Virus record (IMG/VR): IMGVR_UViG_3300027365_000030
Span: 1 to 40,209 of that record
Length of the DNA stretch: 40,209 bases
Source of the DNA: a virus
Direction: 5' to 3' (one strand)
Shown here: positions 1-40,209 of the stretch, piece by piece
Position numbering within the stretch: position 1 is the stretch's first letter
How the letters are laid out: each line of letters starts with the position of its first letter
The notes under the pieces: model-generated
What the model was told of the DNA's origin: nothing
The model's database searches: none
The model's input: the letters and a program-made list of their open reading frames with translations, nothing else
Position numbers and translations under genes: made by a program

Positions 1-62
1 TTGAACATCTAGGAGAAGAATACATCCCCTTGCTCCTGCACGTCAAGCAATTTCTTCAATAA
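1..62 (+). CDS. C-terminal fragment of an upstream gene (partial, uncertain)
   Basis: From base 3 a frame is open up to a TAA at 60-62 and would encode 19 C-terminal residues ending LLLHVKQFLQ. Nothing in so short a piece identifies a family. The frame could be open by chance. The support is that the following 350 bases look purely regulatory, so a gene should end about here. Confidence 0.35.
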   Translation, partial: EHLGEEYIPLLLHVKQFLQ

Positions 63-81
63 AATTTATTTGTTTTGTGTG

Positions 82-111
82 TTGACAGGAGGGGAGGGGT
101 GGGCTTATTCT
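82..111 (+). promoter_or_regulatory. Sigma70-like promoter of the left control region
   Basis: TTGACA (82-87) is a perfect -35 box. TTATTCTT follows after exactly 17 bases (105-112), giving TATTCT as the -10 at 18-base spacing. The same TTGACR-N17-TTATNCT layout recurs at 1735 and 7034. Transcription would start near base 118, inside the palindrome 116-130. Confidence 0.6.
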
Positions 112-115
112 TGGT

Positions 116-130
116 CATCACCTGGTGATG
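116..130. promoter_or_regulatory. Palindromic operator candidate at the promoter start site
   Basis: CATCACCTGGTGATG is a perfect 7+1+7 inverted repeat placed immediately after the -10 box at 106-111, over the predicted start site. That is a usual position for a repressor operator. The cognate regulator is not identifiable; the winged-helix protein at 588 is a candidate only because it lies nearby. Confidence 0.5.
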
Positions 131-169
131 TGAAAATCTTTCCTACACCATGTGAAAATCTTTCCTACA
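128..169 (+). repeat. Two 20-bp direct repeats with a 22-bp period
   Basis: ATGTGAAAATCTTTCCTACA occurs exactly at 128-147 and 150-169. The 22-bp period is about two helical turns, so bound proteins would sit on the same DNA face. Each copy ends in a TTCCTA box that reappears within the palindromes at 238-256 and 367-385. Iteron-like or operator-like binding sites are the likely role. Confidence 0.6.
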
Positions 170-237
170 TTTATAGGAACAAATGACACAGTAGTAAGAT
201 AGAAAGAGAAAGATAGATTTAAGAAAGAGCTTTACTT

Positions 238-256
238 ATAGGAATAATTTTCCTAT
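238..256. promoter_or_regulatory. TAGGAA/TTCCTA palindrome, copy 1
   Basis: ATAGGAATAATTTTCCTAT is a 7+5+7 inverted repeat. Its half site TTCCTA matches the direct repeats at 128-169, and the whole closely matches the palindrome at 367-385. It is a candidate dimer-binding site in the leader between the promoter at 82 and the gene at 417. It could instead act as an RNA hairpin. Confidence 0.5.
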
Positions 257-281
257 TCTTTTCTTTCTTGTGTTTGGTTGT

Positions 282-325
282 ATCGGTGCTAGGCTTTTAG
301 AGGTCGAAGACCGATATACATTTTT
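282..325 (+). other. Hairpin followed by a T-run in the left leader
   Basis: ATCGGT (282-287) pairs with ACCGAT (310-315), and a smaller GGTC/GACC hairpin lies within the 3' half (302-312). TTTTT follows at 320-325. This could end a short leader RNA started at about 118, but the long loop makes it a weak terminator candidate. No open frame of note lies between 62 and 417. Confidence 0.25.
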
Positions 326-366
326 GTTGGTGCAAGAAGCGAGAGCGAATTAGAAGAACGATTGTT

Positions 367-385
367 GTAGGAACAATTTTCCTAC
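367..385. promoter_or_regulatory. TAGGAA/TTCCTA palindrome, copy 2
   Basis: GTAGGAACAATTTTCCTAC is a 7+5+7 inverted repeat sharing the AATTTTCCTA core with the site at 238-256. It lies 32 bases before the ATG at 417, close to the ribosome site. A bound protein, or the same sequence as an RNA hairpin, could control the small gene that follows. Confidence 0.5.
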
Positions 386-416
386 ATTATGTGAACAATG
401 GTCATACGGAGGTGTT

Positions 417-539
417 ATGAACCTGAAGCTACCATTCTTGGTTTTACAGTGGATTGATGACAACAGAGGAGGTAAGACACGCAAAGCATTTATCGTAGAT
501 TGTTTGGTGATGTTGGTAAAAGAAAACAGGAAGCCTTAA
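417..539 (+). CDS. Small hypothetical protein (40 aa)
   Basis: The ATG follows a good ribosome site (GGAGG, 408-412). The product is 40 residues, starts MNLKLPFLVLQWIDDNRGGK and ends KENRKP. The central part (DNRGGKTRKAFIVDCLVMLV) has the look of a short basic segment followed by a hydrophobic helix, which faintly recalls ribbon-helix-helix DNA-binding proteins, but no diagnostic motif can be named. It is the first gene after the repeat-rich control region and ends 48 bases before the winged-helix gene, so the two probably share a transcript. A role in regulation is possible but is inference from position and size only. Confidence 0.6.
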   Translation: MNLKLPFLVLQWIDDNRGGKTRKAFIVDCLVMLVKENRKP

Positions 540-587
540 AACTTTAATACTCAGGCTTACCGTAGAAAATCTAGTATGGAGGTAAGT

Positions 588-1085
588 ATGCAAGAAATAG
601 ATGAACAGTTTTACAAATTCCCTAAAATGCTGATGATGGCAGACGCTTATGTGAGCAGGAAAACGGGAGAGATTGTCAGGTTGACAGATGCAGACAAGAA
701 TGTGTATGTTGTGATGAAAGCTCGTAACGAGTTCTTTGACAACCATTACGACAAGCAATCGGACATTGCAGAAATGTGCAACCTGACAGTCAGGAAGGCC
801 GGAGGAGCCATCCGTGAATTTACAAAGCACGGCATCATTGAAAGCAGTAAGGTTTATTCAGGAGGGGAGCATAAGAATCTGAAGTACACCAAGATTCATT
901 GCTTGGAGCTTCTGAGGGCCGAGGGTGAGGGAGATAACCGGAAACACATACCAATAGGTATCCTCCCAGAGACAATCTGGCAGAAGGTTGAGAAGAAGGT
1001 TGTTGTACCTAAAGCCGCCCAACAGAAGAGTATTTATACGCCACCAGCACCAAACTGGGACGACGAAGAAGGATTACCATTTTAG
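588..1085 (+). CDS. Winged-helix DNA-binding protein with SSB-like acidic C-terminal tail
   Basis: The product is 165 aa. I chose ATG 588 because GGAGG at 578-582 is well spaced for it; ATG 576 is upstream of that site. Residues about 35-90 read like the helix-turn-helix region of phage replication/regulatory proteins (FFDNHYDKQSDIAEMCNLTV then a helix ending FTKHGIIES). A linker rich in P and K follows. The protein ends WDDEEGLPF, an acidic stretch plus Pro-Phe very like the bacterial SSB tip DDDIPF that recruits replication and repair proteins. A homologous domain with the same tail is fused to a GIY-YIG nuclease at 35791-36531. A replication-initiation or origin-associated role is inferred from the tail and from the box-rich DNA upstream. 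A plain transcription regulator is the alternative. Confidence 0.7.
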   Translation: MQEIDEQFYKFPKMLMMADAYVSRKTGEIVRLTDADKNVYVVMKARNEFFDNHYDKQSDIAEMCNLTVRKAGGAIREFTKHGIIESSKVYSGGEHKNLKYTKIHCLELLRAEGEGDNRKHIPIGILPETIWQKVEKKVVVPKAAQQKSIYTPPAPNWDDEEGLPF

Positions 1086-1090
1086 GAGGT
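1062..1090 (+). repeat. 29-bp exact repeat, left copy (inverted partner at 35786-35814)
   Basis: These 29 bases encode the residues DEEGLPF plus the stop codon of the winged-helix gene and the AGGAGGT ribosome site of the next gene. The same 29 bases occur exactly, on the minus strand, at 35786-35814 at the end of the GIY-YIG/winged-helix gene. Bases on both sides differ, so the match is bounded. Confidence 0.9.
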
Positions 1091-1093
1091 TGT

Positions 1094-1390
1094 ATGAGTT
1101 TTGATGTAGGAGATACAGTTTATGCACTTAGGGTATTGGGTAGGTCTGCTTGCTGTGAGGCTCCGTCTATGCTTTTTGCTATGCGCGGGGATGAGCTAGA
1201 AATTTTGAAAGTGCATGAACCAAAACCTCATGATAAAACCACATGGTATGAAGTCAGATTGAAGCGAGGGTCTGGTGAATTCTTTGTCACATCGGGCGAC
1301 ATCACAAAGATGAAGCATTTTGAATTTAACTACAGCGAGTTTCAAAAAGAACTTGACAAAGAGATGGCAAGAGATTATGGAGGCTGGTAA
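1094..1390 (+). CDS. Hypothetical protein (98 aa)
   Basis: The ATG lies a few bases after AGGAGGT (1084-1090), which is also the end of the 29-bp repeat. The product begins MSFDVGDTVYALRV. A run of alternating hydrophobic and charged residues (VGDTVYALR, DELEILKVHE, TWYEVRLKRG, EFFVTSGDI) suggests a small beta-barrel, SH3-like fold in the first 75 residues. A charged helix (SEFQKELDKEMARDY) follows. I do not recognise a family. Eight bases separate it from the winged-helix gene upstream, so it is almost certainly co-transcribed and translationally linked with it. Its function is unknown. Confidence 0.65.
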   Translation: MSFDVGDTVYALRVLGRSACCEAPSMLFAMRGDELEILKVHEPKPHDKTTWYEVRLKRGSGEFFVTSGDITKMKHFEFNYSEFQKELDKEMARDYGGW

Positions 1391-1495
1391 AATAATGTGC
1401 TTCAGAAAGCGTTTCAACTGACAAGGTGCTGTCCCTGTTGGTTTGAAATATTTTAATTGTGGTGAGCTGAAAATCTTCTTAGTGAGGAGACATAA

Positions 1496-1669
1496 ATGAA
1501 AATCTATATTGTTCTGGAACAAAGTCCAAGAGGGACAAGAATCTCGAAGGTGTTTGCTAAAGCTGCTGATGCGGTTGCTTGGAGGACAGAGCTTCAAAGG
1601 TCTGATGAGTATTTGGACTTCGATAGTGCTTATTAATATTTTGTGGAAGAATGGAAGGTGGTGGAGTAA
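1496..1669 (+). pseudogene. Small protein gene with in-frame stop after 46 codons
   Basis: ATG 1496 follows GAGGAGA (1484-1490). The frame reads MKIYIVLEQ and continues for 46 residues to SAY, then TAA at 1634-1636. Directly after that stop the same frame reads YFVEEWKVVE and ends at a second TAA (1667-1669). The ending YxVEEWxV is, from memory, how a family of short phage proteins beginning MKxYIV terminates, so the first TAA looks like a nonsense mutation that cut off the last ten residues. Either the 46-residue form still works, the stop is read through, or the gene is decaying. There is no sign elsewhere in the window that TAA is recoded. Confidence 0.55.
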
Positions 1670-1734
1670 ATCCACTCTACAAGCACGCTGAATTAAGTAT
1701 TTTGAAGAAAATAAAGAAATTCTATCAAAGGGGC

Positions 1735-1764
1735 TTGACGGATAGAGGATGTAGAGGTTATCCT
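1735..1764 (+). promoter_or_regulatory. Sigma70-like promoter
   Basis: TTGACG (1735-1740) is followed after 17 bases by TTATCCTAT (1758-1766). The -10 box would be TATCCT at 18-base spacing. The arrangement matches the promoters at 82 and 7034. It lies in a gene-free stretch before the HNH gene at 1840, but the hairpin at 1789-1816 stands in between. Confidence 0.5.
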
Positions 1765-1788
1765 ATACCCATAGCCTACAAATAAATT

Positions 1789-1816
1789 GCGAAGCACCTC
1801 TTTTGGTGCTTTTCGC
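1789..1816 (+). terminator. Hairpin, terminator-like
   Basis: AAGCACC (1792-1798) pairs with GGTGCTT (1805-1811) around a TCTTTT loop, with TTTT running to 1813 and an outer GCG/CGC closing pair. It resembles a Rho-independent terminator with a short U-tract. It sits between the promoter at 1735 and the HNH gene, so it may limit transcription into that mobile gene. Confidence 0.5.
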
Positions 1817-1839
1817 GTTTCTGGAGATTTATACAACCG

Positions 1840-2790
1840 ATGAATTACGAGAAAATTTACAACTCTTTGGTAGAGAAAGCAAAACAACGTGGTCTAGACA
1901 AAACCCAACACGAAGGCTATTTTGAGATTCATCACATTATCCCACGTTGTATAGGAGGTTCTGACGATCCTGATAACCTTGTCATGTTTACAGCAAGAGA
2001 GCACTTCATTGCTCACATCCTGCTTTGGAAGATTTATCCACATGAGCGCGGTATTATATATGCGGCTAAAATGATGTGTACTAGGTTGGGAGGTAAGTGG
2101 GATTCAAAACTCTATGAACAACTTAGGTCTGATTTTTCAGAGACTCAATCCGAGTATCTTCGAGGAGAGAATCATCCAATGTGGGGACGAAAACATTCGG
2201 AAGAGACTAAAAAGATAATGTCAGAAAAAGCTATTGGTCGTAAGCTAAGCGAGGAAACCCGTCGAAAGATTTCTGAGGTACAAACAGGAAAGAAGTTGAA
2301 ACCTCACTCTGAAGAAGCTAAGCGAAAGATTTCTATTGGTAATACGGGAAAGACCAGAACAAAAGAAATGGAAGAGAAGAGACAAGCATCTCGCTTACCG
2401 GGGTTTTTGAAGAAAAAGGGTATTACAGAAGAAGAGTATTGGGAGATGAAGAGGTTGAAAGCTGAAAATCCCCCGATGACTAATGAAGAACGTAAACGTA
2501 AAATGGCGCTGCCATGGAACAACGCTAAGTCTTTACAGAAGCCACTATTTAGAGAGAAATGGCTTAGTGCTGGGTATTATTATGATTTGTGGATAATGTT
2601 TGGTCAGCCATCTTATAGAAAATTTTCTGGGATGTGTAGAGAATATTTGAATGACGACACATACACCGTCTATTATTTTGATGGTATGCAGGAGATGTTT
2701 AAAAATGGTTGGGTCCCTCAAAAAGACCCATGTTGGGTAGAATTTACGGAGAAATACTTTTGTCTAGATGTCGATGCTGTGATGTTGTAA
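1840..2790 (+). CDS. HNH homing endonuclease with NUMOD3-type repeats
   Basis: This 316-aa nuclease of the HNH homing family cuts DNA at unoccupied cognate sites and spreads its own gene. Residues about 27-65 carry the HNH core: FEIHHIIPRCIGG, then NLVMFTAREHFIAHILL. Residues about 105-170 contain three or four copies of a short basic helix-forming repeat (MWGRKHSEETKKIMSE, GRKLSEETRRKISE, KLKPHSEEAKRKIS), the NUMOD3 DNA-contact module of phage HNH and GIY-YIG homing enzymes. The C-terminus has a further domain that I cannot name. The intron-encoded nuclease at 18303 starts with the same MNYEK and HNH layout. No group I core is visible around this copy, so it is free-standing. Its end overlaps the next gene by about 30 bases. 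Confidence 0.88.
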   Translation: MNYEKIYNSLVEKAKQRGLDKTQHEGYFEIHHIIPRCIGGSDDPDNLVMFTAREHFIAHILLWKIYPHERGIIYAAKMMCTRLGGKWDSKLYEQLRSDFSETQSEYLRGENHPMWGRKHSEETKKIMSEKAIGRKLSEETRRKISEVQTGKKLKPHSEEAKRKISIGNTGKTRTKEMEEKRQASRLPGFLKKKGITEEEYWEMKRLKAENPPMTNEERKRKMALPWNNAKSLQKPLFREKWLSAGYYYDLWIMFGQPSYRKFSGMCREYLNDDTYTVYYFDGMQEMFKNGWVPQKDPCWVEFTEKYFCLDVDAVML

Positions 2791-2954
2791 TGAAATTGCG
2801 AGATATGCGCCTATTGAAGGATGATGGTTCAGAAGAAGATTTGTGCTCCCGCTGTCTTTCAGTTGCATATAGTCCAGATTTTTGCGATACAAAATCTTAC
2901 CAATTTCAAGATATTTGTGATATTTTTTATGTACCTGAGCAATACAAAGAATAA
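2760..2954 (+). CDS. Small zinc-ribbon protein, TTG start overlapping the HNH gene
   Basis: Starting at TTG 2760, after GGAG at 2748-2751, the product is 64 aa and begins LSRCRCCDVVMKL. It contains two Cys pairs, CRCC near residues 4-7 and CSRC near residue 31, separated by a charged stretch (LLKDDGSEED), the usual layout of a small zinc ribbon. An ATG at 2790 gives a 54-aa version that loses the first Cys pair, which is why I prefer the TTG start. The preferred start lies within the last 30 bases of the HNH gene. The nuclease insertion may have removed the original start and replaced it. Nucleic-acid binding is inferred from the zinc ribbon alone. Confidence 0.55.
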   Translation: MSRCRCCDVVMKLRDMRLLKDDGSEEDLCSRCLSVAYSPDFCDTKSYQFQDICDIFYVPEQYKE

Positions 2955-2958
2955 GGTG

Positions 2959-2987
2959 TTGCAAAGGTGTTGTTATAATGTTACAAT
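2959..2987 (+). promoter_or_regulatory. Sigma70-like promoter
   Basis: TTGCAA (2959-2964) and TACAAT (2982-2987) are separated by exactly 17 bases. The predicted start near 2994 would leave a leader of about 20 bases before GTG 3015. It begins right after the zinc-ribbon gene ends and points at the possible small-terminase gene. Confidence 0.5.
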
Positions 2988-3014
2988 AATGTATAAGCTA
3001 TGAGGTTTTTTCGC

Positions 3015-3392
3015 GTGAAAGAAAATACTAAAACTGAAGAAGCTCCAGATAAGTTGGGGAGAACAGGCGCTCAGAAAGGTGGTCGCCCAAAAGGCGTGAA
3101 GAGTACGAGAACTCCCCGTCAGCGTCGCCTCAGCGAAATCCTCAACAAACTCGATCCACTGTTAGCAAAGGCAATCAATAAAGCTGAAGCAATTCTGGAT
3201 GCAGATTTGGAAGAGTCGAAAGTTTCTGCTACCGTACAGCTTCAAGCTGTAAAGCTTATTGTGGATAAAGCTATTGAGCTTCGCAACGAATGCTACAAAC
3301 CTGACACACCAACAGGTGAAGCACCACAAGATGACGATGAAGAAGAAAGCGCTGCTATTCTGAGCTTCACTGTTGTTGATGGAAAGAAATAA
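3015..3392 (+). CDS. Basic protein, possible small terminase subunit
   Basis: I chose GTG 3015 because GAGG at 3002-3005 precedes it; ATG 3000 has no ribosome site and would lie almost on the predicted transcription start. The product is 125 aa. The first 45 residues are basic with GGRPKGVKSTRTPRQRRL, a stretch often seen at the N-terminus of phage small terminase subunits and other DNA-packaging proteins. A helical middle (LDPLLAKAINKAEAIL, VSATVQLQAVKLIVDKAIEL) suggests oligomerisation, and an acidic tail (DDDEEES) follows. A TerS role would fit a phage whose large terminase is at 8839, but the 5.4 kb gap is unusual. Unidentified DNA-binding protein is the fallback. Confidence 0.45.
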   Translation: MKENTKTEEAPDKLGRTGAQKGGRPKGVKSTRTPRQRRLSEILNKLDPLLAKAINKAEAILDADLEESKVSATVQLQAVKLIVDKAIELRNECYKPDTPTGEAPQDDDEEESAAILSFTVVDGKK

Positions 3393-3495
3393 GCGCGCAT
3401 ATACCATGTCCGCTACGTTATGGTTGAGGGGCTGTAGTATGACGGCTCGGAATGTAGGCATAGGGTTGCTGGTGGCTATACATTCACTTATTCTT

Positions 3496-3573
3496 ATCTC
3501 GGTCGTAATAATTGGCTAATACGTCGGTCTCCAAAACCGTAAGATTGTGGTTCGAGTCCACACCGGGGTGCCA
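3496..3573 (+). tRNA. tRNA-Trp (anticodon CCA)
   Basis: I folded this by eye. The acceptor ATCTCGG (3496-3502) pairs with CCGGGGT (3563-3569) with two G-U pairs. A D-arm GTA/TAC encloses a loop containing TTGG. The anticodon stem TCGGT/ACCGT carries a terminal T-T mismatch and a CTCCAAA loop, so the anticodon is CCA (Trp, UGG). The T-arm is TGTGG-TTCGAGT-CCACA. CCA is encoded at 3571-3573. The total is 78 bases. It is the only tRNA I could fold in this window. Confidence 0.85.
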
Positions 3574-3588
3574 AACAAAGAGGACTAA

Positions 3589-4230
3589 ATGAAAGACATT
3601 CTTATAGCCACTGCTACGTGGCTTTTATTCTTTCTGGTTCAGCTCGCAGGGATTGTCCTCGGATTGATTGTCGTCCCTATGGGTTTGATATTCAGAAAGA
3701 AAGATTCTAGCACAGAAAAACCCTTCACCACTTTCAACACTCACAGAAATTGGGTGTACGAAGATTTACCTAAATGGCTAAAGCCTTGGCAGAACATCGA
3801 AGATGGCCTTAGAGGCGATCATAGAGGTTGGTGGGACGCTAATAGCTTTGGTGCAGACAGCTCTAAGCCATTTAATATGTTTTGGTGGAGTGCAATACGC
3901 AACCCATTCAACTACTTCAAACGCTTTGTAATTGGTTGTGATGTACGAGACTATACGTTCACTAAGATTGCTGGTCAAGATTATGTCCGTGATGATTTAG
4001 TGAACACAGGATGGCAATTCCTGAAAGCCACCCCTACTAAGAAATCCGGTAAATGGCTTCCTCGCTATATGTTCTATCTTGTAAAGCAGTATGGAAACAG
4101 CGAACGTGCTCTTGTTATCCAGATTGGTAACAAGATCAAGCTTGAGCACAACGGAGTGGTTGAAGCTGATGAGTATGACTACTGGAAAGGCTGGACCTGC
4201 GAAATAAACCCGTACAAAGACATCTCCTAG
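3589..4230 (+). CDS. Membrane-anchored, tryptophan-rich phage protein
   Basis: The product is 213 aa with an AGAGGA ribosome site. Residues about 5-36 form one long or two short membrane segments (WLLFFLVQLAGIVLGLIVVPMGLIF), followed by a positively charged RKK. The rest is soluble and rich in Trp: LKPWQNIEDGLRGDHRGWW, FWWSAIRNPFNYFKR, YWKGWTC. The same plan (N-terminal membrane segment, acidic Gly-Asp loop, WxW/RN box, C-terminal beta-rich part) recurs in the protein at 31577-32137, so the two look like distant relatives. I tentatively associate both with a phage-only family of unknown function (DUF7338-like); I cannot confirm the label. It follows the tRNA by 15 bases and probably shares its transcript. 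Confidence 0.7.
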   Translation: MKDILIATATWLLFFLVQLAGIVLGLIVVPMGLIFRKKDSSTEKPFTTFNTHRNWVYEDLPKWLKPWQNIEDGLRGDHRGWWDANSFGADSSKPFNMFWWSAIRNPFNYFKRFVIGCDVRDYTFTKIAGQDYVRDDLVNTGWQFLKATPTKKSGKWLPRYMFYLVKQYGNSERALVIQIGNKIKLEHNGVVEADEYDYWKGWTCEINPYKDIS

Positions 4231-4256
4231 CAACCTTCTTCCTCATTTGGTTGCTT
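4230..4256 (+). terminator. Weak terminator-like hairpin
   Basis: GCAACC (4230-4235) pairs with GGTTGC (4249-4254) over a 13-base loop, followed by TTCTCC. It starts in the stop codon of the preceding membrane-protein gene. The U-tract is poor, so it may only shape the 3' end. The 230 bases up to the next gene hold no convincing gene. Confidence 0.3.
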
Positions 4257-4462
4257 CTCCTCCCCATGAGTTGTTAGACCTTTTCCTGCTAACATATTTG
4301 TGGGTTCACATGAGCTTGGCATGGCATCGAAAGATGCTCCTCCTCCGACGAGATTGCAGCCCTCGTTCCAAGCAGGCTGCTCTTTATTTAAAGCTTTCTA
4401 ATACGTTTCTAAAGGAGGAGCGTATCACAAAGCCTTAATAACAGAATTAGGAGATACGAATT

Positions 4463-4945
4463 ATGACAAACATTGTAAATAAATATGAGATTCAACTTGG
4501 TCCTGTAGATGTGCTTGGCATTAAGTGGTTGGAAAACCTAATCCGCTTTATCAAGATGGGTGCTGAGGTCAAAGAGGGCCACACCCCTAAAGCTAAATTC
4601 CCCCACCATGCTTGGCTCACCATCGAAACATCTGAGTTGCTTCGTAATGAACCGGGTGTTCAAGTGTTTAAGATTGATGAAGTGTACACTCGTGAACAAC
4701 TTGATGCTATGGAGTTTCCTGCTTTCCGGGATGCTGTTAAGAGTCGTCAAATTCGTGGACGTGATCGTGCAATTATGACTCGACAATATTTGGCTGCCAC
4801 TGGACAAGATGCTAACGCCATCTCTAAAGAGAAGCTTGTTCCTAAAGGTGGGTTGGTTGAAGAAGAGACTTCGACAGAATATACTCCTTCGACAGAAGAA
4901 TCTGAAAGTAAAGTAGAAGAAATTTCTAAAGAAAAAGAAGAATAA
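4463..4945 (+). CDS. Hypothetical protein with acidic C-terminal tail
   Basis: The product is 160 aa, with an AGGAGA ribosome site before the ATG. The N-terminal 110 residues look globular (YEIQLGPVDVLGIKWLENLIRFIKMG, then FPHHAWLTIETSELLRNEPGVQVFKIDEVYTREQLDAMEF). A basic helix (FRDAVKSRQIRGRDRAIMTRQYL) and then a disordered Ser/Glu-rich tail from about residue 128 follow. I do not recognise a family. It lies 28 bases before the fibre/depolymerase gene and could be co-expressed with it, for example as an adaptor or assembly partner, but nothing in the sequence proves that. Confidence 0.6.
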   Translation: MTNIVNKYEIQLGPVDVLGIKWLENLIRFIKMGAEVKEGHTPKAKFPHHAWLTIETSELLRNEPGVQVFKIDEVYTREQLDAMEFPAFRDAVKSRQIRGRDRAIMTRQYLAATGQDANAISKEKLVPKGGLVEEETSTEYTPSTEESESKVEEISKEKEE

Positions 4946-4973
4946 ATATTCTCTCCCCTAAAGGTAGACGATC

Positions 4974-7025
4974 ATGATTATATCAGGAAAACTTCTTACA
5001 CCTACAGGGGAGCCACTTGCAGGCGCAAGACTTCGCCTGACAGCAACAGCAACGTTCCCAGAAGTTCTCAAGTTCTCAACACAAGAAGTGGTGGTTGATC
5101 CGCTTGGTGAATACAGCATTGATGTCCCCGTTGGTCGATATCGTGTGGATGTATGGGAAAAGTCAAGTCGTGGCTTTGTAAACATCGGGATCATTGAAGT
5201 TAGTGGTGAGACTACAGCCTCTGATATCAACACCCTTCTTATGGTGAATCAGACAAGCATTCCTCGTGATCCTCTGTTGGGTGTTATTGAAGGATTGGTT
5301 GAGTCTGCACAAGAAGCCGCTTCCGATGTATCCTCTGCAATGCAAGAGCTTGATACACGGGTTAATACAGCAATTACAGAAGCTCTAGATGGATTTACCC
5401 CTCGTGACGGCGTAGATGGCATTAACGGAACTGATGGACGTGATGGTGTCACTCCTCAGCTCTCCATTGGTACTGTTGCTGTTGCTGATAATCCAGAAGT
5501 TCAAATCACTGGCACACCAGAAGCTCCAATCCTGAATATCACACTCCCCAAAGGAGCTAAAGGGGATAAAGGCGACACTGGACCACAAGGCCCGGCTGGT
5601 GGTGATGGCGTTGATGGTATCAATGGTATTGACGGGCAAGATGGTGCTGATGGCATTACCCCTGTTCTCTCTATTGGCACTGTTGTAGAGGGTGAGACAG
5701 CAAGTGCCACACTCACAGGAACCACGGAACAGCCAGTAATCAACTTGGTTCTTCCAAGGGGTCCGAAAGGTGATGTTGGTGAACAGGGTATTCAGGGGCC
5801 ACAAGGGCCACAAGGACTCCCCGGAGAAGCTGGTACAGGCGTTGCTAAAGCCCGTACAAACGTATTAACCAAAGCTTTGTTTGGTAGATACAACACATAC
5901 AACACCACTACTAACTGGACCACCAACACTGTAATGGAGTTGGAAGCTGAGTTTACAAGTCTTCGTATTGCTATCCCTAACGCTTCAGCTTCTACCATTG
6001 AGAACGTTAAGGTTAGTGTTGGTGTTGTTGCAGCCAATGTCCCTCAAGCGTGGCTTGTAGGAATTGAGCCTACAGGTGGGTGGATTGACGCCACCATAAA
6101 TGGTAATACAGCCTTTACTCTTCAGCCACGAATAGCAGCAGAGCGAGTCAGCCTTGCAATTAGCGATGAAATCCCCGCTCGTAGCATTCCTCGGACAGAT
6201 GGTGGTGTTCGCCCTCTAATCATTATTCGTGTTGAATATCCTCTAGGGAGTACGCCTTCTGTTCCGTATTTGGGGACAAGCAACTGGCGGCAATTAACAT
6301 CTCCACGGATTATGAAAACTTCTGTTCAGAATGTCTTGGGTGTGACAGATAAAGCATCCTTCACGCAGACCACCAATACAGAAGGTGGGGTAGCTGTCCC
6401 AATCGTTCAATACTTCACTAAGAAGAAAGGACGGCAGCTTCTTATTTCTGCTGACTCCACAGGTGAGGGTGTTGGTAGTAATCCTAACGGGTATGGTGCT
6501 GTTCAGATGGCCTCTTATGAGCTATCCACACCAGACAACCCAATTGAGTATTTCAACGCTGGTCTTCATGCACAAGGCCCAGAAGTATACAGTAAGCGGT
6601 TAGCCGATGTTGGTGATTTTGTAAAGCCTACGATTGTCTTCTACTCCCCTTACAGTGTCAACGATGTTTCTGTTGGCGGAATGACTACAGATCAGCTCAA
6701 CCGTGTCTATACCAACTTAGCCCGTATGGTAGATGAAATGCGTAACTATCCTACATCAAGTCTAATACTTTTAGAGCCTCTTCCTAATAATCCCGCATTC
6801 AGGGATACAGGCGCTGGGGATCAGAGGCGTAGAGATTTGATTGCAGATTTGGCTACATTTGATGTGATTGTTGCAGAGGGCTATGCCGCTGCTTTGAGTG
6901 GGGCACAAGATACTGATGGACAAACTTTGATTGCCTCTGGGCTAACTACAGATAACGTCCATCCTAATTTGGCAGGATATCAAGCCCTCGCACAAATAAT
7001 TAAGCCAATTGTGGAAAATCTTTAA
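4974..7025 (+). CDS. Tail fibre with collagen-like repeats and SGNH-hydrolase domain
   Basis: The 683-aa protein probably binds and trims the host surface. Residues 1-95 resemble the phage tail-fibre N-terminal (transthyretin/Ig-like) domain: ISGKLLTPTGEPLAGARLRL, then DPLGEYSIDVPVGRYRVDV. Residues about 140-155, 190-225 and 265-290 hold Gly-X-Y collagen-like runs (GDKGDTGPQGPAGGDG), a trimerising shaft common in fibres. The C-terminal 200 residues look like an SGNH/GDSL esterase: block I ISADSTGEG (Ser495) and block V DNVHPNLAGY (Asp660, His663). Such domains de-acetylate capsule or O-antigen. The gene stands alone, upstream of the terminase and about 22 kb from the other fibre. Its fold is inferred from motifs, and the substrate is unknown. 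Confidence 0.82.
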   Translation: MIISGKLLTPTGEPLAGARLRLTATATFPEVLKFSTQEVVVDPLGEYSIDVPVGRYRVDVWEKSSRGFVNIGIIEVSGETTASDINTLLMVNQTSIPRDPLLGVIEGLVESAQEAASDVSSAMQELDTRVNTAITEALDGFTPRDGVDGINGTDGRDGVTPQLSIGTVAVADNPEVQITGTPEAPILNITLPKGAKGDKGDTGPQGPAGGDGVDGINGIDGQDGADGITPVLSIGTVVEGETASATLTGTTEQPVINLVLPRGPKGDVGEQGIQGPQGPQGLPGEAGTGVAKARTNVLTKALFGRYNTYNTTTNWTTNTVMELEAEFTSLRIAIPNASASTIENVKVSVGVVAANVPQAWLVGIEPTGGWIDATINGNTAFTLQPRIAAERVSLAISDEIPARSIPRTDGGVRPLIIIRVEYPLGSTPSVPYLGTSNWRQLTSPRIMKTSVQNVLGVTDKASFTQTTNTEGGVAVPIVQYFTKKKGRQLLISADSTGEGVGSNPNGYGAVQMASYELSTPDNPIEYFNAGLHAQGPEVYSKRLADVGDFVKPTIVFYSPYSVNDVSVGGMTTDQLNRVYTNLARMVDEMRNYPTSSLILLEPLPNNPAFRDTGAGDQRRRDLIADLATFDVIVAEGYAAALSGAQDTDGQTLIASGLTTDNVHPNLAGYQALAQIIKPIVENL

Positions 7026-7033
7026 AATAACAG

Positions 7034-7063
7034 TTGACGTATGAGATAAGCATCGCTTATACT
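7034..7063 (+). promoter_or_regulatory. Sigma70-like promoter before the gene at 7139
   Basis: TTGACG (7034-7039), then 17 bases, then TTATACTAT (7057-7065). TATACT is a good -10 box at 18-base spacing. The layout matches the candidates at 82 and 1735. Transcription would start near 7070, just after the fibre gene ends, giving a 70-base leader before ATG 7139. Confidence 0.65.
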
Positions 7064-7114
7064 ATGCACATAGCTTGAAAGAAAGCCTCTGCGGAGGTTA
7101 ATTTAAAACCAACA

Positions 7115-7128
7115 GACTGTGAGCAGTC
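7115..7128 (+). promoter_or_regulatory. Leader hairpin abutting the ribosome site
   Basis: GACTG (7115-7119) pairs with CAGTC (7124-7128) over a TGAG loop, and AGGAG begins at 7129. A second small hairpin, CCTC/GAGG, lies at about 7086-7097. Structure directly against the ribosome site may tune translation of the gene at 7139 or protect the mRNA 5' end. Confidence 0.4.
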
Positions 7129-7138
7129 AGGAGATAAT

Positions 7139-7423
7139 ATGAGCATTATTCAGTACAAAGTAAAACCAGTTACTCGTTACATCGTCACCCGCTATGAAGC
7201 ATCCGGCGATGAACAATTTGGTAAGGTGGGCACAGAAACTTGTGGTGAGTTTGACAACTACCGAAAGGCTAATAGCGTCTGTCAAGCTCTTGCTAAGGCA
7301 GAACTGCTACCTGAACAAGCTGAGGGCGTTCATCTAACTCAATACCGACTATTCAGTCCCGAGTGTGATATTGAAGAGTTGACTTGGGTGACGGTTGAAG
7401 GTGAAACTATAGTGAAAGAGTAA
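7139..7423 (+). CDS. Hypothetical protein (94 aa)
   Basis: The ATG follows AGGAG (7129-7133). The product begins MSIIQYKVKPVTRYIVTRYE and reads as a compact alpha/beta domain: beta-like RYIVTRYEA, a helix ANSVCQALAKAELL, then YRLFSPECDIEELTWVTVEGETIV. Three Cys residues are present but not in a zinc-ribbon spacing. It has its own promoter (7034) and its own terminator (7431), so it forms a single-gene unit, which is unusual in this tightly packed window. I do not recognise a family. Strong independent expression suggests an early or host-directed function, but that is only inference. Confidence 0.6.
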   Translation: MSIIQYKVKPVTRYIVTRYEASGDEQFGKVGTETCGEFDNYRKANSVCQALAKAELLPEQAEGVHLTQYRLFSPECDIEELTWVTVEGETIVKE

Positions 7424-7430
7424 AGGTTAA

Positions 7431-7463
7431 GGGGCTTGTCGGGAGACATTCCCCATTTTATTT
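7431..7463 (+). terminator. Rho-independent-like terminator
   Basis: GGGG (7431-7434) and GTC (7438-7440) pair with GAC (7444-7446) and CCCC (7451-7454) around a GGGA loop, with a small internal mismatch. ATTTTATTT follows. It closes the single-gene unit 7034-7423. Confidence 0.5.
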
Positions 7464-7670
7464 AATTAGCTCCAACAACATGTTGAACAATAGTTTGGCC
7501 TCTGTTGTAATAATCTTGACGATCCGTAAGGCTGGCTATAGAGTTGTAGAAATACGGCTACGCCAGCAGGGCGTCATATTTATTTTGTACCCGATAAGAC
7601 ATTGCAAGGTCTTCTCAGTACCTGTCTACTGGGATAGGGTACACCTTTTACAATCTGACAGGAGATTAAA
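7464..7670 (+). other. Structured gene-free stretch before the mobile nuclease
   Basis: No convincing gene lies here. Several inverted repeats do: GCTGGC (7531-7536) with GCCAGC (7562-7567), enclosing a GTAG/CTAC pair; AGAC/GTCT near 7590-7615; and GTACC/GGTAC near 7618-7641. TTGACG at 7516 with TATAGA at 7537 is a poorly spaced (15-base) promoter candidate. It may be leader RNA or remnant DNA carried with the nuclease gene. I could not fold a tRNA or a group I core from it. Confidence 0.35.
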
Positions 7671-8849
7671 ATGGGACGTAAGAAAGGTTCCTCCATTGGT
7701 CCTAAAGTTGATCTAACGGGCAATGTTTACGGAAAACTAACAGTCACTGCATTTGCGGGAAAACAATACTACCCCTCAGGTGAATCGAAATACACTTGGA
7801 AATGTCAATGCGAGTGTGGTAATGAAATTGTAACCACAGGGAACGCTCTTAGAACTGGTAATACGTCCAGTTGTAGGCAGTGTATTTATATTGATATTAC
7901 AAATCAAAGGTTCGGAAAACTTGTTGCCATTGAACGACAAACTTACCGAGATGAAGCCGGTAAGGCTAAAGCCAAGTGGAAGTGCATATGTGATTGTGGT
8001 AATACGCACTATGTTAGCTATGGTAATCTTTTTCACAAGAATGTAGTCTCTTGCGGTTGCAGATTCTTTGAGATTCAAGAGCAAGATTTTGAGAGAAGAA
8101 AATCAGAACTCCTTGGACGGATTAGGGAGGTTCATGGAGATAGGTACCAATACAACCTTGACTCATTTGTGAATGTTAGTAGCAAAATAAAAATCTTCTG
8201 CGAAGAGCATGGAGAGTTTAGTCAAAGAGTCGCAGACCATGTGTTTGGTGGTACTGGTTGTAGGGAGTGCTTCTTCGATAGTCGCAGATTAGGTGTGGAT
8301 GGCTTTAAAGAAGCATCTACGAAAGTACACGGCACCAAGTATGACTACTCCCTAATTACCGAGTATTATAGAAATAGTGATATTGTTGAAATAATCTGCC
8401 CAGAGCACGGAAAGTTTTCACAATCAGCTCATAGTCATTTAGCTGGTTCGGGTTGCCCTTCTTGTAGTTCTGATCTTCGTCGTTGGGGCTATCGAAACTA
8501 TTGCATTAACAATGAAGAGTTTGGACAGGCGACAGGCAGCGTATATCTATTAGAGTTGACAAATAAAGAAGGGGACAGATTTCTTAAAGTTGGCGTTTCA
8601 AGATCAATAGGTAATAGGTTATCTGTCTATCGTAGGGATGGTCTTGAGCCAAAACTTCTGACGCTGATAGGGTCAATAACAGCCCTCAAAAGCGCAGAAA
8701 TTGAAATTAAAATTCTCCGAGACATTAAGAAAAAACAACTCCGTCATATCCCTCGGATTAAGTTTGCTGGCTGGACAGAATGTGCAAAGATAGAGGCTAA
8801 GGAATATCTTATCTCTGTTTTCGAGGAGGTGAGAAGAAGTGTCAGTTAA
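7671..8849 (+). CDS. Zinc-ribbon/DUF723-like mobile nuclease with GIY-YIG-like C-terminus
   Basis: The 392-aa protein is a probable homing endonuclease. Residues about 44-72 and 103-130 are two similar zinc modules (WKCQCECGN...CRQC and WKCICDCGN...SCGC). Residues about 145-265 hold two copies of a domain with the pattern VHGxxYxYxL...ICxEHGxFxQ...HxxGxGCxxC, which I know as DUF723 of phage mobile nucleases. Residues about 290-385 (SVYLLELTN, FLKVGVSRSIGNRL) resemble the T5orf172 branch of GIY-YIG nucleases. The gene ends 11 bases inside the terminase gene and carries that gene's ribosome site, a typical free-standing position beside a conserved target. The zinc modules also resemble those of the enzyme at 19490. 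The GIY-YIG assignment is moderately sure. Confidence 0.72.
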   Translation: MGRKKGSSIGPKVDLTGNVYGKLTVTAFAGKQYYPSGESKYTWKCQCECGNEIVTTGNALRTGNTSSCRQCIYIDITNQRFGKLVAIERQTYRDEAGKAKAKWKCICDCGNTHYVSYGNLFHKNVVSCGCRFFEIQEQDFERRKSELLGRIREVHGDRYQYNLDSFVNVSSKIKIFCEEHGEFSQRVADHVFGGTGCRECFFDSRRLGVDGFKEASTKVHGTKYDYSLITEYYRNSDIVEIICPEHGKFSQSAHSHLAGSGCPSCSSDLRRWGYRNYCINNEEFGQATGSVYLLELTNKEGDRFLKVGVSRSIGNRLSVYRRDGLEPKLLTLIGSITALKSAEIEIKILRDIKKKQLRHIPRIKFAGWTECAKIEAKEYLISVFEEVRRSVS

Positions 8850-10350
8850 GAAAAAAGAAGTGATCGGACCTAGCAGTCCCAAGCAGCAACTCATGTTGAT
8901 GCAAACAGGGGACACGGCGGTACTTGGTGGCGCGATGGGGTCTGGAAAAAGCTATATTTCATTGCTTTATCCTTTAAAGTTTGCTACTGATCCACACTTT
9001 CGCGGAATTATCTTCCGTCGTTCTATCGGTGAAATCACTGCCCAAGGTGGTCTTTGGGAGAACGCTTGCGAAATCTACACTAAAGTTTACGGAAATGCTG
9101 AAGAGCTTCGTAAACGTGGAAAAACTGGTGGAATCAAGATTCACCAAAAAGATTTGCGAATAACTTTTCCTGCTGGCGGCTCTGTTAAATTTTCTTATCT
9201 TGAATCTAGCAAAGATTTGTTACGCCACCAAGGTGCTCAATATACTTTTGTACTATTTGACGAGGCGACTCACTTCACACAAGAGATGGTTGAGTACCTC
9301 CGTAAGCGAATGCGGTCGGCTCGTGCAAAACACCAACAGCAGATGGTCCTAACCTGCAACCCCGATCCTGATTGGTTTGGGGTTGAGTGGATTAAACCTT
9401 ACTTAACTGAAGACGGAACGCCCAACCCTGAGATGGATGGTGTGATGCGGTATTACGTTGTAGATAGGGGTGAATATGTCTGGTCTGATTCACGCGAAGA
9501 GTTAGAAAAGATTTACGGAGAGGGGGAAGACTCAGGTATCCGTAGTTTTACTTTTGTCAGTGCAAATTGCATGGACAATATTCCGCTAATGGAATCCGAT
9601 AAATCGTACCTCAGCAACCTTAAAGCGCAACCTTGGGTTGATGTACAGCGATACCTCTATGGTAACTGGTATGTACGCCCTACAGGCGCTTCCATGATCC
9701 GCCGCGAGTGGTTTGTTGAAGTAGACGAAGAGCCTGCTTGGACAGATATCGTAAAGACCGTTAGAGCATACGACTTTGCTTTTAAGAAGAAAACAGACGC
9801 ATACCCTAATCCAGATTATACAATCTCAGTAAAGATGAGCAAGCTGAAGGACGGTAACTACTTTATCCACGATATTCGTAGGACTCGTATCCTCCCCGGC
9901 GAATGGTTAGAGTTCATTCTAGAAGCTGCATATGAAGATGGTGCTAAAGTAGATATTGTTCTACCTCTCGACCCGCAAACAAGATACAGCAACTCTTTCT
10001 TATCTAAAGACCTTTCCGAACGCGGTTTCTACGTTCGACAGTTCAAAGCTACTGGTAAAAAAGAAGATCGTTTCAAGCCTTTTGCCTCAATGGTTATGAA
10101 CGGTGGTTTCCAGATTCTGCGTAATTGCGGTTATGACTATGAGAACGGAATCCTCGGTGATCTAAACTTCTTCTACAAAGAACTAGAAGCTTATGACGGA
10201 ACAAGGTCAAGCGGAGATAGGCACGATGACCTGTGTGATGGATGCTCGGACGCATTCCAAGCCGTTGCTACATCTAAAGTTATTCCAAACTTTGGTCCAG
10301 GTCTTCTATCTACAAACCTCAAATCTAACAACCCATTTTCCAACATATAA
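8839..10350 (+). CDS. terL: Terminase large subunit
   Basis: The 503-aa packaging motor cuts concatemeric DNA and pumps it into the prohead through the portal. The ATPase domain has Walker A GGAMGSGKS (residues 30-38) and Walker B FVLFDEA (Asp141, Glu142). The C-terminal nuclease domain begins with VRAYDFAF (Asp312) and includes the acidic cluster DRHDDLCDG near residue 460. The GTG start lies 11 bases before the mobile nuclease gene ends and uses the GAGG inside it, so translation is coupled. The length is usual for phage large terminases. No intron or intein is seen inside. The portal gene follows after 12 bases. Confidence 0.95.
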   Translation: MSVKKKEVIGPSSPKQQLMLMQTGDTAVLGGAMGSGKSYISLLYPLKFATDPHFRGIIFRRSIGEITAQGGLWENACEIYTKVYGNAEELRKRGKTGGIKIHQKDLRITFPAGGSVKFSYLESSKDLLRHQGAQYTFVLFDEATHFTQEMVEYLRKRMRSARAKHQQQMVLTCNPDPDWFGVEWIKPYLTEDGTPNPEMDGVMRYYVVDRGEYVWSDSREELEKIYGEGEDSGIRSFTFVSANCMDNIPLMESDKSYLSNLKAQPWVDVQRYLYGNWYVRPTGASMIRREWFVEVDEEPAWTDIVKTVRAYDFAFKKKTDAYPNPDYTISVKMSKLKDGNYFIHDIRRTRILPGEWLEFILEAAYEDGAKVDIVLPLDPQTRYSNSFLSKDLSERGFYVRQFKATGKKEDRFKPFASMVMNGGFQILRNCGYDYENGILGDLNFFYKELEAYDGTRSSGDRHDDLCDGCSDAFQAVATSKVIPNFGPGLLSTNLKSNNPFSNI

Positions 10351-10362
10351 GGAGGCTAATCA

Positions 10363-11892
10363 ATGGCTGACGAACAAGATGCCTCCGTTGCGGAGAGTGT
10401 TGAAGATGTGCAGCTTGAACAAGGCTCTAATGAGATTCCAACGATAGCATATCGTGAACATGGCTTCAACGGCCTAACCACTTTAGGTGGACAGGTGTTC
10501 GAGGATTGCGCCCATGAGCTGCGCTGGCCTCAAGCCATAGAGACATACAAGAAAATGGCTAAGGATGCTGCTATCAGCCCTGCCCTTGAACTTGTTGAAA
10601 CCATGATTGCACGAGTACCTTGGGATGTCAAGATTCCTGAAGGATACGAGGAGGAATTGGCTGACAAAGCCAATTATCTCAAGCAAGTGATGGTGGACAT
10701 GGACCATGACTGGCAGAGCATGATTAAGCAGGCTGCTACGTTCAAACGTTATGGATTCTCCACTCTTGAGATTGTTCTTCGCTACCGCCGTAAAGAAAGT
10801 GGGTCGAAGTTTAACGATGGCCTTGTTGGCGTAAAGAAGCTTCCTATTCGTTCTCAAGACACCATCGAAGGTTGGTATTGGAAGAACTCTGGACGTGAGC
10901 TTGCAGGTCTTGTTCAACGTGTTTGTATTCCAGACAATGCTCAAGCTAGTGATGGATGGGATTTTGTTAACGCCAATTTGCAGAATGTAAAAGGCGGAAG
11001 CAAGAAGATCGCTCGTAAGAAATTTCTTCTGTTTCGAAACAACCCTCTGAAAGACAGTCCGGTGGGGACAAGTCCTCTTAACGGTTGTTGGCAAGCATGG
11101 AAGTATAAGACAGCATTCCAAGAAGCTGAGGCCATCGGAGCCGCTCAAGACGTGAATGGCTTTAAAGTGCTTTATTTGCCTCCGCAGTATATGGCATCTG
11201 ATGCTTCTGATGAAAACAAAGCTGTATTCCAAGCCTACCAACAAGCAATGGCTAATATGCACGTTGCTAAGCAATCAGGTTTGATTCTTCCTCTTCTTCT
11301 TGATGAGACAGGGAAGCGGATGTTTGACTTTGAAGTGATGAGTGTTACAGGACAACGTTCGTTTGACACTAACGCAATCATTGCTCGTTATAACGCTGAA
11401 ATCCTCACTTGTTTGTTTGCTGACTTCTTGGCCCTTGGTCAACAAGGTGGGGGATCGTTTGCTCTTGGTGAAACAAAAGTAAGCATTATCGAGATGGGTA
11501 TTCAAGCCGCTCTTGACGAAATCAAGAATCAGCTTAATCACCAACTTGTTCGTACACTTTGGGAGCAGAATGGTTGGGATACAACAATCATGCCAGAATT
11601 TGTTTACGGAAATGTGAGCAGAGAATCTCTGGATGAAGTGAGTAAGTTTATTCAACGTACTGCCGCTGTTTCTACATTCCCTCGTAATCGTGACACGATC
11701 AACTGGGTAATGAAGCAAGCTGACATCCCTTATCGTGTTCCAGACACTATGTCTCAAGAAGAGCTTGATGCTGCTCTTGGGAATATGACTTCTCGAAGTG
11801 GTGATGGGATGACAGAGGGACTTAGCTCGGGCACGGGTACAGTGGATGGCAGTTCTGGTGACGGATCAATTTCTAACAATGAAAACACATGA
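10363..11892 (+). CDS. Portal protein
   Basis: The 509-aa protein should form the dodecameric ring at one capsid vertex through which DNA passes. It is recognised by position between large terminase and head protease, by size, and by portal-like segments: DAAISPALELVETMIARVPWDVKI, the wing region FKRYGFSTLEIVLRYRR, and a long helical stem region near residues 370-400 (FDTNAIIARYNAEILTCLFADFLALGQQGGGSFALG), which is typical of Mu gp29/DUF935-like portals. The Ser/Gly-rich tail of about 30 residues is probably disordered. AGGAGG precedes the ATG. The exact portal subfamily is inferred. Confidence 0.88.
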   Translation: MADEQDASVAESVEDVQLEQGSNEIPTIAYREHGFNGLTTLGGQVFEDCAHELRWPQAIETYKKMAKDAAISPALELVETMIARVPWDVKIPEGYEEELADKANYLKQVMVDMDHDWQSMIKQAATFKRYGFSTLEIVLRYRRKESGSKFNDGLVGVKKLPIRSQDTIEGWYWKNSGRELAGLVQRVCIPDNAQASDGWDFVNANLQNVKGGSKKIARKKFLLFRNNPLKDSPVGTSPLNGCWQAWKYKTAFQEAEAIGAAQDVNGFKVLYLPPQYMASDASDENKAVFQAYQQAMANMHVAKQSGLILPLLLDETGKRMFDFEVMSVTGQRSFDTNAIIARYNAEILTCLFADFLALGQQGGGSFALGETKVSIIEMGIQAALDEIKNQLNHQLVRTLWEQNGWDTTIMPEFVYGNVSRESLDEVSKFIQRTAAVSTFPRNRDTINWVMKQADIPYRVPDTMSQEELDAALGNMTSRSGDGMTEGLSSGTGTVDGSSGDGSISNNENT

Positions 11893-11903
11893 AGGAGTGA
11901 ATA

Positions 11904-13277
11904 ATGGCACATGAACTCACTCGCCTAAGAAGCAAGATGTTCGACACTCCTTTGTTGATCGACCCTCGCACCTTCGAATCGGTGATGAATTATTTGGACA
12001 AGCGTTGTGAAGGTGGTGCTGTACTGGAGACTAAAGAAGATTCTCTAGAGTTTTCGATGTATGACACACTCTATTACGCTGAAAATAATCTTGGTGTAAT
12101 CAGCATCACTGGCCCTCTGACCAACAAGTCTACCGGGTGGGAAGCTCTCTGTGGTGGAACTTCTTACGAGAGTATTAAAGAAGACTTCGAATCTCTTGTT
12201 GTTGAAGGTGCCAAGACCATTGCTTTTATGGTTGAGTCTGGTGGTGGTGAAGCTTACGGAATGATGGACACTGGTAATTATCTGCGAAAACTAGCAGATG
12301 AGAACGGTGTACGAATCATTAGTTATGTGGATGGCCTTAGTGCATCGGCAGCATATGGACTTACCGCAATCTCCGACGAAATTGTTTCGAACAAGCAATC
12401 TGAGATTGGATCGGTCGGGGTTCTTATCCGCTTGATGAATGATTCAAAAGCCCTTGAACAGAAAGGCTATGAGCGAACCTTTGTTACAGCAGGATCAGAA
12501 AAAATTCCTTTTGCTGAAGACGGAAGTTTCCGAAAAGAATTTATTCAAGACCTTCAAAATAAAGTGGATGCTCTCTACAAAGATTTCACTGAATATGTTG
12601 CAGAACATCGTGGCATGTCCGTGGAAGCAGTGAGGAATACCGAAGCTAAAACGTTTCTTTCAGAAGAAGCTGTTGCTTTGGGTCTAGCTGATAAAATAAT
12701 GACTCTGGAAGACTTCTACTCTTACTTGTCGTCAGAGGCCCAATCTAATAAGACCGGGAAAGAAATGAACAATCGTATTTTTAAATTTATGAAGAATGAG
12801 GTAACTCCTAATATGTCCGTGGATATGCCAAAGCTCGAAGAGCTTCAAACTCAACTGTCTGACTATCAGGCACAAGTTACTACTCTTCAAGCATCCCTTG
12901 AAGATATGACCCAACTGAAGGCTGCTCTTGAAGCTGCTCTGGGTGAAAAAGAAACCGCTCTGGCTGATGCTCAAGCTCTGGTTGCACAACTGGAACAAGA
13001 GAAAGCAGAGCAGAAATTGCAAGCTCGTAAAGACAAGCTGGCTGCTGTCACTTCCGCTGACCAAGTAGAAGCTCTGGCTGCTTCCCTGTCTTCTCTGGAC
13101 GACGCTGCATTCTCCACTGTTGTAGGCGCTATGGCTGCTCAAGCTAAAGCTCTTGAAAACAGTGAGATGTTCACCGAGGTCGGTGATCAAGGCGTAGAGG
13201 CTTCTGTTGAAGAGACCGCTGCTCCGAAAACTTCCACTACTGATGCGCTGATTCAAGCCCGTCTTCAAAACCGTTAA
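11904..13277 (+). CDS. S49-family head maturation protease fused to scaffold domain
   Basis: The 457-aa protein has two parts. Residues about 1-285 are an SppA/lambda gpC-like serine protease: VESGGGEAYG near residue 113, the nucleophile region YVDGLSASAAYGLTAISDEIV (Ser near 147), and SEIGSVGV with the nearby Lys. It trims scaffold and itself during head assembly. Residues about 300-457 are Glu/Gln/Ala-rich with a long coiled coil (LEELQTQLSDYQAQVTTLQASLEDM and following), as in lambda Nu3-type scaffolds. In lambda the scaffold is also made alone from an internal start, and a plausible one exists here at 12813. Base composition shifts toward GC-ended codons in the scaffold half, as in the neighbouring capsid genes, perhaps for high expression. 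Confidence 0.88.
   Translation: MAHELTRLRSKMFDTPLLIDPRTFESVMNYLDKRCEGGAVLETKEDSLEFSMYDTLYYAENNLGVISITGPLTNKSTGWEALCGGTSYESIKEDFESLVVEGAKTIAFMVESGGGEAYGMMDTGNYLRKLADENGVRIISYVDGLSASAAYGLTAISDEIVSNKQSEIGSVGVLIRLMNDSKALEQKGYERTFVTAGSEKIPFAEDGSFRKEFIQDLQNKVDALYKDFTEYVAEHRGMSVEAVRNTEAKTFLSEEAVALGLADKIMTLEDFYSYLSSEAQSNKTGKEMNNRIFKFMKNEVTPNMSVDMPKLEELQTQLSDYQAQVTTLQASLEDMTQLKAALEAALGEKETALADAQALVAQLEQEKAEQKLQARKDKLAAVTSADQVEALAASLSSLDDAAFSTVVGAMAAQAKALENSEMFTEVGDQGVEASVEETAAPKTSTTDALIQARLQNR
12813..13277 (+). CDS. Possible nested scaffold protein from an internal start
   Basis: ATG 12813 is in frame with the protease gene and is preceded by GAGGT (12798-12802) at ten-base spacing. The product would be 154 aa, MSVDMPKLEELQ onward, exactly the coiled-coil scaffold half without the protease. 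Another in-frame ATG at 12765 has a weaker site. By analogy with lambda C/Nu3, many free scaffold copies per protease are expected. The internal initiation itself is inference. Confidence 0.45.
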   Translation: MSVDMPKLEELQTQLSDYQAQVTTLQASLEDMTQLKAALEAALGEKETALADAQALVAQLEQEKAEQKLQARKDKLAAVTSADQVEALAASLSSLDDAAFSTVVGAMAAQAKALENSEMFTEVGDQGVEASVEETAAPKTSTTDALIQARLQNR

Positions 13278-13295
13278 TTTAAAGGAATTTAAAAT

Positions 13296-13754
13296 ATGCC
13301 TTTCGTAACTATGCCTTACTCCAAGCGCCTGTCTGACCTCGTTGTTCACGAAATTGATCCGAGCGTTGGTTATGGCCGTAAATGTGTAAACGTCACTCCT
13401 CCGGCTGGTGGCGCTGCTGTTGAAATCGGCACCGTTGTTTACCGTGCTAAGGGTACTGACCCTGAAGGTGCTTACGCAGTTCTGAGTGCTGCTGCTCAAA
13501 TCGCAGAGACCAATGAGTTTGCTGTTATTTACGGCGACCATTACAGCTTCAACCCTTCGTTCGTTCCGCGTGCCATTGTTGCTGGTCAGTACAACGCTGT
13601 TGGCTTTGTTGGTCATTCTGGTGGCCTGCAACTGAAAGAATACTACATTCGCCAGTTCGCTAACACCCTCGGCACCCCGCTTACCGATGCTCAGTTTGCT
13701 TCCCTGAAAGAAGTGCTGGAAAAGCAAGGTATCGTGGTTCTGGAAACCAAGTAA
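13296..13754 (+). CDS. Head decoration protein (lambda gpD/HDPD-like)
   Basis: The 152-aa protein should sit on the outside of the capsid and stabilise it. It is identified mainly by position, directly between protease/scaffold and major capsid protein, and by its small beta-rich sequence with the pattern AAVEIGTVVYRAK...VIYGDHYSFNPSFVPRAIVAGQYNAVGFVGHSGGLQLKEYYI seen in decoration proteins of this head type. AAAGGA precedes the ATG. Codons are GC-ended and uniform (CTG, CGT, GGT), matching the capsid gene and suggesting very high expression. Confidence 0.75.
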   Translation: MPFVTMPYSKRLSDLVVHEIDPSVGYGRKCVNVTPPAGGAAVEIGTVVYRAKGTDPEGAYAVLSAAAQIAETNEFAVIYGDHYSFNPSFVPRAIVAGQYNAVGFVGHSGGLQLKEYYIRQFANTLGTPLTDAQFASLKEVLEKQGIVVLETK

Positions 13755-13801
13755 TCGGCATATTTTGCCACGTTATTAATTAAATAAAGGAAAGTTAAAA
13801 T

Positions 13802-14863
13802 ATGCCTCTCGTAATTAACCCTAATGACCGCAGCAAAGTTGTTGATCGTACCGACAGCCTGATTCAAATCCCTAACACTGTAGGTATCACCAACGCTCTG
13901 GGTCTTTTCACTCCGACGTTTTCCACTCAGAAAACTGTAGAAGTTACTCGCGTTAAGCGCAGTTCCACTCTGCTCGAAGATCGCAACTGGGATGAGCGCA
14001 ACCAAACTATCGCCGGTCGTTCTCGTGATAGTCTGCTGCTGAAGATTCCGCACTTCCCGGCAGATGATGCTATCACCCCTAACGACATTGACGGCATTGT
14101 TTCTGCCAACTCTATGGCTGAGGCTGCTGAGCTGGAAAGCGTTGCTAACGTCCGCGCTGACAAGATGTTTGACCTGCGTGAAGCTCATGGTCTGACCCTT
14201 GAAGCCGCTCGTATGCAGCTTATCACTGACGGTACTGTTTATGCTCCGAATAACACTGTAGTTACCAACTACTACACCGAGTTCGGTATCACCCGGGAAG
14301 AAATCGTAACCTCGCTAGCTACTTCCACCGACCCTCGCGCAGATTTTGCCGATGCCAAGAAAGCGGTTCGTGCTGGTCTGACTGGCGGTCAAGCAGGTCA
14401 AGTACGTGCATTTGTTGTTCTGGCCTCGGACAGTTATTTCCAAGCACTGCTGATGAACCCGTACATCACCGACGCAATGAAGTCTGACGCTGGTGCACAA
14501 AGCCTTGCTGTTCTGCTAGGTCAACCGCAGTCGCTGGCTACCGATGCTCGCTTCGAGTATGTGAACGTATTTGGTATCACTTTCATCAACGCAGGTGCTG
14601 CCGGTTATGAAAACGCTGCTGGTACTTTCGTTCCGTTCGTACCGGAAGGTGATGCATACATGATGCCTGTTGGTGTTCGTGATATGTTCAAAACCTACTT
14701 CGCCCCTGCTAACCGTTTCGGCACTATCAACCGCCGCGCTCAGGGTAGCTACTGGTTCGAGTATATGAATGAGAAGGACGACATTATCGAAATCATGACT
14801 GAACAGAACTTCCTGAACGCGCTACTGAATCCAGGCGCAATCGTTCGTCTGTCCTTGACTTGA
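13802..14863 (+). CDS. Major capsid protein (phage capsid E family)
   Basis: The 353-aa protein should form the icosahedral shell. Features of the lambda gpE-type family are visible: an N-terminal LIQIPNTVGITNALGLFTPTF, a middle VSANSMAEAAELESVANVRADKMFDLREAHGLTLEAARMQLITDGTV, and a C-terminal part with EGDAYMMPVGVRDMFKTYFAPANRF and SYWFEYMNEKDDIIEIMTEQNFLNAL, all common to this capsid group. AAAGGAAA lies upstream of the ATG. It has strong codon bias and is followed at once by a terminator-like hairpin (14889), fitting the most abundant virion protein. Confidence 0.92.
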   Translation: MPLVINPNDRSKVVDRTDSLIQIPNTVGITNALGLFTPTFSTQKTVEVTRVKRSSTLLEDRNWDERNQTIAGRSRDSLLLKIPHFPADDAITPNDIDGIVSANSMAEAAELESVANVRADKMFDLREAHGLTLEAARMQLITDGTVYAPNNTVVTNYYTEFGITREEIVTSLATSTDPRADFADAKKAVRAGLTGGQAGQVRAFVVLASDSYFQALLMNPYITDAMKSDAGAQSLAVLLGQPQSLATDARFEYVNVFGITFINAGAAGYENAAGTFVPFVPEGDAYMMPVGVRDMFKTYFAPANRFGTINRRAQGSYWFEYMNEKDDIIEIMTEQNFLNALLNPGAIVRLSLT

Positions 14864-14888
14864 TTTTAAAGTTAAAACAGTGACTATA

Positions 14889-14918
14889 AGGAGGCTTGAA
14901 ATATAGCCTCCTATATTT
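14889..14918 (+). terminator. Terminator-like hairpin after the capsid gene
   Basis: AGGAGGCT (14889-14896) pairs perfectly with AGCCTCCT (14905-14912) over an 8-base loop, followed by ATATTT. It would stop part of the transcripts just after the major capsid gene, raising capsid over connector synthesis. Confidence 0.6.
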
Positions 14919-14929
14919 AGGAGATTGTT

Positions 14930-15106
14930 ATGGATGTTGAAACTAAAGCTGGGTGGCTTTACGCAGTTCGTCAGCTTGCTGCTGGTCTGGATGTGTCCAC
15001 TAAAGCAGAAGTAGTTGCTCTTGAGCCTATTGCTACTCCCGCTACGGCTACTGCTGAAGATGTTGCCACGCTGCTTAATGCTGTGATTGCTGCTCTTCAA
15101 GCTTAA
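14930..15106 (+). CDS. Small Ala-rich protein, head-fibre-like C-terminal domain
   Basis: The ATG follows AGGAGA (14918-14923) and the product is 58 aa: MDVETKAGWLYAVRQLAAGL at the start and ATATAEDVATLLNAVIAALQA at the end. The ending (TATAEDVAxLLNxLIxALxA) is, from memory, like the last segment of small phage head-fibre or capsid-associated proteins found next to capsid genes. Its placement directly after the major capsid protein and its GC-ended codons agree with a virion component made in quantity. The assignment is tentative; a capsid assembly factor is the alternative. Confidence 0.6.
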   Translation: MDVETKAGWLYAVRQLAAGLDVSTKAEVVALEPIATPATATAEDVATLLNAVIAALQA

Positions 15107-15113
15107 AGATTAT

Positions 15114-15146
15114 AGGGCAAGCCGTTTGGTTTTGCCCTCCTTAAAT
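15114..15146 (+). terminator. Terminator-like hairpin
   Basis: AGGGCAA (15114-15120) pairs with TTGCCCT (15132-15138) over an 11-base loop, followed by CCTTAAATT. It is the second hairpin within 250 bases after the capsid gene. The U-tract is weak, so partial termination or mRNA end protection is more likely than a full stop. Confidence 0.4.
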
Positions 15147-15160
15147 TAAAAGGAGAGGCT

Positions 15161-15574
15161 TTGCCCATGACTGACGAAGAAAAGATCAGTTTAATTCGAA
15201 TTTTGATCGGAGATACGGAAACGTCTCCATTCTACATGCTTCTAACCGACGAAGAAATTCAAAAGCTTTTAGATTTCTCTAAGGGGGATGTTTATAAAGC
15301 AGCAAGGTTTGCAGCAGCAAGTGCTTATGCACAATTGTCTGCTTGGAGCACTCGTGAACGCACTGGTTCAATAGAGGTGTGGAACTCTGTATCAACAAGC
15401 TACTTTAAAGTTCTTGAAAATCTGATGAAGGGTGCAGGCATGTTTATGCCTGATGGATTGTACCCTTGGTATGGAAGTAAAGATAGTTGCTCTAAGCTTC
15501 TTAACATTCAAGTTTGTGACCACGAAGAATCTTGTGGTTGTAACACTTGCAAAGCCTACGGTTCTACTTTCTGA
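15161..15574 (+). CDS. Head-tail connector protein (gp6-like), probable
   Basis: The product is 137 aa from TTG 15161 or 135 aa from ATG 15167; AGGAG at 15151-15155 is five bases before the TTG and eleven before the ATG, so the start is undecided. The first 100 residues are helical (DEEKISLIRILIGD, LTDEEIQKLLDFS, VYKAARFAAASAYAQLSAWS), the pattern of HK97 gp6/SPP1 gp15-type adaptors that bind below the portal. A Cys-rich tail (CDHEESCGCNTCKAYG) is extra and may bind metal. Its place as first gene of the connector block supports the call. Confidence 0.65.
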   Translation: MPMTDEEKISLIRILIGDTETSPFYMLLTDEEIQKLLDFSKGDVYKAARFAAASAYAQLSAWSTRERTGSIEVWNSVSTSYFKVLENLMKGAGMFMPDGLYPWYGSKDSCSKLLNIQVCDHEESCGCNTCKAYGSTF

Positions 15575-15585
15575 AGGAGAAGTGA

Positions 15586-15951
15586 ATGTCTATTCCAAGA
15601 TTTCTCCTGACTAGAACAGTCCCACTTACCATCTACCGACAAGAAGCGGGTTCTTATGTCCGTGGCGTGTGGGTAGAGGGGCCAATCGTTGAAGTGCCAA
15701 TTCGTGCAAATATCCAGCCTTTGAAGCCTTCTGAAGTTCAAATGATGCCTGAATCTGATCGCACTCGTGAGTGGTACAGGCTTTGGACAACTGACCTTGT
15801 AAGAACAAAGCAAGAGGGGGCACAAGGATACGATGCCGATGAATTTATTTGGAAGGGTTATCGTTACCAGATAATGAAAGTTCAGAGCTGGGATATGGGA
15901 GTTCTTGACCATTATTCGGCGTGGGCTGCTAGAATAGGGCCAACTCCATGA
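15586..15951 (+). CDS. Head-tail joining (head-closure) protein, probable
   Basis: The 121-aa protein has an AAGGAGA ribosome site. The sequence is beta-rich: FLLTRTVPLTIYRQEAGSYVRGVWVEG, IVEVPIRANIQPLK, then EWYRLWTTDLV and DEFIWKGYRYQIMKVQSWDMGVLDHYSAW. That succession (scaled beta strands, an aligned PxxxxxxxP region, then WKGxxYxIxxV) is how phage head-closure proteins of the SPP1 gp16/HK97 gp7 class usually read. It would plug the portal/adaptor complex before tail docking. It overlaps the next gene by four bases (ATGA). The assignment rests on pattern and order. Confidence 0.65.
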   Translation: MSIPRFLLTRTVPLTIYRQEAGSYVRGVWVEGPIVEVPIRANIQPLKPSEVQMMPESDRTREWYRLWTTDLVRTKQEGAQGYDADEFIWKGYRYQIMKVQSWDMGVLDHYSAWAARIGPTP

Positions 15952-16412
15952 GTCTGAAGGTTGATAAGAAAGTTTGGGAAGCAATGAAAAAGAAATTCCG
16001 ACAAGCAGATTCTATTCAGCTTAGTGTCGGTTTCTTTGAAGAAGATCGTTACGGACCCGAAAATGAAAATCTTCCTGTTGCCTACATTGCCCGAATTCAA
16101 GATGCTGGTCTTGGACCTCCCGCTCGCCCATTTATGTCTGGTGCTCAGGGTTTGACTGGTGTTGTAAGAAGCACTCCGTACAGGAAAGATTATCAAGAAG
16201 CTGCTCGACGAATAATCCTTAATCTTTCAACCGTCCAGCAAGAATATGCAAAGCTGGGCACTTTCTTAGTACAAGATACAAAAGAAATTATTGAACAGTG
16301 GTCTTCTCCACCTAACGCAGCCCTTACCGTAGAACTAAAAGGGTTTAATGATCCTCTGATTGAAACAGAGACAATGAAAAACTCGGTTAAGTTCAAAATT
16401 GAGAAGGGGTGA
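15948..16412 (+). CDS. Tail completion/neck protein (HK97 gp10-like), probable
   Basis: The 154-aa protein starts within the previous stop codon (ATGA), so it is translationally coupled. The sequence has the family's typical order: an N-terminal helix, SVGFFEEDRYGPENENLPVAYIARIQDAG, GPPARPFM, a helical middle, then QWSSPPNAALTVELKGFNDPLIETETMKNSVKF, matching the WSPPNxxxTxxxKGxxxPLxxTGxMxxS box of phage minor tail/tail completion proteins. It would sit at the head-tail junction or on the tail top. Confidence 0.72.
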   Translation: MSLKVDKKVWEAMKKKFRQADSIQLSVGFFEEDRYGPENENLPVAYIARIQDAGLGPPARPFMSGAQGLTGVVRSTPYRKDYQEAARRIILNLSTVQQEYAKLGTFLVQDTKEIIEQWSSPPNAALTVELKGFNDPLIETETMKNSVKFKIEKG

Positions 16413-16415
16413 TAA

Positions 16416-17003
16416 ATGGCAGGAGTTTATACAACAATAAAAGAAGCTGTTCGTAGGGGTGTATGGGCTTCATTGCAAGATTATTATCCCACATATAACG
16501 AAGATACAGCTCCTATTATCTTTTCTCATTTGAACGGTACAGAGCCGGATGACAGTTATGTCGTTATCTCTGTTCTCGGTGTTTACAGTCAAGGTAGAGG
16601 TTCTTCCTCAACTCTCACTAGCACCGATTTTAAAGTTTCTTATTCTTCTGCATACGAAGTAGAGTTCAGGATTCTCTTTGTAGGCGGATATAGTGGTGAC
16701 ATGGCCCACACTCTCTCTAACAAGCTGTACAGTCCTTTGATTCAAGATGTTTTCCGGCAGGAAAAGCTTGGGTTTATTCGTAAAGGAAACATTGCTTATA
16801 GTCCTGTCAAAAGAGAGACAAGGTGGGTTGATTACCACACATTAGACATCACTTTCACTTATCAAGTTGTTAGTGAAGAGCAGATTGATTATTTCGAGTC
16901 TGCGATTATCAACGGCATAGTTGAAAATGAGGGTGGAGTTGAAGTTTACAATGAAACCTTCGGCGTCCCTGATACAACCCCCATCCCAACTCCTACCCCA
17001 TAA
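16416..17003 (+). CDS. Tail terminator protein, probable
   Basis: The 195-aa protein lies just before the sheath gene, where long-tailed phages carry the tail terminator that caps the tube and joins it to the head. The N-terminal 160 residues are alpha/beta: IKEAVRRGVWASLQDYYP, YVVISVLGVYSQGRGS, YEVEFRILFVGGYSGDMAHTLSNKLYSPLIQDVFRQ, then DYHTLDITFTYQVVSEE, a succession typical of terminator folds. The Pro/Thr-rich tail (TPIPTPTP) is low complexity and looks dispensable. A good AAGGGG ribosome site sits upstream. The function is inferred from order and fold pattern. Confidence 0.65.
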   Translation: MAGVYTTIKEAVRRGVWASLQDYYPTYNEDTAPIIFSHLNGTEPDDSYVVISVLGVYSQGRGSSSTLTSTDFKVSYSSAYEVEFRILFVGGYSGDMAHTLSNKLYSPLIQDVFRQEKLGFIRKGNIAYSPVKRETRWVDYHTLDITFTYQVVSEEQIDYFESAIINGIVENEGGVEVYNETFGVPDTTPIPTPTP

Positions 17004-17015
17004 AAGAGGATTAAT

Positions 17016-17999
17016 ATGAGTGACCTCGATCAGATTATTCGTATCACGCTAACACGAGCTTCCCAGCCGGTTCAAACTGCTAGTTTCCAGATTCCATTGA
17101 TTCTAGCAACATTTACTAACTTTGCTGAGCGTACTCGTGTATACGAGAGCATGACTCAGGTGGCAGAAGACTTCGATAGCACTGATAGCGTTTATGTTAT
17201 TGCTTCCAAGCTCTTTGGTCAATCTGGCGTTGGTGCTGTTCCTCCGAGCATTGTTGTTGGTCGTCGTCAAGTTGACTCGATCACCGCAAGCATCGGAACT
17301 GTAGCAAATAACACAGAGTACAGTGTCACAATTAATGGCACCACTTACACCATCACTTCTGACGCTGATGCTTCTGCTCTTGAAATTGTAGCAGCCCTTG
17401 ATACTGCTGTCACTGATGTAGAGATTAATTTCACTGACAACCTTGATGGCACTTTCAGTGTAGCTCCGGTAACTCCGGGTGAAGGTTGGAGCTTCTCCGC
17501 TTCTTCCAATATCACTGTTGGTACTACCACTGCTACCGAAACTTGGGTAGAAGCTCTTGATGCTGTAACTGAAGACAACGACAGTTGGTATCTGCTTATT
17601 GCAGAGACTCACGTTGCTGCTGATCAAGAAGCACTGTCAGATGCTATTGGCGCTGTTCGTAAGATTTACGGTGTGTCTACTGCTGACGCCACTGCAACAG
17701 CTACCAGCACTACCGACATTGGTGCAATTCTTAGCGCTAAGTCTGCTGGTCGTACTTATGGTGTTTACCTCCCAACTGCTAACTCGGATTACCCGGAAGC
17801 TGCTTGGGCGGGTGCTCAACTTGCGTACACTCCCGGCTCGAACGACTGGGACTTCAAGCGTGTAAACGGAGTTACTGTTTCTAAGCTTAGCGCCACCGCT
17901 AAAAACAATCTTCGTGAGAAGAACTACAACTTCTACACTGAAGTTGGTGGTGTAAACATTTTCCAAGACGGTAACATGTTTGATGGTCTACCAATCGAT
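17016..17999 (+). CDS. Tail sheath protein, exon 1 (DUF3383-type)
   Basis: The first 328 codons of the contractile sheath; joined to exon 2 (19110-19415) they give 429 aa. The start is ATG 17016 after AAGAGGA. The N-terminus (IIRITLTRASQPVQTASFQIPLILA) and the segment GRTYGVYLP...YPEAAWAGAQLAYTPGSNDWDFKRVNGVTVSKLSATAKNNLREKNYNFYTEVGGVNIF are characteristic of the DUF3383 sheath family. A Thr/Ser-rich middle (residues about 95-185) is a surface domain. Unspliced, the frame would run past 17999 to a TGA at 18015 and lose the conserved C-terminus, so splicing is needed for a working sheath. The predicted junction is ...LPID / EQIVIDWLYARLQ. Confidence 0.9.
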
Positions 18000-19109
18000 T
18001 TGAAAAAAGTCGCCTGAGACCGGAAGGTCTCTTGAAAACTCCTTTAATTGCTGGAAACCCGCGAAGACGTATTGACTACAACGTAGAGCCTGTTCTAAAA
18101 TGATGGCTCAAGCGTGAAAGTTTGAAAACAATATGTTATGTGGCAATCAGCAGCCAAGCCCGAAAGGGAAGGTTCAACGACTAGGCAGTGATGCCGTAGC
18201 CTCAAGTGAGGCGAAATGGGGAGCCCCTAAGTATTGTTTATACCGGGTGAAGATATAGTCTGGTCTTACGCGAAAGCGTAAGTGGCGAAAAGGGAGAAAC
18301 AAATGAATTACGAAAAACTTTACTTTGCGTTTATTGAAAAATATAGGAATCAGCATTTCGAACAAGGTGAATATACCGAATCTCACCATATTGTTCCTCG
18401 CCATGCAGGAGGCGATGATTCCAAAGATAATCTAATTGTTCTGTCTTATCGACAACACTGTTTTGCTCACCGACTTTTATGGAAAGCTTATAAGAAAGCC
18501 TCAGATTACAAAGCTTGGATTTTAATGAGCAGGCAAGAGGTGGACAAAGTTATTGCTACACACAAAGCCTTGGGTAAAAGAAACGTTGAAACAGGACATT
18601 TAGCAAGAATAAGAAAGCTTGCTAATACTCCTTCAAGGCAAAAGAAGCTAGCAGAGCTGAACCACCACAAGGTTGAAACAGGACTTCTAGATGAGTACAG
18701 GCTGCTTTCTAATGCAGCATGGAGGGGTTGTTCACACACTGAAGAATTTAAAGAAAGAAAATCTCTTCAAATGAAAAAGTGGGCAACAGAAAACCAAGAA
18801 CACTATGCCTCGATGATTGAAAAGTCTGTGGCCTTGAAGAAAGAAAATTCAAAATCTCTCTCCGAGGAAGTAATTAAAAACGCGCAAAGAAATGAAGAGT
18901 ACCTGCACAAAACCTCTTCTAAAAGTTTAAATTTATTTGTATCACCCGAAGGTTTAGAGTTTCAAAGCCCGATATATGCTGCCAAATATTATTCAGAAGA
19001 TTTGGACTATTGGGTGGTAGAGAACTGGTGCAAACGGGCTCAACATGGTTGGTCTCGGAAGCCTAAACCTTAGCAGTGCGGGATTAACGACCCCGCATGA
19101 ACATAAACG
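18000..19109 (+). mobile_element. Group I intron in the tail sheath gene, with internal HNH gene
   Basis: The intron is a self-splicing ribozyme of about 1110 bases. P1 forms between exon CGAT (17996-17999) and GTCG (18009-18012), with the required U-G pair at the splice site after T17999. A perfect GAGACC-GGAA-GGTCTC hairpin (18016-18031) follows as P2. The core AATCAGCAGCCAAGCCCGAA...GGTTCAACGACTA (18145-18183) is a classic P4-P5-P6/P7 segment, with P7 GACTA (18179-18183) pairing TAGTC (18256-18260). P8 has GCCTC/GAGGC, and P9 is CTTACGC-GAAA-GCGTAAG (18265-18282). A terminal hairpin GCGGG/CCCGC follows the HNH gene. The last base G19109 fits the rule that group I introns end in G. Splicing restores a continuous frame. 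Confidence 0.92.
18303..19073 (+). CDS. Intron-encoded HNH homing endonuclease
   Basis: The product is 256 aa. ATG 18303 follows GGGAG (18291-18295); the in-frame ATG at 18282 lies in the P9 stem and has no ribosome site. The HNH core is at residues about 22-62: YTESHHIVPRHAGG, then NLIVLSYRQHCFAHRLLWKAY. The next 130 residues are helical and basic with repeats of a KLAxx..R..K type. The enzyme should cut intron-less sheath genes and spread the intron. It is related to the free-standing enzyme at 1840 (same MNYEK start and HNH spacing) but lacks the obvious NUMOD3 repeats. Its position after P9, outside the ribozyme core, is normal. Confidence 0.9.
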   Translation: MNYEKLYFAFIEKYRNQHFEQGEYTESHHIVPRHAGGDDSKDNLIVLSYRQHCFAHRLLWKAYKKASDYKAWILMSRQEVDKVIATHKALGKRNVETGHLARIRKLANTPSRQKKLAELNHHKVETGLLDEYRLLSNAAWRGCSHTEEFKERKSLQMKKWATENQEHYASMIEKSVALKKENSKSLSEEVIKNAQRNEEYLHKTSSKSLNLFVSPEGLEFQSPIYAAKYYSEDLDYWVVENWCKRAQHGWSRKPKP

Positions 19110-19415
19110 GAACAGATTGTCATCGACTGGCTGTATGCCCGCCTGCAAGAAAGCATTTATTTCCGTCTGATTAATAGCTTGAAGATTCCGATGACCAATC
19201 CTGGTCTGGCTATTATTGAGAATGAAATCCGTACCGTTCTTTCTCAGGCAGAAGCTAACGGCGCTATTGATCGTGGCTGGAGCGTCTCTGTCCCTGACGT
19301 ACTATCCATTCCAGAAAACCTTCGTGCTCAGCGTACTGCTGGCGTATTTGTCTTCCGTGCCCGGTTGGCAGGGAGTATCCGCCGCATTAACATCGAAGGC
19401 TATCTTTCGGTGTAA
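19110..19415 (+). CDS. Tail sheath protein, exon 2 (C-terminal part)
   Basis: The final 102 codons of the sheath gene, read in the frame set by exon 1 through GAA CAG ATT GTC. The product is EQIVIDWLYARLQESIYFRLINSLKI...GYLSV. The part DWLYARLQESIYFRL is the conserved start of the C-terminal domain of DUF3383 sheaths, and SIRRINIEGYLSV is the usual final strand that connects neighbouring subunits. An internal ATG at 19191 could in principle start a short product but has no ribosome site. The junction placement is predicted from P1 pairing and protein continuity. Confidence 0.88.
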   Translation, partial: EQIVIDWLYARLQESIYFRLINSLKIPMTNPGLAIIENEIRTVLSQAEANGAIDRGWSVSVPDVLSIPENLRAQRTAGVFVFRARLAGSIRRINIEGYLSV

Positions 19416-19433
19416 TTTAAGGACATTTACCTG

Positions 19434-19461
19434 TTTACATTTAAGAAATCTGTGTTACAAT
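19434..19461 (+). promoter_or_regulatory. Promoter candidate before the HNH gene at 19490
   Basis: TTTACA (19434-19439) and TACAAT (19456-19461) are spaced by 16 bases. It lies in the short gap after the sheath gene and would start near 19468, giving the mobile nuclease its own transcript independent of late tail expression. Confidence 0.5.
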
Positions 19462-19489
19462 ACTCCTTCATACTTTTAAGGAGTAAATC

Positions 19490-20383
19490 GTGGCTAAAGA
19501 AATTGATGTGAAAATAGGTGATAAGTTCAACCGCTGGGAAGTGATCTCGGAAATATTCTATAAGACCTTCCCTAGCGGAGCTAAGGCTAAATTCATTAAC
19601 TGTCGATGCGAATGCGGAACCTGCTCCACACTACGACTGGGGACTTTAACTAGTCCAACCAAGCCCAGCCTTTCTTGTGGATGCGTCCGCAGGGAAGCGA
19701 TGGGTAAGACACGAAAGTTTCCCCAAATAGGTGAAGTTTTTGAAAAGTTGACAGTCATCTCGGAAGGCTACCGTAAGAATGTTAGGTCTTGGGTGACCGT
19801 CCAATGCTCTTGTGGCGGTGAAGCATTTGATGTAAGGGTGGACCATCTCCGGAACGGCAACACTGGTTCATGTGGATGTTTACAAAGAGAGGCGGTTAGC
19901 CAAGCCCATACAACTCACGGGATGAGTGGAACTTCTGCATATAACTCTTGGCAAGCTATGAAAGACCGCTGCAACAACCCAAACAACATCCGTTGGGACA
20001 GGTATGGAGGGCGTGGTATTGCGTATCCTACAGAGTGGGAGACTTTCCTAGGATTTTGGGAGGATATGTCTGAAGGTTGGTTTGAAGGTGCCGATATTGA
20101 CAGAATCAAGTTCGACGAGTCTTATTCAAAAGATAATTGTCGGTGGGTTAATAGAGATGTCGGCAATCACAACAAATCTAAATCTGAAGGGACATCTTCT
20201 TACAAGGGTGTTTATTACGACTCTGCAAGAGATAGATGGACGGCTCGGCTCAATAGAAATTTTGAGATTTTACTCCAGAAAAGATTTTACACCGAATTCG
20301 AGGCGGCTCTTGCTTATGACAACATGTCAGAGGAAGTTTATGGAGATCGTCCAAATCAAACAAACCGGGATGATCCCGCATGA
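19490..20383 (+). CDS. HNH homing endonuclease with zinc ribbons and AP2 domain
   Basis: The start is GTG 19490, after AAGGAG (19479-19484), with an ATG-less N-terminus MAKEIDVKIGDKFNRW; the product is 297 aa. Residues about 42-66 and 105-132 are two zinc modules (CRCECG...SCGC and CSCGG...SCGC) similar to those in the enzyme at 7671. Residues about 150-225 carry the AP2-linked HNH nuclease region (YNSWQAMKDRCNNPNN, YGGRGI, DRIKFDESYSKDNCRWV). The C-terminal 60 residues form an AP2 DNA-binding domain (SSYKGVYYDSARDRWTARL, FEAALAYDNMSEEVYG). It separates sheath from tube, genes that are normally adjacent, so it is an inserted free-standing mobile gene. Confidence 0.87.
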   Translation: MAKEIDVKIGDKFNRWEVISEIFYKTFPSGAKAKFINCRCECGTCSTLRLGTLTSPTKPSLSCGCVRREAMGKTRKFPQIGEVFEKLTVISEGYRKNVRSWVTVQCSCGGEAFDVRVDHLRNGNTGSCGCLQREAVSQAHTTHGMSGTSAYNSWQAMKDRCNNPNNIRWDRYGGRGIAYPTEWETFLGFWEDMSEGWFEGADIDRIKFDESYSKDNCRWVNRDVGNHNKSKSEGTSSYKGVYYDSARDRWTARLNRNFEILLQKRFYTEFEAALAYDNMSEEVYGDRPNQTNRDDPA

Positions 20384-20396
20384 AAAGGTAACCTAA

Positions 20397-20918
20397 ATGG
20401 CTGATATTGTTATCGGTAACTACTCGCCTGAGTCTGTTACCATTGTTATTTCTAAAGGAAGTTTTGTTCACCAAGTGACGGGTTTTGCCGAAGGTACTTT
20501 CATCTCAGCAACTCGCCTAGTAGCCGCATCAGATCCGTATATCGGCTCAGATATTACTGGCGGTCGTGTCAAGCGTCGTAACCGCTCTATGAACGTCACC
20601 ATTAGCTTGCACCAGTATGCTGCTTCCAATACGGTTTTGCAACAGTTGCAACGGGCCGATGAAGAGGCGGATGGCAACGAATGGGTCTTCTCTTGTCAAA
20701 TCAAAGATAATAGCGGACAAACACTGTTCTTCTCGAATCAAACCATTATTGCTACTACCCCAGACCTGACTCTGAGCAGCACTACTGAGATGCGAGACTG
20801 GACATTCTTCATGTTCAACGCAGACAATTTCATTGGCGGCAATACCCCGATGGATGACGCTGCTGTTGCTGCTGTTGAAGCTGTTGGTGGTCAAGTAGAC
20901 GCTCGCTGGCGTCTGTAA
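20397..20918 (+). CDS. Major tail tube protein, probable (DUF3277-like)
   Basis: The 173-aa protein is first of three tandem relatives (with 20973 and 21482). Shared elements are YSPESVTIVI at the start, GxAEGTFISATR, KRRNRSMNVTISLHQ, IKDNSGQTLFFS and the closing DWTFFMFNADNFIGGN. This is how inner tail-tube proteins of DUF3277-type myoviruses read. It is the best candidate for the main tube subunit because it lies next to the sheath, has the strongest codon bias of the three, and is followed by a clear terminator (20924). The final DARWRL differs from its relatives. Confidence 0.8.
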   Translation: MADIVIGNYSPESVTIVISKGSFVHQVTGFAEGTFISATRLVAASDPYIGSDITGGRVKRRNRSMNVTISLHQYAASNTVLQQLQRADEEADGNEWVFSCQIKDNSGQTLFFSNQTIIATTPDLTLSSTTEMRDWTFFMFNADNFIGGNTPMDDAAVAAVEAVGGQVDARWRL

Positions 20919-20923
20919 TGGAG

Positions 20924-20949
20924 AGGGAGACTTGCTCTCCCTTTTCTTT
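20924..20949 (+). terminator. Rho-independent terminator after the tube gene
   Basis: AGGGAGA (20924-20930) pairs with TCTCCCT (20936-20942) over a CTTGC loop, followed by TTTCTTT. This is the cleanest terminator within the tail operon. It should lower expression of the two tube-like genes and everything after, unless late transcription is antiterminated. Confidence 0.7.
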
Positions 20950-20972
20950 AATCTAATAAGACGGAGAGTTTT

Positions 20973-21473
20973 GTGGAAATCGCAAACTATATTCCTGAAG
21001 ATGTGACAATCACCGTTGCGGGACTTCTGTCTCTAAATGGCTATGCTGATGGAACTTTCGTCTCTATTAGAAAAGATACAGTTCCTTTCGCTAGTAGACG
21101 AACAGCAGACAGCGTTGTAAGCCGCTTGTACACAAAAGACACAACTTATACGGTTGAGGTTACTTTGTATAGCGGAAGCTCAAGTAATGATGCTCTAACA
21201 AAGCTCTATCTTGCCGACGAAATCACGCAGATGGCCAAAATGCCTATTATGATTAAGGACAGCAGCGGAACATCTTTATTCTTTTCAGCAACTGCTTGGA
21301 TTGAAGACATTCCCCCGTTGACACTTTCTAATAGATTTGAAACTCGTACTTGGGTATTTAAGGCAACACAAGCGGCGCTCAATGTTGGTGGTAATGAGGA
21401 AAGAGGTAGTACGATTGATTCTATTGTTTCAATTGCCACCGCTGCTCTTCCTTCACTTAATGGAATCTTCTGA
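20973..21473 (+). CDS. Second tail tube-like protein (paralogue)
   Basis: The 166-aa protein starts at GTG 20973 after CGGAGAG (20961-20967). It shares with the tube protein at 20397 the pattern YIPEDVTITV, GYADGTFVSIRK, a run of charged and beta residues, IKDSSGTSLFFS and FETRTWVFKATQAALNVGGN. The C-terminus (TIDSIVSIATAALPSLNGIF) is hydrophobic and different from the first copy. Its place after the terminator suggests fewer copies per virion, for example a tube-initiator, tail-tip or distal ring adaptor. Such roles are known for tube-fold proteins in other tails; here they are inference. Confidence 0.7.
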   Translation: MEIANYIPEDVTITVAGLLSLNGYADGTFVSIRKDTVPFASRRTADSVVSRLYTKDTTYTVEVTLYSGSSSNDALTKLYLADEITQMAKMPIMIKDSSGTSLFFSATAWIEDIPPLTLSNRFETRTWVFKATQAALNVGGNEERGSTIDSIVSIATAALPSLNGIF

Positions 21474-21481
21474 GGTGGTGA

Positions 21482-21955
21482 ATGGCTGATATTGTAACGT
21501 ATTCCCCATCTTCCGTAACACTGGTAATTGATGACTTCCAAATCGTCGGATGGGACAGTATTTCGATTATCAAGACAAGTCCATCATTTATCACTGTCCC
21601 CGGAATTAGGGGAAAACACACGAGGGTTAGAAATCCAGATAAGTCTTGCACTATTCAGTTTGAGCTTATTCAAACAAGCTCTGCAAATGATATTCTCTCA
21701 GCCATCCATTCAATGGATATTGAGATGGGTACAGGCAAGCTTAGTGTGATGCTGAAGGATTCATCTGGTACGAGTGTGTTTAGCAGCAGTGATGCATATA
21801 TTACCAACTTCCCAGATGCCACTTTTAGTGGACAATTTGAAACTCGCACTTGGAGTATCTTTTGTCAAAGCGTCAGAGACTTTAAGGTTGGTGGCAACAC
21901 CAGACCAAAAACTGTACTTGATAGCCTATTTGATAGTGTGTCGAGTATTTTTTAG
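21482..21955 (+). CDS. Third tail tube-like protein (paralogue)
   Basis: The 157-aa protein has a GAGGTGG ribosome site that overlaps the previous stop codon region, so it is coupled to the copy at 20973. It keeps the family pattern: YSPSSVTLVIDDFQIVGWDSISIIKT, DKSCTIQFELIQ, LKDSSGTSVFSS and FETRTWSIFCQSVRDFKVGGN. Its end, TVLDSLFDSVSSIF, resembles the second copy's end (SIATAALPSLNGIF) more than the first, so copies two and three are closer to each other. It precedes the tail chaperone. A role in the tube-baseplate junction is possible. Confidence 0.7.
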   Translation: MADIVTYSPSSVTLVIDDFQIVGWDSISIIKTSPSFITVPGIRGKHTRVRNPDKSCTIQFELIQTSSANDILSAIHSMDIEMGTGKLSVMLKDSSGTSVFSSSDAYITNFPDATFSGQFETRTWSIFCQSVRDFKVGGNTRPKTVLDSLFDSVSSIF

Positions 21956-21978
21956 AAATAAACCGGAGGAAATAATTT

Positions 21979-22296
21979 ATGGCTAGTAAAGCTGGGATCA
22001 TGGCTTTGCCGCAAACTACCATCGAACTTGATGGTGAAACTTATCTTGTAGATGCAATGCCCGCAACCGTCTCTCTTGAAGTTCAACAAGAACTTATGAA
22101 GACTGGCGGTGTGCCGTCTGTAGAGCTTATCAAGCGTATTATCATTGGCAGTGTTTCTTATAAGAATAAGAATATTGATAAAAACTCTTTTGACATTATC
22201 TTTGCTCGCCGGACTACCCACCTGTATGAGCTGACCAATCAGATTATTCAGTGGAACATGCCTGACCTTTTTACGGAAAGCGGTACAGACGAGTAA
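21979..22296 (+). CDS. Tail assembly chaperone, short form (gpG-like)
   Basis: The 105-aa product has a CCGGAGGA ribosome site. It lies between tube and tape-measure genes, where long-tailed phages encode the chaperone that coats the tape measure. It begins MASKAGIMALPQTTIELDGETYLV and contains ATVSLEVQQELMKTG and SVELIKRIIIGSVS, the compact helical pattern of gpG-type proteins. It stops at TAA 22294. An open region without a start codon follows in the -1 frame, and a slippery T-run with a downstream stem lies just before the stop, so a minor fraction should be extended (see 22267-22315). Confidence 0.78.
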   Translation: MASKAGIMALPQTTIELDGETYLVDAMPATVSLEVQQELMKTGGVPSVELIKRIIIGSVSYKNKNIDKNSFDIIFARRTTHLYELTNQIIQWNMPDLFTESGTDE

Positions 22297-22315
22297 TAAA
22301 AGACAAATCTGTACC
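22267..22315 (+). promoter_or_regulatory. Programmed -1 frameshift signal (slippery T-run plus stem-loop)
   Basis: Zero-frame codons CTT TTT ACG (22267-22275) contain five T in a row (22268-22272), so tRNA-Phe on TTT can slip back one base onto TTT. Nine bases downstream GGTACAGA (22282-22289) pairs perfectly with TCTGTACC (22308-22315). The loop holds the zero-frame stop codon. A -1 frame stop at 22263 limits the slip to this window. This is the gpG/gpGT arrangement. Confidence 0.75.
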
Positions 22316-22556
22316 AACCGTCAAGTCAAAAGTCGAGAAAGAGATTGAAGAAAACTTTTCTATCCCTTGGCAAATTTATCGTGTGGCTACACACAAGCTT
22401 GGCGGATTACATCTTATAGGTGAGTTCTCTACATGCAGAACACTTAAAGACCTCTACGACATGCTTGAAGTGATCGATGTTTATGACACATTACAAGAAG
22501 AGGCTAAGAAAGCTGCTGAAGCAGAGGCTGAGGCTAAGAAAAGATTAACAAGATGA
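22272..22556 (+). CDS. Frameshift extension of the tail chaperone (gpGT-like T domain)
   Basis: This -1 frame region is open from 22266 to TGA 22554-22556 and has no start codon with a ribosome site. After a slip at the T-run it continues the chaperone as YGKRYRRVIKDK..., adding 94 residues to the first 98 (total about 192 aa). It contains IEENFSIPWQIYRVATHKLGG and LKDLYDMLEVIDVYDTLQEEA, the helical T-domain type that in lambda binds the tube protein. It ends in a Lys/Ala/Glu-rich helix. Its existence as a fusion is predicted from sequence only. Confidence 0.75.
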   Translation, partial: YGKRYRRVIKDKSVPTVKSKVEKEIEENFSIPWQIYRVATHKLGGLHLIGEFSTCRTLKDLYDMLEVIDVYDTLQEEAKKAAEAEAEAKKRLTR

Positions 22557-22568
22557 AGGTAATCTAGC

Positions 22569-24461
22569 GTGGAAATTGCCAAGTATACAGTTGGAGTAGA
22601 TTTTAATCTTAAGTGGAAGCAGCTAGATAAGAACCTAAAACTTCTTGAAAAGAAACTAGCTAAATTCTCTGCTGGGAAACTTGCTTTCTCAATTGATCGC
22701 TTTGTTGTTGATCAGCGTAAGTTAAACATTGTCCTCGGTAATGCTCTAGACCGAGCCAGCATGACAACTGCTTTCTCAATTGATCGCTTTGTTGTTGATC
22801 AAGCAAGCCTTACCCGTCAAATGACAAGAGCTATGAAGAATGCTGCTAGAGCGGCAAGCTCCCAAGCAGATATCACCCCAAACGTAAATGGTCGCGGTGG
22901 TATTAGCACAAGACAGGCGGGTGTAGCTGGTGGTGTAGGTGGATTTACCGCTCGTGCTTATATGCCGCTTGTTGCTCTTGCTGGTGGCGGATATGGTCTT
23001 GGTGCTCTTAATCGTCGTAACCAAGAGATTGTTTCGGCTCAGCTACAGACTTCAGCCATTGTTCAACAAGCTGGCGGTAATGCTGCTCAGGGAACAGAGG
23101 CTTTTGATTGGCTTAGGGCACAAGGGGAACGAGTAGGTTTCAACTGGCTTGAGGCTATTCCTGATTACAACAAACTGATTTCCGGCCTGGCTGGTGCGGG
23201 AATGACAGTTGAGCAAAGTCAGGGAGTTTTTCAAGGCTTCTCTGAATTGGCTCGTGTTAATAAGCTTGACCGCACTTCTCAGAATCGTTTGTTTCGGGCG
23301 CTGAGTCAAGTGGCTGGTAAGAACCAGTTGATGTCAGAAGAACTTACCGGACAGATTGCTGAAGCTCTTCCTGGGGGTGTTGCTGTCTTTGCTGAAGCAT
23401 ACCAACGTAAGCTTGCTGCGGAGGGACGTGGGGGCGGCAAAACTGGAAGCGAGGCAATTCAAGAACTTCGCAGCGCAATGGAGCGGCGTGAGGTCAAAGG
23501 TGATATTCTTCTGTATGCTGGGCAACGTGCCGGGGAGATGGCACAACCCGGTCTGACTGCGGCACAAAAAGCGTCACAAGCTGAGCAAGCAAGATTTCAG
23601 AATGCTTACAACCAATTAGCAATGGTGGCAAGTAATGCTGGTGTTGAAAGTGGTTTTGCTCGCCTGTTTAGAGCAATGGCCGATGGTGCCCGAGAGGCTG
23701 GCCCTCTGGTTGAATCATTAGCCAAAGGCTTTGATGAGATAACTAAATATGTCTCCGTAGCCATGCTTAGCTTTCAGTCACTGCAAAGATTCTTTCAGGG
23801 TCGAGATAGCTTCCTCGGTGACAAACTCTTCCCAGATAAGGAGACAAGAAGTAAAGCTCTTCTTTGGTTGGAATCTACTAAACAAGCTTTTACAGAAGTC
23901 AACACCCTGTTGGGGAACTCTATTACTGGTTGGCAACAGCTTTTGGGAACTTTAGAATCTAGTTCCGTACTAGATCGCCTTATGACTGCAATGTCTACCA
24001 TCTCAAACAGTGCAGGGGCATTGAATGCTTTAGTTGAGGGTGATTTTGGAAAAGCTGGAGAGATGGCTGCTGAAGCAGGTAAGAGGTATGCCAACACGCT
24101 GACGGCCCCAGGAAGGGCAGGCGTAAATGCTGCTCTGAGGGGAGGTACAAGGCTGCTGGAAGCTATTGATCCGAGAGTAGATGTTGGGTCAACCGTACCA
24201 CCACAACTTAGTGGGTTCAGTGTAACAGAAGATTGGATTACTCAACAAAAAATACAAAGACAGTTAGCAGCCCAGCAAGCAGCTAAAGAGGGTTATCCGA
24301 ATCCAGTAGGGATTTTCCCGATGGACAAGCAGGCTGGACAAGTTACTGCAACTTTCAATATTTACGATGCAACCAATCCAGATAAGGTTGGGGAGGTTGT
24401 TCGTATTAAGCTTGAAGACATGTTTAAGGCCGTTAATGCCGAAAACCCAGAATTAGAATAA
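22569..24461 (+). CDS. Tail tape measure protein
   Basis: The 630-aa product starts at GTG 22569 after GAAGGTAA. Tape measure proteins fix tail length at about 0.15 nm per residue, which would predict a tail near 95 nm. Residues about 150-270 match the phage tape-measure N-terminal domain (AIVQQAGGNAAQGTEAFDWL, GVFQGFSELARVNKLD, MSEELTGQIAEALPGGVAVF). A hydrophobic Gly-rich segment near residue 130 could insert in a membrane at DNA ejection. The N-terminal 75 residues contain FSIDRFVVDQ twice, encoded by an exact 33-bp repeat. The last 60 residues (ATFNIYDATNPDKVGEVVRIKLEDMFKAV) are a typical C-terminus for this class. Confidence 0.9.
   Translation: MEIAKYTVGVDFNLKWKQLDKNLKLLEKKLAKFSAGKLAFSIDRFVVDQRKLNIVLGNALDRASMTTAFSIDRFVVDQASLTRQMTRAMKNAARAASSQADITPNVNGRGGISTRQAGVAGGVGGFTARAYMPLVALAGGGYGLGALNRRNQEIVSAQLQTSAIVQQAGGNAAQGTEAFDWLRAQGERVGFNWLEAIPDYNKLISGLAGAGMTVEQSQGVFQGFSELARVNKLDRTSQNRLFRALSQVAGKNQLMSEELTGQIAEALPGGVAVFAEAYQRKLAAEGRGGGKTGSEAIQELRSAMERREVKGDILLYAGQRAGEMAQPGLTAAQKASQAEQARFQNAYNQLAMVASNAGVESGFARLFRAMADGAREAGPLVESLAKGFDEITKYVSVAMLSFQSLQRFFQGRDSFLGDKLFPDKETRSKALLWLESTKQAFTEVNTLLGNSITGWQQLLGTLESSSVLDRLMTAMSTISNSAGALNALVEGDFGKAGEMAAEAGKRYANTLTAPGRAGVNAALRGGTRLLEAIDPRVDVGSTVPPQLSGFSVTEDWITQQKIQRQLAAQQAAKEGYPNPVGIFPMDKQAGQVTATFNIYDATNPDKVGEVVRIKLEDMFKAVNAENPELE
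22682..22801 (+). repeat. 33-bp exact tandem-type repeat in the tape measure gene
   Basis: A 33-bp sequence beginning TGCTTTCTCAATTGATCG occurs exactly at 22682-22714 and 22769-22801. The spacing is 87 bases (29 codons), so the reading frame is kept and FSIDRFVVDQ is encoded twice. Flanking DNA is not repeated, which suggests recent copying or strong selection on the peptide. Confidence 0.9.
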
Positions 24462-24473
24462 TAGGAGAACAAC

Positions 24474-25271
24474 ATGACATTGGCTCTTCGTTGGACGCCT
24501 ACTGATGCTGAGAATGAAGCAAGCGGCTTTATCTATTTCGATGCTGTAACTTCATTTTCTGAGCAACATCGTGGTCAGGTTACTAAACACCCTGTAGATG
24601 GTGGTGGGAGGATTACTGACCACTTTATTAAAGAGAACTCAGTATATAACATCTCAGCCGTAATGTCGGCAGTTGATGTTAGCGATGCAACCTTCATTAT
24701 TATGGATTTAGATGGCGTTGCTCCCTACAACGTAGATATGGTCACTGAGCCTGTCTACATTATGCAAAGCAACGGATTGTTTGATAAAGTAAAAAGTTTC
24801 ATTCCAAACAGCATTGGTCAGTTTCTTCCCAACACTGAACCAGAAGTTGTTATGCAGGAAGAACGCCTAGACTATCTCCCATACCTTAAGCGAGTTCTTC
24901 AGAACCTTGTAACTGGCCGAGTCTATAACCAAGATACTAGACAATACGACAGCAACATCCAAGTTGTTTCATTGTACGAGTATGATGAACTGAAGCTGAC
25001 TAATATCGTTCGTGACCTTGTTGTTACAAGTATTAGTATCAGAGAAGATATCAACACGGGGTATGGGCTATTCTGTGATTTAACATTGGAGAAAGTGGAT
25101 TTTGTAACCCTTCAAAAGACACAAATCCCAGAGAACATTCGTTCTGAACTCCAAGGTAAAGCATCTGGTAAGGTTAGTAAGGGTAAACAAGATAGTACAA
25201 TTGGTACAGCAGGCGACGATGGTGCCCCTAAAGACACAGACCCTCTGAGAGCAGCGGTGGACGAACTATGA
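24474..25271 (+). CDS. Dit-like baseplate/distal tail protein
   Basis: The 265-aa protein directly follows the tape measure gene. Residues about 25-60 contain FSEQHRGQVTKHPVDGGGRITDHFIKENSVYNISAVMSAV, the signature of phage Dit-like proteins (V..HPVDxG..ITDHxI). Residues about 130-215 include YLPYLKRVLQNLVTGRVY and LTNIVRDLVVTSISIREDINTGYGLFCDLTLEKVDFV, the usual second half of that fold. The tail of about 45 residues is charged and disordered. It would form the hub ring joining tube and baseplate. It overlaps the next gene by four bases. Confidence 0.8.
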   Translation: MTLALRWTPTDAENEASGFIYFDAVTSFSEQHRGQVTKHPVDGGGRITDHFIKENSVYNISAVMSAVDVSDATFIIMDLDGVAPYNVDMVTEPVYIMQSNGLFDKVKSFIPNSIGQFLPNTEPEVVMQEERLDYLPYLKRVLQNLVTGRVYNQDTRQYDSNIQVVSLYEYDELKLTNIVRDLVVTSISIREDINTGYGLFCDLTLEKVDFVTLQKTQIPENIRSELQGKASGKVSKGKQDSTIGTAGDDGAPKDTDPLRAAVDEL

Positions 25272-25603
25272 CACTTAGATACGTAGATATACCGCTATTT
25301 GGAGACGATTACTACGGGTATTCAATCACTCTAGAGGGTAATTCGTACAACCTTGAGTTTCTGTATAACAACAGAATGGAGCTTTACACACTCTCTTTGT
25401 TTACAGCCGATGGCGAAGCTTTGGTACGGGGTCAAGCTGTTGTTCCCAACTTCCCACTACTAAAAGACTACGTGATTGATGAACTAACAGGGTTCTTTTG
25501 GATGGAGCCAATTGCTGAGATTGGCGATGAGTTTTACAAGACATATCCCAAAGACTTAGCTAAGTATTACAGGATGTTTTATATCTACGAAGACGGAGAA
25601 TAA
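25268..25603 (+). CDS. Baseplate plug-like protein (Pam3 gp18-like)
   Basis: The 111-aa protein starts within the previous stop codon (ATGA). The pattern YVDIPLFGDDYYGYSITLEGNSYNLEFLYNNRMELYTLSLFTADGEALVRGQAVVPNFPLL resembles small beta-barrel plug proteins found between Dit and hub genes in simple contractile tails. The rest is acidic and Tyr-rich. It would sit in the baseplate centre below the tube. The assignment rests on gene order and this short pattern. Confidence 0.72.
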   Translation: MTLRYVDIPLFGDDYYGYSITLEGNSYNLEFLYNNRMELYTLSLFTADGEALVRGQAVVPNFPLLKDYVIDELTGFFWMEPIAEIGDEFYKTYPKDLAKYYRMFYIYEDGE

Positions 25604-25605
25604 GA

Positions 25606-26493
25606 ATGCTACTTCAACGTAACAGGGAATACTCTCTCTCAATCGGAGATTGGAAGAGTGGAGATGGACTACTAATCCAAAATTTACAAGTTACGTTTGA
25701 TGTTAGTAAGTCTGCCAACAATAAAGATAAAACAAACTCCGCAGCTATAGAGATATATAACCTTTCAGACGAATCTTTGAGAGTCTTGGATACAGATTAC
25801 CCGTTTGCTTCCTTCTCTGTAGGATATAGAGATATTGGACTTAAACAGCTTTTTGCCGGGCAAGTATACCTAGTAACCACTAGAAAAAGTGGAACAGATA
25901 GGATTACTCAACTACGTATGGGTAGTGGGTATACTGATCTTAACCATACACTCCTAAACCAACTCACCAGTCCCGGACGAGATGTTAAAGCGGTTTTAGA
26001 AGATATCCGTAAGAATCTTCCGGGTGTTTCTCGTGGTGTATACAACGGCACAAATCTAAACAATCAAGTGTTGTATGGTTATCCGTTGATCGGCACTCCT
26101 AAGCAGATGCTGAATGAGTTGAGCGAGAAATACCAGCTTGACTGGCAAGTAGATGACGACGTTTTGTATGTCCACGACAAAGACAGAGCAAATGACGAAA
26201 ACTTCGATCAGGCTTACGTAGTATCAAGATATACAGGTTTGATTGAAAATGCTTATCGTGTTACATCAGATGAGCGCCGATCAAAGAAAGATAAAGTTAA
26301 GAAGCAAGGCGTCCAGTGGAGAATGCTCTTAAATCCAGATATCGTTGCTGGCTCTATCGTTAAGCTGGAAGACACACTCATTCAAGGTTGGTACAAGGTT
26401 GATGATGTGCGGCACTTTGGTGGTTGGAGGGACAACGATTGGTTTACCGAGGTTAAGGCCAGCGCTATTGAAAAGGTGGTGAGTACAAAATGA
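25606..26493 (+). CDS. Baseplate hub protein (gpD/gp44/gp27-like)
   Basis: The 295-aa protein is a likely hub subunit connecting tube and spike. The N-terminus has IQNLQVTFDVSKSANNKDKTNSAAIEIYNLSDESLRVL, the common first beta domain of phage late-control D/hub proteins. Then come the second barrel (VGYRDIGLKQLFAGQVYLVTTRKSGTDRITQLRMGSG), helix/strand region IGTPKQMLNELSEKYQLDWQVDDDVLYV, and the final WRMLLNPDIVAGSIVKLED...GWYKVDDVRHFGGWRDNDWFTEVKA, typical of this fold's C-terminus. It overlaps the spike gene by four bases (ATGA). Order and fold agree. Confidence 0.83.
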   Translation: MLLQRNREYSLSIGDWKSGDGLLIQNLQVTFDVSKSANNKDKTNSAAIEIYNLSDESLRVLDTDYPFASFSVGYRDIGLKQLFAGQVYLVTTRKSGTDRITQLRMGSGYTDLNHTLLNQLTSPGRDVKAVLEDIRKNLPGVSRGVYNGTNLNNQVLYGYPLIGTPKQMLNELSEKYQLDWQVDDDVLYVHDKDRANDENFDQAYVVSRYTGLIENAYRVTSDERRSKKDKVKKQGVQWRMLLNPDIVAGSIVKLEDTLIQGWYKVDDVRHFGGWRDNDWFTEVKASAIEKVVSTK

Positions 26494-27200
26494 AAGAGCT
26501 TTTTCAAGAATCGCTTAATGCGCAATCAAACAAACTTCTGAATGAAATATGGACAGCCATCCCTTGTGTGGTACTGGGGGTTATTGATAGCTTAAATGGC
26601 GCAATGGTTAACATCCAACCAAGCATCAATCAACGAACCAAAGACGGCACTGTAAAAGAGAGAACCCCAATCTTAGGTGTCCCTATCGTATTTCCTTGCA
26701 GCAGAACCTCAGCTTTTACCTTCCCCATCCAAGCTGGTGATACAGGTCTTGCAATCTTCTCGATGAGAAACTTAGACGCTTGGAAGAACAGTCAAGGATT
26801 TCCGTCAGCTCCGCTAAACTTTGCCAAGTTCGACAAAGGGGACGCTATATTTGTTCCGGGTCTTCAACCTTCAAGCATTTCAGTGAATAACCCGTCTTCA
26901 CGATTCTGGCCTCATAGCACAAAAGATACTGTTGTTGCACATAATATCGGAACAGCTAACGAAGTTGAAATGAGAATGACACCTGAAGGTAACTTCCTAA
27001 TTAAGACTAATGCAGACGTTCAACTTCAAGCTGAAAATGTTGCCGTGTCTGCCTCTTATATGTCGGTTGAAGTTGCAGATACAGAGTGGGTTGGAAATAT
27101 TACACACGCAGGTGTTCTTAATTCAAATGGAATTGTGTTTGATAGTCACGTTCATACAGGGGTCCAGTCTGGTCCTAGTACAACTGGAGGTCCGCAGTAA
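26490..27200 (+). CDS. Baseplate central spike protein (Gp138/gp5-like)
   Basis: The 236-aa protein begins within the hub stop codon. Residues about 22-110 form an OB-fold-like domain (IPCVVLGVIDSLNGAMVNIQP, PILGVPIVFPCSRTSAFTFPIQAGDTGLAIF) as in Gp138-type spikes. A beta-helical stretch follows (EMRMTPEGNFLIKTNADVQLQAENVAVSAS). The C-terminus ends SHVHTGVQSGPSTTGGPQ: the HxH of such spike tips can bind an iron ion that hardens the membrane-piercing point. A lysozyme domain is absent. It should be pushed through the outer membrane on sheath contraction. Confidence 0.85.
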   Translation: MKELFQESLNAQSNKLLNEIWTAIPCVVLGVIDSLNGAMVNIQPSINQRTKDGTVKERTPILGVPIVFPCSRTSAFTFPIQAGDTGLAIFSMRNLDAWKNSQGFPSAPLNFAKFDKGDAIFVPGLQPSSISVNNPSSRFWPHSTKDTVVAHNIGTANEVEMRMTPEGNFLIKTNADVQLQAENVAVSASYMSVEVADTEWVGNITHAGVLNSNGIVFDSHVHTGVQSGPSTTGGPQ

Positions 27201-27571
27201 TGGATTTTAAATTAGATTACTTGGTTGGCGATATCGTCTGGAACAATGGACCACTAACTAAAACCGATGTAACACAGCCGCTTACTGAAAATGTCCAACA
27301 GCGACTGTTTATTCTACTTCGTACATTCCAAGAAGAGTGGTTCTTAGATACCACGTACGGCATTCCTTACTTCCAACGCATCTTAGGAAGAAAAACACCA
27401 AAATCTGTCGCTGACAGAATCTTCCAAGAAAAAATCCTAGAAGAGAATGGTGTTGCTGAAATACTGAGCTACTCGTCTGGCTTAGACAATCGAACCTATT
27501 CCGCAAAATTCAGTGTTCGTTGTACGAATGGTGAAATTGCTTCAGTAGAAATTAACAACATAGGGGCTTAA
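27200..27571 (+). CDS. Baseplate wedge protein (gp25/DUF2634-like)
   Basis: The 123-aa protein starts in the overlap TAATG with the spike gene. It contains LTENVQQRLFILLRTFQEEWFLDTTYGIPYFQRILG, the pattern common to gp25-like/P2 gpW-like wedge proteins (helix with RLxxxLxT..GEWxxDxxxGxP). The rest is beta-rich (YSSGLDNRTYSAKFSVRC). It would connect sheath and wedge. It directly precedes the gpJ-like gene, the usual order in contractile tails. Confidence 0.85.
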   Translation: MDFKLDYLVGDIVWNNGPLTKTDVTQPLTENVQQRLFILLRTFQEEWFLDTTYGIPYFQRILGRKTPKSVADRIFQEKILEENGVAEILSYSSGLDNRTYSAKFSVRCTNGEIASVEINNIGA

Positions 27572-27574
27572 TTT

Positions 27575-29020
27575 ATGGCAGGTATTACACCTGAAGGCTT
27601 GGTGATTAAACGCCTGTCTGAAGTTTTAGCTGACAATAGAGCCAAGGCTGTCGAGCTTTTTCAAGACCTCGTTTCTGTTGGTGATGTAGTAGACACGTCT
27701 GCCAGTTCAGCACTTGGACGACTAATTGCACTTGCCGCTCCGGGAGAGGCTGATCTTTGGGAGGCTGTACAAGAAGTATACTCGGCTTTTGATCCAAACT
27801 CAGCAACAGGTATTGCTCTTGATAATCTCGTAGCTCTTGGTGGAATCACTCGCTTTGCTAACACATTCACCACAGCACAGGCTATCTTCACGGGCAATAA
27901 TGGAACTCTCATTCCCTCTGGAAGTGTTGTTTCTAGTGACACAACCGGACAAAGCTTTAATGTTGTAGCGAGTGTGGCGTTGTCTCCTTCTCTTGCTTCT
28001 GGTGTCACTATTACAGTACCAACTGTTGCTAGTAGCACGTTATACACCATCACTTACTCTCGGATTACCAGTTCAAACACTGTCAACTACACAAGTGGTG
28101 TTGGAGCAACAGCAGCGAGCATTCTCGCAGGACTGAAAGCAGAGATTGACGCTAATCATCCTCAATTGATTGCTACTGTTGTTGGAACGACTCTGGAAAT
28201 TGATCTTGATGATATTTTCCAAGTAACTTCTTTCAGCACATCAGCTAACCTTGGTATCACTAAGGTTGATAAGATTGGTGATTTGATTGCTCAAGAATAT
28301 GGTCCGATTGAGCAAGCTCCAAATACAATCACGTCCATTTCTACTCCTGTTCTTGGCTGGGATAGTGTAAACAACCCGATCAGTGCCGTAGCTGGGCGAT
28401 ATGTTGAAACAGACGAAGAGCTTCGTGAACGCTTCCGTGTAAGTAAGTTTGAACGTGCCTCTAACATTCTTGAAGCATTGTATTCTGCTCTGATTAACCT
28501 TGACACTGTAGAGCAAGTGGTTATCTATGAGAATGATACAGATGTGACGGATGCTAATGGTATTCCCGCTCACAGTTTTATGCCAATTGTTCTTGGTGGT
28601 ATTTCCACGAACATTGCACAAAGTATATGGGAGAATAAACCTCTTGGTATTCGTAGTTATGGGAACACATCTGTAACGATCTACGATAGTCAGGGCTTCT
28701 CACACGATATTGGATTTGAGCGTCCAAATCCTGTAACCATTTATATTGATTTGGACATTACCACCAACTCCGAGTTTCCTCAAGATGGTGAACAAGCGAT
28801 TAAAGATGCTATTGCTGTATATATGAAAGCACAGTTCGGCATTGGTGAAGATGTTGTTTACAGCCGTCTCTATACGCCCATCAACTCTGTTCCGGGACAT
28901 CAAGTAAATAGCCTAACTATTGGAACATCCCCAAGTCCTGTCGGAACCACAAATATCCCCATCGCTTTCAATGAGTTGTTTTCTCTTGATCCGAATAACA
29001 TCGTAATCACTGTATCTTAA
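27575..29020 (+). CDS. Baseplate wedge protein gpJ-like
   Basis: The 481-aa protein is of the P2 gpJ/T4 gp6 class that forms the baseplate wedge core. Visible marks: N-terminal ITPEGLVIKRLSEVLADNRAKAVELFQD, LGRLIALAAPGEADLWEAVQEVYSAFDPNSATGIALDNLVALGGI, and the central AVAGRYVETDEELRERFRVSKFERASNILEALYSALINLDTVEQVVIYENDTD typical of baseplate J proteins. A Ser/Thr-rich insert (residues about 110-215) is an extra surface domain. The C-terminus (QVNSLTIGTSPSPVGTTNIPIAFNELFSLDPNNIVITVS) ends in the family's usual strand. Confidence 0.88.
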   Translation: MAGITPEGLVIKRLSEVLADNRAKAVELFQDLVSVGDVVDTSASSALGRLIALAAPGEADLWEAVQEVYSAFDPNSATGIALDNLVALGGITRFANTFTTAQAIFTGNNGTLIPSGSVVSSDTTGQSFNVVASVALSPSLASGVTITVPTVASSTLYTITYSRITSSNTVNYTSGVGATAASILAGLKAEIDANHPQLIATVVGTTLEIDLDDIFQVTSFSTSANLGITKVDKIGDLIAQEYGPIEQAPNTITSISTPVLGWDSVNNPISAVAGRYVETDEELRERFRVSKFERASNILEALYSALINLDTVEQVVIYENDTDVTDANGIPAHSFMPIVLGGISTNIAQSIWENKPLGIRSYGNTSVTIYDSQGFSHDIGFERPNPVTIYIDLDITTNSEFPQDGEQAIKDAIAVYMKAQFGIGEDVVYSRLYTPINSVPGHQVNSLTIGTSPSPVGTTNIPIAFNELFSLDPNNIVITVS

Positions 29021-29031
29021 GGAGGGTGCTG

Positions 29032-29772
29032 ATGGCTTTAAATGAGTTTGACACAGTACCCTATCTCGAAGAAGCCCGTAATCGCGTAACCTACGCTTTC
29101 ACCGACAAGCACATCTTCGACAAGTATTTACAGTTATTGATTCTTGGTCAAGTTGAGATTCAAGAAGCTTTAAAACAAGTGATGCAGCTTCGTAGCATTG
29201 ATACAGCAGAGGGTGAACAGCTTAATGTAATCGGTCGTATTGTTGGGCAAGAGAGAGAACTTATTGATGCTGAAATGTTGGAGTATTTCGGCTTTGATGG
29301 TTATCCAGAGTCTCAATCCTACGGCGATTTAGAAAACACTTCAGTTGGGGGATTTTACTACTCTTTAGGCACACCTCTAACCGGAAGTGTATTGCTTAAT
29401 GACGAACAATATCGTCTATTCATTAAGGCAAAGATTCTTAAAAATACAACTTTTGCAACACCAGAAGATTTTCTTGGCTTTGTTAAGTTTGTGTTTGGTA
29501 CAGAAATCAATAATGTTCTGGCAGAAGGTGACGCTGAATTTACTATCCTGATTGGTAAAGAATTAAATTCGTTTGAAAGGGCACTTCTCACCTATAAAAC
29601 AAAGTATAAGGACTTTGATGCACCTTTCGTTCCAAAACCAGTTGGTGTGAAAATTAATTACGGATACTTTCCAACAGACAATTACTTTGCATACCAAGGT
29701 GCTCCGGGTGCTAAGGGATATGGAGATGTGTTTGATACATCAGTTGGCGGGAAATACGCAGGACTTATCTAA
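29032..29772 (+). CDS. Baseplate protein gpI/DUF2612-like
   Basis: The 246-aa product has ATG 29032 placed five bases after GGAGGG (29021-29026); GTG 29026 lies inside that ribosome site and is rejected as start. Residues about 20-75 read FTDKHIFDKYLQLLILGQVEIQEALKQVMQLRSIDTAEGEQLNVIGRIVGQER, the DUF2612 signature. FGFDG...YGDLENTSVGGFYYSLGTPLTGSVLLNDEQYRLFIKAKILKNT follows. The C-terminal copy FAYQGAPGAKGYGDVFDTSVGGKYAGLI echoes the earlier YGD..TSVGG part, as in this family. It would attach fibres to the wedge; the fibre gene follows. Confidence 0.82.
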   Translation: MALNEFDTVPYLEEARNRVTYAFTDKHIFDKYLQLLILGQVEIQEALKQVMQLRSIDTAEGEQLNVIGRIVGQERELIDAEMLEYFGFDGYPESQSYGDLENTSVGGFYYSLGTPLTGSVLLNDEQYRLFIKAKILKNTTFATPEDFLGFVKFVFGTEINNVLAEGDAEFTILIGKELNSFERALLTYKTKYKDFDAPFVPKPVGVKINYGYFPTDNYFAYQGAPGAKGYGDVFDTSVGGKYAGLI

Positions 29773-29783
29773 GCGAGGAAAAA

Positions 29784-31034
29784 ATGGCAACAACTAAACC
29801 GGATTATACATATAAGTGGGCGTCTGATGGAGATAAGATTGCTCCTTCGGAGGCAAAGATTCAAACAGGTTGGTCGCCTGAAATCCCACCCTATCAGTGG
29901 GAAAACTGGATTCAAAATCGTCAGGATGAGATGCTGGCTCATATCAATGAGCGTGGTATTCCTGAGTGGGACAACAAGACCGACTACATTGCGGGTAAAT
30001 CTTATGTACAAGGTAGCGATGGTCTTGTTTATAAATCTGTAGCTGCGTCTGGACCGACGAGCGTAGTGAGCAATCCCATAACAGACACTGCTCAAACTTA
30101 CTGGGTAAAAGCTTTTATTGAGAACGGTGCTTTAACTCTAGTATCTTCAAGTCGAAGTCTTACCCAAGCTAATATTGGGACGGTGCTGGTTAATGCAAGC
30201 TCTGCTTTAACAGTAACACTACCCTCCTCTTCTGGGTTGAAGGATAGTGAGTTTTTCCTACAGCGTAGGGATATAACCAGCAATCAAGTCATAATTGCAG
30301 CAAGCGGAACTGATAGTATCATGCTTGATACTGTTATAAATACGTCTGGTCAGGCCAGCACTGAGCTGCTGTTTGCGGGCGACTTCCTGCGGTTGCGCAG
30401 CGATGGTGCGGGGAAGTGGTGGTGTGTGGGGCAGGCGCAATTGCCGGGAAGTATTGCGAGCGGACTGATGGCATTTACGACCGCTGGATCACATGTCTTC
30501 ACCGTCCCAGCCGTACTGCGTAGCGGACGGCGGAAGCCGCATGTAACTGTCGTTGGTGGCGGTGGCGCAGGTGGACGAGGTAACACATCATCATCAAGGG
30601 GAGGTGGTGGTGGTGGGGGCGGGACCGCCATAGCCCTTGTCACTTTGGCAGGGGTTAGCTCTGTGTCAGTGACCGTTGGCCAAGGCGGCGCAGGCGCAGC
30701 TGGAGATGGTGGTAACGGGGGCACGAGTTCATTCGGCGTTTGGCTATCAGCCACTGGAGGCAGTGGCGGCACTCTCGCTGGTGGGGCCGCTGGCGTGGGC
30801 GTTGGCGGCGACCTAAATTTAAGAGGCCAGAGTGGTAGCGACTCCCCCGCCGCTGCATATGGCGGTGGCAGTGGTGACGGCGGCGGGAGCCATATGGGCG
30901 GAGGCGGACGGAGCGCAACTGAAGTAGATGCCGTTATCGATGGAGGCGCATATGGTGGTGGTGGTGGTGGAACTGACGGTGGGGATATCCGGGGTGGCCA
31001 CGGGGCCACGGGCGTAGTGATAGTGAGGTGGTGA
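29784..31034 (+). CDS. Tail fibre with glycine-rich receptor-binding C-terminus
   Basis: The product is 416 aa. Residues 1-55 (YKWASDGDKIAPSEAKIQTGWSPEIPPYQWENWIQNRQDEMLAHINERG) are a common N-terminal attachment domain of phage fibres. Residues about 60-110 have WDNKTDYIAGKSYVQGSDGLVYKSVAASG, a chitinase/carbohydrate-binding-like module. Residues about 250-416 are dominated by Gly runs (VVGGGGAGGRGN, GGGGGGGG) and end HGATGVVIVRW, an adhesin-type tip that sandwiches polyglycine helices. From about base 30350 the DNA becomes clearly GC-rich, unlike the first part of the gene, and stays so into the next gene: probable import of the receptor-binding end. Confidence 0.85.
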   Translation: MATTKPDYTYKWASDGDKIAPSEAKIQTGWSPEIPPYQWENWIQNRQDEMLAHINERGIPEWDNKTDYIAGKSYVQGSDGLVYKSVAASGPTSVVSNPITDTAQTYWVKAFIENGALTLVSSSRSLTQANIGTVLVNASSALTVTLPSSSGLKDSEFFLQRRDITSNQVIIAASGTDSIMLDTVINTSGQASTELLFAGDFLRLRSDGAGKWWCVGQAQLPGSIASGLMAFTTAGSHVFTVPAVLRSGRRKPHVTVVGGGGAGGRGNTSSSRGGGGGGGGTAIALVTLAGVSSVSVTVGQGGAGAAGDGGNGGTSSFGVWLSATGGSGGTLAGGAAGVGVGGDLNLRGQSGSDSPAAAYGGGSGDGGGSHMGGGGRSATEVDAVIDGGAYGGGGGGTDGGDIRGGHGATGVVIVRW

Positions 31035-31036
31035 GT

Positions 31037-31396
31037 ATGTGGGCACAGATCGAAAACGGCATCGTGGCCGAAATCACGGACATCGACCCCACAGGGCGCT
31101 TCCATCCGTTTTTGAAGTGGGTGGAGTGTAACTTTAGTGTAAAACAGGGTTGGAAATACGATGGGGACTCTTTTAGTGATAATATTCGTCTACCCACCTA
31201 TCAAGAAGAGTTGCAAATTCTGAACGCAGATTATCAAAAAGATGTTGATGCTTTCAACAAGGCATTCTCTCTTGCCATTCTGTTTGACGGGGTAACTGAA
31301 GAAGCTAAGAAAGCTTCAATCAGAGAACAATACAACAATCGCAAGCAAAAGTATGTTTCTGACATCGCAGCACTTAAGCTCAAGCATGGAGTATAA
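31037..31396 (+). CDS. Tail fibre assembly protein, probable
   Basis: The 119-aa product has ATG 31037 placed after GAGGTGGTGAG, part of which lies in the fibre stop region; GTG 31028 would add three residues. The first 40 residues (MWAQIENGIVAEITDIDPTGRFHPFLKWVEC) are typical of small proteins encoded after fibres in Pseudomonas phages and prophages, thought to help fibre folding. The last 70 residues (YQEELQILNADYQKDVDAFNKAF...YVSDIAALKLKHGV) are helical. GC content is high up to about 31110 and normal afterwards, so the gene itself is a mosaic of imported N-terminus and resident C-terminus. Confidence 0.7.
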   Translation: MWAQIENGIVAEITDIDPTGRFHPFLKWVECNFSVKQGWKYDGDSFSDNIRLPTYQEELQILNADYQKDVDAFNKAFSLAILFDGVTEEAKKASIREQYNNRKQKYVSDIAALKLKHGV

Positions 31397-31399
31397 AGT

Positions 31400-31564
31400 A
31401 TGAAATTTTGTCCTATTTGTGGGGATATCCTCTACCTCGTTCGTCACGAATCTCCAACCATTGGCGTTTATTGGATGTGGGAGTGCCCTGCACAAGATTG
31501 GTTTGAACCCACTGATCCGCCAGAAGAGGGGGATTCCTACCAAACTGTTGTGGACGCATCCTAA
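31400..31564 (+). CDS. Small zinc-ribbon-like protein (54 aa)
   Basis: MKFCPICGDILYL starts the 54-aa product: one CPIC knuckle, a later His (LVRHES) and a Cys (WECPAQDWF). These could make a small zinc site of the CxxC...H/C type. The tail is acidic (EPTDPPEEGDS). ATG 31400 lies three bases after the preceding stop codon, so translation is probably coupled. No family is recognised, and the function is unknown. Confidence 0.6.
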   Translation: MKFCPICGDILYLVRHESPTIGVYWMWECPAQDWFEPTDPPEEGDSYQTVVDAS

Positions 31565-31576
31565 AGGATAATGAAG

Positions 31577-32137
31577 ATGGTTTATATTAAGTGGTTTACT
31601 ATATTCTGTCTTTACGTCCTCATGCTTCCAACCCTTCTTGTAGTTCCCTTCATAATTGCTCTTATTTATAAAGAGGAAGAGTACAAAGACGATGGTAGCT
31701 ACACTTGGGGTTGGATTTGGGGGACGTATGACAACCCGCCACAAGGTGATGAAGGGTTTGTTGCAAAACGATCTTTCTTTCCAAACATCACAACTGGCCT
31801 CAAGGGCTACATAAACAGAGTCCAGTGGATGTGGCGAAACAAACTCTATGGGTTGGATAAGTATACATCACTGAAGTATAAACCATCTCTTAAGTTGCAA
31901 GTTAAAGGCAAGGAAGACATTTCTGACAAAGAAAAAGTGCCCGGTTGGTATTGGGTAAAAGCTTTTGATGGCAAGAAGCTGGTTGGTTTTGAATTATACT
32001 GCGTCCTGCCTTGGAGTGACACACGTAACCTTCGAGCAAGGCTTGGTTGGAAAATTCTAACTGACAAGTTTGAGAGATTTGGTTTTGCTCCTCATGTAAA
32101 TACTTTCAACCCTTTTGACGGGTATGGTGATGACTAA
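31577..32137 (+). CDS. Membrane-anchored, tryptophan-rich phage protein (relative of 3589)
   Basis: The 186-aa product has ATG 31577 eight bases after AGGA (31565-31568); ATG 31571 is only two bases after it. Residues about 4-30 form a membrane segment (IKWFTIFCLYVLMLPTLLVVPFIIALIY). Then come an acidic/Trp part (YTWGWIWGTYDNPPQGDEGF), a WMWRN box, VPGWYWVKAFDGKKLVGFELYCVLPW and RARLGWKI. The same plan appears in the protein at 3589-4230, so two diverged relatives lie at opposite ends of the window. It ends at the base before the endolysin start. A lysis-related or envelope role is possible from position only; I tentatively place it in a phage family of unknown function. Confidence 0.7.
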   Translation: MVYIKWFTIFCLYVLMLPTLLVVPFIIALIYKEEEYKDDGSYTWGWIWGTYDNPPQGDEGFVAKRSFFPNITTGLKGYINRVQWMWRNKLYGLDKYTSLKYKPSLKLQVKGKEDISDKEKVPGWYWVKAFDGKKLVGFELYCVLPWSDTRNLRARLGWKILTDKFERFGFAPHVNTFNPFDGYGDD

Positions 32138-32710
32138 ATGAAAGCAATCAAAAGTAAACTGATTGCAGCATTTATTGCAGCGGGGCTTAGTGCCCCGGCT
32201 GCTTTTGTTGCATATGATCTTACTTTGCCATCAGAGGGGTTAGTATTACAACCATATTCCGACCCTGTCGGGCTAAAGACGATTTGCGCAGGCCATCTTG
32301 TCCAGAAAGGTGAGAAAGTAAAACCCTCCTACACAGAAGAAGAGTGCATGGAAATCTATGCAAGTGATTGGAAGAAACACTTAAAGCAAATTGATAGTGC
32401 TGTTCGTGTTCCCTATGCTTCTGAATGGCAACGTCAAGCTTTGAATGATTTCACTTTCAACCTTGGCATCAACTCTGTCAAAGGCAGCACACTTCTCCGT
32501 CTTGTCAATCAAGGGAAACACAAAGAAGCTTGTGAGCAATTGACACGATGGGTTTATGCTGGCGGTAAAAAGCTCAAAGGTTTGGTGATCCGTAGAGACA
32601 AGACAATGTCTTATTGCCTTGGAGAGCTTACACCAGAGAAGCAGAAAGAATATAAAGAATTCTTGGAGCAATATAATGAAATTTCACGAAGATTGGAAAA
32701 AGATTCTTAA
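32138..32710 (+). CDS. SAR endolysin, GH24 lysozyme
   Basis: The 190-aa protein degrades peptidoglycan. Residues about 8-25 (LIAAFIAAGLSAPAAFVA) form a weakly hydrophobic signal-anchor-release segment, rich in Ala/Gly as in P21 R endolysin, so export by Sec without cleavage is likely. The catalytic triad is spaced as in T4/P21 lysozymes: Glu33, Asp42 and Thr48 (E-x8-D-x5-T). QRQALNDFTFNLGI and the C-terminal GLVIRRDKTMSYCL are other GH24 marks. Cys50 near the active site could take part in regulation by disulfide exchange, as in some SAR endolysins. The holin gene starts inside its 3' end. Confidence 0.92.
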   Translation: MKAIKSKLIAAFIAAGLSAPAAFVAYDLTLPSEGLVLQPYSDPVGLKTICAGHLVQKGEKVKPSYTEEECMEIYASDWKKHLKQIDSAVRVPYASEWQRQALNDFTFNLGINSVKGSTLLRLVNQGKHKEACEQLTRWVYAGGKKLKGLVIRRDKTMSYCLGELTPEKQKEYKEFLEQYNEISRRLEKDS

Positions 32711-32906
32711 AACTTACAGCTTTCTTTCTCTTGTAGCAAACTTGCTGATTGCTCTTAGTGTTTCTGGCTTAGCTGTATTGGGTGTTCTATCCTCTCAAGT
32801 GGCATTTGGAACTCTTGCTATCTCAGCATCTGTCCTTGGTCTTCTTGGTGCTATTGGTAGGTTGGTGGATCAATCTTACGACGATATGAGGGAAGAGGAT
32901 GAGTAG
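32676..32906 (+). CDS. Holin (two-TM)
   Basis: The 76-aa product starts at ATG 32676, after TGGAG, inside the endolysin gene (35-base overlap). It starts MKFHEDWKKILKTY. Two membrane segments are clear: FLSLVANLLIALSVSGLAVLG and VAFGTLAISASVLGLLGAIG. A charged tail DQSYDDMREEDE follows. Size, topology and position between SAR endolysin and Rz fit a pinholin or small class II holin that depolarises the membrane and frees the endolysin. A second start such as a dual antiholin form is not obvious. Confidence 0.85.
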   Translation: MKFHEDWKKILKTYSFLSLVANLLIALSVSGLAVLGVLSSQVAFGTLAISASVLGLLGAIGRLVDQSYDDMREEDE

Positions 32907-33300
32907 ATTATTTATCATAATCATAGTTGTTCTACTCTCCCTTACATCCTTGTTTGGTTATCTCTCCTACTCATTTTATAGCGATAAAGCAACGCTTAAA
33001 GCTGATGTGGATCGTTTAGTGAAAGCTAATGCAACGCTTGTTTCTGATGTAGAAAAGGCTACTAAATACTGTCTTATTGTTGATGAAATCAATAGAAAGA
33101 AGGACGAAGAACAGAAAGTCTTGGATGAGAAGAAAGAAGGGATTGTAAAGCAGATAGATGTTCTTGAACAGAAGCCAAAAGCTATCAAAAAGGAGACAGT
33201 GAATGAAACACAGTCTGATGAGGTGGACATTGACGCTCCTTTGCCTAATGAGCTTGTGGAGCTGCTCAACGAAGCCTATCGAGACGCAGTACAGAGATAG
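32899..33300 (+). CDS. Rz-like inner-membrane spanin
   Basis: The 133-aa protein overlaps the holin by eight bases. One N-terminal membrane anchor (LFIIIIVVLLSLTSLFGYLSYSF) is followed by a periplasmic coiled-coil region (LKADVDRLVKANATLVSDVEKA, RKKDEEQKVLDEKKEGIVKQIDVLEQ) and a Pro-containing tail (DAPLPNELVELLNEAY). This is the typical i-spanin build. The Rz1-like gene starts inside it in another frame. Together they fuse inner and outer membranes in the last step of lysis. Confidence 0.88.
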   Translation: MSRLFIIIIVVLLSLTSLFGYLSYSFYSDKATLKADVDRLVKANATLVSDVEKATKYCLIVDEINRKKDEEQKVLDEKKEGIVKQIDVLEQKPKAIKKETVNETQSDEVDIDAPLPNELVELLNEAYRDAVQR

Positions 33301-33481
33301 AGTGCATACAACGCCAGATAGTCTTCTTGTTGATCCTTGTGTAGCTAAAGAAGCTGGATGGTCTGTAAGGAGTTTATCAAAAGCCTATATTACCAACACC
33401 ATGTGTATAGGAAAGTATAGGCTTTTATTAGATAAACAGAGAAAATACAAAGACCAGATTCTAAACCTATATCAAAAATAG
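33203..33481 (+). CDS. Rz1-like outer-membrane spanin lipoprotein
   Basis: The 92-aa product starts within the Rz-like gene in the +1 relative frame. The signal peptide and lipobox are MRWTLTLLCLMSLWSC with Cys21, so it is processed by signal peptidase II and lipid-anchored in the outer membrane. About 40 residues after the lipobox the protein has an extended C-terminus, VRSLSKAYITNTMCIGKYRLLLDKQRKYKDQILNLYQK. It is longer than lambda Rz1. The same extension occurs a second time, diverged, at 34193-34318 beyond the inserted HNH gene. Its end overlaps the end of that HNH gene by ten bases, in convergent orientation. Confidence 0.87.
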   Translation: MKHSLMRWTLTLLCLMSLWSCSTKPIETQYRDRVHTTPDSLLVDPCVAKEAGWSVRSLSKAYITNTMCIGKYRLLLDKQRKYKDQILNLYQK

Positions 33482-34140
33482 AATCTAACAGTCTCTACAC
33501 GCTGTTGTAAGTCTTTTTCTATATTTGCTGCCACAGATAGTAAGTTTTCTGCTATCTTAATGTTAAAAGTTTGGCTCACAGATGGTTCAAACTCCCACCA
33601 CAATACATACTCACGAATAACTTCTACTTTTGCTAGTTGCCATGCGGCGTGTGCCTCCATTGCGGTAGCATACATACCCAAGTGTTTACGCGGCCCGCGT
33701 AAGGTTTGAACGGCTGCCCTGAAGGGTTTCTTAAGAAAATTTACCATGTCTTTCGAAATCTTGTCTTTAGACACACCAATTGGATATTCACCGCGAGCAG
33801 CCCCGCATGTCCCAAAGATACAGTTTATAGCATTTGGAACAAATGCGCAAGTCTGAGGACTATATTGAGTATTGTCTGGGTATAACAAGTCTTTATCCAA
33901 ACGCATACCTTGCCAGCGTTGGAGTTCCATCCAAGCTTTGAAGTTTGAGAATGTCAGCCATTCTTCACAAACTGTACAGTTTGAGTAGGTTGGTTGCTTT
34001 TGCTTAACCCTAGGACTGTAACACCTAGCAAGCATGTCAACCCAAGTGCGGTAAAATGGGCAGGTTTCTCTTTTACCGTTTACTAGGGGGTTTACTGGAT
34101 ATGCTGCATCATTCTTGCCCACATTTCGAACAAATTTCAT
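33472..34140 (-). CDS. HNH-family homing endonuclease inserted in the lysis region
   Basis: The 222-aa minus-strand product has AAGGAG before its ATG at 34140. It has the pattern CPFYRTWVDMLARCYS...PTYSNCTVCEEWLTFSNFKAWME...LDKDLLYPDNTQYSPQTCAFV, common to a family of free-standing phage HNH/AP2-associated nucleases. A basic C-terminal DNA-binding part with AHAAWQLAKVEVIREY follows. The enzyme at 35157-35780 is a close family member with the same blocks. It points against all neighbouring genes, has its own promoter (34197-34168), and is bracketed by two copies of the Rz1 C-terminus, so it is a recent insertion. Confidence 0.85.
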   Translation of the reverse strand: MKFVRNVGKNDAAYPVNPLVNGKRETCPFYRTWVDMLARCYSPRVKQKQPTYSNCTVCEEWLTFSNFKAWMELQRWQGMRLDKDLLYPDNTQYSPQTCAFVPNAINCIFGTCGAARGEYPIGVSKDKISKDMVNFLKKPFRAAVQTLRGPRKHLGMYATAMEAHAAWQLAKVEVIREYVLWWEFEPSVSQTFNIKIAENLLSVAANIEKDLQQRVETVRFYF

Positions 34141-34167
34141 TATGGCTCCTTATATTGTGAAAAGGTT

Positions 34168-34197
34168 ATACTATTTAAAAACATATAGCGTTGTCAA
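34168..34197 (-). promoter_or_regulatory. Minus-strand promoter of the HNH gene
   Basis: On the minus strand TTGACA (34197-34192) is a perfect -35 and TAGTAT (34173-34168) a fair -10, at 18-base spacing. The start would be near 34161, about 20 bases before the HNH ATG. The promoter overlaps the start of the Rz1-like remnant on the other strand. Confidence 0.55.
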
Positions 34198-34318
34198 GTC
34201 CTTTTTGGCTCGTGGCTACGTAGAAAACACTTCCTGTATTGCTAAATATAAATCCTTGCTTGAGAAGCAGAGGAAACACAAGCAGCAGATAATGGAGCTT
34301 TATGATGCCACACAATAA
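34193..34318 (+). pseudogene. Second, detached copy of the Rz1 C-terminus
   Basis: In the plus frame the 41 residues VKSFLARGYVENTSCIAKYKSLLEKQRKHKQQIMELYDATQ (split here at residue 20: VKSFLARGYVENTSCIAKYK then SLLEKQRKHKQQIMELYDAT) align with the Rz1 end VRSLSKAYITNTMCIGKYRL / LLDKQRKYKDQILNLYQK at roughly half of positions. There is no lipobox and no ribosome site; an ATG at 34142 lies in the HNH leader. It is best read as a displaced gene end left by the HNH insertion. It overlaps the start of the gene at 34302. Confidence 0.7.
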
Positions 34319-34631
34319 CCCCGATACAGCGGCAGTAATTGTCGATAGACGAATTAACACCTATTGGGAGAGGGCTGCGCTTGGTCTTATGGCTATCGTC
34401 ATGTCCCTTGTGGTGTGGAGTTTCCAAGAACAAGGAAAGCGTGTGGAAAACCTTGAAGCCAAAGTAATTGCAATGGACAAGGTGAAAGTTGATCGGGGTG
34501 ATCTGAAGGAAGTGGAAGAGCGCCTTAACTCCAAGATGGATGCTCTAAAGAGTGACATTATAGCGCGGCAGGATTTAATGCAGTCGAGCATCTTGTCAAG
34601 ATTGGATATGTACTTCAAACAAAAGCCGTAG
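34302..34631 (+). CDS. Single-pass membrane protein with coiled coil
   Basis: The 109-aa product has two adjacent ATGs (34302, 34305) following GGAG; the second has the better spacing. A membrane segment lies at residues about 26-42 (AALGLMAIVMSLVVWSF), followed by an extended charged coiled coil (GKRVENLEAKVIAMDKVKVDRGDLKEVEERLNSKMDALKSDI). The N-terminus starts inside the Rz1-like remnant. A type of small phage membrane protein with cytoplasmic N-terminus and long coiled coil is common after lysis genes, but I cannot assign a function. Antiholin or superinfection exclusion roles are possible. Confidence 0.62.
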   Translation: MMPHNNPDTAAVIVDRRINTYWERAALGLMAIVMSLVVWSFQEQGKRVENLEAKVIAMDKVKVDRGDLKEVEERLNSKMDALKSDIIARQDLMQSSILSRLDMYFKQKP

Positions 34632-35053
34632 TGGCGTGTAAGGGGACTCCCGTGGGGACGCTATTACAGAATGTTGTAAATTTTGTTTTTCTGCTCTTAG
34701 CTGTCACCTTACTGATTATCCTTTGGGGTAATACACAAGATAACGTAGCAGCCAATAATCTACTTGAACAGATTGAGATGGTGAGGGATGAGAATAGAAA
34801 AGTGATCGGGAACAACACCATCTTTCTTGAGAATAAAATCAACACCCTTGCTAAAGTTCAGAATGATTACCAATTCTCAACTTCAAGAAAGATTGAACTC
34901 TTAGAGAAGAGAGTGGATCAGATTGCGAAAGGAGAGCCTAAGCAGAGGTTGATTAACAATAACAATCTGCACAACTCCTTGACAATCAATGGAACGGATG
35001 TTCAAGTTAAGAAATCTGAGGCAACAAGTGAAACAAAGAGAGATGTGCAATAG
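34631..35053 (+). CDS. Single-pass membrane protein, last gene of the late block
   Basis: The 140-aa product starts at GTG 34631, which overlaps the previous stop codon (TAGTG), so it is coupled to the gene upstream. A strong membrane segment is at residues about 14-32 (VVNFVFLLLAVTLLIILWG). The remainder is a hydrophilic helical domain (LLEQIEMVRDENRKVIGNNTIFLENKINTLAKVQNDY, RKIELLEKRVDQIAKG) with an Asn-rich stretch (INNNNLHNSLTINGTD). It shares build but no clear sequence with the preceding gene, and the two may form a complex. The main terminator of the late block lies 50 bases after its stop codon. Confidence 0.6.
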   Translation: MACKGTPVGTLLQNVVNFVFLLLAVTLLIILWGNTQDNVAANNLLEQIEMVRDENRKVIGNNTIFLENKINTLAKVQNDYQFSTSRKIELLEKRVDQIAKGEPKQRLINNNNLHNSLTINGTDVQVKKSEATSETKRDVQ

Positions 35054-35102
35054 CTATCACATCTTTTAGAAACGACTATTAAAATAGAACAAGAATAAAT
35101 GT

Positions 35103-35141
35103 GCCCCGGCAGAACCTTAATTGGCTCCTCCGGGGCTTTTT
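35103..35141 (+). terminator. Terminator closing the late plus-strand block
   Basis: GCCCCGG (35103-35109) pairs perfectly with CCGGGGC (35130-35136) over a 20-base loop, followed by TTTTT. It lies between the convergent gene blocks ending at 35053 (plus) and 35157 (minus). The minus-strand side lacks a clean U-run, so it mainly serves the plus strand. Confidence 0.75.
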
Positions 35142-35156
35142 GTTGTCTACGATTTA

Positions 35157-35780
35157 TCACTCTTCAATCACATAGTTTTCGTAGCGTTCAATCAAAGCTT
35201 TAGCAACACGAGGGTCAGATTGTTCAGCAGCAAGAATTTTAGCTTGTTCAAGTTTAAAAGCAAGCCATGCTTTGTGAGCTTCGAGTTCTGTGTCGAAGAG
35301 TCCGAGATGTTTCTGCTTTCCTGATCCATCGCCACACAGCGCCTGAAATTTATTAACCCCTCTATGCCAGCAGACACCAATCATCAATCGCCCACGAGAA
35401 GCATTTCTTTCAGTTACGAACAAATTAACCTTCTTGTCCACAAAGACACAGGCACGGGGGCTGTATACTTCGTTACCTTGTAGCAACAGGTCTTTATCTA
35501 ATTGTTTTCCTTCCCAATCTTGCTTTTCCATCCAATGTTTAAAGTTTGAAAAGACAAGCCAGTCTTTACAGACAGAGCAGCCAATGTAGGTTGGATACTT
35601 TTCTTGCCACTTAGCGGAGTAGCACCGCCGAAGCATGTCTCTCCATTTACAGTAGAATGGACAAATCCACACAAGTTTCCGCTTTTGTTCACCGTTTTCA
35701 TAGTTGATCGTTTCACACTTTTCCACAGCATAATCTGCATCATTTATTCCAACACCATAGAGTAATTTCTTTTTCTTCAC
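35157..35780 (-). CDS. HNH-family homing endonuclease (relative of 33472)
   Basis: The 207-aa product starts at GTG 35780, six bases after AGGAGGT on the minus strand (the ribosome site within the 29-bp repeat). A longer frame reaching 35867 would overlap the upstream gene and lacks a site. The order of blocks matches the enzyme at 33472-34140: GVGINDADYAV, CPFYCKWRDMLRRCYS, PTYIGCSVCKDWLVFSNFKHWMEK, LDKDLLLQGNEVYSPRACVFV, then a C-terminal DNA-binding part (KQKHLGLFDTELEAHKAWLAFKLEQA) that recalls AP2-type tails. It lies last in the minus-strand block, directly after the GIY-YIG fusion gene. Confidence 0.85.
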   Translation of the reverse strand: MKKKKLLYGVGINDADYAVEKCETINYENGEQKRKLVWICPFYCKWRDMLRRCYSAKWQEKYPTYIGCSVCKDWLVFSNFKHWMEKQDWEGKQLDKDLLLQGNEVYSPRACVFVDKKVNLFVTERNASRGRLMIGVCWHRGVNKFQALCGDGSGKQKHLGLFDTELEAHKAWLAFKLEQAKILAAEQSDPRVAKALIERYENYVIEE

Positions 35781-35785
35781 AACAC

Positions 35786-35814
35786 ACCTCCTAAAATGGT
35801 AATCCTTCTTCGTC
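35786..35814 (-). repeat. 29-bp exact repeat, right copy (inverted partner at 1062-1090)
   Basis: Read on the minus strand it encodes DEEGLPF, the stop codon TAG of the GIY-YIG fusion gene and the AGGAGGT ribosome site of the next gene. It is identical to 1062-1090 on the plus strand, about 34.7 kb away. Confidence 0.9.
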
Positions 35815-36531
35815 ATTCCCTTGGTGGGGCCGAGGAGCCAAGGATTGAGATAGGATGCGAGTCCCAAACTCCTCTACAATACCGTGTTTATCCAAAACAC
35901 CAAATTGCAACTCTTCCATAATTCTATAAGTGTTGTACCTTTCGTTGAAAGTATTTTTGCTCTTAATCTCAAGGTAGCCACACTGCTTCAGAACTTGAAA
36001 GAGAGAGTGTACAGATTTCCTCACCGTAGCACAAGCCTTGGCTATATCTTCTTGTTTATCAAAATATTCCTCACCTCTTTCCTTGAAAAACTTGTAACGA
36101 TTTATAAAATATAACAACACCACCTTATTTGTATGGCTTATGCTGACGTAACTGCCATCCTTCAAGTTCTTTACGTGAGTCGCACGTATTACTGAATAAT
36201 AGCAAGGGAAGTGGGTGTCAACTTCCCGGTCATGCGGTACAGGCGCGTCGCCCACTATGAGAGACTTCACTTTCTCTTGTTTATGAAATCTGGCACTATA
36301 TCCACCACCTCTCGTGATATTATCTAAACTCAGACTTTGATCGGAGATACACTCCTTCTCCACCCTGTTTGCTTCTTCTACGTCCCAAGTCTCGTAGAAG
36401 ATATTCATGGTAATATCTTCGCCATAGTTTCTCTTATGATGACGAAGCCGCATCTCTGGGTTTTTAGTCAAGCCGATATAGAACACCTCTTTGTTTTCGA
36501 CTAACTGGTAAACATAGATAATTTTCTTCAC
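35791..36531 (-). CDS. GIY-YIG nuclease fused to winged-helix domain with SSB-like tail
   Basis: The 246-aa product starts at GTG 36531, after GAGGAAA. Residues 1-80 form a GIY-YIG nuclease domain: IIYVYQLVENKEVFYIGLTKNPEMRLRHHK carries the two Tyr motifs and the Arg helix, EANRVEKECI the Glu, and DNITRGGG the closing Asn. Residues about 105-190 align with the winged-helix protein at 588-1085 (FPCYYSVIRATHVKNLKDGS; NKVVLLYF..FF; FDKQEDIAKACATVRKSVHS; GYLEIKS). The protein ends GNDEEGLPF, the same SSB-like tip. So it appears to be a homing nuclease that has captured a replication/regulatory DNA-binding domain, or the reverse. The function of the fusion is unknown to me. Confidence 0.8.
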   Translation of the reverse strand: MKKIIYVYQLVENKEVFYIGLTKNPEMRLRHHKRNYGEDITMNIFYETWDVEEANRVEKECISDQSLSLDNITRGGGYSARFHKQEKVKSLIVGDAPVPHDREVDTHFPCYYSVIRATHVKNLKDGSYVSISHTNKVVLLYFINRYKFFKERGEEYFDKQEDIAKACATVRKSVHSLFQVLKQCGYLEIKSKNTFNERYNTYRIMEELQFGVLDKHGIVEEFGTRILSQSLAPRPHQGNDEEGLPF

Positions 36532-36589
36532 AAAGTTTCCTCATTAATCTGCGTCCTCTCTATCTACGGGGATCAAGGTTTATTTAAAT

Positions 36590-36622
36590 TTTAGTAACAG
36601 AACTAGCCCCGATTACGGGGCT
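36590..36622 (-). terminator. Hairpin after the glutaredoxin gene
   Basis: AGCCCCG and CGGGGCT (36605-36622) form a perfect 7-bp stem with a TAAT loop. On the minus strand AGTTCTGTTACT follows, a poor U-tract. It lies 24 bases beyond the glutaredoxin stop codon and before the GIY-YIG gene, so weak termination of the nrd transcript is likely. Confidence 0.5.
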
Positions 36623-36645
36623 ATAAAATGGGTTACACCGGAACC

Positions 36646-36930
36646 TTACTCTCCCAAATACTCTTTCAGATTATCAAAGCCGCCAATATACTCCATCTCA
36701 CCCCCATTCACAACGAAGATTTGAGGAATACTGCGTGGAAGAGGAAGCCCCATATCTTGCACTAGGGTGAATAGCTGGTCACGATATGTGAGAGGTGTCT
36801 CACATCCATCTTCTGCTCCGTTGCATTGATCGTAGATATCATAGTATTGATAATCTTTCTCTCGCATGTCAAGCAGCATCTTAGTTTTAGTGCAATAGCT
36901 GCATTTCTCTCCACCGTACACAATAAACAT
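36646..36930 (-). CDS. Glutaredoxin
   Basis: The product is 94 aa. I chose the ATG at 36930 after AGGAGAA; a longer frame to 36969 has no site and would overlap nrdB further. The redox site is CSYC (Cys10, Cys13) in FIVYGGEKCSYCTKTKMLL. SIPQIFVV holds the conserved cis-Pro, and IGGFDNLKEYL the Gly-Gly glutathione-binding motif. The insertion YDQCNGAEDGCET between them is longer than in E. coli Grx and adds two Cys. It should reduce the phage ribonucleotide reductase encoded just upstream. The start lies 17 bases after nrdB ends, so they share a transcript. Confidence 0.9.
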   Translation of the reverse strand: MFIVYGGEKCSYCTKTKMLLDMREKDYQYYDIYDQCNGAEDGCETPLTYRDQLFTLVQDMGLPLPRSIPQIFVVNGGEMEYIGGFDNLKEYLGE

Positions 36931-36946
36931 CTTATTCTCCTTTTTA

Positions 36947-38020
36947 TTAAAAATCAAAATCCAAATCAAGATTCTCAGTATCGTCTTTCACCGACCCAAT
37001 CTTGTAAGAAGTAATCTGAATCTCTTGTGGAGCTACTTGCATCTTGGAGCTGTCGATGTATTTATCCATGTAACTGCAAGGATTCTTTTCAATCACTTCA
37101 AAGTCAAAGGGAATACCCAGAGCAACATACAAAGGGCGTGCCATGTAAAGCGTATACTCTTTAAGTAGCCCAGATGTAAGACCGATCACTTGACGACCTT
37201 CACTAAACAAGTAGTCAGCATTACTCAGCTCTTGGTTTGTGATAGCATCCAAAACAGATTTAATGTCTGGGGCCAGCTCTTTAAAAGTGTTCACCCACTC
37301 AGGACTTTGCTTTAGGATATTAAGAATTGCGTAGTCCATTCGGGTATGCAGCACTTCATCACGAGCAATCAGAGTTACCAAACTACCAATGCCCTGAAAG
37401 ATTCCAGTCTCTGCAATGGCAAACGTGACAGCAAAGCTACTCATAAATGCAATAGCTTCGAGGGCAAACAGTGCAGCGAATGCCAGAGCAATAGCTTTGC
37501 GTTTTTCCTCAATTGTTGCATCCACTGGTAGGACTTCAAGTTGGTCAAAAGCTTTAACAATAGCACCACTACGGGAGACAATATCCATGTTGTTGTACGT
37601 GTCACGTAGCACTTGGTTCGGATTAACCACCGTCTGCTTTACAATGTGGCTGTATGTCCTGGCGTGAATTGTCTCAAAAAAAGACCAAGCGTTAATCAAT
37701 CCCTCAAGTTCAGAGTTAGTAACATAACGCATAAGCAAACCAGCAATAGACTTAGAAGCCACGCTGTCTGCGAGATGTTGCCATGAGATTGTTTTCACCA
37801 TAAGATCAACAACATCTTTAGGGGCATTCATCATATCCTGTTTGTCTTGTGTCAGAGACACTTCATTCTCGTTCCAAATCTGGCTGACCTGCTTTTGATA
37901 CAAGTCTTCAAGTTCGGGGTAAGCAATATTTACTGTGTCAAACAATCCCAAATCTTCCCCAAGGAATAGTGGGTATTTGTTACTTTCATAACCTTTGTTA
38001 TTTGCATTAAATACAGACAT
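36947..38020 (-). CDS. nrdB: Ribonucleoside-diphosphate reductase class Ia, beta subunit
   Basis: The 357-aa radical-generating subunit has the di-iron/tyrosyl site intact: Asp85 (HLADSVASKS), Glu116 and His119 with radical Tyr123 (ETIHARTYSHI), a Glu in the helix TFAIAE, and Glu-x-x-His in LIARDEVLHTRM. These correspond to E. coli NrdB D84, E115, H118, Y122, E204, E238 and H241, shifted by about one residue. The C-terminus (DDTENLDLDFDF) is the acidic tail ending in Phe that docks on NrdA. AGGAGAG precedes the ATG. It works with nrdA and the glutaredoxin to supply deoxynucleotides for phage replication. Confidence 0.95.
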   Translation of the reverse strand: MSVFNANNKGYESNKYPLFLGEDLGLFDTVNIAYPELEDLYQKQVSQIWNENEVSLTQDKQDMMNAPKDVVDLMVKTISWQHLADSVASKSIAGLLMRYVTNSELEGLINAWSFFETIHARTYSHIVKQTVVNPNQVLRDTYNNMDIVSRSGAIVKAFDQLEVLPVDATIEEKRKAIALAFAALFALEAIAFMSSFAVTFAIAETGIFQGIGSLVTLIARDEVLHTRMDYAILNILKQSPEWVNTFKELAPDIKSVLDAITNQELSNADYLFSEGRQVIGLTSGLLKEYTLYMARPLYVALGIPFDFEVIEKNPCSYMDKYIDSSKMQVAPQEIQITSYKIGSVKDDTENLDLDFDF

Positions 38021-38029
38021 TTTTCTCTC

Positions 38030-38057
38030 CTAAATAAAGGGGCATATTTCAGCCCCT
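38030..38057 (-). terminator. Terminator-like hairpin between nrdA and nrdB
   Basis: On the minus strand AGGGGC (38057-38052) pairs with GCCCCT (38043-38038), followed by TTATTTA. It lies in the 45-base gap between nrdA and nrdB, so it would reduce nrdB/glutaredoxin transcription relative to nrdA or mark an mRNA end. The nrdB ribosome site starts right behind it. Confidence 0.55.
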
Positions 38058-38064
38058 ATCTTAC

Positions 38065-40209
38065 TTAAAGTTTGCAGCTTTCGCAAGCTTCCTCTTCAGG
38101 TTGTGTAGCACCAAGGATACCTTGAACACCACCTCCGTTGTAGTCGCGGGTGTTCATGTAGTACTGGGTCTTATTCCCGGCCTTAGCCTGTGCTACCCAT
38201 TCCTTCATAAGCTCACTTAGCGGCTTCTTCTCATCTTCATATTTACTCGGATCAAAGTAGTAATCAGCACTGATAGCTTGGTCAGTAAAATCCTGTACTC
38301 TGGAATAATACTTGGACAAAGTAATGTTGTCCACGTCCCAAGCCAGTTTCTTACCCGGCGTCCAATCTTTCGAGATATACTGAATGATACCTTTCCGAGA
38401 TTTCTTGTTAATCACTTTCTGCCGTGGTGGGTACAAGCTGTTATCTGCATCACAGAACACAGCACTTGACTCTGTAGGCATATGTGCAGCTAGCACAGAA
38501 TGCTTACGGGGCTTACCACGAAGCGACTCCCAATCAAGCGTCAGAGTGTAGCCTTTGTTCACGCGAGTGTCAACAGGCAACCAATCTTTCTTAATACCCT
38601 CAACAGCATAGCCACTTTCTTCTGCCAATTTCTGAGAAGCTTTCAGAAGATAAAAGTAATGGGTTTCAGCAATTTTGCTCACAAAGGTAAAAGACTCTTC
38701 GCTACCATCATAATCAAGACCTTCACGATACAGCGCTCCAGCCAACCCCGTAATACCAACCCCTGCACTACGACGACGCATGATGCTGTTCTTCATTGAA
38801 GCTGTCATCATTGGCGCTTTGTCAATCATCTTGTCTACAGCACGCAAAGCAACTTCGGCCACATACTCATACTCTTCAAAACTTACTTTACCAACATTAA
38901 TTGCTGAAAGTGTACAAAAAGCAGTTTCAGCTTCTGACTCTTCGGCATACAAGTCTTGCATATTCTTGTAAGCTTTTGTAGGGAGGCATATTTCCTGACA
39001 TAAATTTGACAGTCGGATAACGTCAATAAATGGCGTATGCTCATTAACACGAGTCACGTTAATGGAGTACATACGCCCTGTTTCATTACGAGCAATCAAC
39101 ACACTCTTTAGTAGATCACGGGCTTTTAGTTTCTTAAACTTCTTACCCTTTTCAATACAACCTTTGACTACGGAGTTATATTTATCCGCCTTCAGCACAT
39201 AGAAAGCTTCGTGAATCTCTGGTGCCTCAGTCAAATCAAACAGATACCAGTCTTCATTATTGATAACAGCCTGCAAGAAAGCATCGTTATAAGCAAAGCT
39301 GTAGTCCATCTTATCCAGACGAGTTTCGATATCTACCCTCTGAGTTTTCCAAAGAACAATACTTTCTACTTCAGGATCAATACACTTAAAAGTAACTGTA
39401 GCACTACCGCCACGGCTAATCTGAGTAAACATCTTTACAGCTTTGTCGAGGGTAGAATAAATCGGGTGTTTACCCAAATGCTTTACAGCCCCACCTTTAA
39501 CTGGTGCCCCTTTCGAGCGCGTATCAAACTCAATACCGATGCCTGCTTTCTTTGCCGTCATCTTATAAGCAATGTGTTCGGCAACACCAATACTGTCTAC
39601 GCTATCCCCTCCGGTGATAATGCAGCAACTAATGGTATCAAAATCTCCTGTGCGAATACCGTTAAGTGCAGGGGTTGGAAGATTTACTTTTCCTTCTACC
39701 AAAGCTTTAGCAAGATCAAAAGCTTCTTGCGTATCACCATGCAAGCCAAGACCAATGCCAATGCAACCAATGTGAGGAGTTTCTACAGGTACATCATCCT
39801 TACGAATAGCATACTTATCGCCCCACTGAACAATTTGCCAGTATTCAAGCTTAGTTGGATAAATCTCCTCATACCAACTTTCCCATACCGGGTTGTATTC
39901 AGGCATAGTCTTTTCATCCCAAACACCACCACGAATCATTGCCTCAAAGATTGCTTTAAAACTGTCCCGATCAGAGACACCAAGAACACGCTCCATGTTC
40001 TTACGCAGGCTTGCTTGTTCAAGACGTGCAGCAATGCGGGAATAGTTAATATCTTCCTTGTCCAAACAAACATTAATCATCATCTGGTGAATATCAGAGG
40101 ACTTTGCTGTCTCAGGGAGACGCTTATACGTTTCCATTGCAATCTCAGACCAGTTACCGCCTGTTTTAGTGGCATATTGTGCCCACTTATTAAGCTTCTC
40201 TGCACTAAA
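38065..40209 (-). CDS. nrdA: Ribonucleoside-diphosphate reductase class Ia, alpha subunit (5' end outside window)
   Basis: 714 residues are visible and the frame is open to base 40209, so the N-terminus (ATP-cone region) lies outside; the Met at 40137 is internal, as the residues before it (LNKWAQYATKTGGNW) continue the fold. Active-site features are present: SCCIITGGDSVDSI with the first redox Cys, RLSNLCQEICLPT with the radical Cys and Glu (C439/E441 of E. coli), KAGIGIEF and GGSATV of the substrate site, HMPTESS, QYYMNTRD with the Tyr-Tyr radical pair, and the C-terminal CESCKL redox pair. It reduces ribonucleotides for phage DNA synthesis. It has no visible intron or intein in this part. 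Confidence 0.95.
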   Translation of the reverse strand, partial: FSAEKLNKWAQYATKTGGNWSEIAMETYKRLPETAKSSDIHQMMINVCLDKEDINYSRIAARLEQASLRKNMERVLGVSDRDSFKAIFEAMIRGGVWDEKTMPEYNPVWESWYEEIYPTKLEYWQIVQWGDKYAIRKDDVPVETPHIGCIGIGLGLHGDTQEAFDLAKALVEGKVNLPTPALNGIRTGDFDTISCCIITGGDSVDSIGVAEHIAYKMTAKKAGIGIEFDTRSKGAPVKGGAVKHLGKHPIYSTLDKAVKMFTQISRGGSATVTFKCIDPEVESIVLWKTQRVDIETRLDKMDYSFAYNDAFLQAVINNEDWYLFDLTEAPEIHEAFYVLKADKYNSVVKGCIEKGKKFKKLKARDLLKSVLIARNETGRMYSINVTRVNEHTPFIDVIRLSNLCQEICLPTKAYKNMQDLYAEESEAETAFCTLSAINVGKVSFEEYEYVAEVALRAVDKMIDKAPMMTASMKNSIMRRRSAGVGITGLAGALYREGLDYDGSEESFTFVSKIAETHYFYLLKASQKLAEESGYAVEGIKKDWLPVDTRVNKGYTLTLDWESLRGKPRKHSVLAAHMPTESSAVFCDADNSLYPPRQKVINKKSRKGIIQYISKDWTPGKKLAWDVDNITLSKYYSRVQDFTDQAISADYYFDPSKYEDEKKPLSELMKEWVAQAKAGNKTQYYMNTRDYNGGGVQGILGATQPEEEACESCKL

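Follow-up and report, generated by a model that had tools for sequence, protein, structure and literature searches.

Two predicted initiator-family genes and their common end

The window, the whole 40,209-nt stretch of viral DNA analysed here, carries an exact 29-mer, GACGAAGAAGGATTACCATTTTAGGAGGT, once on each strand (Table 1). It is composed of the last seven codons of a gene (DEEGLPF), the TAG stop and the GAGGT of the next gene's ribosome site, and at both copies the stop codon overlaps the GGAGG of the gene that follows. No third copy was found elsewhere in the window, even with three mismatches allowed. Dinucleotide-preserving shuffles gave no 29-mer matches, and the chance expectation is ~3e-9; a repeat search extended the match to 34 nt at 94%. 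The exact inverted 29-bp repeat described in an earlier note on this DNA is thus present in both copies, far beyond chance. Its inverted layout arises because the two genes, here called P1 and P2, occupy opposite strands. Their bodies share ~46% nucleotide identity, in line with the distant similarity that had been claimed for them.

Table 1. Coordinates of the features at the two initiator loci of the window
Feature	Position	Strand	Remarks
Sigma-70-like promoter	82..111	+	Inside conserved left flank (1-101) of replicon module
Two direct 20-nt copies, ATGTGAAAATCTTTCCTACA	128..169	+	Within origin-like region
17-bp palindrome, TAGGAATAATTTTCCTA	239..255	+	Candidate iteron/operator
17-bp palindrome, TAGGAACAATTTTCCTA	368..384	+	Candidate iteron/operator
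Small ORF, 40 aa	417..539	+	Directly upstream of rep; position conserved in relatives
P1, predicted RepA_N-like replication initiator	576..1085	+	Winged-helix domain and SSB-like tail NWDDEEGLPF
29-mer copy 1	1062..1090	+	DEEGLPF codons, TAG, overlapping GAGGT; end of left-hand Rep gene (P1)
Gene downstream of rep, phrog_21763	1094..1390	+	Reads from ribosome site overlapping tail
HNH endonuclease gene, phrog_953	35157..35774	-	One residue apart from sister-phage copy; homologues at many unrelated loci
29-mer copy 2	35786..35814	-	DEEGLPF codons, stop, ribosome site; end of GIY-YIG/Rep fusion gene (P2)
P2	35791..36531	-	GIY-YIG/T5orf172 nuclease domain and RepA_N-like (DUF6945) domain; tail NDEEGLPF; candidate origin-directed nuclease
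DUF6945 of P2 (Odn/PLE-RepA type DNA-binding domain), residues 116-191	35959..36186	-	29.8 bits against cut-off of 28
T5orf172/GIY-YIG domain of P2, residues 4-60	36352..36522	-	Score exceeds curated cut-offs
Glutaredoxin gene (grx)	36646..36930	-	Left boundary of exchanged block just past grx stop, near 36626

The left-hand gene, at locus A, is a predicted RepA_N-like replication initiator. Position 588, which is better placed after GGAGG than 576, may be its start. P1 matches the replication initiation proteins of phrog_8102 (E=4e-9), and a profile built from its relatives hits PDB 4ro3 (E=4.5e-12), which is the RepA N-terminal domain of the V. cholerae phage satellite PLE (PMC7145576). In a Foldseek search with the AlphaFold model (mean pLDDT 74), 4ro3 again ranked first (E=3.6e-5), followed by the Staphylococcus plasmid RepA structures 4pql, 4pt7 and 5kbj; on these sequence and model comparisons 4ro3 is the best structural relative. 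The Pfam scores of P1 fall below the cut-offs for both RepA_N (PF06970; 13.8 bits against 30) and DUF6945 (21.9 against 28). Two features of the RepA_N family are present at locus A, a winged-helix domain of that fold and semi-palindromic repeats that covary with the body class. The 40-aa ORF upstream possibly encodes a regulator of the copy-control type. Two genes past rep lies an HNH/NUMOD3 homing endonuclease gene (1840-2790), not found at that position in the G005 and G003 alignments.

The right-hand gene, at locus B, is a fusion. The model of P2 (mean pLDDT 67) likewise has 4ro3 as its top structural match, and the DUF6945-containing C-terminal part shows 46-47% amino acid identity to the locus-B initiators of sister phages. 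A similar architecture is known from ICP1 Odn (ORF88/gp88), which combines a T5orf172 nuclease with an initiator-type DNA-binding domain, and putative Odns occur in the coliphages Inny, Muut and Mt1B1_P17 (PMC8263062, PMC10448857). Both ICP1 ORF88 and P2 score above the curated cut-offs for T5orf172 and DUF6945, and in both the DUF6945/RepA_N-type domain resembles a rival initiator, at 46-47% in P2 and 42% in Odn. In contrast to Odn, P2 has its nuclease domain first and keeps an initiator-type C-terminal tail, and the initiator it resembles has so far been seen at the same locus of sister phages and in no satellite. Because the domain order differs, we call P2 Odn-like and do not file it as an Odn; the order is not known to be essential.

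The window is collinear with a complete-looking 88-kb relative, G001, which has a 127-bp terminal repeat. Megablast of positions 1-24000 against annotated phages gave no match, and tblastn of P1 and P2 matched only phiPMW and KLEP7. The nuclease part of P2 alone had no match, nor did its initiator part against plasmids or the profiles against a bacterial genome collection. Since the phage, plasmid and bacterial searches were empty beyond phiPMW and KLEP7, they pointed to no satellite, prophage or host; the hosts of the nearest annotated relatives are Pseudomonas putida and Pseudaeromonas. Elsewhere in the window, an exact 33-bp direct repeat (22682-22714 and 22769-22801, 87 bases apart) lies inside the ORF at 22569-24461, and the sequence at 22769-22801 is also exact in G001.

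Exchange of initiator bodies at the tail

At locus A, where G001 and G005 carry another rep body, positions 1-101 of the window match these two phages at 95-97%. Across the next stretch (102-1012), with the repeats, the 40-aa ORF and the body of rep, the sequences diverge or for the most part cannot be aligned, and similarity returns at 1013-1119. G003, with a window-type body at locus A, matches throughout (94%). The 17-bp palindromes have the form TAGG-n9-CCTA, with one type per body class of locus A or of a third initiator locus, C; the bases after TAGG are AAC or AAT in the window, CAC in G004, ACT in G001 and G005, TCT in L103 and L106, and ATC in the C type. These palindromes lie upstream of the locus A and C rep genes and almost nowhere else, and none of this class was found at locus B. 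Locus C, with palindromes of its own, is represented by L104 (G003 30884-31354) and L105; a phage carrying as many as three initiator genes could have several origins.

At locus B, the window and G001 match to just past the grx stop and differ across the gene body; the match resumes at the first base of the 29-mer and covers the whole HNH gene with one mismatch. In the grx-HNH interval where the window has P2, G001 (locus B at 70.1-71.0 kb) and G002 carry a small gene and a plain initiator with a different body, followed by the same tail and an HNH gene that differs from the window copy at one base, so that the nuclease-initiator fusion stands in place of the sisters' plain initiator. L014 combines a G001-type initiator body with an HNH segment that is 78% identical, the break falling right after the tail, and in G005 the HNH gene directly follows grx, with neither initiator nor tail between them. 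Because L014, G005 and G001 carry different combinations, the initiator and the HNH gene are seen to be exchanged separately, with the tail as the seam. The HNH protein belongs to phrog_953 (E=4e-89), and its gene is found at 18 loci with differing neighbours, with two copies in some genomes, which suggests a free-standing, predicted homing endonuclease family. Farther out, the large ribonucleotide reductase (RNR) gene of G001 contains ~977 inserted bases (G001 66757-67734; L003:60-1331) that the window lacks, the window site at 38999/39000 being uninterrupted; the 3' part of the insertion resembles an intein C-terminus (...MGMFNGLLTGQC).

A search of related genomes, proposed in the earlier note, revealed the same tail DNA on paralogues in other phages. 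Three tail alleles were distinguished, each common to divergent initiator bodies. Allele 1 (DDEEGLPF) occurs at loci A, B and C, on genes with bodies 39-54% identical in nucleotides. Allele 2, TGGATGGATATGGAAGACCCGTTCTGA, is common to the locus A gene of G001 and L103 over 27 identical nt, with bodies 47% identical, and a scan of the viral collection found it on no other contig; L106, a close relative of L103, encodes a peptide of this type with silent changes. Allele 3 is shared by the locus A gene of G004 and L100 over ~85 near-identical nt with a 38-nt exact core, again on divergent bodies. Near-identical bodies also occur with different tails, as in the locus A genes of G001 and G005 (bodies 91% identical, tails 33%), and in G001 another HNH gene directly follows the changed tail.

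At the level of aligned DNA, these comparisons show that initiator bodies are exchanged among phages of this group, the 3' junction lying in or beside the tail, and that at the origin locus the body class is accompanied by its own palindromic repeats. Because tails and bodies recombine and each body class travels with its own palindromes, the tail can be regarded as the 3' seam at which replicon modules can be swapped.

Alternative origins of the shared tail

The recombination proposed in the earlier note is supported, as divergent bodies share tails and the identity with G001 runs from the 29-mer through the HNH gene; a direct, recent conversion between P1 and P2 is improbable, given that the same tail DNA lies on paralogues elsewhere. 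The evidence supports exchange among phages at a conserved initiator tail. The genome inversion that had been offered as an option finds no support, as the window, G001, G003 and G005 are all collinear over both loci and their outer flanks. Nor is a dedicated DNA or RNA element needed beyond a stop codon overlapping the Shine-Dalgarno sequence.

Without any exchange, the tail could be an old shared peptide held identical solely by protein, codon and ribosome-site constraint. The tail indeed looks functional, the overlap of the stop with GGAGG fixes TAG and GAGG, the codons GAA, CCA and TTT within it are common, and the locus A and C tails of G003 differ silently (6/8 codons). The earlier note had held that the identity exceeds what the protein requires, and comparison of silent sites inside and outside the repeat bears this out. 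Under the codon usage of this phage group, the chance of the same codons for DEEGLPF and the stop is 4e-4. At identical residues, P1 and P2 use the same codon in 7/7 cases in the tail as against 9/26 in the body (Fisher p=0.003), and the tail includes TTA, which makes up 9% of Leu codons here. Moreover, silent tail differences occur on near-identical bodies (the locus C gene of G003 and L105; L103 and L106), while divergent bodies carry exactly equal tails. Since the shared tracts of alleles 1 and 2 are short (27-30 nt), selection on codons and peptide may contribute to them and could partly mimic exchange there; for allele 2 alone, the chance of the same codons is ~0.7%. The ~85-nt tract of allele 3, and the identity at locus B that extends into the HNH gene, would hardly be expected without exchange, and constraint as the full explanation is unlikely.

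The 29-mer might instead be the recognition or insertion site of the adjacent HNH endonuclease, carried along by homing. The repeat ends at the start of the HNH gene, this family is mobile and occupies many loci, and the swapped tail at locus A of G001 is likewise followed by an HNH gene. However, homologues at many sites lack the 29-mer, P1 keeps the full 29-mer though the genome encodes the HNH protein, and alleles 2 and 3 move without this HNH gene. Because it lies beside grx without a tail in G005, the HNH gene is insufficient as the sole cause, and we regard this origin of the 29-mer as improbable.

Direct gene conversion within this genome would have copied the P1 tail onto P2, or the reverse. 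All 29 nt agree between the two window copies, each with GAC where the locus-B tails of L014 and G003 carry GAT. Against this, the 29-mer also stands at locus B of G001, with an almost identical HNH gene behind it that P1 does not have, and locus A of G001 carries a different tail. The right-hand copy is for this reason better explained by a locus-B allele, and such a conversion seems quite improbable. Finally, a chimeric assembly at the P2 locus is very improbable: P2 is present in one contig only, but the outer flanks (RNR at ~98-99%; HNH and beyond) keep the order and spacing of the sisters, both tail copies occur independently in other contigs, and P2 reads as an unbroken ORF in which two domains can be recognised.

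We thus favour, with a probability of about 0.72, the reading that the 29-mer is the 3' end of a swappable RepA_N-like initiator family, that exchanges occur at the tail and that the fusion P2 is Odn-like. Several observations weigh against it besides the shortness of the allele 1 and allele 2 tracts: the P2 junctions, on a single contig, have no independent copy, P1 scores under the Pfam cut-offs, no TAGG-class palindromes were found at locus B, which leaves an origin there conjectural, and the domain order of P2 is the reverse of that in Odn.

The SSB-like tail and modular replicons

Acidic C-terminal ends closing with a hydrophobic residue, Pro and Phe recur among the relatives (DDEEGLPF, WDESDLPF, WDDSQLPF and WMDMEDPF). 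The C-terminal tip of bacterial SSB and the tails of the T7 gp2.5 type consist of an acidic stretch with a terminal Pro-Phe, which the tails here resemble; the difference is that the tail here sits on a predicted sequence-specific initiator and not on an SSB. In four genomes, only 10/418 ORFs end in PF, namely the rep paralogues, P2 and a gp2.5-like SSB candidate. This ~220-aa protein ends in DELDAPF, DDSIPF or DDDLDAPF, and in G001 and G005 it matches the gp2.5-like ssDNA-binding proteins of phrog_112 (E=1.5e-7 and 1.7e-5). With PF endings confined in these genomes to the initiators, P2 and the SSB candidate, the natural inference from these sequences is that the initiators have borrowed the SSB tip as a means of contacting the usual protein partners of SSB. 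The literature searched offered no clear precedent for SSB-tail mimicry in phage initiators. A related winged-helix protein of the Pseudaeromonas phage KLEP7, annotated as a 'transcriptional regulator' (L008:5971-6435), also has an SSB-like end, FEDDNDPPF, and is probably an initiator rather than a regulator. A nuclease-like phage family ending in SDEEGFPF, with conserved DNA at the gene end (L010, L011 and L015-L019; PD-(D/E)XK-like by reading of the sequence), was rejected as a relative of the tail, as the codons and the gene are different.

In the favoured reading of exchange at the tail, the 29-mer would mark RepA_N-like initiators of ~90-kb phages that have an acidic DDEEGLPF tail and a TAG overlapping the next ribosome site. 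The tail has probably been kept because an SSB-like tail is needed, and it would contact one or more partners of the single-stranded-DNA-binding protein during replisome loading. P2 would be an Odn-like origin-directed or homing nuclease that took the place of a sister-type initiator, with the conserved tail and the grx end as the sites of recombination, and the nuclease genes beside the tail may make breaks that promote the exchanges. More tentatively, P2 could be directed against sister phages, recognising and cutting the locus-B replicon of relatives and being copied there in its place, with the tail as a recombination arm. This is a speculative proposal, more doubtful than the exchange itself; if it were true, one gene would join homing to replicon warfare between phages, and initiator tails would be shared, portable host-interface modules.

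Initiators with an origin-specific part and a part contacting helicase-loading partners, exchanged as modules, are familiar from the O gene of lambdoid phages. The likeness to the present initiators lies in this modular exchange of the two parts; the sequences are unrelated, and the conserved part here is a short acidic tail. In the PLE satellite replicons of V. cholerae, the origin changes in step with the RepA_N domain while the 3' end of repA stays almost the same from type to type; specificity has been swapped repeatedly, and the iterons are semi-palindromic (PMC8263062, PMC7145576). The system described here resembles them in the covariation of body and palindromes, the near-constant 3' end, the repeated swaps, the semi-palindromic repeats and the 4ro3 fold. 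It differs in that the initiators belong to the ~90-kb phages themselves, at up to three paralogous loci, and in that what is conserved at the 3' end is only a short tail, SSB-like and common to the loci, as compared to the 178-bp C-terminal domain of PLE. Nuclease genes are also known to occupy phage exchange boundaries, where HNH and T5orf172 genes flank the exchanged blocks close to RNR and replication genes (PMC10448857). The same gene types and neighbourhood are seen here, while the seam lies inside the coding end of the initiator and is datable by several allele combinations.

Most of what is known of modular RepA replicons and origin-directed nucleases comes from ICP1 and its satellites. 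The system described here is one of modular RepA_N replicons and an Odn-like nuclease in a further phage group, with the SSB-like tail as a new feature. The same logic in another phage group, in initiators of the phages themselves, suggests its generality. Recruitment of the replisome by RepA_N proteins has been described as unknown, and their C-termini as genus-specific (PMC7145576); the SSB-like tail names a candidate for this recruitment function of the RepA_N C-terminus, namely contact with the partners of SSB.

Follow-up and report, generated by a model that had tools for sequence, protein, structure and literature searches.

The stretch of DNA analysed here, referred to below as the window, is the whole 40,209-nt IMG/VR record IMGVR_UViG_3300027365_000030, a metagenomic virus record with no isolate. 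Its tail sheath gene is found in two parts. The sheath open reading frame at 17016-18017 encodes 333 aa and ends at a TGA (18015-18017), the sixth codon after T17999. The conserved sheath C-terminus (EQIVIDWLYARLQESIYF...) resumes at 19110, about 1.1 kb on, where it again matches PHROG 205; an earlier note on this DNA had described both the stop and the displaced C-terminus. When 17016-17999 and 19110-19415 are joined, they form a single 429-aa frame reading ...GLPID/EQIVIDWLYARLQ..., and the predicted ligated exons would read ...CCAATCGAT/GAACAGATT.... The features of the locus are as follows.

17016-17999, plus strand: tail sheath exon 1, codons 1-328, ending ...GLPID (PHROG 205 tail sheath, 1.9e-68; Pfam DUF3383, 9e-20)
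17996-18012, plus strand: P1, CGAUUU (17996-18001) with AAGUCG (18007-18012), U17999-G18009 at the 5' splice site (pairing in the lineages)
18000-19109, plus strand: intron assigned to group I, 1110 nt, phase 0, between codons 328 and 329, starting after T17999 and ending at G19109 (Rfam RF00028; abutting exons in phage M1; six other lineages)
18015-18017, plus strand: in-frame TGA ending unspliced exon-1 translation ahead of the ribozyme core
18016-18031, plus strand: P2 hairpin, 18016-18021 with 18026-18031 (four of six pairs double-changed among four lineages)
18039-18223, plus strand: P3, 18039-18044 with 18218-18223 (three compensatory pairs in lineage L212)
18049-18173, plus strand: P4, 18049-18054 with 18147-18152; P5, 18059-18062 with 18140-18143; P6, 18153-18155 with 18171-18173 (lineage alignment)
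18179-18260, plus strand: P7, 18179-18183 with 18256-18260 (GACUA/UAGUC); P7.1, 18184-18187 with 18192-18195; P7.2, 18199-18203 with 18208-18212 (pairing in seven lineages)
18225-18247, plus strand: P8 hairpin of lineage-specific sequence (read by eye in each lineage)
18265-18282, plus strand: P9 hairpin with a GAAA loop (Rfam match, lineage alignment)
18303-19073, plus strand: intron-encoded HNH homing endonuclease, 256 aa (Pfam HNH, PHROG 655)
19076-19098, plus strand: P9.2-like hairpin at the 3' end of the intron, 19076-19082 with 19092-19098 (28 of 28 cells paired in four lineages)
19110-19415, plus strand: tail sheath exon 2, codons 329-429 and stop (PHROG 205, 1.6e-22)

The gene is identified as the sheath by family matches in both halves (Pfam DUF3383 and PHROG 205) and by its position between a tail terminator gene upstream (Pfam PF23961) and tube genes downstream. 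The tube-like gene at 20397-20918 lies past an inserted endonuclease gene and aligns with the first tail-tube-annotated gene of Pseudomonas phage vB_PsaM_M1 (OP714164.2, hereafter M1), the best GenBank relative, in which the gene order is the same and the corresponding gene is annotated 'tail sheath protein'. The M1 sheath is uninterrupted: the match to exon 1 (52% identity) ends at 53362 of OP714164.2 and the match of exon 2 to its C-terminus (58% identity) starts at 53363, in line with the in-frame join after G19109 that had been proposed. The 'conserved site' of that proposal is also borne out, since I327 and D328 are invariant and P326 nearly so across 15 sheath proteins down to 45% identity.

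We applied a covariance-model search, one of the checks that the earlier note had suggested, to the 40 kb (cmscan, Rfam 15). It returned a full-length match to RF00028 (Intron_gpI) over 17992-18282 at 79.9 bits (E 7.1e-19), the gathering score being 50, and a permissive search of the window detected no second group I intron there. The 299-nt core folds with a z-score of -3.8 against 200 shuffles. The P4-P6 segment, the GACTA/TAGTC P7 and the GAAA-capped P9 are present as described, with covariation in P3-P9, and the 5' splice site after T17999 with its U-G pair likewise stands, the four-base core of P1 being CGAU (17996-17999) with GUCG (18009-18012). By its sequence, 18000-19109 is a group I intron in the tail sheath gene, and its anatomy, exact ends and in-frame join can be read directly from the DNA.

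The same codon boundary was then examined in relatives. Two sheath-protein searches of IMG/VR, one giving 43 contigs and the other represented by the best 80 of 136, together list 85 distinct contigs, nine of which carry an insertion at the identical codon boundary and 76 of which do not. The nine comprise four near-copies of the window together with L007, L008, L029, L113 (=L148) and L212. One contig, 3300033997_000074, breaks off within the intron and, with L009 recognised as the missing half, was added to the count by hand; a tenth case, L130, stays outside the rate of nine in 85 because it was found via the 3' splice junction of the intron. With the window clade counted once, this makes seven lineages, four of them with an HNH gene (window clade, L007, L008 and L130) and three with bare introns of 332 nt (L029), 347 nt (L113) and 333 nt (L212). 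A group I match to Rfam was confirmed for the intron of each further lineage, and in L007, L008, L029, L113, L130 and L212 too the intron ends in G and the exons join in frame. As judged from these contigs, the sheath codon boundary is found empty, with a bare intron or with an HNH-bearing intron, and the recurrence at a single site is shown by the sequences themselves. In GenBank, 1114 records have a sheath match; the top 60 and a set of 60 spaced evenly through the list all show the sheath uninterrupted, and none of 53 records with a similar ribozyme, three of them inspected singly, has a sheath annotation under the ribozyme match. The absence of an isolate behind the window might raise the suspicion of a defective intron or an assembly artefact, but the same 1110-nt intron recurs in contigs from separate metagenomes (whole in three, split in two halves in a fourth) and the diverged relatives keep all counted helices, which makes this reading negligible in practice.

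Alignment of the introns revealed extensive covariation. Among four lineages and 63 pairs, 97.6% of 249 cells hold standard pairs and 15 pairs are double-changed, compared with 32-42% paired in a slid-partner control; in all seven lineages, across the 51 pairs of P3-P9, 340 of 347 cells (98.0%) are paired and 17 pairs are double-changed, P3 and P7.1 contributing three each, against 35-42% in the slid controls. P7.1 and P7.2 covary, and four of the seven pairs of the P9.2-like hairpin are double-changed among four lineages. P7 is paired in all seven lineages and never varies; being invariant, P4 and P7 are uninformative by covariation. P8 was omitted from the pair counts because its columns misalign in the MAFFT alignment, and P1 and P2, which misalign in L130 and L212, were omitted from the seven-row count and counted on four rows. 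P1 nevertheless forms in all seven lineages, and in L130 it is compensatory across the exon/intron boundary (GGAU/GUCC vs CGAU/GUCG elsewhere). Furthermore, U occupies exon position -1 in 7/7 intron lineages vs 38/76 of the intron-less contigs listed (p 0.014), and the exon tetramer fully matches P1 in 7/7 lineages whereas CGAT occurs in 11/76 of the intron-less contigs listed (p 8e-6), both p values being a rough guide because the contigs are related.

The reading frames point in the same direction. Unspliced, the exon-1 frame meets a stop at the sixth intron codon in six lineages and at the first in L130; early in-frame stops are a feature of many group I introns according to the available text of PMC3984707. 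An intein was considered and ruled out, since in each of the seven lineages this stop lies no more than six codons past exon 1. In the exon-2 frame, a stop stands two codons ahead of the splice site and the earliest start available is the TTG that forms codon 23 of that exon; separate translation of exon 2 is therefore unlikely, and a start of its own would come too late to include the conserved DWLYARLQ stretch. These frames bear on a gene in pieces, in which the HNH insertion would stay unspliced and two sheath polypeptides would assemble, as in NrdA of Aeromonas phage Aeh1. An unspliced, HNH-bearing split gene yielding two chains does exist (PMC7344957, in the part available), but besides the exon-2 frame, the complete ribozyme core with its compensatory changes and the retention of the intron without an HNH gene in three lineages argue against this reading and leave the gene in pieces very improbable.

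The HNH gene does lie inside the intron, as claimed, with its ORF placed between P9 and P9.2, outside the ribozyme core, and with its own ribosome-binding site (AGGGAG) upstream. Its product matches Pfam HNH at 24.2 bits (cut-off 21.4) and PHROG 655 homing endonuclease at 1.6e-26. The homologues of other lineages are 35-62% identical to it; H28, H29, N43 and H52 are invariant in four homologues, and the ORFs are intact in four lineages with changes mostly at third positions. In GenBank it is best matched by homing endonucleases, MobE-like ones among them, at about 28-35% identity; no close solved or characterised relative was identified, the best PDB match having E 0.001. We note that the first part of another window ORF, 1840-2790, aligns with the intron HNH protein, and that this ORF and those at 7671-8849, 33472-34140 and 35157-35867 make four more endonuclease-like ORFs, with motifs recognised by eye except for 1840-2790.

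From these data we infer splicing in infected cells, nuclease activity and homing, along the following lines. In the late transcript, CGAU at the exon end and GUCG in the intron would form P1, free guanosine would attack after U17999, and exon 1 would then attack after G19109, joining codon 328 to 329 to give the 429-aa sheath. Until splicing, the TGA at 18015 would bar ribosomes from the core, and the HNH protein would be made from its own start within the intron. In co-infection this protein would most likely cut or nick intron-less sheath alleles near the site, and repair would copy the intron in. Taken as a whole, a spliced group I intron that restores the 429-aa sheath, with HNH-driven homing most likely, is the best explanation of the locus, and we hold it with high confidence; the sheath-gene intron is genuine, is very probably functional and is probably mobile.

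The main competitor on mobility is an intron that is competent to splice but immobile, its HNH gene a relic, inherited with the sheath gene and occasionally lost. In its favour, the HNH gene was lost or never present in the three bare introns; against it, the HNH ORFs are intact in the other four lineages and the catalytic residues are kept in those aligned. Trees speak to the same question. The large sheath tree holds 82 sequences, what is left of 85 once three identical ones were taken out; three others without enough of exon 2 were also dropped before it was built, and counts of tree labels are unhelpful, as near-copies dominate them. Intron-bearing and intron-less sheaths are sisters in L212/L211, L007 (=L153)/L200, L008 (=L205)/M1, L113 (=L148)/L165 and the window clade/L044 (=L202), which is a plain presence/absence contrast between neighbours in the tree. 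In the seven-lineage set, the intron and sheath trees share the groups L029+L113, L130+L212 and L008+L130+L212, and the lone conflict concerns L007, resting on 64/69 support in the sheath tree. A recent transfer between distant phages, our first reading of the patchy distribution, was dropped because the two trees agree except for this one weak branch. Their agreement fits mainly within-lineage inheritance, a point that the immobile intron shares, and the sequences suggest an old resident intron with repeated local loss or (re)gain inside lineages.

Co-conversion would leave a local drop in identity around the site; such direct traces of homing are sparse, and the sister pairs give a mixed picture. 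L212 and L211, whose sheaths are about 94% identical in DNA and which differ in the intron, are most divergent beside it: 205/240 positions are identical within 120 nt of the site vs 1250/1327 elsewhere (85% vs 94%, a post hoc comparison), and this argues against immobility. The dip is clear in this one of four pairs, which in turn suits an immobile intron; of the others, window/L044 shows it weakly, L153/L200 lacks it and L148/L165 has the reverse. On balance we regard immobility as rather unlikely and prefer a mobile intron. Between the window and L044, the sheath gene is unusually diverged, mostly 68-88% identical in 50-nt bins, with some near 98%, and the flanks up- and downstream are about 93-94% identical (blastn); exchange of gene and intron as one unit would account for this pattern, but so would ordinary recombination. 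The intron-less L044 sheath (L044:1434-2156), a near relative, is without about 56 residues (84-141) in mid exon 1, and the L048 sheath has a similar gap. More broadly, and tentatively, the codon boundary may be an intron niche that predates sheath divergence to about 40% identity, with the intron repeatedly lost and regained and the HNH gene lost within lineages, while the neighbouring tube gene, the portal gene and the space between sheath and tube may belong to a wider hotspot of competing intron-borne and free-standing endonucleases that possibly mobilise HNH-less introns in trans; we offer this as a possible reading and would not be surprised to see it fail.

Group I introns are common in terminase genes. 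The td, nrdB and nrdD introns of T4, with I-TevI, I-TevII and I-TevIII, are mobile group I introns of a lytic myovirus; unlike the sheath intron, they lie in nucleotide-metabolism genes, mostly with GIY-YIG enzymes and with the ORF inside a core loop. The closest ribozyme in a GenBank phage (70% identity over 75% of the query) belongs to the RNA polymerase beta introns of the Serratia phage 2050HW type, which, as here, have an endonuclease gene nearby but interrupt an RNA polymerase subunit gene. In Pectobacterium phage CB7, too, introns contain HNH genes; one such intron is in terL, and splicing in vivo is known for several. The hosts there are terL, RNR, DNA polymerase and NAMPT genes, and the available text gives the sheath as one ORF (PMC7344957). 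Also close in kind are the Cluster J mycobacteriophages, in which capsid and a tail gene are spliced: group I introns occupy highly expressed virion genes (capsid in LittleE, a tail gene in BAKA and Optimus), with U at the exon end and G at the intron end and, as here, one intron with and one without an endonuclease gene (PMC3706429, as far as its text is available). These phages are siphoviruses with capsid and minor tail genes as hosts and a LAGLIDADG-like ORF on the opposite strand; their splicing was demonstrated by RT-PCR, and recurrence at a single site in many lineages, as found here, is not described in the available part of that paper (PMC3706429), which also cites a capsid-gene intron in Tuc2009.

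The view that the sheath is a notable host gene stands in part. The earlier note made introns in virion structural genes seem rarer than they are (PMC3706429, available text), but literature searches on sheath, structural, capsid/tail and tube introns, mostly outside subscription papers, turned up no published group I intron in a sheath gene, and the sheath seems to be unreported as a host. With the contractile sheath, whose expression ranks among the highest of late phage proteins, the list of genes that tolerate a self-splicing intron would grow by one, and late in infection the intron would have to be removed with high efficiency. A single site in three states, in close and distant phages, offers a comparative system for the persistence of group I introns. 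In such genomes, gene callers can be expected to cut the sheath short and to list its C-terminus as a separate stray fragment.

Finally, mobile endonuclease genes also occupy the gap between the sheath and tube genes. This gap holds a GIY-YIG-type gene in L003 and L004 and a different endonuclease in L005, spans about 18 nt in L044, and is at least 500 nt in 34 of the 74 listed intron-less loci with a located tube gene. In the window, the space is taken by a free-standing HNH gene (19490-20383) whose 297-aa product matches AP2 weakly; this gene is missing at that place in the near-identical L003-L005, which carry other endonuclease genes. In L003 (5125-5396) and L004 the tail tube gene is also interrupted by an ORF-less group I intron (Rfam 68.8 bits), whose predicted splicing after T5130 and G5396 in L003 would restore ...ASEPYIGSDITGG, and the GIY-YIG-type gene directly upstream is a possible trans-acting partner. 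A further group I intron (76.4 bits) lies on the minus strand of L130 at 10898-11198, apparently in the portal gene, the frame upstream of it resembling the window portal protein up to LFADVL. The window also carries a single tRNA gene at 3500-3565 (Rfam 30.9 bits).

Follow-up and report, generated by a model that had tools for sequence, protein, structure and literature searches.

In phage lambda, a short tail assembly chaperone, gpG, and a minor -1 fusion, gpGT, come from a position between the tail tube and tape measure genes, and the slip site is a two-tRNA heptamer, G_GGA_AAG. The locus described here has the same arrangement, with a minor -1 fusion that is predicted, but it differs from lambda in its slip site and the sequences are unrelated at this level. 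Frameshifts of this sort are well known among tailed phages. Closer relatives are found in the Vandenendeviridae, for which a conserved -1 frameshift at an invariant GTTTTT has been reported in the same gene and suggested for the Andersonviridae as well (PMC12846349, December 2025; annotation of Moogle, PMC4319497). Members such as Adele, PaP1 and KIL1 share with our locus the homologous gene and its place, a frame -1 extension of about 80 aa and a T run near the end of the N-terminal chaperone frame (TAC-N), and the frameshift in this gene is therefore already known. In contrast to the invariant GTTTTT, our locus carries CTTTTT, and its clade also has several canonical heptamers and a covarying hairpin; neither the hairpin nor the slip-site turnover was found in the Vandenendeviridae paper, in whose text no mention of RNA secondary structure (hairpin or pseudoknot) was found. 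The group to which our locus belongs is related to the Vandenendeviridae and has a wider range of motifs. Two more distant systems are of use for the slip itself. Gene 10 of T7 likewise shifts at a Phe codon, on G_GUUUUC with imperfect P-site pairing, but it is a capsid gene with a stimulator more than 200 nt downstream (PMC5009743). The U_UUY frameshifts of insertion sequences combine a one-tRNA tetramer with a downstream structure, as our locus does, but they occur in transposase genes and the stimulators tested were the IS3 pseudoknot and IS911 elements; among E. coli tetramers, U_UUC and U_UUU rank next after A_AAG and require downstream structure (PMC4066793).

The chaperone gene in its tail module

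The window, i.e., the whole 40.2-kb virus contig that was analysed, holds the tail module of a contractile-tailed phage, with sheath, three tube paralogues, chaperone, tape measure and baseplate genes. The short chaperone (TAC-N, zero frame, 105 aa) occupies 21979-22296 on the + strand, as do all features of the frameshift region given below. Directly 5' are the three tandem tail tube paralogues (20397-21955, + strand; phrog_280, E 2.5e-29 to 8e-36), whose homologues are annotated as tail tube proteins in vB_PsaM_M1, and directly 3' is the tape measure protein gene (22569-24461, + strand; phrog_5255, E 6.5e-17). The position between tube and tape measure, put forward in the initial annotation, is borne out by these coordinates and by the order tube, chaperone, tape measure that is common to the relatives.

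The short protein is Phage_TAC_15-like and matches phrog_1613 (E 6.5e-5), as do the short chaperones of 46 of 48 relatives. The Pfam model Phage_TAC_15 is found in all 48 at E <= 0.01 (best 2e-8), and the window's own protein scores 21.9 bits, 0.1 bit short of the cut-off of 22. On these profile matches, the short form is, at family level, a solid homologue of tail assembly chaperones. Protein comparison with isolated phages gave a single weak match for the short chaperone, whereas the extension and the sheath did retrieve relatives. The fold evidence adds little, since the best solved match of the chaperone structure model, 5ir0, is weak (E 0.05, TM about 0.61) and a profile search for a relative of solved structure found none; 5ir0 is ORF19 of a Vibrio cholerae PICI-like element, and this satellite protein may be a relative of the chaperone. 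For the model of the frame -1 extension, the sole matches are homologues in related phages, none with a known function.

Several other features of the window were observed. The tail sheath gene (17016-19415) is split by a group I intron (Rfam RF00028, 17992-18282, 79.9 bits) followed by an HNH-endonuclease-like ORF (18282-19073), and a C-terminal portion resembling sheath seems to carry on in the ORF at 19179-19415. A second endonuclease-like ORF (19490-20383) lies between the sheath and the first tube gene; it resembles HNH/AP2-type homing enzymes by eye and had no match among NCBIfam models. KIL1 carries an ORF with a putative homing endonuclease annotation (L183:2980-3330) in the interval from its third tube gene to its chaperone, so the tail region seems to be a repeated target of homing genes. 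The baseplate wedge gene (27575-29017) has 88-92% identity to contigs whose other tail proteins mostly reach only 30-48%, which suggests a recent recombination of the wedge gene alone. Within the tape measure gene, a near-exact direct repeat of ~33 nt (TGCTTTCTCAATTGATCGCTTTGTTGTTGATCA) at 22680-22802 encodes AFSIDRFVVDQ twice, and a weak tRNA match was seen at 3500-3565 (30.9 bits against an Rfam gathering score of 29).

The slip site and its turnover among relatives

Close IMG/VR relatives were too similar for a test of the stem, and relatives were therefore retrieved by scans with baseplate and tube proteins as bait. An automatic search past the third tube gene yielded 143 chaperone regions, or 97 distinct syntenic loci, and slip classes and start codons were counted in 61 dereplicated representatives. 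The conservation of frame, slip site and stem in these relatives, which is the strongest evidence, supports the reading proposed in the initial annotation, and the locus very probably directs a -1 programmed ribosomal frameshift like that of lambda gpG/gpGT, from which a longer tail assembly chaperone is made.

The chaperone frame overlaps the frame -1 stretch by 31 nt, and the overlap reads GAC CTT TTT ACG GAA AGC GGT ACA GAC GAG TAA TAA. The slip site within it, C_CTT_TTT (22266-22272), departs from the canonical two-tRNA heptamer X_XXY_YYZ in that TTT alone re-pairs perfectly, through the tetramer T_TTT (22269-22272), exactly as the initial annotation had it. A T_TTT tetramer alone is a weak site and a common one: the 12 tail genes contain 38 T_TTY tetramers in 3063 codons, and against this frequency the slip site by itself is not significant.

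A slippery site is nevertheless kept within the overlap at 97/97 loci, including L021, where it is a T_TTT_TTC further upstream, and the real chaperone of KIL1. Tetramer-type sites, at which the A-site codon alone re-pairs, account for 44 of the 61 representatives (N_GTT_TTT, N_CTT_TTT, N_GTT_TTC, N_ATT_TTC and N_GGT_TTC), the majority of loci having N[G/C]TT_TTT with re-pairing by the tRNA-Phe tetramer T_TTY alone. The other 17/61 carry a canonical heptamer (C_CCA_AAC, G_GGA_AAC, G_GGT_TTT, C_CCT_TTG, T_TTT_TTN or A_AAT_TTT), several lineages having swapped the T run for one of these. On a tree of the fusion proteins, the motif changed at least 14 times and the tetramer or heptamer class at least six times, counts that are approximate because the tree includes the junction residues. 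The amino acids of the junction vary and its slipperiness stays.

A coding frame, a slip site, a stem and the conservation of each can be read directly from the window and its relatives, and we infer the frameshift event itself, its rate, the positions of the tRNAs and the roles of the two chaperone forms. Ribosomes translating the 105-aa short chaperone would arrive at CTT TTT with the P site occupied by tRNA-Leu and the A site by tRNA-Phe, and there the hairpin 9 nt downstream would delay them. On some of these passages the mRNA would slip by one base, so that tRNA-Phe re-pairs perfectly on TTT at 22269-22271 while tRNA-Leu stays mispaired on CCT. Decoding in frame -1 (TAC GGA AAG CGG) would then run past the zero-frame stops and yield a fusion protein some 192 aa long. 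If the two forms act as lambda gpG and gpGT do (PMC5009743), binding of the tape measure protein would fall to the short form, and the minor long form would recruit tube subunits to that protein through its C-terminal domain.

The initial annotation guessed at a slip by one tRNA, and this probably holds. In vB_PsaM_M1, C_CCA_AAC begins at the exact base aligned to the window's C_CTT_TTT, and this shared register makes the A site the most likely place for the window's TTT to slip. All four bases occur at the first position of the heptamer in the relatives, with at least 15 changes on the tree; such freedom indicates that P-site re-pairing at that base is not selected and fits a slip by tRNA-Phe alone. 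A variant that departs from this mechanism in the slip step only is rather unlikely, though it is the strongest competitor. It would have both tRNAs slip on C_CTT_TTT, with tRNA-Leu pairing imperfectly on CCT, or tRNA-Phe slip from the P site with an empty A site. G_GUUUUC of T7 gene 10, with its imperfect P-site pairing, is a precedent (PMC5009743), and CTT and CCT agree at the first and third base. Against it, not only is the first base free but codon 1 of the heptamer may be GTT, CTT, ATT or GGT, which argues that P-site re-pairing is not selected; the register of the canonical heptamers, moreover, places TTT in the A site.

Coding in frame -1 beyond the chaperone stop

The open stretch in frame -1 (22266-22556), whose coordinates and those of the chaperone proved exact on rechecking the initial annotation, is open in frame -1 in all relatives and matches phrog_4625 (E 1.4e-14), a family of unknown function. 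From 22272 on, it would form the C-terminal domain of the predicted long chaperone. At 96 of the 97 distinct loci the chaperone is lengthened in frame -1 by 61-90 aa, and the gain in frame +1 is below 20 aa except at two loci (36 and 58 aa). The one locus that does not fit in frame -1 is the putative homing endonuclease ORF of KIL1, which had been miscalled as the chaperone; the true KIL1 chaperone fits the pattern. Past the stop, substitutions in 16 disjoint pairs of relatives are distributed as 116/61/365 over frame -1 codon positions 1/2/3, and dN/dS is 0-0.14 in these pairs; by this measure the extension is evolving under purifying selection. In the overlap 3' of the slip site there are 10 differences in 405 sites, far below either flank. 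No difference from the window is seen at 22264-22333 in five close IMG/VR contigs, and their differences further on lie nearly all at frame -1 third positions. Taken over the relatives, the extension is thus conserved and coding, overlaps the short frame and is without a start of its own.

It is very unlikely that this stretch is instead a gene in its own right, with translation beginning at a start within it or by re-initiation past the chaperone stop. The records of M1, PaP1, phiK7A1 and KIL1 do annotate it so, and the description of the stretch as start-less in the initial annotation stands for the first 39 codons only, codon 40 being an in-frame GTG (22383) that could, as a start, give a truncated product of 57 aa. 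A separate gene is at odds, however, with the dearth of starts in the relatives, 52/61 of which have no start codon within the first 20 aa of the extension, with the conservation of the frame -1 protein from the slip site onward (F-x-G-x-R-Y-R-R), upstream of any start, and with the lack of frame -1 stops in every overlap, and it was rejected on these grounds; it would also leave the slippery sites unexplained.

The hairpin past the slip site

After a spacer of 9 nt (22273-22281), the 5' arm GGTACAGA (22282-22289) pairs with the 3' arm TCTGTACC (22308-22315) around a loop of 18 nt (22290-22307), and ACGG (22273-22276) with CCGT (22318-22321) may lengthen the hairpin according to fold prediction. 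The perfect 8-bp stem nine bases past the T run, with the stop in its loop, is as first described, and the zero-frame stop is doubled (TAA TAA, 22294-22299). A perfect 8-bp stem 4-12 nt downstream occurs at one of the 38 T_TTY sites of the 12 tail genes, namely the window's slip site. The folding energy of the 60 nt past the slip site is -13.7 kcal/mol, compared with -6.1 +/- 2.2 when shuffled (z -3.4, 0/200).

Among the relatives, the 5' and 3' segments of the same locus fold at a mean of -17.7 kcal/mol, and segments swapped between loci at -11.9 (sd 0.38, 20000 permutations). Pairs were also counted for an 11-pair helix in 54 sequences under a plain MAFFT alignment, where 75.8% of the helix cells are paired against 65.0 +/- 1.0 in shuffled data, and 57 cells have changed on both sides where 24.0 +/- 3.4 are expected. 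When the partner is shifted by one to three columns, pairing falls to 26-39%. At the column pair 25-58, 15 sequences have A-U and another 15 have U-A. About a quarter of the helix cells in this alignment are unpaired, and RNAalifold found no consensus structure in it, a null result put down to broken cells and loops of differing length; 11% of the representatives have no contiguous stem with a score of at least 6. By these counts the downstream hairpin covaries, and a stimulatory role is predicted for it. The initial annotation had named, as evidence that would speak against a frameshift, relatives with a conserved protein and no conserved slip site or stem; the opposite was seen, every locus having a slip site and the stems showing compensatory changes.

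Phage operons often have hairpins near their stop codons, and this one might instead control tape measure translation, termination or mRNA decay. This is highly improbable, and was rejected, because the tape measure start is about 250 nt away and the stem begins 5-9 nt past the slip site in most relatives (the spacer likewise being mostly 5-9 nt) despite a variable loop length; nor does a T run follow 3' of the hairpin. RNA polymerase slippage on the T run that most relatives have, giving mRNAs of altered length, is extremely improbable and was rejected as well, as the run has only five T's, shorter than is usual for such slippage, relatives with C_CCA_AAC or G_GGA_AAC have no long run at that place, and no covarying hairpin at ribosomal spacing would be needed.

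Slip site and stem may trade off in evolution, in a lineage that would rely on a one-tRNA slip (T_TTY) and a strong covarying hairpin, although this sequence-based proposal is tentative and somewhat doubtful. The mean stem score is 6.4 with pyrimidine A-site heptamers (G_GGT_TTT, T_TTT_TTY, A_AAT_TTT), 8.5 with tetramers and 8.2 with other heptamers, and the weaker stems of the first class (Mann-Whitney p 0.004) come from an exploratory, post hoc comparison uncorrected for relatedness. If true, the relatives would form a natural series in which the parts change but the ratio of chaperone forms stays. The known chaperone frameshift would be extended to a large, mostly uncultured sister lineage, with covariation evidence for its hairpin, and records in which the extension figures as a hypothetical gene of its own would be corrected. 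The slip sites and stems of some hundred natural variants, all at the same place in one gene, offer a means to measure the weight that bacterial ribosomes give to slip-site strength relative to structure.

Follow-up and report, generated by a model that had tools for sequence, protein, structure and literature searches.

Homing genes of phages are known to take refuge in introns, inteins, intergenic gaps and split genes. The closest described counterparts of the locus analyzed here come from yeasts and fungal mitochondria. In Torulaspora and Lachancea yeasts, WHO elements combine a nuclease gene with a 3' end of FBA1 that is foreign to the recipient; after homing, FBA1 is chimeric but intact and the remnant of its old 3' end lies on the far side of the nuclease gene, a scheme that was proposed with cleavage data and for which allele-specific cleavage was shown (Coughlan et al. 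2020, PMC7282813). The mobile ORFs (mORFs) of fungal mitochondria, found in Glomus atp6, atp9, cox2 and nad3 and in Allomyces atp6, resemble our locus in that an endonuclease ORF lies near the 3' end of a gene, a foreign C-terminus is fused in frame, and the displaced native C-terminus matches insert-free relatives, but they encode LAGLIDADG or GIY-YIG nucleases and reside in mitochondria (PMC3630166).

In phages, HNH-AP2 ('IPA-HNH') homing endonucleases have been described, for example in ICP1; they carry an N-terminal HNH and a C-terminal AP2 domain, as is predicted for the enzyme considered here, are free-standing and lie near essential genes, and the accessible text of that source does not describe replacement of a target-gene end (PMC10448857). 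Free-standing nucleases of the T4 mobE/mobA/seg type, according to the accessible part of PMC2988022, also sit in a phage gene whose function is kept, as we infer for Rz1, but they leave that gene as two working pieces, whereas the substitute end would give a one-piece gene. The T5-like phages Shivani and phiR201 have a GIY-YIG homing nuclease gene in the spanin locus, as here, but it parts the i-spanin from the o-spanin, and a duplicated Rz1 end is not described in the accessible text (PMC6139136). Our searches of the open-access literature turned up no description of phage homing genes that replace gene ends, and the accessible portions of reviews on spanins, T4 mobile elements and bacterial introns contain none either.

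The DNA studied, hereafter the window, is the 40,209-nt viral record IMGVR_UViG_3300027365_000030 (positions 1-40,209). Its lysis operon comprises a lysozyme gene (32138-32710), a holin-like gene, Rz and Rz1 (33203-33481; Table 1). The Rz1 product matches PHROG_456, an Rz-like spanin (E 7.5e-5), and has the hallmarks of an o-spanin: a short lipoprotein with an LWSC lipobox, encoded with a 98-bp overlap with the Rz frame. Around the end of Rz and the start of Rz1 (about 33130-33260), the window is ~45-70% identical to six relatives, and it is nearly identical to them farther out, which makes this stretch an island of divergence adjoining the insert. A convergent HNH gene overlaps the 3' end of Rz1 by 10 bp, and on its far side lies a second version of the Rz1 tail. 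We consider it highly probable that this arrangement stems from a free-standing homing cassette whose insertion exchanges the 3' end of the gene it targets.

Table 1. Predicted features of the Rz1 locus in the window
Feature	Position	Strand	Remarks
Rz (i-spanin)	32899..33300	+	PHROG Rz-like spanin, E 1.7e-13; overlaps Rz1 as usual; marker of the lysis operon
Rz1, native part (o-spanin lipoprotein)	33203..33373	+	signal peptide; lipobox ending at Cys 21; body to codon 57
Putative substitute Rz1 3' end, cassette-borne	33374..33481	+	35 codons and stop
Predicted HNH nuclease gene with C-terminal AP2 domain	33472..34140	-	PHROG_953 match
Putative sigma-70-like promoter of the HNH gene (TTGACA, 18 nt, TAGTAT)	34168..34197	-	consensus scan; at the right edge of the unit
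Mobile unit (substitute tail, HNH gene and its promoter)	33374..34204		831 bp; ~93% identity to L011
Displaced native Rz1 3' end, severed from its gene	34205..34318	+	79-88% aa identity to HNH-free tails

The tail on Rz1 reads LSKAYITNTMCIGKYRLLLDKQRKYKDQILNLY (coded by 33374-33472), and the second tail, beyond the HNH gene, reads LARGYVENTSCIAKYKSLLEKQRKHKQQIMELY (34205-34303). The two share 19 of 33 residues (58%); the next best match to the tail in all six frames of the 40-kb window reaches 9/33, and 20,000 permuted tails gave at most 11/33. Comparison of one flank with the other across the HNH gene by tblastn gave E 1.5e-11. The recurrence of the Rz1 C-terminus noticed in a sequence-only reading of this DNA is thus well above background, with two corrections. 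That reading had placed the second copy at 34193-34318, whereas homology begins at 34205 and the bases 34193-34204 belong to the insert. It had also described the copy as lacking both a start and a lipobox; the lipobox is indeed absent, but an in-frame ATG inside the insert (34142) would open a putative 58-codon ORF running through the second tail. The final bases of this tail run into the following gene, whose start (34302) the tail preserves.

Which of the two tails is native was addressed with HNH-free relatives, as the sequence-only reading had suggested. An IMG/VR search with Rz1 yielded nine close HNH-free loci (L001-L009), whose tails are 79-88% identical to the stranded copy in amino acids (79-85% in nucleotides) and 52-55% identical to the tail on Rz1 (52-58%). 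The more distant L117 gives the same order (85% versus 70%). Each HNH-free relative examined has one Rz1 with a single tail, and Rz1 codons 57|58 are continuous there, which defines the empty site; joining the Rz1 body of the window (to codon 57) to the stranded tail restores an uninterrupted, ordinary Rz1, and codons 24-57 are nearly identical between the window and these relatives. Because the single tails of HNH-free relatives match the stranded copy, the stranded piece is the native Rz1 end and the tail now on Rz1 is foreign. The phylogeny of both copies, also suggested earlier, places the substitute tails of the window and of two other HNH carriers (L011 and L012) in one clade (support 95/93), and a topology that makes sisters of the two tails in the window is rejected (p-AU 2e-6), although tails of 99 nt do not resolve the finer branches of the tree. 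Compared with L001, the stranded tail has a dN of 0.07 and a dS of 0.95, with no decay, which would fit a recent displacement.

The two other carriers, found by searching with the HNH protein (L011 94% and L012 67% identical to that of the window), share this layout: their Rz1 carries a substitute tail and is followed by the HNH gene and then by a stranded tail. In 3/3 carriers the break falls at codons 57|58, and each stranded tail picks up at the corresponding codon. The substitute tail of the window is 91% identical in amino acids to that of L011 and 64% to that of L012. The unit has moved between phages, because the window and L011 are ~93% identical within it, whereas the adjoining Rz1 body is 57-78% identical and the other flanks mostly 35-60%. 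Synonymous divergence between the two is 0.23 in the tail and 0.30 in the HNH gene, against 1.0 in the Rz1 body and saturation in the displaced tails; since tail and HNH gene are similar to each other in this respect and unlike their surroundings, they share a history. Together with the match of HNH-free tails to the stranded copy, this joint travel of tail and HNH gene into the same codon of different Rz1 genes bears out the earlier proposal that the cassette brought a substitute 3' end. The TTGACA of the promoter is kept in L011 and L012, though consensus sites in the region are no more numerous than expected by chance. The 21-mer at the left edge of the cassette occurs elsewhere in IMG/VR only in the L011 contig.

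A search for close relatives of L011 and L012 that lack the HNH gene yielded none, so that the stranded tail is established as the lineage's own for the window only. A donor with tail and HNH gene but without the stranded piece was likewise not found. All three carriers are metagenome-derived viral contigs, and a stranded gene end was seen in 0/8 isolated phages with related HNH genes; therefore, no cultured carrier is known yet.

The HNH protein matches PHROG_953, HNH endonuclease (E 7.6e-78), with no match in Pfam or NCBIfam. In an AlphaFold2 model (pLDDT 87.6), the C-terminal half most resembles plant AP2 domains: the best Foldseek matches are 1gcc and 7wq5 (probability 0.98 and 0.97, though with E >0.1), and VIA-align Z scores against AP2 structures are a modest 5.3 and 6.0, from which we assign a predicted C-terminal AP2 fold. 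For the HNH half, neither sequence nor fold searches retrieved a solved structure. Many HNH enzymes carry D-H in the HNH motif. Here, D-K-D occupies that place and is invariant in 68/68 aligned family members, and because of this substitution the predicted nuclease activity is not certain. As in free-standing homing genes, the locus combines a known nuclease family, a precise empty site and horizontal movement relative to its flanks. A group I intron was considered and rejected: an Rfam search of 33100-34500 returned no intron, and the Rz1 frame ends at its own stop codon, close to the left boundary of the insert.

Farther downstream, beyond a terminator-like stretch, the window holds a second HNH gene of the same family (35157-35867, minus strand), 99% identical to a copy at the same place in L007; no duplicated gene end was found around it. 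It is overlapped by an ORF (35791-36531, minus strand) with a start that looks GIY-YIG-like by eye (IYVYQLV..FYIGLT) and that, if it encodes a nuclease, would be the third within 3 kb.

We compared both flanks of ~200 distinct related HNH genes (cut-off E <1e-6) and found a duplicated gene end across the HNH gene in 8, versus 1 of 898 control segments after setting aside pairs of HNH paralogues (p 1e-5). Three of the eight cases concern Rz1 and five other genes (L164, L064, L133, L025 and L288). Comparison with HNH-free relatives confirms two of the five as end replacements. In L164 (2514-3712), a 152-aa gene of unknown function has a putative substitute 3' end, and the HNH gene runs in the same direction; the HNH-free L230 matches the stranded end at 33/43 positions and the other end at 24/43, making this a second 3' case. 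In L064 (2816-3859), a 79-aa gene has the HNH gene in its 5' part; the native 5' piece is stranded upstream, and the gene after the HNH gene begins with a substitute 5' end. The HNH-free L129 is 88% identical to the stranded piece, and its resemblance to the downstream gene lies mostly in the second half of that gene, as for a replaced 5' end.

The remaining three resemble gene-end swaps but are less settled. L025 (2901-3868) and L133 (1501-2598) involve one small gene family, with the HNH gene near the 5' end in one and near the 3' end in the other. The relative of L025, L237, is by eye slightly closer to the downstream copy (18 versus 14 of 27); for L133, the support is a single segment common to the relatives and its stranded piece, and its HNH match does not extend over the whole gene. 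In L288 (1230-2505), the first ~17 codons of a gene that is ninG-like by eye are duplicated across the HNH gene, and the upstream copy meets a stop two codons after the duplicated part; L288 is too short to tell which end is native. Separately, in phage KLEP7 (L239, 1-2645), the gene for the anaerobic ribonucleotide reductase NrdD lies in pieces, with two annotated ORFs and, after them, an HNH gene of this family. Overall, phrog_953-type HNH-AP2 nucleases of phages probably include a class that inserts within genes and carries a substitute 3' or 5' end for them.

Among the alternatives for the Rz1 locus, ordinary homing with co-conversion survives best and is nonetheless unlikely. It would make the tail on Rz1 a passenger flank from a donor with a different Rz1 tail; flank co-conversion is usual in homing (accessible text of PMC3984707), and the ~120 bp immediately left of the insert, where the window departs from each of the six relatives it was compared with, are possibly such a co-converted tract. 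Simple co-conversion would, however, overwrite the recipient tail, which is kept; moreover, the left edge of high window/L011 identity is the insertion codon and not a variable place, the pairing of tail and HNH gene extends to L012 despite an HNH protein only 67% identical, and unrelated genes show the same arrangement. Vertical inheritance of a single ancestral insertion, with loss in the HNH-free phages, is very improbable even though all three carriers share the site: similar divergence throughout would be expected, yet the Rz1 body, stranded tails and neighbors differ strongly between the window and L011 around a cassette that is ~93% identical, which rejects this history for that pair, an older split from L012 lying outside the rejection. 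Least credible is the reading that the Rz1 tail was duplicated in tandem long ago and the HNH gene landed between the copies later, which would account for two homologous open reading frames but is rejected because the two-tailed HNH-free relatives that the sequence-only reading had set against its own explanation were sought and not found, exactly one tail being present in those with ample downstream DNA (L001-L003, L006-L009, L117, L119, M1 and more distant ones; L004 and L005 have <200 bases beyond the tail, limiting the check there), and because the tail on Rz1 groups with those of other HNH carriers, and not with the window's second copy, at an insertion point identical in three phages.

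For the end-replacing homing cassette, comparison at the sequence level thus establishes which tail is native, where the empty site lies, how far the unit extends and that it has moved between phages, and the events behind this may be pictured as follows. The unit would enter a phage with an ordinary Rz1, the nuclease cutting or nicking the native gene at the conserved site near codon 57/58. In repair templated by the carrier, the Rz1 body would serve as one homology arm and the stranded tail as the other; everything between them would be copied in, and the new junction would fall precisely at codons 57|58. The Rz1 body of the recipient would thereby be joined to the imported tail and stop, while its own tail would end up on the far side of the nuclease gene. 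Rz1 would stay whole because the copied segment opens with a full tail, so a full-length Rz1 would still be coded, and the chimeric protein would presumably work in lysis. The altered sequence after codon 57 would shield the carrier from its own enzyme.

The Rz1 cassette would thus work like a WHO element, with which it shares a chimeric target with a foreign 3' end and a displaced native end beyond the nuclease gene, but it is not one, because it encodes an HNH-AP2 protein and targets Rz1, not an HO/VDE-zinc finger protein and FBA1. WHO elements reside in yeast nuclear DNA, encode an HO/VDE intein-like nuclease with a zinc finger and form clusters of decayed copies, whereas the cassette lies in phage DNA as a single copy, with its predicted nuclease gene in opposite orientation to the target. 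Yeast and fungal mitochondria already provide examples of gene-end replacement as such. What distinguishes the phage cases is the HNH-AP2 enzyme, together with the replacement of a 5' end, for which we found no precedent in the open-access literature.

Bringing a spare gene end would be a further survival route for phage homing genes and, if the proposed class holds, one in which an intron, an intein and a split protein are all unneeded. The same solution, reached with unrelated nucleases in yeast, fungal mitochondria and phages, points to convergent evolution. Each move of the cassette would create a chimeric phage protein, and the Rz1 locus offers a short lysis gene whose empty and filled alleles can be put to the test.

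What the first reader, a model, noticed from the sequence alone, without database searches (positions are those of the whole stretch)
35786..36531. GIY-YIG nuclease fused to a winged-helix domain with an SSB-mimic tail
The N-terminal 80 residues are a GIY-YIG nuclease. The rest is homologous to the stand-alone winged-helix protein at 588-1085, including the acidic end DEEGLPF, which resembles the SSB tip DDDIPF. A homing-type nuclease joined to a replication-linked DNA-binding domain that may recruit SSB-interacting host proteins is an arrangement I do not know as described. It could target the nuclease to replication origins or forks, or represent capture of a mobile nuclease by a regulator.
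Basis: partly seen in the sequence, partly recalled or inferred. Interest (0 to 1): 0.82.

Follow-up and report, generated by a model that had tools for sequence, protein, structure and literature searches.

The report
Phage nuclease fused to origin-binding domain
A phage gene joins a DNA-cutting domain to a DNA-binding domain of the kind that starts replication; this is the design of a known phage weapon (Odn and Gp5 of cholera phage ICP1) that cuts a rival's replication origin, and the only unexplained part is its conserved tail, which looks like the tip of the bacterial SSB protein.

Summary
Residues 1-80 are GIY-YIG, about 105-210 are a winged helix, and the end is DEEGLPF. The claim that the arrangement is undescribed does not hold. 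[quoted passage not shown] The whole protein aligns colinearly with ICP1 Gp5 (nuclease first, RepA_N domain second), already proposed as a second Odn-type nuclease. Two results are new. (1) Five related phage contigs carry an unfused winged-helix gene at the same site. In the nearest, flanking DNA matches from 36626 outward and from inside the tail codons (35814) onward; everything between is replaced. (2) The SSB-tip-like tail is a family trait: in 339 ORFs from the loci examined, all 13 that end in PF are winged-helix genes of this family, with several different acidic tails. Most likely this is an origin- or operator-directed, homing-type nuclease. Its target (satellite or sibling phage) and the tail's partner are not shown.

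The parts
35791..36531 (-). Fusion gene, 246 aa: GIY-YIG domain + winged helix + acidic PF tail
   Evidence: ORF list and translation; Pfam; AF2 model mean pLDDT 67
36292..36531 (-). GIY-YIG nuclease domain, residues 1-80; motif residues Y6-V-Y8, Y18-I-G20, R28, H31/H32, E58, N71 all present
   Evidence: PF01541 and PF10544 above cut-off; predicted beta-beta-alpha-beta-alpha order; weak match to SLX1; residue numbering read
35902..36219 (-). Winged-helix (RepA_N-like / DUF6945) domain, about residues 105-210
   Evidence: PF22182 29.8 bits; only PDB sequence match below E 0.01 is 4RO3, E 6e-4; Foldseek top hit 4RO3, RepA_N initiators 4PQL, 4PT7, 5KBJ and DnaD further down
35794..35814 (-). C-terminal tail DEEGLPF (residues 240-246)
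35815..36625 (-). Segment replaced relative to related phages L031/L033/L036: their unfused winged-helix allele and leader are absent here
   Evidence: blastn blocks: 36626 outward 98.5-99.2% identical, 35814 and below 78-89% identical, only one short 64-nt match between; exact joints
35786..35814 (-). 29-nt stretch (tail codons + stop + Shine-Dalgarno) identical to 1062-1090 on the + strand; one joint of the replacement lies here
576..1085 (+). Stand-alone winged-helix paralogue with the same DEEGLPF tail (ATG at 576; ATG at 588 also possible)
   Evidence: best PDB match also 4RO3, E 0.018
1062..1082 (+). DEEGLPF codons of the paralogue
35157..35780 (-). HNH homing endonuclease gene directly downstream; its Shine-Dalgarno (TAGGAGG) overlaps the stop codon of the fusion gene
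   Evidence: phrog_953 1e-89; GTG start by comparison with L049

Best explanation
The gene encodes a directed endonuclease of the Odn/Gp5 type. The C-terminal RepA_N-like winged helix binds repeats at a replication origin or operator belonging to a related replicon, and the N-terminal GIY-YIG domain cuts the DNA there. In this phage the gene has replaced, exactly and in frame, an ordinary unfused winged-helix gene that sits between glutaredoxin and an HNH homing endonuclease in sister phages. One joint lies in the conserved tail codons. A nuclease that cuts the resident allele and is copied in during repair would leave this pattern (homing), and the same protein would also attack any satellite or co-infecting phage that uses similar sites. 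Shown here: domain identities, colinear homology to Gp5, the allelic replacement, the family-wide tail. Inferred: DNA binding, cleavage, the target, and the tail's partner.
For: Both domains pass curated Pfam cut-offs. Odn scores 4.9e-35 and Gp5 1.5e-30 against the same PF22182 model. Colinear BLASTP to Gp5 over both domains: E=6e-8, 23%, P0001 4-168 on Gp5 1-180. phrog_14053, hit by P0001 residues 5-84, is Gp5 itself (613.8 bits). Foldseek against viral models ranks ICP1 ORF5 4th over 230 columns, with Odn and the putative coliphage Odn (Mt1B1_P17) also listed. GIY-YIG motif residues including R28 and E58 are intact. Five of five related contigs carry the unfused allele (44% best tblastn segment, 47-48% in the alignment of the C-terminal part), with exact boundaries. 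Published: Odn cuts the PLE origin, needs iterons, and a catalytic Glu mutant is inactive (PMC8263062).
Against: No satellite or bacterial locus with a matching winged helix was found (genome-contig scans), so no target is identified. Identity of the winged helix to resident alleles and paralogues is only 22-48%, so it may not bind the same sites. The fused form is known from this one contig; no second copy was found. The GIY-YIG part modelled alone is low confidence (pLDDT 54) and gave no GIY-YIG fold match. No relative was found from which the GIY-YIG domain came.
Confidence: 0.66

Rival explanations
1. A plain selfish homing endonuclease: the winged helix only serves to find the unfused allele (or its leader) in co-infecting sister phages, and there is no anti-satellite role. 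(This overlaps with the best explanation, of which it is the narrower homing-only version.)
For: Exact allelic replacement with nearly identical flanks in L031/L036; an HNH homing gene lies immediately downstream and four more homing-type genes lie elsewhere in the window; I-TevI is the textbook case of GIY-YIG + DNA-binding module (established knowledge; also PMC10448857).
Against: The winged helix is of replication-initiator type rather than the usual homing modules, and the closest described homologues (Odn shown, Gp5 proposed) act against satellites.
Confidence: 0.4
2. A regulator or initiator that merely gained a GIY-YIG appendage: its main job is still to bind the phage's own origin or operator, with the nuclease silent or used for autorepression as in I-TevI.
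For: It occupies the site of a resident winged-helix gene, keeps the full length of that protein and its tail.
Against: Catalytic residues look intact; the phage keeps a separate stand-alone paralogue; a cutter of its own origin would be lethal, which argues for altered specificity rather than unchanged regulation.
Confidence: 0.17
3. The tail is conserved for DNA reasons only: it is a recombination patch and carries the stop codon and Shine-Dalgarno of the next gene, and is not a protein motif.
For: 29 nt identical between two divergent genes, including synonymous sites; the joint of the replacement falls there; a T5orf172 ORF can start inside the tail codons in L005 and L032.
Against: Relatives keep an acidic PF end with different DNA and different residues: DDSGPF, DMEDPF, DDNDPPF, DDGYPF, DQDEIPF, DQDDVPF, EDWNDVPF.
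Confidence: 0.2
4. Assembly artefact joining two phages.
For: Seen once only.
Against: Intact ORF with its own Shine-Dalgarno, matching flanks on both sides, local G+C of 0.41 like its neighbours; the joint is at a gene end rather than random.
Confidence: 0.06

Closest known systems
ICP1 Gp5 (ORF5, phrog_14053)
   Same: Nuclease domain first, RepA_N/DUF6945 winged helix second; colinear alignment E=6e-8; structure match over 230 columns
   Different: Gp5 is 261 aa, scores only as T5orf172, ends in LLRGKQS without an acidic PF tail, and matches a PLE-like element's repA (PMC10448857); P0001 also scores as canonical GIY-YIG, carries DEEGLPF and sits at a resident winged-helix locus
ICP1 Odn (Gp88), origin-directed nuclease
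   Same: Same two domain families; its DUF6945 domain matches 4RO3
   Different: Domain order reversed (winged helix first); no tail; cleavage shown by experiment (PMC8263062)
PLE RepA N-terminal domain (PDB 4RO3)
   Same: Best sequence and fold match of the winged helix
   Different: RepA is an initiator without a nuclease; identity about 20%
I-TevI and other GIY-YIG homing endonucleases
   Same: GIY-YIG module plus separate DNA-binding module (established knowledge)
   Different: I-TevI uses a zinc finger linker and HTH-type module, not a RepA_N winged helix
SSB C-terminal tip (DDDIPF in E. coli)
   Same: Acidic residues followed by terminal Pro-Phe
   Different: Here on a winged-helix protein with no OB fold; binding to SSB partners untested

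Membership tests
GIY-YIG nuclease superfamily | Score over the curated Pfam cut-off | tested here: met
   PF01541 27.1 vs 22.6; PF10544 24 vs 20
GIY-YIG nuclease superfamily | GIY/YIG tyrosines, catalytic Arg and Glu in order | tested here: met
   Y8, Y18, R28, E58, N71 read from the sequence; I5-Y6, G20, R28, E58 shared with Gp5
GIY-YIG nuclease superfamily | Fold match to a solved GIY-YIG structure | tested here: inconclusive
   Expected element order in the model, but the low-confidence single-domain model matched no GIY-YIG entry
DUF6945 / PLE-RepA-type winged helix | Score over the curated Pfam cut-off | tested here: met
   29.8 vs 28 bits
DUF6945 / PLE-RepA-type winged helix | Fold of the RepA_N N-terminal domain | tested here: met
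   4RO3 first, E 1e-4; RepA_N initiators and DnaD also listed
RepA_N (PF06970) | Score over the PF06970 cut-off | tested here: not met
   No hit for P0001; paralogues and relatives 13.7-16.4 bits vs cut-off 30
Odn-type origin-directed nuclease | Nuclease and DUF6945 domain in one protein | tested here: met
Odn-type origin-directed nuclease | Winged helix closely similar to a satellite's initiator | tested here: inconclusive
   No such bacterial locus found in two pattern-based scans of one genome per species, which would miss most satellites; nearest known is 47-48% to a sister-phage gene
Odn-type origin-directed nuclease | Cuts an origin in an iteron-dependent way | not testable with these tools
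   needs purified protein
Homing endonuclease gene | Present/absent alleles with matching flanks | tested here: met
   Fused here, unfused in five relatives; boundaries at 36626 and 35814
Homing endonuclease gene | Cuts the allele lacking it and spreads by repair | not testable with these tools
   needs mixed infections and cleavage assay
SSB-tip mimic | C-terminal acidic stretch ending in Pro-Phe, conserved in relatives | tested here: met
   13 of 13 PF-ending ORFs in the sample are this family; absent in phiPMW, RYC, Vequintavirinae, Odn, Gp5
SSB-tip mimic | Binds an SSB-partner protein | not testable with these tools
   needs binding assay

The most novel reading that the evidence does not exclude
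A family of phage initiator-like winged-helix proteins carries a true SSB-tip mimic that draws the host's SSB-binding replication proteins to the phage's binding site, and the fusion protein keeps this tail so that cutting takes place where those proteins gather. The related phages examined lack a recognisable SSB gene, which would fit reliance on host partners.
Probability: 0.28. Interest if true: 0.72.

Novelty: new variant of a known kind. Interest (0 to 1): 0.52.

Why it matters
It adds another phage lineage in which a homing-type nuclease and a replication-initiator DNA-binding domain were joined, and shows the event caught between alleles: sister phages with the unfused gene and matching flanks. 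The conserved SSB-tip-like tail on phage relatives of the PLE RepA DNA-binding domain gives a concrete, testable candidate for how such proteins could contact replication machinery, a question left open for PLE RepA (PMC7145576).

Tried and rejected
Searches for a second fused copy failed: P0001 alone, its GIY-YIG part, and an alignment of its winged helix against viral contigs. Two scans of bacterial genomes for a satellite with the matching winged helix found nothing. Foldseek of the isolated GIY-YIG part failed because the single-sequence model was poor. I tried to reach the coliphage Odn proteins (Inny, Muut, Mt1B1_P17) and their satellites' RepA to see whether they carry the tail; the searches did not return those records. 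Direct and inverted repeats near the fusion gene gave no convincing iterons. Paper searches for a described SSB-tip mimic on a phage initiator returned nothing relevant by title and abstract; this covers open-access text only. An idea I consider possible but unproven is that the tail codons are themselves the homing site of the downstream nuclease genes.

Full report
Observation. The window is a 40,209-base virus record from a tailed phage with a contractile tail (sheath and baseplate genes). The ORF lies on the minus strand, 35791-36531, 246 aa, GTG start. Pfam places GIY-YIG (PF01541, 27.1 bits) and T5orf172 (PF10544, 24 bits) at the N-terminus and DUF6945 (PF22182, 29.8 bits) at 116-191, all over their curated cut-offs. 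The motif residues Y8, Y18, R28, E58 and N71 are in order. The AF2 model shows the beta-beta-alpha-beta-alpha order at 2-62 (block pLDDT 64-74), a better-predicted winged helix (block pLDDT about 76-94) and a disordered linker and tail. The winged helix matches the stand-alone protein at 576-1085 (E=4e-6).

What the winged helix is. The only PDB sequence match below E 0.01 is 4RO3 (E 6e-4), also the best fold match. Barth et al. identify 4RO3 as the N-terminal domain of RepA, the replication initiator of the Vibrio satellite PLE (PMC7145576). The paralogue at 576-1085 also has 4RO3 as best match (E 0.018). [quoted passage not shown] The older RepA_N model PF06970 is not met.

The arrangement is known. 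Odn joins a RepA_N domain to a T5orf172 nuclease, and cuts the PLE origin in an iteron-dependent way (PMC8263062). A second ICP1 protein, Gp5, and three coliphage proteins have the same domain content and are proposed to act likewise (PMC10448857). Gp5 has the nuclease first, as here. P0001 and Gp5 align colinearly across both domains (E=6e-8). phrog_14053, which P0001 hits, is Gp5 itself, and Foldseek against viral models lists ICP1 ORF5, ORF88 (Odn) and the Mt1B1_P17 protein.

An exact replacement. Five related contigs carry an unfused winged-helix gene at this site. It is 47-48% identical to residues from about 100 onward of P0001, has the same tail, and is followed by a homologous HNH gene. 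In L031/L049 it is preceded by a short ORF resembling a ribbon-helix-helix protein (family not tested). Against L031 the window is 98.5% identical from 36626 outward and 89% below 35814; against L033 99.2% and 78%. In L031 and L036 the 190 nt from the tail codons on are identical, and the match stops three bases before GAAGAAGG. So the segment 35815-36625 was swapped as a unit, with one joint just after glutaredoxin and the other inside the tail codons. The leader of the unfused allele (about 415 nt) is lost with it. The more distant relative L022/L043 has a different gene upstream, so the replacement boundaries rest on L031, L033 and L036.

The tail. Of 339 non-overlapping ORFs in 22 phage loci, 13 end in PF; all 13 are winged-helix genes of this family and all are acidic. 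The residues differ between lineages: DEEGLPF, DDSGPF, DMEDPF, DDNDPPF, DDGYPF, DQDEIPF, DQDDVPF, EDWNDVPF. This argues for selection on the protein end. But within the window's own phage group the tail DNA is nearly identical between divergent paralogues, overlaps the Shine-Dalgarno of the next gene, and hosts a recombination joint; DNA-level causes are therefore mixed in. The tail is absent in phiPMW, RYC, the short Vequintavirinae proteins, Odn and Gp5. Likeness to the SSB tip is a resemblance; no binding was tested. No SSB (PF00436) gene was found in four relatives, though divergent SSBs would be missed.

A recurrent pairing. Next to winged-helix genes of this family lie T5orf172 or HNH nuclease genes in L005 and L032 (overlapping frames), Aeromonas phages 4L372XY and PhAER-4, and the sister phages. 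The PhAER-4 neighbour was identified by its likeness to the 4L372XY one, not by a profile search. L005 also carries a wHTH-T5orf172 fusion in Odn order (its N-terminal domain hits other HTH models, not DUF6945). Such neighbourhoods could make fusions easy (inference).

Mechanism. Most likely the protein binds repeats at an origin or operator through the winged helix and cuts through GIY-YIG. Whether the main victim is a sister phage (homing) or a satellite is open. I found no satellite target. The replacement pattern slightly favours homing; the kinship with Odn favours anti-rival use. Both could hold.

Verdict. The tail conserved across phage initiator-like proteins is the part worth an experiment.

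Noticed in passing
window 128-386: Four palindrome-like sites (TGTAGGAACAATTTTCCTACA at 366-386 and variants at 129, 151, 237) upstream of the stand-alone winged-helix gene; three recur upstream of its orthologue in L019. Candidate operator or iterons.
   Followed up: partly
window 33472-34140, 35157-35780, 1840-2790, 7671-8849, 19490-20383: Five homing-type endonuclease genes (HNH or related) in 40 kb besides the fusion gene.
   Followed up: no
L005:4815-5492: wHTH-T5orf172 fusion in Odn order, upstream of a tailed winged-helix gene whose tail codons contain the start of another T5orf172 ORF.
   Followed up: partly
L032:929-2180: Third winged-helix paralogue of G001, ending WVDDEEGLPF, with a T5orf172 ORF that can start inside the tail codons.
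   Followed up: partly
L067, ORF at 1471: ICP1 Gp4, just upstream of Gp5, also matches the winged-helix profile (E 1e-7) but shows no obvious nuclease domain by eye.
   Followed up: no
L049:3772-4005: In the unfused allele a short ORF resembling a ribbon-helix-helix protein overlaps the winged-helix start; it is gone in the window.
   Followed up: no
L028, L029, L034, L035, L037, L039, L040; L038: Unrelated phage proteins also end in this way: DEEGFPF on a protein that looks like a RecB-type nuclease (seven contigs) and DEEGLPF on one that looks like a DUF669-type protein (L038); families judged by eye only.
   Followed up: no
window 22682-22801: Exact direct repeat of about 33 nt, spacing 87, in the tape-measure gene.
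   Followed up: no
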